Below are positions 1 to 22,889 of a stretch of DNA of 22,889 nucleotides, one piece after another (position 1 is the first letter of the stretch; every line of letters begins with the position of its first letter). The notes under the pieces are model-generated. The model made no database searches. It saw only the letters and a program-made list of their open reading frames with translations, and was not told where the DNA came from. Position numbers and translations under genes: made by a program. The stretch comes from a virus: the IMG/VR virus record IMGVR_UViG_3300020421_001565, positions 1 to 22,889 of that record; one strand, written 5' to 3'.

Positions 1-245
1 TGTTTGGTAATCCTCACTCACTTGCTCAAGCTATGGATGACTTTCGTGACCCAGATGTTACTCTTCGTCTTGAACAAAAGAGAATGTTATCTATAACATC
101 TATTTATCACATCTATATGGCTCTTGTTGATGTCCTTGAACTTATTGCCAAGGTCAACAATGGTAAGGAATATATACCTTATGAGCCAGGCAAGTCCAAG
201 AAAAAGAGTAATGCACCTCGTAAAGATACGAGAGATTTCTCTTAG
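1..245 (+). CDS. Hypothetical phage protein, 5' end at or just beyond window edge
   Basis: The open frame runs from the window edge (first complete codon at 3) to the TAG at 243-245, giving at least 80 residues. Positions 1-2 are TG in the same frame, so the true ATG could begin one base before the window. An internal ATG at 33 also exists but lacks a Shine-Dalgarno sequence. The protein is charged, with an amphipathic helical middle (about residues 28-52 of the visible part) and a Lys/Arg/Ser-rich tail. I recognise no family. A strong hairpin with a T-run follows 13 bases after the stop, so this is probably the last gene of a transcription unit. The function is unknown. Confidence 0.6.
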   Translation, partial: FGNPHSLAQAMDDFRDPDVTLRLEQKRMLSITSIYHIYMALVDVLELIAKVNNGKEYIPYEPGKSKKKSNAPRKDTRDFS

Positions 246-257
246 GTTTCCTTCCCT

Positions 258-295
258 GTATCACACCTACATAATGTGGGTGTGATACTTTCTTT
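258..295 (+). terminator. Rho-independent terminator
   Basis: A perfect 10-bp stem (258-267 with 279-288) is extended by a G-U wobble and two further pairs (268-270 with 276-278). It closes a 5-base ATAAT loop and is followed directly by TTTCTTT. It lies 13 bases after the stop of the first gene and should end that transcript, or attenuate read-through into the 62-aa gene. Confidence 0.85.
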
Positions 296-319
296 AACAT
301 TTAACATTGAGGTAATACA

Positions 320-508
320 ATGACACTTAATGAATTTGAAAGAAAATTAAAATATAAATTTTCAGTACAGGAAATGCTTGATGTATACCCTGTTGTATCT
401 AAATATGGATTATGGGAAGAATTTATATATTCTTATCATTCTGCTATGGATTGTGGTCAAACACATCCTTCTGCTATATATCATGCACTTGAAGAATGGG
501 ATTTATAA
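320..508 (+). CDS. Small hypothetical protein (62 aa)
   Basis: The ATG is preceded by TGAGG at 308-312 at acceptable spacing. The product is 62 aa, acidic and aromatic-rich (several Tyr, Phe and Trp), with no membrane segment or signal peptide. I recognise no family. The gene sits between two strong hairpins (258-295 and 516-547) and only about 25 bases separate the first from the start codon. There is little room for its own promoter, so it is probably expressed by read-through. The overlapping frame starting at 378 is a low-complexity shadow and was not called. Confidence 0.6.
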   Translation: MTLNEFERKLKYKFSVQEMLDVYPVVSKYGLWEEFIYSYHSAMDCGQTHPSAIYHALEEWDL

Positions 509-515
509 TTCTAAT

Positions 516-547
516 AATAAAGGTAGGACACAAGTTCTACCTTTATT
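516..547 (+). terminator. Strong 14-bp hairpin, terminator-like
   Basis: Positions 516-526 pair perfectly with 537-547. The stem continues through a G-U pair and two Watson-Crick pairs to an ACAA loop (530-533), giving a 14-bp hairpin eight bases after the preceding stop. The 3' arm ends CTTTATT followed by GTT, so the U-tract is imperfect. The 5' arm begins AATAAA, so the element could work on either strand. It may alternatively be the 5'-most helix of the structured region that follows. Confidence 0.6.
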
Positions 548-577
548 GTTGCTAGTTTATATCGGCGTATGACGGGA

Positions 578-631
578 TTGTTAGAAAAACCCTCTAGAGG
601 GTAAGATTGCAAGGGCAATCTTTTCTAACAA
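578..631 (+). other. Perfect three-way-junction inverted repeat
   Basis: The outer stem 578-586/623-631 is 9 bp, or 11 bp if 587-588 pair with 621-622 instead. It encloses a 14-base perfect palindrome (589-602, ACCCT-CTAG-AGGGT) and then a hairpin with 8-bp arms (603-610/615-622) and an AAGG loop. The three helices abut with only two unpaired bases (587-588). This follows directly from base complementarity; the function is unknown. Confidence 0.7.
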
Positions 632-645
632 CCACTTACATACAC

Positions 646-764
646 ATTATATAGGTAGTGATGACTTCAGGTAACTGCTGAAGCAGTTGCTGAAAGTCAA
701 CCCCCACCCTTCGGGGGGGGATTCCAACGGAAATCAAATCACTATCATCAGTTACCTATGTAAT
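646..764 (+). other. Four-way-junction (cloverleaf-like) structure with UUCG hairpin
   Basis: Positions 646-664 pair with 745-764 to form about 19 bp, with two G-U wobbles (650/760, 658/752) and one bulged G (751). Inside are three hairpins in a row. The first is 665-696, with arms 673-678/683-688 and loop TGAA. The second is 702-720, a C-rich arm with one bulged A at 706, a CUUCGG cap (709-714) and a G-run. The third is 722-732 (TTCC/GGAA). It has no anticodon arm, T-arm or CCA-like end, so it is not a tRNA. Confidence 0.65.
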
Positions 765-925
765 CGTACAAGTACATTCATAAATGTATTTCTATGATTG
801 CATAGCGTGGTTCTAGGTAATAAGATTCCACGGCAATCAGGTCAAGACTAAATAGGTTTGATTCCTATGCTTGGCAATTATTGTTGATCACAGAAACTGT
901 AAGAGGTCGTATGTTAGACAATAAA

Positions 926-1041
926 GGTTTTGTAGTTTGTACCTACTTGACGACTAACAAACAAGTTACAGGTTTTTGTAGTTTGTACCTACTGAACGCT
1001 GTAAAGCTACCACCTAAAAAGTGGGGAACAAACAAGCTACA
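926..1041 (+). repeat. Duplicated two-part repeat module (A-B, A'-B')
   Basis: Element A (a 20-base core at 928-947 and again at 974-993, preceded by GG and a variable T-run) is followed by element B (956-970, again at 1027-1041; 14 of 15 identical). In each copy, TGTAG-TTTGT of A can pair with ACAAA and YTACA of B around a 4-base bulge. The single B difference (T966 versus C1037) changes a G-U pair to G-C, so pairing is kept. The A copies differ by one inserted T, which shifts the reading frame between copies. This fits a nucleic-acid function better than a coding one. The copies could be origin iterons or RNA hairpins. Confidence 0.6.
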
Positions 1042-1073
1042 CTTATATTAGACTTTAAACAAAGGAGTATAAA

Positions 1074-1394
1074 ATGTCTAAATATCTAAAAGCTGATGAA
1101 GAACAGCATCACTATGAAACTGAAATTCATCAAAAAACTATGCACGAGATCAATCGTGTCAATACATTCAGAACAATGTCAAACGAGTATCAAGATGTCA
1201 TACAGACCAAATATGCTGATGATTTGATATCTCACAGTAAGTTTGGCTTGGCACAACATTACTATGGTGTTATGGAACATCTTACAAATCTATCGCTACT
1301 AGAAATAGAAAACAAATTGTATGCACCAGAGTATGAAGAGCGAATGAAAGAAATTGCACACGCTGTAGATGAATTAGAAAAAATTGCTAAGTAA
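1074..1394 (+). CDS. Hypothetical protein (106 aa)
   Basis: The ATG has a strong Shine-Dalgarno sequence (AAAGGAG, 1061-1067). The same ACAAAGGAGTA-type leader recurs before the genes at 1725 and 2976, which marks a common phage translation signal. The 106-aa product is His/Glu-rich and predicted largely helical, with alternating charged residues and an acidic-basic C-terminus suggestive of a coiled coil. There is no membrane segment. I recognise no family. It is the first gene after the structured non-coding region and heads a run of small early genes. Confidence 0.7.
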   Translation: MSKYLKADEEQHHYETEIHQKTMHEINRVNTFRTMSNEYQDVIQTKYADDLISHSKFGLAQHYYGVMEHLTNLSLLEIENKLYAPEYEERMKEIAHAVDELEKIAK

Positions 1395-1424
1395 CAATAC
1401 AAAGCATAAAGGAGGTGATATGTA

Positions 1425-1688
1425 TTGGCAATAGAAGCACTTGAAGAACGCTATGAGTGGGAACAGAATATGGAACTCTACTCATTGCAGTACCTAATCA
1501 AATGTGAATACGAAATGAAAGTAATCACAAAATGTATAGGTGCAATAGAAGTGGCGTTGGATTCGTGCGAGAGTAAACAGCTTTCGCAAAATAATTTTGA
1601 ACACATCACCACTTCTCTAGTCATACTTAAAGAACAAGCAAAGGGATTAGCTGATCTTTTACGAAAGGAAAAGTATGATGTAATATAA
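1425..1688 (+). CDS. Hypothetical protein with TTG start (87 aa)
   Basis: An in-frame stop at 1416-1418 limits the start. The only start codon placed correctly for the strong GGAGG at 1411-1415 is TTG at 1425. The ATG at 1420 is in another frame and reaches a stop after four codons. The product is helical, with a Cys/Lys-rich middle and a long amphipathic C-terminal helix (about residues 55-84), so it may form a coiled coil. I recognise no family. Repeated TATAAT-like sequence (1684-1694) overlaps its stop and may be a -10 region for the DUF932 gene, though no good -35 is visible. Confidence 0.7.
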   Translation: MAIEALEERYEWEQNMELYSLQYLIKCEYEMKVITKCIGAIEVALDSCESKQLSQNNFEHITTSLVILKEQAKGLADLLRKEKYDVI

Positions 1689-1724
1689 TATAATATAAAT
1701 CTAATTAAAAACAAAGGAGTAAAA

Positions 1725-2585
1725 ATGTTAGATGATATTAAGCAAGACTACGAGTTTCCAACAGAAATGGTGGAACTTGAAGCACTTAACAGGACAGATA
1801 ATTTTGGTAATCAAAACTATTCTGTACCTACTGATATGGCAAGAGCGTGTGTTCGTACAGATACCGGACAAGTTCTTGGTATTCACGGCAGTAAATATAA
1901 ACCTATCGCACACAAAGATGTTGTTGATAATGTAATGCAAGGTGTTGATAAAACAGGCATCACAGATTACAAAACAGATATCAAAATATTTGAAGATGGT
2001 GCAAAAATGAGAGGATCTGTAACATTTGAGAATCTTGTCATTGAACCACAGAAAGATGATATCATTAAGTTTCGTATTAACTTCTTCAATTCATATGACC
2101 AATCGTGGGCATTCGCTACAATATGTGATGGCTTACGCTTGTGGTGTATGAATGGTTGCACAACACCTGTAAATGCTTCTACTTTGCGATTCAAACATAC
2201 AACCAAAGTAAATATTCAGAGTATCAAAGAGCGTGTTTTGACAGGATTTCATTTCTTCAAAGACATTGGTAAAGATTATTCTGAATGGGCAACTATACGA
2301 TTAAGTGGACACTCTGTTCAAAAATTCTTAGAACAAACTGTAGCTAAAACATTTAAGCGTTCATCTAACTCAATACCATTTAATGTAACGAGAACAGAAA
2401 CATTGCTTGAAGGTTTTGATCGTGAAAGTCGTACACTTGGTAATACTAAGTGGGCGTTGTACAATGCACTTACATATTGGTCAACTCATACAGACGGAGA
2501 GCGTGGACACGCTATTCGTAAGCGCAGAGAAGATGAAGTAGCTAAAGCACTAGGTTCAAAACAATGGCAAGAACTTGTTGCATAG
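1725..2585 (+). CDS. DUF932 phage/plasmid-like protein
   Basis: The 286-aa product starts behind AAAGGAG (1713-1719). It carries the DUF932 pattern: the segment VRTDTGQVLG (about residues 43-52) followed by the YKPI block, a central region with a conserved NSYD/W stretch, and the C-L-N-G-type motif around WCMNGC (about residues 140-145). DUF932 (also TIGR03299-like) proteins are common in phages and plasmids, often near replication or recombination genes, but their biochemical role is not established. The C-terminal third is helical and basic, compatible with nucleic-acid association (inference). It lies in the early module between small unknown genes and the replication genes. Confidence 0.85.
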   Translation: MLDDIKQDYEFPTEMVELEALNRTDNFGNQNYSVPTDMARACVRTDTGQVLGIHGSKYKPIAHKDVVDNVMQGVDKTGITDYKTDIKIFEDGAKMRGSVTFENLVIEPQKDDIIKFRINFFNSYDQSWAFATICDGLRLWCMNGCTTPVNASTLRFKHTTKVNIQSIKERVLTGFHFFKDIGKDYSEWATIRLSGHSVQKFLEQTVAKTFKRSSNSIPFNVTRTETLLEGFDRESRTLGNTKWALYNALTYWSTHTDGERGHAIRKRREDEVAKALGSKQWQELVA

Positions 2586-2605
2586 TAGAATATTAATAGT
2601 ATAAT
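2578..2605 (+). promoter_or_regulatory. Possible sigma70-type promoter
   Basis: A perfect TATAAT (2600-2605) lies 16 bases after TTGCAT (2578-2583), which keeps only the TTG of a consensus -35. Transcription would start near 2612, just before the Shine-Dalgarno sequence of the gene at 2628. In this AT-rich DNA a chance match is quite possible. Confidence 0.35.
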
Positions 2606-2627
2606 AGTAGTACGAAAGGAATACATT

Positions 2628-2855
2628 ATGCGAGAAGATCAAATCTTTGATGAGGTTGTCGCAAGACTTGGAGAGTCTGAAACTATTCAGGAGTTCAGGT
2701 ATGCAGTACGACCATTTAAACCGACCATATTATCATCACCACTATTTCCGAATGCACGAGCAGAAGGTTCTATTGAGCCATCACTCCAACACGACGAAGA
2801 CTATAATGCAATTACATTAGAAATGTGGAATGAATTTTGGTCTGAATATTTATAG
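2628..2855 (+). CDS. Small acidic hypothetical protein (75 aa)
   Basis: The ATG follows GAAAGGA (2614-2620) at normal spacing. The product is 75 aa and strongly acidic, with a helical N-terminus, a Pro-rich centre and a C-terminal helix containing two Trp residues (WNEFW). I recognise no family. Small acidic early phage proteins are often inhibitors of host proteins or DNA mimics, but nothing here proves that. After the stop come an 8-T run (2870-2877) and the structured leader of the next gene. Confidence 0.6.
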   Translation: MREDQIFDEVVARLGESETIQEFRYAVRPFKPTILSSPLFPNARAEGSIEPSLQHDEDYNAITLEMWNEFWSEYL

Positions 2856-2861
2856 AATCAT

Positions 2862-2943
2862 ATGCAGGGTTTTTTTTAAATACTAAATTTGTTGTTCCTT
2901 GCATTGATTAGGTTCGGGCGTACCTAATTATGAGCAAACGCCC
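2862..2943 (+). promoter_or_regulatory. Structured leader: U-loop hairpin plus H-type pseudoknot
   Basis: Two elements lie in the 120-base gap before the gene at 2976. The first is a hairpin, 2862-2869 with 2897-2904 (8 bp with one G-U pair), with a T-rich loop. The second is a classic H-type pseudoknot. Stem 1 is ATTAGGT (2907-2913) with ACCTAAT (2922-2928). Loop 1 is TC. Stem 2 is GGGCGT (2916-2921) with ACGCCC (2938-2943). No base separates the stems, and loop 3 is nine bases (2929-2937, A/T-rich). These lengths match textbook coaxially stacked pseudoknots. An unstructured A/T-rich stretch then leads to AAAGGAG (2963-2969). The layout resembles the T4 gene 32 translational operator or small pseudoknot riboswitches, but the ligand or regulator is unknown. 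Confidence 0.6.
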
Positions 2944-2975
2944 ACCATTAATCCATTAAAACAAAGGAGTATATT

Positions 2976-3356
2976 ATGGATAAATATAATGTTAACTTAA
3001 AGTTTGATCGCAAGACTTTAAAGTTTGGTAAATCGCCAAACACTTGCGAGTTCATTGATTTCCATTTAGACAACCCAAGAGTATGGGATCTGTACCTATC
3101 GTTTGCTACAGATATGTTTCATCTTGGACATAAAAGATTATCAAGTGAAATGCTTATCAATCGTGTTCGTTGGGAAACAATGGTAGATACTACTGATAAG
3201 AAATTTAAAATAAACAACAATCACAAACCTTTTTATGCAAGACTATTGCTATCTTTACCTAAGTTTAAGAACACAAAGTTCCTTGAAGTTAGACAAAGTT
3301 GTGCAGATGATTTATCATATTCCGAATGTGAAATTCTGATAAGTCCTTATGTATAA
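2976..3356 (+). CDS. Conserved phage protein of unknown function (126 aa)
   Basis: The gene starts behind AAAGGAG (2963-2969). The product contains a pattern I associate with a widespread but uncharacterised phage family: F-x2-FH-x2-NP-x-V-W (about residues 26-37), a G-x3-LS segment, then RVRWE (about 63-67) and FKINNN followed by YAR (about 77-89). The conserved Arg/Trp/Asn positions suggest a small folded nucleic-acid- or protein-binding domain (inference). The gene ends 8 bases inside the next one, so translation of the HTH protein is probably coupled to it. Its leader carries the pseudoknot, which could thereby control the whole replication block. Confidence 0.75.
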   Translation: MDKYNVNLKFDRKTLKFGKSPNTCEFIDFHLDNPRVWDLYLSFATDMFHLGHKRLSSEMLINRVRWETMVDTTDKKFKINNNHKPFYARLLLSLPKFKNTKFLEVRQSCADDLSYSECEILISPYV

Positions 3357-3828
3357 ATATGCAATCAAAGATTTGCAAGAACGCCGACAACATTTAGGTT
3401 TATCTTCTCAAGAAGTATCAGAGAAACTAGGTGTGTCGGATAGTCTTGTATCGCTATGGGAATGTGGTAAAAAACAACCAAGCACTATAAATTTTTTTAA
3501 TTGGTGTCAGGTGCTTGGTTTTAATGTCATTCTCAATGTTCACTTAACACAAATACCAAAGGGATTTACACCGAGCTTTGACACAAAGCAATGGATTGTA
3601 ACAGAGTTTGGTGAAAGGTATAATTATGAAAACGAACTTAAAATCTTTAACAACCATTATCGGGCAGGTGGAACAACTAAATCAGATTGGCAGTATGCTT
3701 TCCGATCTTGGTTACTCCGTGCCAAAAAATTCACGACCAATACAACTAACACCACCGCAGGTACTGAAGAACGCCGTGAACGAATACATAATGTCTTTGC
3801 TATTGGCGATAAAAGAGGACAAGGTTAA
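3349..3828 (+). CDS. HTH (XRE-type) protein with replisome-organiser-like C-terminus
   Basis: The 159-aa product has a Cro/C1-type helix-turn-helix at about residues 9-62 (QEVSEKLGVSDSLVSLWECG is the recognition region). A second block at about 91-127 contains E-L-x-IF-x2-HY-x5-TKSDWQYAFRSWLLRA. It resembles the C-terminal tail of phage replisome organisers and DnaT-like proteins, where a DW-x3-FR-x-WL motif is typical. The best reading is a replication initiator or organiser that binds DNA with its HTH; a simple transcriptional repressor is the alternative. The ATG (3349) has no clear Shine-Dalgarno sequence and overlaps the previous gene by 8 bases, which suggests coupling. Its last 67 codons overlap the next gene in a different frame. 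Confidence 0.7.
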   Translation: MYKYAIKDLQERRQHLGLSSQEVSEKLGVSDSLVSLWECGKKQPSTINFFNWCQVLGFNVILNVHLTQIPKGFTPSFDTKQWIVTEFGERYNYENELKIFNNHYRAGGTTKSDWQYAFRSWLLRAKKFTTNTTNTTAGTEERRERIHNVFAIGDKRGQG

Positions 3829-4231
3829 AGAGTATGTAGCTACAGAAAAAGCAGCACTATTAAATTTACATAGACTAAACAATGCATTACTAGATTGTAA
3901 AGATTATATGAAACCTGCTGACCCCAAGTATATAGGCACGGCAATAGAAATGTGTGCCTCTACATTTGGGTGTGATGTACCTAATGAACTTGGTTTAAAA
4001 ATATACAAAGATATCTTAGCTAAATACCCAAGATGTATAATAGAACAATATACAATAGAACTAATTAAGACTTACAAGTACAGGAGGTTGCCTGTACCTG
4101 CAGACTTTCTTGCAATCTATGAACCACCATTTGAACACGGAATGTTGTTCATAGAAAATACATATTTAAAAACAAAAAAGTTTGCAAACATAGTACAAAA
4201 GTGCTATAAACTAGATACGAAAGGAGTATAA
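3626..4231 (+). CDS. Putative helicase-loader-like replication protein (201 aa)
   Basis: I chose the ATG at 3626 because AAAGG precedes it; an upstream ATG at 3608 lacks a ribosome-binding site. The C-terminal half (about residues 100-165) has the pattern I-x3-CASTFG, YKDILAKYP-x-CIIE, then RRLPVPADFLAIYEP. This resembles phage loader/replisome proteins in which a YP-x-VL-x-A helix precedes a FPTPAD-x-LA motif. A role in loading the replicative helicase is inferred from this and from its position after an HTH/organiser gene. There is no AAA+ P-loop, so it would not be a DnaC-type ATPase. It overlaps the upstream gene by 203 bases and ends one base before the exonuclease start. Confidence 0.6.
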   Translation: MKTNLKSLTTIIGQVEQLNQIGSMLSDLGYSVPKNSRPIQLTPPQVLKNAVNEYIMSLLLAIKEDKVKEYVATEKAALLNLHRLNNALLDCKDYMKPADPKYIGTAIEMCASTFGCDVPNELGLKIYKDILAKYPRCIIEQYTIELIKTYKYRRLPVPADFLAIYEPPFEHGMLFIENTYLKTKKFANIVQKCYKLDTKGV

Positions 4232-4232
4232 T

Positions 4233-5042
4233 ATGCAACCAAAGAAAAAAGTAGAACGACCTAAAACACTTGGTGGTTCAGATGCAATTCGCATTATGGA
4301 AGGTGATTGGCACACACTCTGGCTAGAAAAGACAGGGCGTCAAGAACCTGCTAACTTGGATCGGGTGTTACCTGTTCAGATCGGCATTGTTACAGAAAAA
4401 CTTAACAAGCATTGGTTTTGGCAGGAAACAGGACATAAACTATTATCACATAGGGTGCAACACGATTTCACAGATGGATTCCGGCACGCTAGTCTTGATG
4501 GTATAGCAAATGTTAGTGACAAATTTTGTGTCCTAGAGTGTAAGCATACCAATGCCAACAACACTTTAGAAAATGTTATACGAAAATATATGCCACAACT
4601 ACAACATTATATGCAAGTTGCAATGATGGATAGAGCGTACCTCTCAGTAATTTTTGGTAATATGAGATACGAATGGTGTGAAATACAATACGATAATGAA
4701 TACATAAAGATGCTTTACGAAATGGAAGATACCTTTTGGAAGCAACACATACTGACAGACAAAGAACCAGAGAATATAAAAGCAGAAAAAATAGTACACG
4801 ATTATACAGACAACATAAAAGTAAACGAGATGATTCGTATAGATATGGAGAAGAACAACGAGTTTGTAGCTAATGCACATACTTGGCGTGAAACGAAAAT
4901 TCCATACGATCAACACCGAGCAGTTGGTAAGGTATTGAAAGAACTAATACCTGCCAACTGTCGTCTTGCTGAAGGTGGTGGTATCAAGATATCAAGAACA
5001 AAAGCAGGACACCTAACCATCAAAGAAAACAAAGGAGGTTAA
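4233..5042 (+). CDS. YqaJ-family phage exonuclease (lambda-exonuclease-like recombinase)
   Basis: This is a 269-aa PD-(D/E)XK nuclease that would resect double-strand ends to make 3' single strands for annealing. Visible motifs in order: GGSDA (residues 14-18), W-x2-K-x-G (30-35), the G-x3-E helix motif (G51, E55), LDG with catalytic D89, ECK with E102 and K104, and Q-x2-HYM (124-127). Order and spacing fit the YqaJ viral recombinase family. The start is clear, with AAGGAG at 4221-4226. The C-terminal part (after about 200) is lysine-rich and less conserved. The annealing protein follows after one base, and SSB after that: the standard two-component phage recombination arrangement. Confidence 0.88.
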   Translation: MQPKKKVERPKTLGGSDAIRIMEGDWHTLWLEKTGRQEPANLDRVLPVQIGIVTEKLNKHWFWQETGHKLLSHRVQHDFTDGFRHASLDGIANVSDKFCVLECKHTNANNTLENVIRKYMPQLQHYMQVAMMDRAYLSVIFGNMRYEWCEIQYDNEYIKMLYEMEDTFWKQHILTDKEPENIKAEKIVHDYTDNIKVNEMIRIDMEKNNEFVANAHTWRETKIPYDQHRAVGKVLKELIPANCRLAEGGGIKISRTKAGHLTIKENKGG

Positions 5043-5043
5043 T

Positions 5044-5634
5044 ATGATGGCTAATATAGAACCAAGGGTAAAGAAGATACTTGCAGAGTATGATCTTAAA
5101 CCCGAACACGCTTTGTGGGAACTCAAACGAGGTGGCAAAGCAACACTAATTATGTTGCATAAATATTGCGAACTTGTTGGAGCTAAAGCAGGTATTGTTA
5201 TTGATGACATTGTAGAAGTAGAAACTAATTCTGCACAAGGTATAGCAGTAGTTAAATGCTATGCTCACAATGACAAAATGAAAGTCATTACCTACGGAGA
5301 AGCTAGTCCTAAAAATAGTAAGGTTGCTTATCCATATGCAATGGCTGAAAAGAGAGCAGTAGATAGAGCCATACTTAAACTTGTTGGATTGCACGGCTTT
5401 GTGTATTCAGAAGATGAGTTTGATACTACAGACCAGAAGATTGGATCTGCAGATGATGACGCTATCAAAACATTTCTTACTAATATTGAAGGTAGCAAAA
5501 CAGTAAAACAAGCTACAGGATATTATGAAATGGCTAAAGTAAACATAGCTAAAGCCAAGAAGTCCAATCCGGGATTGTACCAAATGGCAGTAGCTAAATA
5601 TGAATCTAAGCGAAAGGAACTACAAAGTGTATAA
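5044..5634 (+). CDS. Single-strand annealing protein (ERF/Rad52-like superfamily)
   Basis: The 196-aa product would anneal complementary single strands produced by the upstream exonuclease. The diagnostic region is GEASPKN (about residues 85-91) followed by YPYAMAEKRAVDRAILKLVG (about 97-116), then LHG-x-VYSEDE. The AEKRA-x-DR-x-ILKL-x-G pattern is typical of ERF/Rad52/Sak-like phage annealases and related proteins. The C-terminal 60 residues are helical and lysine-rich. Tandem ATGs at 5044 and 5047 both fit AAAGGAGG (5031-5038), so the start is uncertain by one codon. The subfamily cannot be settled by eye, but the position between YqaJ and SSB strongly supports the role. Confidence 0.75.
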   Translation: MMANIEPRVKKILAEYDLKPEHALWELKRGGKATLIMLHKYCELVGAKAGIVIDDIVEVETNSAQGIAVVKCYAHNDKMKVITYGEASPKNSKVAYPYAMAEKRAVDRAILKLVGLHGFVYSEDEFDTTDQKIGSADDDAIKTFLTNIEGSKTVKQATGYYEMAKVNIAKAKKSNPGLYQMAVAKYESKRKELQSV

Positions 5635-6040
5635 TAAAATACAAATCATTGGCAACCTTGGTGCTGACCCCGAAGTTAAACAAACGGGGGCAGGTACTAA
5701 CTATGCCATATTGTCTGTAGCTACAAACAGAGTAGTTAAAGGCGAAAAAGAAACTGAATGGCACAAGTGTGTTGTTTGGGATGATAAAATTGCTGACATT
5801 CTTGCTAAATATACTAAGAAAGGAAGCAGAGTTTTATTGGAGGGTAGACTAACATACAGAAAATGGCAAACCGAATCGGGTGAAGAGAGAATAAAAGCCG
5901 AGATTCACTTAGATAGATTCAACTCAGATATGAAGTTGATGGACTCTAAGTCTGATGGTGTGCCTATGTCTGCACCTATAGACAAACCAAAACCAATGGT
6001 TGATGTAGGTGAAATTATTGATGACGACATTCCATTGTAA
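5627..6040 (+). CDS. ssb: Single-stranded DNA-binding protein
   Basis: The product is 137 aa when started at GTG 5627, which has AAGGA upstream and overlaps the annealase stop by 8 bases. An in-frame ATG at 5600 lacks a ribosome-binding site and would add residues before the domain. The OB fold begins immediately (NKIQIIGNLGADPEV), followed by the SSB signatures T-E-W-H-K-C-V-V-W (about 43-51), Y-x-KKG-x-RV-x-LEG-x-L-x-YRKW (about 62-80) and ERI-x-AEI. The disordered tail ends in DDDIPL. Bacterial SSBs usually end in DDDIPF, so the partner-binding tip is kept except for Phe to Leu. It would coat single strands during replication and recombination. Confidence 0.92.
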   Translation: MYNKIQIIGNLGADPEVKQTGAGTNYAILSVATNRVVKGEKETEWHKCVVWDDKIADILAKYTKKGSRVLLEGRLTYRKWQTESGEERIKAEIHLDRFNSDMKLMDSKSDGVPMSAPIDKPKPMVDVGEIIDDDIPL

Positions 6041-6255
6041 TGTTTAAAAATATAATCGTAACTTTGTGGTTTGCATTTGACGGACAACTTTATATGAAGT
6101 ATGCACTCCCTTTGCAACACAAATGCGATATCTTTACTTGGTGGAGTGTGCAAGAGCAGTACCTACACACTCCACTTGAGATTGTTGCCATGAAATGTAC
6201 ACGAGTAAAAGATTTTAAAATAGATAAAAGGATATATAATTATGACGAAAAATGA
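6040..6255 (+). CDS. Small hypothetical protein (71 aa)
   Basis: The ATG overlaps the SSB stop (TAATG at 6038-6042), and the frame ends 14 bases inside the LexA-like gene. The gene therefore fits a translationally coupled chain. The product is aromatic-rich, with WF, WW and Y clusters in the N-terminal two thirds, two Cys and a basic C-terminus. It has no clear membrane helix or family. There is no independent Shine-Dalgarno sequence. It is called because it fills the only gap between two real genes with a single open frame, but it could be non-functional. Confidence 0.5.
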   Translation: MFKNIIVTLWFAFDGQLYMKYALPLQHKCDIFTWWSVQEQYLHTPLEIVAMKCTRVKDFKIDKRIYNYDEK

Positions 6256-6439
6256 ATCACGAGTATTTAAATTTGTAGATAGCTTTATTGATATGTATAA
6301 ATTTAGTCCTTCGTATAAAGAAATTGCAGACCACCTAGACTTTGCATCACCCTCACAAGCACACAAAATATGTATGCAGTTGGTAAAGAAAGGGAAGTTA
6401 ACAAAAGGAATGGGTGCCAGAAACTTGGAGATAAAATGA
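6242..6439 (+). CDS. LexA-type winged-helix DNA-binding domain protein (65 aa)
   Basis: The ATG has AAAGGA at 6227-6232. The product matches the N-terminal DNA-binding domain of LexA almost end to end: an opening helix with E-x2-V-x-KFVDSFIDMY, then FSPSYKEIADHLDF (about residues 22-35, the helix-turn-helix) and SPSQAHKICMQLVKKGKL (about 37-54), the recognition helix and turn. It ends at the wing, and the S24 protease/dimerisation domain is absent. Such a stand-alone domain cannot self-cleave. It may act as a phage regulator that recognises LexA-like sites or its own early operators. It sits in the recombination cluster, overlapped by genes on both sides. Confidence 0.75.
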   Translation: MTKNESRVFKFVDSFIDMYKFSPSYKEIADHLDFASPSQAHKICMQLVKKGKLTKGMGARNLEIK

Positions 6440-6654
6440 TAACTAAAATAGAACCTATTACTAAACTAAAGCAAGATAGAACTGCACAACTAATTGCAGA
6501 ATTGTTTTGGGATCACGAAAGACTATCAAGTAGTGGACAAGAAACACTAAACAAGTTAGCTAAAATGTGGGGTGTACCCACAGAAGAAGAGATGGTAGGT
6601 ACAGATACACACCTTGATGACCTGCCATCTGATACGGAGAGAAAAGATGGGTAA
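6436..6654 (+). CDS. Small acidic hypothetical protein (72 aa)
   Basis: I chose the ATG at 6436 because it forms an ATGA overlap with the preceding stop and has GGAG just upstream. An in-frame ATG at 6370 lies inside the LexA-like gene without a ribosome-binding site. The product has a helical N-terminal half (residues about 10-45, with LIAELFWDHERL) and an acidic disordered C-terminus. I recognise no family. It overlaps the nuclease gene by 8 bases, so it belongs to the same coupled operon. Confidence 0.6.
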   Translation: MITKIEPITKLKQDRTAQLIAELFWDHERLSSSGQETLNKLAKMWGVPTEEEMVGTDTHLDDLPSDTERKDG

Positions 6655-6976
6655 ATTTAGCAAGAGCAAAGGATATAGAGTAGAAGCAAAACTTGTAAAA
6701 GAGTTTGTTAAAAATGGCATAAAAGCAAGACGACAACCAATGAGCGGCGCAATACCCGATTTCCCTTACGATATAGAAATAAGACAAGAACCTTGGCACA
6801 AGTTAAGTGTAGAAGTAAAGGCAAGAAAAGACGGCGCAGGATTTAAAACGCTAGAAAGATGGAAGTCTGGTGCTGACTTACTGTGCCTACACAGAGATCA
6901 CGGCACAACAATGGTATGTTTAGACTTGCCTTTATTTATAGATATATTAAAACAAAGCAATGAAACACAAGATTAA
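6647..6976 (+). CDS. PD-(D/E)XK nuclease, Holliday-junction-resolvase-like
   Basis: The 110-aa product starts at ATG 6647, behind GGAGA (6636-6640). An in-frame ATG at 6614 has no ribosome-binding site. The visible catalytic set is KSKGYRVEAKLVKEF with E13, then SGAIPD-x2-YDIEI (about residues 33-45, acidic D42/E44) and the VEVKAR core with E57 and K59. Size and motif order fit small archaeal-Hjc-like or phage endonucleases annotated as Holliday junction resolvases. It would cut branched DNA from recombination or replication before packaging. A general restriction-like or VRR-NUC nuclease is the alternative. Confidence 0.75.
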   Translation: MGKFSKSKGYRVEAKLVKEFVKNGIKARRQPMSGAIPDFPYDIEIRQEPWHKLSVEVKARKDGAGFKTLERWKSGADLLCLHRDHGTTMVCLDLPLFIDILKQSNETQD

Positions 6977-7094
6977 TGATGAAGGTGAAATAGTTGACAA
7001 AGATGGAGTACCAATCTTAGATCACAAAGGAAAAATTATAGTTGTACCACTAGAATATCGGTATCATTACCGACATTATTTAGAAGATGATTAG
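6960..7094 (+). CDS. Very small hypothetical protein (44 aa)
   Basis: An ATG at 6960 opens a 44-codon frame overlapping the nuclease end by 17 bases. The peptide is charged, with a repeated DKDG/DHKGK pattern and a Tyr/His-rich end (EYRYHYRHYLEDD). The ribosome-binding site is weak (AACAAAG), so it would depend on coupling. It is the last + strand gene: its TAG (7092-7094) is one base from the last codon of the opposing late operon. I recognise no family. Confidence 0.5.
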   Translation: MKHKINDEGEIVDKDGVPILDHKGKIIVVPLEYRYHYRHYLEDD

Positions 7095-7095
7095 C

Positions 7096-7227
7096 TTATA
7101 GGTAGAATAAAAGTAGAATTAGTCCTACAACGCCTATAGCTGAGTACAGAGGGTACTTTGAGATTTGAAGTATAATCTTACCCCAAACCTTGCCACATAC
7201 CCTTCTAGCCTTCTCTATGCCTGACAT
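7096..7227 (-). CDS. Small single-span membrane protein (43 aa)
   Basis: The ATG at 7227-7225 has an excellent GGAGG (7237-7233) five bases upstream on the - strand, so it is very likely translated. The 43-aa peptide has a basic N-terminal half (EKARRVCGKVWGK, positive-inside) and one hydrophobic segment at about residues 25-43 (YPLYSAIGVVGLILLLFYL). It would be an inner-membrane peptide with its N-terminus inside. It is the final gene of the late operon, directly after the holin, so a role in lysis (antiholin, pinholin or disruptor) is plausible but not shown. Inverted repeats within it (7094-7102/7133-7140 and 7143-7147/7153-7157) might terminate the + strand operon. Confidence 0.7.
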   Translation of the reverse strand: MSGIEKARRVCGKVWGKIILQISKYPLYSAIGVVGLILLLFYL

Positions 7228-7247
7228 TTTTACCTCCAAATAATCTA

Positions 7248-7634
7248 TTATGGTTTTTTGTTTTTGTTTTGCCATTGTTGTCCAATTTTCTCTGCACTAC
7301 GCCCAACAGTATAACCACCAACACCAATCATTATAATATCTAGTAGTGAATTTTGCACAGACTCAGGAATGTTTGGTGCTGTAAATCCAAACCAATGTGC
7401 AACCATTAGTCCTGCAAAGAGTAACATCATTATTGGACGCCAACTTCTTTGCAACCAAGTACCTTGTGCTTCTAGTTGTATTACAGTAGCGGCGGCCTCT
7501 ATTTCTTTTAGATCGCCTGTAATAATTTTGTGCTGTAACTCAGCTTTGATTTTTTCTTTTTCTGCTTTAGATGTAATTACTTTATCTACAGTAGAGAATA
7601 TTGATTTTGCTATGGGTGCAAGTAAAGGTAACAT
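7248..7634 (-). CDS. Holin of the GTA_holin_3TM type
   Basis: The 128-aa product starts behind GGAGATAG. It has a hydrophobic N-terminal stretch (about residues 1-13), a charged helix (about 22-55), the family-typical QGTWLQRSWRP (57-67), a membrane helix at about 67-84 and another at about 97-112, then a basic tail. Proteins of this family form inner-membrane holes that let the endolysin reach the cell wall. The SleB hydrolase directly upstream in the same operon confirms a lysis cassette. The ribosome-binding site overlaps the hydrolase stop, so the two are probably expressed together. Confidence 0.8.
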   Translation of the reverse strand: MLPLLAPIAKSIFSTVDKVITSKAEKEKIKAELQHKIITGDLKEIEAAATVIQLEAQGTWLQRSWRPIMMLLFAGLMVAHWFGFTAPNIPESVQNSLLDIIMIGVGGYTVGRSAEKIGQQWQNKNKKP

Positions 7635-7642
7635 TCTATCTC

Positions 7643-8053
7643 CTATATAACATTATTATAAAATAGATGCTCACCATATTCGCAAACAGGTTGTACATCA
7701 TATGACCATTTAGGCTTGACAGCTTTTGTATGGTAATGAGTAGAGTTTTGTGTATTGTCTGCAATCTTACCAGACACAACAAGAAATGCTATGCCAAGCA
7801 TTTTTATATATATGGGATCAACCATACTTAACTCTTGCATTTTTTCTCTATTAGGATCGCCTTCGTTCCAACAACTAAACTGCCATTCTTTTAAACAAAC
7901 TTCTTTTGGTGTGTTGCCATACCATCTACGAGCATTTACTCTGTTATTGATAACATTAGCTACACCAATCTGACCATCAGTATCACAGCCACGACATTCT
8001 CCCCACATTGTCCTAGCCATTGTATCTAAATCTTCAAAGTTAACTTCAATCAT
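7643..8053 (-). CDS. SleB-type cell-wall hydrolase (endolysin)
   Basis: The 136-aa product matches the Hydrolase_2 (SleB) lytic-transglycosylase-like domain across its whole length. It has ARTMWGECRG with the presumed catalytic E19, GQIGVANVINNRV (28-39), a CW-x-EGDPN segment (61-68), and STHYHTK (104-110) with H106 and H108 near the C-terminus. No signal peptide is present, so release depends on the holin. The domain is bare, without an added wall-binding module. The ATG overlaps the stop of the preceding gene (ATGA, 8053-8050). Confidence 0.88.
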   Translation of the reverse strand: MIEVNFEDLDTMARTMWGECRGCDTDGQIGVANVINNRVNARRWYGNTPKEVCLKEWQFSCWNEGDPNREKMQELSMVDPIYIKMLGIAFLVVSGKIADNTQNSTHYHTKAVKPKWSYDVQPVCEYGEHLFYNNVI

Positions 8054-8508
8054 ATAATACCTAGTATCTTTAACTCATAATAAATGAAAACTAATAGACC
8101 TGCAATAGCTACTACACTTATTATTAAAGTTTTTCTTCTCTCTTGTGCATCTCTCATATCTCTTAATTGTTTCTTTTTCTTTGCACGAACAGATGCAATT
8201 TCAGCTTGAAGCCTTTCCCATTGACCTGCCGATCCGTACAAAAGAAAGATTTCTCTTAATTCATTTCGCATATTTCTAAGTTCTTCTTTACGAAGATGTG
8301 CTTCTATAGCTTCAGCTTCCACACTACTAAACTTGCCGAATATACTACTACCTTTTTTCTCTGCCTTAATATCAAGGTTTGCTTCACCTATTGCCCATTT
8401 AGATATATATCCTGACATAGTTGATAAGTCTTTACCTACTTTAATACCTTGCATAATTACTGAGTGTGCAGTTTTAACTGCGGCAAATGCTGAGATTGGA
8501 TCAATCAT
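8050..8508 (-). CDS. Membrane-anchored coiled-coil protein of unknown function (152 aa)
   Basis: The start codon overlaps the stop of the 53-aa gene (TAATG). The N-terminal 40 residues are Ala/Gly-rich and mildly hydrophobic (DPISAFAAVKTAHSVIMQG). The middle (about 62-125) is a long, highly charged coiled coil. Residues about 127-144 form one membrane helix (TLIISVVAIAGLLVFIYY), followed by a short tail. The helix is C-terminal, so this is not a standard Rz-type i-spanin. The position between tail genes and endolysin suggests a lysis accessory or a minor virion protein. I recognise no named family. Confidence 0.7.
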   Translation of the reverse strand: MIDPISAFAAVKTAHSVIMQGIKVGKDLSTMSGYISKWAIGEANLDIKAEKKGSSIFGKFSSVEAEAIEAHLRKEELRNMRNELREIFLLYGSAGQWERLQAEIASVRAKKKKQLRDMRDAQERRKTLIISVVAIAGLLVFIYYELKILGII

Positions 8509-8669
8509 TAGTGCAACCTTTGATAAACAAAGTCATCATTCTCAAAGCAAGACGCTTCTATAAACTCAATAGCATCTTCCTTTGATTCAAAATAATTAGC
8601 TATAATAAGAACAGTAAAGGATTTCTTTTTATTACGAATAACTTTGTAAGTTAATTTTATATCTTCCAT
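8508..8669 (-). CDS. Small hypothetical protein (53 aa)
   Basis: An ATG at 8669 (- strand) opens a 53-codon frame. Its TAA shares one base with the next ATG, and its start overlaps the preceding gene by 13 bases, as expected for a coupled chain. The peptide reads like a compact alpha/beta fold: a basic first strand (YKVIRNKKKSFTVLIIANYF), then ESKEDAIEFIEASCF, an acidic helix. There is no strong Shine-Dalgarno sequence. It fills an otherwise 150-base gap between two genes. I recognise no family. Confidence 0.6.
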   Translation of the reverse strand: MEDIKLTYKVIRNKKKSFTVLIIANYFESKEDAIEFIEASCFENDDFVYQRLH

Positions 8670-8863
8670 TGTAGTAGACTCACTATAACAGTTACCATTA
8701 CTCCTATAATAGTAGCTGATGAACCCCAGATCAATAGTTCAAGCCTTTTAATACGATATTCTAATCCTTTAATTGCACTCTTTGTCATATCTCTATACAC
8801 AACACATTCACGCTCGTGAGCTTCCATCTCAGAAGCTATTGCTTTGAGAGAACGAGTGTCCAT
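8657..8863 (-). CDS. Small coiled-coil membrane protein, XhlA/haemolysin-like
   Basis: The 68-aa product has a charged amphipathic helix (about residues 4-42, with GLEYRIKRLELLIWG at the junction) followed by one membrane helix (about 45-63, ATIIGVMVTVIVSLLQW). This layout, coiled coil then C-terminal anchor in a short late-operon protein, resembles the XhlA-type accessory lysis proteins. The assignment rests on architecture and context only. The ATG immediately follows the TAG of the previous gene without a clear ribosome-binding site, implying coupling. Confidence 0.6.
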   Translation of the reverse strand: MDTRSLKAIASEMEAHERECVVYRDMTKSAIKGLEYRIKRLELLIWGSSATIIGVMVTVIVSLLQWKI

Positions 8864-9163
8864 CTATGAGATGTCCAGAAAAAATGCTTGTTGATCTTCA
8901 GTAATGTTAGTCCATTTTGCTTTTACAGCTTTGACTCCGGTAGCATTGGACTTGGTAAAGTTAGTTTCATTAGCACCATTGTAGCTAGTCTTATATCCAT
9001 CTGACATAGATACATAGGTTTTCCCATCTATTTCACCCCACCACCAAATTTGTTTTTGATGCCACTCATTGTCAGTTTGTTTGTCTGTCCAATCTTCAGA
9101 TGCTTTCATTGATTCAGGGTGTTTAATATCAATCATTTTTTCTGTTGTGTGATATAATTTCAT
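8864..9163 (-). CDS. Hypothetical protein downstream of tail fibre (99 aa)
   Basis: The start has AGGAGA eight bases upstream, overlapping the end of the tail protein gene. The product is hydrophilic and Trp/Lys/Asn-rich, with a WWWGEIDGKTYVSMSDGYK stretch that looks like a beta-rich turn region, and no membrane segment. I recognise no family. Genes directly after phage tail fibres often encode fibre chaperones or accessory adhesins, so that is a possible role without direct support. Confidence 0.6.
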   Translation of the reverse strand: MKLYHTTEKMIDIKHPESMKASEDWTDKQTDNEWHQKQIWWWGEIDGKTYVSMSDGYKTSYNGANETNFTKSNATGVKAVKAKWTNITEDQQAFFLDIS

Positions 9164-9172
9164 AACATTCTC

Positions 9173-11245
9173 CTATGGTCTAAGTCTGTGCCAACCATAA
9201 TAACTAGTATTAACAGTTGATCCTAAATTGAAATAATAGTTATTACCATAGCCATATACTGTTCCATCAGATGTACGAACATAATGCGACCAATAACCAC
9301 TATAGTAATGTCCCATTGATATAAAATCTTCTATTGCAATATCTGTATTACCTATGTAACTAGACCCTGATGATTCTGTATGATTCCAAGGCGAAGGATA
9401 TAAGAATGCACCATAATAACTTGTAGCACTTGTTGTAGCTTGATATGGGTGTGCAGTAGAATGATATCCCCATAACCATAAACGACCTTGAGTATCTAAG
9501 CCATACCACCCCGGAGCATTATATCCACTTGTTCTCATTGGAAAACAAGCCTTCATTGTTGTTGATGGGAATACTAATGCAGTTTTACTAATTGTACCAT
9601 CAGCACTTGAGTTAACTGTATAGTGTTGATAAGTATCAAATGTAGCAGTAGAAGGTATATTAACACCTGTAGTAGCTGTTGTATTTCCTTGTAGTTGAGC
9701 GCCGTTAGCGTTATAGCCAACCATTCTAAAGCCATTACCTGTATTTGTAGCTATAGTAAGTTGATACATATCACCCGGCCCATCTGTAGTATTTGAATTA
9801 CCTGAATCTGAATTACCTAGCCAAAGCACAGCAGATGATGTTTGTGCATTACCTGTAATATTTACAGCACTAAAGTTTTCTGACCCTCCAACTTGTTGAA
9901 ACGCCGATTGATTCGTTGTATTACCAATACCTAACTGACCATTGCCATTATAACCAATGGAAAATAAATCACCATTTGCTTGTATAACATACCCTTGTGC
10001 TGATACACCTGAAGAGTAATATCCCATACAATGCAATTCAGCTTGTTCAACATTGCTTACTCCTGTTAATTGTCCAAAAGATTGACGGGCAGAACCACCA
10101 CCTACACCATTTGTATCACTACCACAATGAAATAAATTACCACTTCCATCTACAACCCAAGTGCAATACAATCCTGCAGATATCATTTTAACATTTGATA
10201 TACCTGTAATTACAGTAGGTACAGACCTTGCATTAGTTGTACCATCTCCTAATTGTCCTTGAGCATTATGACCAAATGCCATAACTCTGCCGTCGTGTAA
10301 AATAACAAATACTCTAATATTTGTACTCCATTGATAACCTCCATACCAATTTGGTACGATACAAGCAATTTCACAAGTAACACTATTGTTCGTTGCATCT
10401 GGCCCAAAGTATGGATTCTTAACCCATTGGTATCTATCTACTGTATCTCCTAATCCTAATTCACCACTACCATTTTCTCCTGTTACAAACATATTACCTT
10501 TGTTTGTTAATGCCCAAGAAGAACCACCTTTATTCCACATACGAACAAAGTATTCTCCACTCTTTAATCCACCAAATTCCATAGACATTTTACTTTTTAG
10601 CACGACATTATCTACTGCACCATTACCTACAGGTGCGGCACTATAATAGTTATACCCTCTCATTAATGGTTCGTAGTTACCATTTAAGTAGCAAAGAGTA
10701 GGTGTATTACAATGCATATCGTTTCTTGCTCTTTTTACAGGGCCACATTCAGGGTTTGGCATACCATCATAAGGAATCCAATCTGCACTTGCACCTGATT
10801 TACCATTGTATTCTGCTAACCAAGGTCTTTTACCATCTGTGCCTGTATCAGTAGTAGCTTTAAATGTATTAGCATATAAAGGAACATTACTTCCTAAAAT
10901 ATCTACTTGATAAAAAGCATCAGAGTTTGACCAAGTAATTGATGTTCCACTAGCTTTTAAAATCTGTCCTGTTGAACCTATAGGTACTCGTTGTTCAACC
11001 GATCCGTTATGTGTAAGCAAATCACCAGATGTAGTTAATGTACCTGTACCCTGTGCCATTACATTCCAATGTGTAGTATTAGTTGAGGAAGGTGCTCCTG
11101 CATTTGTTCCTGTCTTAGATGTAGTATTTACATAGACCCAAGATGAACCAGAATGCGACACTACATCATCTGCTTCGTATGTATTACTCGTAGAGAATGC
11201 ACCTCTCCAAGTAAACTTTATTTTTCCTAAATCAACTGTTGCCAT
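9173..11245 (-). CDS. RCC1-repeat tail protein (receptor-binding candidate)
   Basis: The 690-aa product starts behind AAAGGAGG (11260-11253). Residues about 10-65 resemble a small carbohydrate-binding (chitin-binding-like) module: FTWRGAFS, then YEADDVVSHSGSSWVYV, then HWNVM. Residues 90-107 carry a tail-fibre repeat (GSTGQILKASG-x-ITWSN). From about 243 onward come RCC1-type beta-propeller repeats, for example GNMFVTGENGSGELGLGD, GRVMAFGHNAQGQLGDGT and GDLFSIGYNGNGQLGIGNTT, and a last one near the C-terminus (TVYGYGNNYYFNLG). RCC1 propellers in phage tail proteins probably bind host surface structures. The middle (about 460-640) is low-complexity Thr/Asn/Gly-rich. Confidence 0.8.
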   Translation of the reverse strand: MATVDLGKIKFTWRGAFSTSNTYEADDVVSHSGSSWVYVNTTSKTGTNAGAPSSTNTTHWNVMAQGTGTLTTSGDLLTHNGSVEQRVPIGSTGQILKASGTSITWSNSDAFYQVDILGSNVPLYANTFKATTDTGTDGKRPWLAEYNGKSGASADWIPYDGMPNPECGPVKRARNDMHCNTPTLCYLNGNYEPLMRGYNYYSAAPVGNGAVDNVVLKSKMSMEFGGLKSGEYFVRMWNKGGSSWALTNKGNMFVTGENGSGELGLGDTVDRYQWVKNPYFGPDATNNSVTCEIACIVPNWYGGYQWSTNIRVFVILHDGRVMAFGHNAQGQLGDGTTNARSVPTVITGISNVKMISAGLYCTWVVDGSGNLFHCGSDTNGVGGGSARQSFGQLTGVSNVEQAELHCMGYYSSGVSAQGYVIQANGDLFSIGYNGNGQLGIGNTTNQSAFQQVGGSENFSAVNITGNAQTSSAVLWLGNSDSGNSNTTDGPGDMYQLTIATNTGNGFRMVGYNANGAQLQGNTTATTGVNIPSTATFDTYQHYTVNSSADGTISKTALVFPSTTMKACFPMRTSGYNAPGWYGLDTQGRLWLWGYHSTAHPYQATTSATSYYGAFLYPSPWNHTESSGSSYIGNTDIAIEDFISMGHYYSGYWSHYVRTSDGTVYGYGNNYYFNLGSTVNTSYYGWHRLRP

Positions 11246-11258
11246 TTTTCTACCTCCT

Positions 11259-12236
11259 TTATGGCATATTTATTAGCAAATGTCCACTAGTGTCAATACT
11301 CATAAAAATTGAGCCTGTTGCGAAGAAATATGTATCATAATCAGAAAGCGTTAGATTCTCTGATCCTCCCACTAATGTATGCTCTTGTGTTGCTATAGTT
11401 CTACCTGTGCCATCTACTGTTTTTTTAAGACCAAAAAACTTACTAGCTATAGTAGAAATTGCACCAACCTGTGCATTAATTGCTTCTTTTGTACGAAGAG
11501 GTGTCATACCTTTCGTGTTTTCTGTACCTGTTTGTGCTTCAGATTGACTAGCAATAGATAAGAAAATACCATCTGATCCGTCTGCACCTGCAGGGCCTTG
11601 TGTGCCATCAGAACCTCTAGGTATTGTTAAATTAAGAACTCCTGTAGTAGCATCATATGTTGAAGATGCACTTGTACCTGCATCACCTGTAGCTACATTT
11701 ACTGTTTGTACACCTTGTGCAGATTGCGCAATAACATTACCATTTGAATCAAAAGCTAGAGTTTTACTTGCTCTGCTTGTTTTTGCAGGTAATGTTAGTG
11801 TTGCATCATCATCATAATCTAATAATTTTATAGAACGGGTATGTATTTTGTCTTGATCTGCAAATATAGCTACAGCTTTATCTAACTCTGTATTAAGTGC
11901 AGTTATATCAAAAGCACCATTTACAGGAAAATCTGTAGTTCGTTCTATTACAATATCTCGTAAAACAATTATTTTTTGTCCTGCTGTATGACCTGCACCA
12001 AAAGTAATTGTAGCTCCTGTACCAAATTCATATGCACTATCGCTTGATGAATTAGTAGCTGTAACTTTGTATTGTGTGGTTGTTGTAGGATTTACATTGT
12101 ATGTAGCTAAGGTACTATCTACATATACTTTTAAATCTTCAATAGCAAAAAACTCAAAGGTAATACTATAAGTTGTTTGACTAGCTGTAGCTGTAAACTC
12201 GTGCCTTGGATTATTCTGTGTTGACGCTATTGTCAT
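11259..12236 (-). CDS. T7-type tail fibre N-terminal anchor protein
   Basis: This is a 325-aa protein whose first 150 residues match the T7 tail fibre N-terminal domain: F-x-Y-like beta segments (FEFFAIEDLKVYVD), then GQKIIVLRDIVIERTTDFP (about 87-104), ALNTELDKAVAIFADQ and the TLTLPA end. This domain attaches fibres to the tail hub. A collagen-like stretch GSDGTQGPAGADGSDG (208-223) follows, then a phage-fibre segment (MTPLRTKEAI). The fibre is short, so it may act as an adaptor for the RCC1 protein encoded next. The start overlaps the preceding stop (ATGA). Confidence 0.85.
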   Translation of the reverse strand: MTIASTQNNPRHEFTATASQTTYSITFEFFAIEDLKVYVDSTLATYNVNPTTTTQYKVTATNSSSDSAYEFGTGATITFGAGHTAGQKIIVLRDIVIERTTDFPVNGAFDITALNTELDKAVAIFADQDKIHTRSIKLLDYDDDATLTLPAKTSRASKTLAFDSNGNVIAQSAQGVQTVNVATGDAGTSASSTYDATTGVLNLTIPRGSDGTQGPAGADGSDGIFLSIASQSEAQTGTENTKGMTPLRTKEAINAQVGAISTIASKFFGLKKTVDGTGRTIATQEHTLVGGSENLTLSDYDTYFFATGSIFMSIDTSGHLLINMP

Positions 12237-15200
12237 TCTATACCTGCCAAACTATTATATGTTTGTTTAAATGTATCATCCCATAACCACAAACTGTTGT
12301 ATGGTATCATTCGCCTAAAGATAGCATGTCTTTCACGATTTGACAAATCTGAGTCAGTAAAAGCCTGATGTAAATCTAACAACATAGATGGTGCCGCACC
12401 TGATATTTCTCCCCAAGCATCTCTTTCTGTCGGACTTCCAAATCTATTATCTAAACCTACCATAGGTCTTAAACCATATGAATTATCAAAAAATCCACCA
12501 GATACAGTTTCTACCATAAAGTTCATATCTCCTGCTAAAGATAATATTCCTGATAATTCTACGGCTCGTACAATTTTTTCTCCAAATGGTTTGTCCTCAT
12601 ATAAATCTCCACTCTTAATTCTATCAGCTACCATACCAAATGTAACTAAAGCTAATCCTCCTGTTATTGCAGGACTAACACCATCTCTATTTTGCACTAA
12701 GTTTGTTGTCAATCTTTTTACAGAAGATATTCCATACGAGTAAAATTGTAAAATAAGTGCCAACCAAGCATTATTAATTTTACCTCCAAGATCACTTTTT
12801 TGAAAACCAAAGTATCGCATTAGAGGATTGTCTAACATTTGTGCAATACCTTCATCATTAATTCTAATAACACCCTGCATCATATTTGGTCTATCTGCTA
12901 CATTTGGTGTAATAATTGTTCTTTGTATGTCAGAAAATACTGCATTAGCTAGTGTTCGTCTTGCTTCAATACCACCTCTACGACTTGCCCAAGCATTAGT
13001 ATTAGCTAATATTTGATCGCCATTTTTTTCAAAGGGCATACTAGCTATAGTTTCTGCCATATTTTCATCAATACCAAAAGATGCTAATCTTCTTTTACCT
13101 AGTCTATCTAATTGACCTCCAGATAGTTTTATACAATCTTCCATAAATCTGTGCATACTAGTTAAACCAACAAATTCTTTTAATATGTGTGTCCACGGGG
13201 TTAAGCCATTTAACATAAAAAAAGCATTTTGTGGTCGTTCTAGCCATTGTCCAATATATTTATCAAACCAACCCTGTTTATTTTTTCTGCTGTTTGTAAT
13301 ACCTCCATCATACATAAATCTTCTCATATAATTTTGCAAAGTCATTTCAGATACAGGTGCAAGATATTGTAAATCTTTAAGATTACTTCTTCGTAGATTA
13401 TCCATACCTTTTAAAAAAGGTTCAATATTACCTTTCATTATAGATCCAAATCCTTGTGTCATTATTGGTCTAGCTAATTCAGGTATAGCACTATATACAA
13501 CTCTACCCATATACGCTAAAGATGCCCAATTTTTCATAGCTTGTGCAGAACGAACACCAAATGTAGTAGGATCAGCAGAATATAATGTGCCTAATATTTT
13601 ATCTTTTTCATCTATAAAAGCATTAATAATTGCCGCTCTATCAGTATCTTTAACATTTCTTAATATTAAATCAATTTCTGTTCTTGTAAGAAAATCATTC
13701 ATATGAGTATCACCAAACTTTTTTGCTAACTCTACTGCAGGTGCAACACGCTCTGAGTATGAACGAAGCAAAAAGGCGGCGTCTGTTTCAATAAAATCTA
13801 ATACTTCTTTGTTTGGTATTTTTAAAGTTCTTACTAATAATGGTCTTGCACCTACTTTATATCTACCATCAAGATCAAAACCATATCCTGCTATACCTTC
13901 ACCATCTTGCCATCTAGCTTCATTCTCTGTAATTTGATTAAAATAAAATTCTACTTCTGCATCAACAATACCTGAATGTGCATTTTGTCTATATACTATT
14001 CGCTCTGCATCTGTCATAGCAAAACTATTACGAATCTCAATATAACTTTGTCGTGAATGTGAGTCTGCTAATTGTTCTTCTATGTTTCTACGAAGTATTT
14101 GTCTAAACTCATCTTCATTTTCTAATATAGCATCTCGTTTCCAAATTCTATGTAAATATGATTCATCTGCCCAATAAGGTCTATCCGATTGAAATACAAC
14201 TTGTTGATTTGAATAAAACTCAGTTTCTGCTTTAAGTCGCTTAAACATAGTTTCTAGTCGTTTTACATTATCTTCGCCAAGTCTATCTATGTTTGCTTGT
14301 TGTACAACTAAATCTCCATCTGCATCAAGAGAACCTACTTCTCGTACTATACGATTCATATGAAATTGTTTCTTTTTTATTAATTGTAAATAACTTTGGT
14401 TATTTGCATACATTCCATTTTCAGCTAATTGGTCATCATAAAACTTTGTTATTTTTTTATATACACCTGCTGATCTTCTTAAATTTTCTAAAACTGCTTC
14501 ACTAACTTGATTGGTAAGAGATTCAGGATCAACAACAAATCTACCTAACAATTCACTATATTGTTTAAAATCCATTTCATCTGATACGCCTCTTGAATTT
14601 CTAGTAAATCTATCTTGTACATTATTAACAAATGCTTTTGCTGCTTTTGCTGTTTTGACTAATTCAGTTTTAAATATCCCCATTTCTGCATCAGCACCTG
14701 TTAGTGATAAAAAGTTATTTTCAATCTCTCGTAACCCTGCTACAATTTCTGCATTATGTCTTGTGCCTACGGCAGTAACTACAGACTCTGGTGTTGCTTT
14801 AAATAAATCATTTATTTTATTTACTGTTGCATAATCACCACTTAGCTCAATCATTTTTACTATTATTTCATTTGCTAGTTTTTTGTCTTTTACTTTTTTA
14901 CCAACAGTATTAAGTACCATTGAAGCGTTAGTCCAATTTGGTAACATACCTAATAACTCATTAGTATCTGTAGTAGCTAAATAATATGACTCAACTTTAG
15001 TATCTTTTATAACAGCTTTGTTTAATCTTTTTTCATAATCTAGTGTAGATTCATTTCTTGCTTTTTTAAACTTAGGATAAACAGCTTTATAAATAGATTT
15101 TTTAATATTAAAGTTAACCCAATCATTAGCCGATTTAAAAAAGTTATCGCCTACTCTAATTCCTAATCGTTCTTGTAAATATTGCAAATGCTTTCTTGTA

Positions 15201-16282
15201 ATAAATTGTCCTTTTGCAACTACAAAATCAACACTAACTTGTGGCGATCCATCTACTATTTGATAACTTGCTATTTCTGTATTTAATCTAAAATTATCAC
15301 CCACAGCACCTGTAGCTTCAGCACGAGTTGTATCTTGTAATATTTTTGTTTGACCTGTTTCACTTACATTACGCTCCACATCTTGTAATCTTAGACTAGC
15401 ACTTCTAACTCTTGCTGTTCTTCTTGGTGATGCTCCACGGACAGTTCCATATGGTCTTACTCTACGATTTTGTTGATCTCTTCTGTTTTTAATTATAACT
15501 CCGGGAGAATTTGATTTAAAATTAAATATTACATCAACATCATCATAGTTAATTCCATTGTCTATAGCGTCTATAATTTGATTTGCATCTTCAACAGTTG
15601 CATCAATCGTTCTATCAGCTAATATTCTTCTTGCTACTTGCTCTCCTAAAGTTTCTGTCATTCTTCCGTATAAGCCACCAAATAGACCACTTACACCAAA
15701 TGCAAATCCAATATTACCAACACTTTCGCCTATAGTAGATGTCGGATCAAGAGCAGAACGAACAACCTCTGTACCTGCAACTATTCCTGCACCTGCTCCA
15801 CCTGCTCTTACTGCACCTCTAAAAAATCCTAATCCTTTTGCTAGTGGTATTGGTATTAATGTAGTTGGATCAAAAGCGGCGGCAACAAATCCCGGAAGCA
15901 ATCTATCGCTATATTCTAATCTATCTTTAATTTCTATATTTTTGTCTATACGCTGTATTATAGCTTCCATATGTTTTCTATTACGAACATTAAAAAATGA
16001 GCGTTTATATGGTCTGTAGCGTGAAGGCACATCTCTATCAAAATCTATATCTTCTCGTGGCTCATCTAAATACGACCTATCTTGGTTTAGATACATATCA
16101 AGTTCACCAAGATAACTTGTTGCCATATGGTCAGTTACATCTTGTAAAAATGTATTTCTAATTCGCATAGGGCGTCGTGAACCTGTAAACTTTGGTTCTA
16201 TTTTTTGGAACATATGTTTTTGCAACTCACTTTGTTGCTGTGGCTCTAATTGTAAATTATTTAATCTTTCAAATTTTTCCAT
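12233..16282 (-). CDS. Large internal virion (ejection) protein, T7 gp16-position
   Basis: This is the largest gene of the window, 1349 aa. It occupies the place of T7 gp16, after two other internal proteins and before the fibre. The sequence is mostly helical and charged. A Gly/Ala-rich hydrophobic block at about residues 130-206 (AAFDPTTLIPIPLAKGLGFF and FAFGVSGLFGGLYG) could insert into a membrane. No lytic transglycosylase motif is seen at the N-terminus, unlike T7 gp16. Its role as a channel or ejected protein is inferred from order, size and the hydrophobic block. The start has no clear Shine-Dalgarno sequence and lies four bases after the previous stop, suggesting coupling. Confidence 0.7.
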   Translation of the reverse strand: MEKFERLNNLQLEPQQQSELQKHMFQKIEPKFTGSRRPMRIRNTFLQDVTDHMATSYLGELDMYLNQDRSYLDEPREDIDFDRDVPSRYRPYKRSFFNVRNRKHMEAIIQRIDKNIEIKDRLEYSDRLLPGFVAAAFDPTTLIPIPLAKGLGFFRGAVRAGGAGAGIVAGTEVVRSALDPTSTIGESVGNIGFAFGVSGLFGGLYGRMTETLGEQVARRILADRTIDATVEDANQIIDAIDNGINYDDVDVIFNFKSNSPGVIIKNRRDQQNRRVRPYGTVRGASPRRTARVRSASLRLQDVERNVSETGQTKILQDTTRAEATGAVGDNFRLNTEIASYQIVDGSPQVSVDFVVAKGQFITRKHLQYLQERLGIRVGDNFFKSANDWVNFNIKKSIYKAVYPKFKKARNESTLDYEKRLNKAVIKDTKVESYYLATTDTNELLGMLPNWTNASMVLNTVGKKVKDKKLANEIIVKMIELSGDYATVNKINDLFKATPESVVTAVGTRHNAEIVAGLREIENNFLSLTGADAEMGIFKTELVKTAKAAKAFVNNVQDRFTRNSRGVSDEMDFKQYSELLGRFVVDPESLTNQVSEAVLENLRRSAGVYKKITKFYDDQLAENGMYANNQSYLQLIKKKQFHMNRIVREVGSLDADGDLVVQQANIDRLGEDNVKRLETMFKRLKAETEFYSNQQVVFQSDRPYWADESYLHRIWKRDAILENEDEFRQILRRNIEEQLADSHSRQSYIEIRNSFAMTDAERIVYRQNAHSGIVDAEVEFYFNQITENEARWQDGEGIAGYGFDLDGRYKVGARPLLVRTLKIPNKEVLDFIETDAAFLLRSYSERVAPAVELAKKFGDTHMNDFLTRTEIDLILRNVKDTDRAAIINAFIDEKDKILGTLYSADPTTFGVRSAQAMKNWASLAYMGRVVYSAIPELARPIMTQGFGSIMKGNIEPFLKGMDNLRRSNLKDLQYLAPVSEMTLQNYMRRFMYDGGITNSRKNKQGWFDKYIGQWLERPQNAFFMLNGLTPWTHILKEFVGLTSMHRFMEDCIKLSGGQLDRLGKRRLASFGIDENMAETIASMPFEKNGDQILANTNAWASRRGGIEARRTLANAVFSDIQRTIITPNVADRPNMMQGVIRINDEGIAQMLDNPLMRYFGFQKSDLGGKINNAWLALILQFYSYGISSVKRLTTNLVQNRDGVSPAITGGLALVTFGMVADRIKSGDLYEDKPFGEKIVRAVELSGILSLAGDMNFMVETVSGGFFDNSYGLRPMVGLDNRFGSPTERDAWGEISGAAPSMLLDLHQAFTDSDLSNRERHAIFRRMIPYNSLWLWDDTFKQTYNSLAGIE

Positions 16283-16286
16283 ATTA

Positions 16287-18602
16287 TTACATTAGTTCTG
16301 GACTTCTTACATTAAGTATATCTTGCATTCGTCTACGATATTCTTCGTCTTCCATACCTTTTCTTTTTAATTGTCCTTCGGTATATATCATTGATAAATT
16401 AAGTTTTCTTTTCATTTCTAAATTAGCAAATGGATATACAACAATAGGGTCTTGTGTAGTTCTGTTTTTTAATGGTGTCATCATACCATTAGTAGGACTC
16501 ATTATAAGATAAGGAACTTTAGCTAAATCATTTAATGGTAAAGATTCATCACCTGCAAACATTAAACTTAATCCATCTGGAGTAGTTCCAAGACCTCTTT
16601 TTAACGCTTTTTCTTTTTCTCTATCAGTTTCAAAATATCCATCTTTATCTATTACTTCTAAAACATATTTAATTATTTCATCATACCCACTTTCTATTCC
16701 TGCTTTTTTCATAATTTTTCTACTTATTGGATAACGAACAGCAATACCTTGTTCATCAGGATGATAATTACCTGTAGCACTTACTTGTATATCACTTACG
16801 CCAAAATAATTTTGCGACATATTTTCAAATCGTTTGTCAAAATATTCTTTAGCAATACTTTCTTTATAAGAATCTGTACCTACAGTTACTTTAAATGTTG
16901 CATGTAATAAGTTTAGTTCTTTTTCTGGTGGCTCTGCTCCAAATTTATCTGCAAATTTTTTTCGTATTACATTAAATATAAGTCGTTCAGGATCAGTACC
17001 ATCAGTATTTCTTAAACTAACTTTTTGCTGTGCTTTTGCTATGTCTGCACTAAACTCTTCTTCTATAAGCCTTTTTCTTGTTTCCTCTGTAATTGTACCA
17101 AACAATGCTTTATCTCTTACTAATTGATTTAACAAATATTCTGCATCTTTTAAATCTCCTCTAGGATTATGACCAAAAAACATAAAATCAGGACGACCAC
17201 CAAACTTCGGTTTAGCAAGAACATCTTGAACATAATCTAACACGCCACCTGCCTTTTCCGAATGATTTATTAAAAATTTCATTTGCATTTTAAGCATATT
17301 ACCCGTTTCTGCTGTATTGTGATTTCCTAATCTGCTTAATGCTATTACTGTTTTAGCGATATCTAAGCCACGATTTGCTACATCATCACCTAAATAAAAA
17401 CGAGCATTAGGATCGTTAGAATATGCTTGTACAAATTTATCTCCGTTAGTTGGACTATCAAATATGTCTTTAGCCATATCTGACTTTGCAGGATTCCACA
17501 AATTACCATCAGTTTCTCCTAACATTGATTGTGATAAATTTTGTTCAAAACTTACTTCAGAACCCATTTTGTTTAATCCTGTTATCTTTGAACTAAGAGC
17601 ATCATTAATTATATTTTGTCCTGCTGTGCTTAATTCACCTACAGATTCAACAAAAGTTTTATTATCTAAAATAACAGTATTACCTTCTTTATCTATTAAA
17701 GGAACTTTTGCATAAACACCATCTAGTAAATATTTTATGTTTTCTGCATTATTTTGTAATCTAGTAATTCCAACAGATGTTTCATCAAATGTATTTTCAG
17801 GATCAAGATATTTGCCCATAACTTTAGAAAATGCACTTAAATCTTGATATGATTGTTTTACAATTTTACCTTCTATTCGTGCTGTTTCAGATAACGGAGA
17901 ATACAAATCTACAATTTGATTTATTTCTGCTATCTCTCCTTCTATTGACAAACCTGTTGTTACTTTAGATTGAATTGTATTTTCTATCCTTTTTATATCT
18001 TCTGTGTAAGATAAATCATTTTGAGCATCTGTTTGTTTGTTAAGAGCATATTGTACATCTTTTTCACCACCTACAGTTAATCTATTAATACTTGGTAATA
18101 TTAAATTGAATAATTCATCACCTGTTTCTTTTCTAATTTGCTCAGATATTACATCAACAAAAGGTTTAATTTCATCTGACGATCCTTGATTAGCTAATAT
18201 AGATTGTTTTTTCTCATCTATTAATTGTGCTAAATCAGTTTGTATTTCATTTTTTACACGAAACACATACAGTTCATTTTGTTTTTCTTGTTTTTCTGCA
18301 TTCCACCATATATTAAGTGGTTTAGGAATATTAAATTTTGTTGTAGTTACTTCTTTTCCATTCTTATCATATGATACAATTTTGTCAGTAGTTATTTTAA
18401 ATTCTTTATTATAGTTGTCTGCATACACATCATCTACTGCTAACTGCAAATCTTTAAAACCTTGACTTAGTTGTTGTGTTGCATCTGCCCAAGCATCAGC
18501 AGTAAGACCTGCCTGTCTTGCCGCTTCTTTTGCACCTTTAGGTTCAACAACACCAAGTGTGTTTACTAAATTAGTTGTTAATCTTTCTCTTCTTACTGCC
18601 AT
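16287..18602 (-). CDS. Internal virion protein, T7 gp15-position
   Basis: The 771-aa product is hydrophilic and overwhelmingly helical, with no membrane segment or recognised catalytic motif. It lies between a gp14-like and a very large gp16-like gene, the usual place of the core protein that becomes the periplasmic conduit during DNA ejection. Near the N-terminus is a Gln/Asp-rich helix pair (ADAWADATQQLSQGFKDLQL) that recurs in marine podovirus internal proteins as far as I can recall. The gene starts four bases after the previous stop without a Shine-Dalgarno sequence. The assignment is positional. Confidence 0.65.
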   Translation of the reverse strand: MAVRRERLTTNLVNTLGVVEPKGAKEAARQAGLTADAWADATQQLSQGFKDLQLAVDDVYADNYNKEFKITTDKIVSYDKNGKEVTTTKFNIPKPLNIWWNAEKQEKQNELYVFRVKNEIQTDLAQLIDEKKQSILANQGSSDEIKPFVDVISEQIRKETGDELFNLILPSINRLTVGGEKDVQYALNKQTDAQNDLSYTEDIKRIENTIQSKVTTGLSIEGEIAEINQIVDLYSPLSETARIEGKIVKQSYQDLSAFSKVMGKYLDPENTFDETSVGITRLQNNAENIKYLLDGVYAKVPLIDKEGNTVILDNKTFVESVGELSTAGQNIINDALSSKITGLNKMGSEVSFEQNLSQSMLGETDGNLWNPAKSDMAKDIFDSPTNGDKFVQAYSNDPNARFYLGDDVANRGLDIAKTVIALSRLGNHNTAETGNMLKMQMKFLINHSEKAGGVLDYVQDVLAKPKFGGRPDFMFFGHNPRGDLKDAEYLLNQLVRDKALFGTITEETRKRLIEEEFSADIAKAQQKVSLRNTDGTDPERLIFNVIRKKFADKFGAEPPEKELNLLHATFKVTVGTDSYKESIAKEYFDKRFENMSQNYFGVSDIQVSATGNYHPDEQGIAVRYPISRKIMKKAGIESGYDEIIKYVLEVIDKDGYFETDREKEKALKRGLGTTPDGLSLMFAGDESLPLNDLAKVPYLIMSPTNGMMTPLKNRTTQDPIVVYPFANLEMKRKLNLSMIYTEGQLKRKGMEDEEYRRRMQDILNVRSPELM

Positions 18603-18606
18603 TTAT

Positions 18607-19131
18607 TTAATTTGTAAAAAAATTACCCTTTGCACCTTGTGCCGCTCTAACTAAATCACCACCTGCACTTGCAAGATTACCATACATTCCATACCTTGCC
18701 GCTGTTTGTCTTGCTTTAAATCCTGATGCTGATGCCTGTGCCGCCATACTTGTTTGTTGTGCCGCTCTTTGTGATGAAACTACATCTGCAAGTCCATTAA
18801 CTTGTAATCTACGAATATCTTGTTTAACTGTTTTTTTACTAGATTTAAAGAATGCACCAAAACTTGGTGAGTCTAAATCAACATTACCTGCCGCTAAAGC
18901 AACTTTGTTAGATTTCATATTTCTTAAATAATCTCGTTTTCTATCATTAATTTTTTGTTGCATAGCTAACATAGCTTGTTTTGCATTTTCTTCTTCTTGG
19001 CGTCTTTGCATTTCATACGCCATCTGTTCATAATTTTGTTGTTGTCTTAAACTTTTTTGTTGTTGAAAATATCCAACTACACTAAAAGCTGTACTAATTG
19101 CACTAAAGACTGCGCCGACTGCATTACACAT
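18607..19131 (-). CDS. Internal virion protein, T7 gp14-like
   Basis: The 174-aa product begins with a hydrophobic Ala/Ser/Val segment (residues about 2-22). A Gln-rich coiled coil follows (about 23-75: QQQKSLRQQQNYEQMAYEMQ), and the C-terminus is rich in Ala, Gly, Ser and Gln. This composition and size are typical of gp14-like internal proteins of T7-type phages, thought to form the outer-membrane pore after ejection. The ATG shares one base with the stop of the nozzle gene (TAATG). Order with the next two genes supports the assignment. Confidence 0.75.
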   Translation of the reverse strand: MCNAVGAVFSAISTAFSVVGYFQQQKSLRQQQNYEQMAYEMQRRQEEENAKQAMLAMQQKINDRKRDYLRNMKSNKVALAAGNVDLDSPSFGAFFKSSKKTVKQDIRRLQVNGLADVVSSQRAAQQTSMAAQASASGFKARQTAARYGMYGNLASAGGDLVRAAQGAKGNFFTN

Positions 19132-21581
19132 TAAAACATTACCTCTGTTGTTATTGCTAATATTCTAAATGGTACAGGTACAGTTTGTGTAATTTGTACA
19201 TTTGGCGTTTGTGTATAGCCAAGTGTATGTACATCTTTCTTTCCTGTGTAACCTACCATTTGTAAACCATTATCATTTAGTAATAAGTCATTTCCGTTAA
19301 TTTGTAAATTATATGTTTTAGATAATTCTAACACAGTTTTACCAATTTTTCTTGGATAACCATATGTTGAACCTAATCCTCTAATTGCCGTAGCTGAATC
19401 AACAGGTAGTGTTTCTATATCTACTGTATAGTTAAGACCTATATCACAAGCAGATGCAGGCAACTGAAAGTTTGCATTACCATTTGAATCTACTGTAGCA
19501 GAGCCATAATATCGTATATCGTCATCCTCTGTTGAACCTGATGTTGCATGTACTATTTTACCTCGTAAATCAGGATCGGCGTTTAAACCTGTAAAGACTC
19601 TACTTGTTGTAAAGACTACACTTGCATTGTCAGATGCTGACACATTAACATCTACAACTACAGTATATTCTCCAGATACTCCTGTAGATGCTACACTTTG
19701 TATTTTGCAGGATGTACTGTTTACAGTAAATTCTTCTCCTGTTGTTGGTGCATTAACAAATCCATCTAATACTAATTGTCTTTGGTTACTAACTGTACCA
19801 TTTACTAATATTGTGCCGTGTGGTTGGTATGACCCAGAGAGAATTTTTGTTATTGAACAATCAGTAGGTATAGCAAATTGTGAATTAGATACTTGCTCTA
19901 AGTAATATTTTGTAGCACCATTTATTGTTCTTTTAGTAACAATATATAAAAAGTTAGTTAATCCTGTTGCAGAAATGTATGTTCCGTCTGTTTCCCATAT
20001 TGTCCATCCTGCTAACTTTTCTTGTCGCTGTGCAGAAAATACAGCAAGTGTACCATCTCCATTAATAAACATCATAAACTGTTCTGTTCTTTTACCACTA
20101 GCTTTAAGTATTGCAGAGTCTTGTGGATTGTTAATAGCGTGTGGAGAAATAAATGTTAAAACTGTAGGTACATAATCTTCTGTTGCTGTATTGTAAAAAA
20201 ACTCTCTTACTGTTTTACCATTGGGTTGTACAAAGATTGCCGCACCATCAAACAATCTTGGCATACATACTTGTGTAGATCCTAAATTAGATTGTCTTTC
20301 TATTCTTAAATCTGTTGGTGTTAATGGTTTACCAACTTGTGGCTTGAGATAGAACTCACCTGTGCTTGTAAATATTTCTAAATGTTTACCTGCAACAATA
20401 TGTCTTATTTCATTAATCTGGTCAGATGAAATAGATATTTGTATGCTATCTGTATCTTCTGCCTCACCTACATCAAAATTAAAAAATTCAGAAGTTTTAC
20501 TACTTGCAATAAAATCTGCTATTGCTCCACCTGCAAAAAATAATCTTTGTTGATGAAATTTGCAGGTAGTAGGAAAACCATTGTATGCACTATAAACTTG
20601 CTCATCCCATTGTCTTGTTGGTGGATGTCCTATAACTCTCATATTTGTACCACCTCCATCAGCAGAATCTCCACCCGTATCACTTCCTCCTGCAGTATAT
20701 GTATATCGGTCGTCATCAAGAACTGTAATAGTAAATGTTCCATTTAGATTAGTTGCAGATAATCCATTCCCATCTTCATTAAGTATAGACTCTGCACCTT
20801 CTATTGTAATACTTGCACCTGAAGCAAATCCGTGAGCAGGATGTAATACAGTTATTGTTCCACCACCTTCTTCACTTTTAAGAGGGTCATCATCAAGTTC
20901 AATTCTTACATCTTTCATTAATGTGCCTATAGCTTCTTTTGCATTAGTTACAGCAGTTATTTCTAGTTCTGATCCGTGATATCTAACTCTTGTTCCAACC
21001 ATTCCTGACTCAAAATAATCTGCACTTGTTGTTAGATTAACATTAGTCTGTGCAGTAGTTTGATCTATATCTAAAGTTATTTCATCATCAGCAAATTTAA
21101 AATATGGTTGATATACTTCATCATTGTTTGTGCTTACTTTAAAAGCAAAAGAATCAAGAAAAAAAGATGTAGCACTTGTTCTTTTAATAATTTGTGGAAT
21201 AAAAGTTTTGTGTGTAACAATCATTGTATCAGCTTGTTGTGTAAATGAAAGTTCATACAATATTGCACTTGTCCAAGGACAGCTTGTAAAACTTTGTAAA
21301 AGTGTGCCATTAGAAGAAAAGATTTTAAGTTTAGTATTTTGGAAAGCTATTATATATTCTTGGTTTTCGCTAAATATAAAATGTTCTAACCTTGTTTCTT
21401 CTCCAAGATCGTATCTAAATACTGTACCCTGCCTTCTTTCTATTGGCCCTTGGTTTAAACAAAATACATTTCTAGCTTTTTTTAATGATTGTTGATAAGC
21501 ATCAATATCGGTACGAGTAATAAATGTTTCATCTACTTCGCCACGAGTAAAACTATTCTGGTGAGTTCTTTGTATAGCCAT
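19131..21581 (-). CDS. Tail nozzle / tail tubular protein B (T7 gp12-like)
   Basis: The 816-aa product opens with the signature of this family: SFTRGEVDETFITRTDIDAY (about residues 10-29), then a basic stretch and GPIERRQGTVFRY (about 45-57). It continues with beta-propeller-like segments (ENQEYIIAFQNTKLKIF) and inserts with Gly/Ser/Thr-rich loops. It would form the hexameric distal tail tube that docks on the adaptor. The inserts around residues 240-320 look like an added Ig-like or adhesin domain. It follows the adaptor gene directly, as in other podoviruses. Confidence 0.85.
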   Translation of the reverse strand: MAIQRTHQNSFTRGEVDETFITRTDIDAYQQSLKKARNVFCLNQGPIERRQGTVFRYDLGEETRLEHFIFSENQEYIIAFQNTKLKIFSSNGTLLQSFTSCPWTSAILYELSFTQQADTMIVTHKTFIPQIIKRTSATSFFLDSFAFKVSTNNDEVYQPYFKFADDEITLDIDQTTAQTNVNLTTSADYFESGMVGTRVRYHGSELEITAVTNAKEAIGTLMKDVRIELDDDPLKSEEGGGTITVLHPAHGFASGASITIEGAESILNEDGNGLSATNLNGTFTITVLDDDRYTYTAGGSDTGGDSADGGGTNMRVIGHPPTRQWDEQVYSAYNGFPTTCKFHQQRLFFAGGAIADFIASSKTSEFFNFDVGEAEDTDSIQISISSDQINEIRHIVAGKHLEIFTSTGEFYLKPQVGKPLTPTDLRIERQSNLGSTQVCMPRLFDGAAIFVQPNGKTVREFFYNTATEDYVPTVLTFISPHAINNPQDSAILKASGKRTEQFMMFINGDGTLAVFSAQRQEKLAGWTIWETDGTYISATGLTNFLYIVTKRTINGATKYYLEQVSNSQFAIPTDCSITKILSGSYQPHGTILVNGTVSNQRQLVLDGFVNAPTTGEEFTVNSTSCKIQSVASTGVSGEYTVVVDVNVSASDNASVVFTTSRVFTGLNADPDLRGKIVHATSGSTEDDDIRYYGSATVDSNGNANFQLPASACDIGLNYTVDIETLPVDSATAIRGLGSTYGYPRKIGKTVLELSKTYNLQINGNDLLLNDNGLQMVGYTGKKDVHTLGYTQTPNVQITQTVPVPFRILAITTEVMF

Positions 21582-21589
21582 ATAACATT

Positions 21590-22201
21590 CTAACTATCTG
21601 GAACAACTGCTCTTACTCCACTTGCAGTTGCCCTATTTCGTACTTCTATTAATAAACTTGTATTTAGCTTTCTGCTAGTTTGTGTTTGTGATTCCATACT
21701 ACGAGCAACAACAAGTTGTTGTCTTGCTCTTTTTTCATATAATAAAGATAGCTGATCGTTCCTAGCTATAGCACCTGCAAATAAACTTGCTAATTCAAAT
21801 ACTAGTGCTTGTGTAAAATAATCTGGAAATTCTTTTTCGTGTGGTTGATATGTATAATGTAAAACAACAACATCATTCTGCCCTGTATTTGTGTAAAGAA
21901 ACTCATTGTATCTGTCATATTGTATTACATTATCTGACACAGTAGCTGTATGTATTAGAATAGTATCATTAGGTATTTGATATGCTGAATCCCATTTGTC
22001 TAGTGGGTCAGTTGTTACTTTTGTAACCTGTTCTTGTTTTGTTGCAAATCTCCATCTTGCTTTTGTAAGCATTGCTCTTAATGTTGTTTCATATAACTGA
22101 TTAGCAACTTTACTTTCAACAGTATTATCAGTAAATGATGCTACTAAATTTGCACCAATTAAAACTAAACCTTGATTACATATATCTATTTTACTTACCA
22201 T
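21590..22201 (-). CDS. Tail adaptor / tail tubular protein A (T7 gp11-like)
   Basis: The 203-aa product has the family hallmarks: a start SKIDICNQGLVLIGANLVAS (residues 3-22), a helix with VESKVANQLYETTLRAML-x-KARWRFA (about 28-53), then a beta-rich middle and a C-terminal helical region with EFPDYFTQALVFELASLFAG (about 124-143). Such proteins form the dodecameric ring between portal and nozzle. It lies between the head genes and the nozzle gene, nine bases from the latter. A GC-rich hairpin sits just upstream of its start, without an obvious Shine-Dalgarno sequence. Confidence 0.85.
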   Translation of the reverse strand: MVSKIDICNQGLVLIGANLVASFTDNTVESKVANQLYETTLRAMLTKARWRFATKQEQVTKVTTDPLDKWDSAYQIPNDTILIHTATVSDNVIQYDRYNEFLYTNTGQNDVVVLHYTYQPHEKEFPDYFTQALVFELASLFAGAIARNDQLSLLYEKRARQQLVVARSMESQTQTSRKLNTSLLIEVRNRATASGVRAVVPDS

Positions 22202-22213
22202 AATCTAAATATC

Positions 22214-22231
22214 GGGGGAGTTGCCTCCCCC
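22214..22231 (-). terminator. GC-rich GNRA-loop hairpin between head and tail genes
   Basis: On the - (sense) strand a perfect 7-bp stem GGGGGAG/CTCCCCC closes a GCAA (GNRA) loop, seven bases after the stop of the small head gene and 13 bases before the adaptor start. The bases after it (GATATTTAG) are A/T-rich but not a proper U-run. It may therefore be a leaky terminator or an RNA-stabilising 3' end that sets high capsid versus lower tail expression. Confidence 0.6.
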
Positions 22232-22237
22232 AATACC

Positions 22238-22486
22238 CTATGTACCATTAATAGTTGTTACAGTAGCCGCCGCCGTTGCACTTGATACAACAAGGACATC
22301 TACAGTTCTTGTACCACCCGTTGATCCAACAGTAATGATTACATCATTCTGATGAAGTTGATTGGTAGCACTATTGAAATAACCTGATCCTGCAATGGTA
22401 GCAACAGCATCAGCAGAGTTGTAGAGATAAACATTTTGATCTCCACCACCTGCAACTTTTTTTAAGTTTGCTTGAGTAAAAGCCAT
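22238..22486 (-). CDS. Small capsid-associated protein (possible head decoration protein)
   Basis: The 82-aa product starts behind AGGAGA. It is beta-rich, with a pattern I know from small proteins encoded after the major capsid gene in many podoviruses: a short N-terminal helix, VAGGGDQNVYLYNSAD (11-26), GYFNSATNQLHQNDVI (35-50), then alternating Val/Thr strands to the end. No signal peptide or membrane helix is present. Head decoration or fibre is the likely role from its position; it has not been tied to a named family here. It is followed by the GC-rich hairpin. Confidence 0.65.
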   Translation of the reverse strand: MAFTQANLKKVAGGGDQNVYLYNSADAVATIAGSGYFNSATNQLHQNDVIITVGSTGGTRTVDVLVVSSATAAATVTTINGT

Positions 22487-22496
22487 TAGTTTTCTC

Positions 22497-22889
22497 CTAT
22501 TCTGTTATTTGACATTCAATCGCACCATCATTGTCAATCATCACAGCACCCATAGACATATATGAAGTGATTAGATTACTGACCTTTTCAGGTATATAGT
22601 TTACTTCAGTTCTGATATCAGAACCCATAGCTAAACCAACAGACGATCTGTGGTAAGCGTGGCAATCTCTAGTTGTACTAGAAAGCGACAGACCAGAGAA
22701 AGAGAACCATAAGAACCCTAACCATCTCTTAGCCGTCATACCACCTGCATATGGTAATTCTTTTTCACCGATATACTCTGCTCTTGAGAATTGGTCAATT
22801 TGTAATAAATCTGCCCAACCTGCTGAAGATACAACAAAATATCTTTGTCCATCATCAGGAACATCAGCTTCGCCGAAATTTTCGTAAAC
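22497..22889 (-). CDS. Major capsid protein, C-terminal 130 residues (cut by window edge)
   Basis: The frame is open from the right edge (first complete codon at 22889) to the TAA... position 22497-22499 stop region. An internal ATG at 22739 is not the start, because coding sequence continues upstream. The visible part has the pattern VPDDGQRYFVVSSAGWADLL, then IDQFSRAEYIGEKELPY, RWLGFLWFSFSGL and a C-terminal CHAYHRSSVGLAMGSDIRTE. This is typical of tailed-phage (HK97-fold) major capsid proteins. The small head protein and tail adaptor downstream fit. The N-terminal part, scaffold and portal would lie to the right of the window. Confidence 0.85.
   Translation of the reverse strand, partial: VYENFGEADVPDDGQRYFVVSSAGWADLLQIDQFSRAEYIGEKELPYAGGMTAKRWLGFLWFSFSGLSLSSTTRDCHAYHRSSVGLAMGSDIRTEVNYIPEKVSNLITSYMSMGAVMIDNDGAIECQITE

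Follow-up and report, generated by a model that had tools for sequence, protein, structure and literature searches.

Does the long intergenic stretch at positions 516–1041 of this phage genome encode a structured RNA and, if so, does that RNA act as a free molecule or as part of the message of the gene beside it? The window analysed here is the whole virus record (22,889 bases). Its tail proteins match PHROG tail families, and for the 816-aa tail protein the nearest annotated phage is Pelagibacter phage EXVC031P Hodr (55%); judged from its relatives, the phage is probably of marine origin with a Pelagibacter-like host, and Pelagibacter, host of the nearest cultured phage by this tail gene, carries great ecological weight. 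The + strand early genes include DUF932, an HTH protein, a YqaJ-like exonuclease and SSB, and the − strand (9173–11245) encodes a tail fibre-like protein of 690 aa that matches RCC1-type repeats. Taken together, our results make it very probable that a large folded RNA is encoded between two early genes of this uncultured marine phage.

On the + strand, 516–1041 folds to −175.9 kcal/mol, against −123.2 ± 6.3 kcal/mol for dinucleotide shuffles (z −8.40, 0/100 shuffles), and the − strand fold reaches z −7.27. The first-pass annotation had described ten or more helices, and more than ten local helices are indeed predicted, among them the three-way junction (about 565–650) and the C(UUCG)G hairpin (CCC-UUCG-GGG, about 707–717) that it had named. 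The 19-bp enclosing helix it had proposed survives as a long helix around 648–766, but one that takes the form of two competing pairings, the first joining UUAUAUAGGUA/UACCUAUGUAA plus UGAUGA/UCAUCA (about 17 pairs) and the second, present in the MFE structure, joining GGUAGUGAU/AUCACUAUC. The annotated limits likewise enclose structure but are shifted at both ends. The terminator-like hairpin at 516–551 (+) is homologous to one that in relatives directly follows the upstream stop codon and has the form of an ordinary intrinsic terminator, T run included; being the upstream gene's terminator, it lies outside the RNA, which therefore starts near 555, and structure runs on to about 1055. The RNA proper thus occupies about 555–1060, stopping just 5′ of the Shine-Dalgarno AAAGGAG (1061–1067, +, read from the sequence) of g106, a 106-aa protein (1074–1394, +) that has no Pfam or PHROG match and always lies 3′ of the RNA. 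Farther upstream, and also outside the RNA, are an intrinsic terminator-like hairpin that follows the upstream gene (258–288, +; a 14-bp stem followed by TTTCTTT) and, between this terminator and the RNA, a 62-aa ORF (320–508, +) without PHROG or Pfam match, whose slot in relatives holds other small ORFs or none. The small ORFs of this slot (about 55–70 aa, some membrane-like) differ by phage and resemble protein cassettes beside the RNA cassettes described below.

Relatives of the locus were gathered by scans with two downstream proteins and two DNA patterns, yielding about 26 distinct copies in marine viral contigs, all phage contigs of one clade. Two of these contigs (L116 and L117) had been assigned to MAGs, one of Euryarchaeota and one of Rhodobiaceae, probably by mis-binning, and seven pattern-scan hits (L107, L108, L110, L111 and L113–L115) were false matches resembling conserved coding DNA. 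In the relatives g106 is always the next feature 3′ of the element, and no terminator separates the two. Its core signature, CACTATCAT (740–748, +), has a single copy in the genome of 10/10 relatives, and that copy always lies in this region; being single, it led us to reject a T7-type promoter. An RNA polymerase family search gave zero matches even for its controls and is uninformative. A covariance model (R1) recovered members outside its building set (L105, L109, L112, L014 and L028; E 2e-11 to 1e-3) and yielded no convincing member in Hodr or in phages farther removed. Comparison of the region's nucleotides with 50,697 annotated phage records returned nothing except one 26-nt chance match, and no description of such an element was found in the literature searched. 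Between divergent early genes, another intergenic region also folds strongly (L005:1735–2135; L118:9602–9933, − strand), with z −9.7 in L005 and z −5.1 in phage Hodr, where a giant hairpin includes the Shine-Dalgarno; the window contig ends short of this second region.

Base pairing across these relatives bears the marks of selection. The + strand fold has z below −2 in 26/26 distinct relatives (−2.2 to −8.8, mean −4.6), and RNAalifold on 18 of them gives 31 pairs, 15 changed on both sides. Counting 30 core pairs over the same number of aligned relatives, 98.6% of cells are paired and 14 pairs show double changes, a result matched by 0/500 shuffles and compared with 26–37% pairing in slid versions; the alignment rows are related and represent few lineages, so that change counts overstate independent events. 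The strongest covarying helix is helix C (756–805, +; 756–768 with 793–805, distal part 770–778 with 783–791), in which 13/18 pairs show double changes and 98% of cells are paired, and in whose curated distal part 97/99 cells are paired (0/2000 shuffles). Kinship lowers the effective counts, but the distal part is occupied by several unrelated sequences, each with its own complement (TGCAGGAC, GACTTCA, GACTACG, TGACTACAC, GAGCAAGAC and AAGTACATT). The apical loop of helix C is an exposed CCTTCC in many relatives (L003, L105, L112, L028 and others); most phages without this loop carry TTCCTTCC just 3′ of the upstream stop codon (window about 246–253). Compensatory changes, the check that the first-pass annotation had suggested on homologous regions, are thus present in the helices, and the region is a selected structure, most likely a + strand RNA.

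The choice of strand rests on two observations. After shuffle control the + strand is favoured over the − strand in 23/26 relatives, two of the 23 lying near zero (Wilcoxon p 1e-5, inflated by kinship), and a strand-neutral count of isolated mismatches inside perfect helices gave GU 9 : AC 4, compared with 55:78 in shuffles. A curated count of G.U versus A.C (24:2) is biased, as its helices were drawn on + strand folds and a conserved A.C mismatch was omitted; this mismatch lies in helix C, where the − strand would have a G.U pair instead, and counts against the + strand. Strand preference and mismatch count together lend moderate support to a + strand RNA.

Helix C shares one of its strands with a second helix. 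The strand at 796–801 of the window (one base longer in many relatives) has an upstream partner in helix C and a downstream partner in helix S (796–801 with 833–838, spanning 796–838, +), whose loop holds cassette B, a CGTGG hairpin (806–832, +). Helix S is 97.4% paired, with double changes in 4/7 pairs. Alignment columns 48/103/154 read C-G-C, C-G-T or T-A-T, including triple changes from C-G-C to T-A-T, and at these columns as well as at 47/104/153 and 44/107/150 both alternative pairs are standard in 18/18 relatives; the minimal forms and L028 have the same shared-strand arrangement. Two mutually exclusive helices are therefore each backed by compensatory change, albeit from few independent lineages, as looked for in a bistable leader. 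Computed energies of the C and S states differ by −8.7 to +4.0 kcal/mol, the C-extended state being favoured in most relatives. Compensation on both partners of the shared strand suggests a two-state leader as the simplest reading. Sequestration of the g106 Shine-Dalgarno was considered as the output of such a switch and rejected as unlikely, because this Shine-Dalgarno is predicted to be mainly unpaired in most relatives, leaving a switch without visible output.

Immediately downstream of helix S lies a tRNA-like minihelix, here called the T-arm (841–875, +; predicted fold and covariation), in which GTCAAGACTAAATAGGTTTGATTCCTATGCTTGGC folds as a 7-bp acceptor-like stem stacked on a 5-bp T-stem closed by the T-loop UUUGAUU. 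Its inner part is nearly invariant in 20/26 distinct relatives, the other 6/26 having no T-arm, and its outer stem covaries (GTCAAG/CTTGGC, GCCAAG/CTTGGC, GTCAAG/CTTGAC and ACCAAG/CTTGGT); no 3′ CCA is encoded. In its predicted fold, the T-arm shows the feature looked for in an RNase P substrate, 12 bp of acceptor and T-stem capped by a T-loop. An alternative origin as an attP derived from a tRNA 3′ end was rejected, since no integrase was found in 10 records (positive controls included) and a search for a matching host tRNA in 385 genomes of the class returned as its sole match the phage contig itself.

Around these parts the locus is built from exchangeable pieces. Cassette I (565–650, +) is predicted to fold as the three-way junction with two hairpins; in L084 and L076 it lies in another intergenic region, about 1.4–1.7 kb upstream, and its hairpin stems vary with matched changes, in too few distinct sequences for significance. 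Cassette J (653–739, +), carried by the window, L005, L015, L023, L086 and L087, comprises the TTCAGGTAACTG..CAGTTGCTGAA hairpin, the C(UUCG)G hairpin and the 5′ strand of the enclosing helix. Cassette E (876–925, +; window, L086, L116 and L117) is a TTATTGT..ACAATAA hairpin domain, and it is followed by two copies of a frame, F, in which paired arms enclose an insert: arm GGTTTTGTAGTTTGTACC, insert G1 and arm ACAAGTTAC at 926–969 (+), then arm GGTTTTTGTAGTTTGTACC, insert G4 and arm ACAAGCTAC at 971–1040 (+). The arms of F fall into two types, and wherever a partner arm could be found (27/27 units) both arms are of one type, even though the inserts have been exchanged (16 GTA-type, 11 GGA-type, 0 mixed; one unit leaves its contig); inserts measure about 17, 42, 59 or 74 nt, and three of these four sizes occur in both arm types. 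Members differ in the pieces present, in L086 with hairpin H in place of helix S, and the minimal form (L105, L109) measures about 110 nt from core to Shine-Dalgarno, but the pieces always follow one order: CACTATCAT comes first, then helix C, then the B/C/K cassettes within or next to helix S, followed by the T-arm, E, frame F in one or two copies, hairpin H and the Shine-Dalgarno.

Two explanations dispense with an RNA function altogether. Palindromic cassettes, selfish or neutral, might simply pile up in a recombination-tolerant gap, their hairpins kept by the mode of spread; the same hairpins do occur at differing places, another intergenic region included, and cassette numbers vary. Such piling up would not account for the constant order of scaffold parts, for compensation at single positions within helices C and S, or for a T-arm and CACTATCAT that stay nearly invariant while the adjacent protein drops to about 57% identity, and we regard it as improbable. 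Alternatively, the region might encode a small protein, through the sole ORF over the core (881–1051, 56 aa, TTG start), which is in frame with the T-arm; one frame does remain open for 54–73 codons past the T-arm in 7/20 relatives. That frame stops after 9–32 codons in the other 13/20, the window's two F copies lie in different frames, and cassette lengths are not frame-keeping. With this ORF not conserved and no protein frame kept across the region in relatives, the view of the first-pass annotation that no convincing gene lies here holds, and we reject the protein-coding reading as having hardly any chance of being right.

A third explanation, raised by the first-pass annotation itself, is a replication origin or packaging site in which DNA hairpins and the single CACTATCAT are bound by phage proteins. 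The one CACTATCAT per genome, the early location, the strong structure of both strands and a nearby HTH gene that weakly matches a replication initiator all fit this proposal. The iterons it had invoked are absent, as the region contains only two-copy repeats, and the preference for the + strand, an RNA-type T-loop with a covarying stem, three-way compensation on the shared strand and freely swapped cassettes argue against it; we disfavour a DNA site and give it a low probability.

With a structured RNA preferred, it remains to ask how it would work. The best single explanation, to which we assign somewhat less than an even chance, is that the RNA forms the structured, modular 5′ leader of an early operon and has a two-state core. 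About 555–1060 would be transcribed on the + strand at the 5′ end of this operon, whose first gene is g106. The scaffold of the leader, made up of CACUAUCAUCA, helix C, helix S, in most cases the T-arm, and one or two F frames, would be fixed, and exchangeable RNA domains would be set into its loops or between one helix and the next. The leader may shift between C-extended and S-formed states via the shared strand, probably in answer to a ligand, a protein or a passing polymerase or ribosome, and would thereby set downstream gene expression in cis. We further propose that a tRNA enzyme, RNase P for example, may dock at or cleave the tRNA-like minihelix, and could thereby cut the leader or free part of it. 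Within this model, selected base pairing, position, cassette exchange and three-way compensation are observed, whereas transcription, switching, control in cis and the RNase P step are inference.

The first-pass annotation had proposed a large ornate RNA, either a relative of GOLLD and ROOL or a new class. A free-standing RNA that works like these two would be transcribed or processed out, act in trans in a large assembly or as a sponge, and bear the cassettes as peripheral domains. Covariation and the lack of a conserved frame uphold the large ornate RNA, but not its kinship with GOLLD or ROOL. A free-standing RNA would suit the size (300–600 nt, with many helices), the exposed conserved loops (T-loop and CCUUCC) and the exchange of cassettes independently of g106, and variable linkers are known from GOLLD and ROOL too (PMC12286853). 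It sits poorly with the lack of any Rfam match and of nearby tRNA genes, with a 3′ end that has no terminator and always abuts g106, and with minimal members of only about 110 nt. Given the invariable position 5′ of g106 with no terminator between, a leader is at least as likely as a free GOLLD-like RNA, which we consider possible but rather unlikely. Tentatively, and with less than an even chance, the element may represent a new, construction-kit class of phage RNA that combines a bistable core kept by three-way compensation, a tRNA-mimicking minihelix and paired arms open to interchangeable domains, each phage recombining its own version. If so, cassette exchange with matched arms would be a route for large RNAs to grow and diversify by recombination. 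To our knowledge, no function has been established for GOLLD, ROOL and similar large phage RNAs; an RNA with a minimal core of about 110 nt, natural whole-domain variation and a tie to one gene makes function testable.

Comparison with known families places the element outside all of them and near several. All 4227 Rfam models, riboswitch and leader families included, gave no match; at relaxed thresholds there were chance-level matches only, far below curated cut-offs, GOLLD and ROOL gave none at gathering, and GOLLD none up to E 5 in 200–1100. ARAGORN found no tRNA or tmRNA genes in the window and five relative loci. Our overall verdict is of a genuine structured RNA under selection, probably transcribed, that belongs to one clade of marine phages and whose class is absent from Rfam. 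With riboswitch and attenuator leaders it shares a position 5′ of a gene and mutually exclusive helices with three-way compensation, but it has no known aptamer and no terminator or Shine-Dalgarno hairpin as output, and is much larger and modular. For bacterial RNase P a hairpin made of acceptor and T-stem suffices as substrate, and several phage-induced RNAs are cut by it (PMC4919922), a precedent that motivates the processing proposed here; with such non-tRNA substrates and model hairpins the T-arm has in common a 7-bp stem stacked on a 5-bp T-stem and a 7-nt T-loop, whereas it is embedded in a long leader and encodes no CCA. Like ROOL, the element is ornate, phage-borne, several hundred nt long and provided with a variable part, there a linker; it differs in its cassette exchange and in having neither a covariance-model match nor a tRNA island. 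GOLLD is likewise large, many-helixed and phage-borne, with a conserved part plus a variable part and marine members; compared with it, the present RNA is usually shorter, has no covariance-model match, tRNA island or common sequence found, and sits as the leader of a protein gene. By size and setting GOLLD and ROOL are nonetheless the nearest known kind (PMC12286853), and while membership is rejected, the element may possibly work like them.
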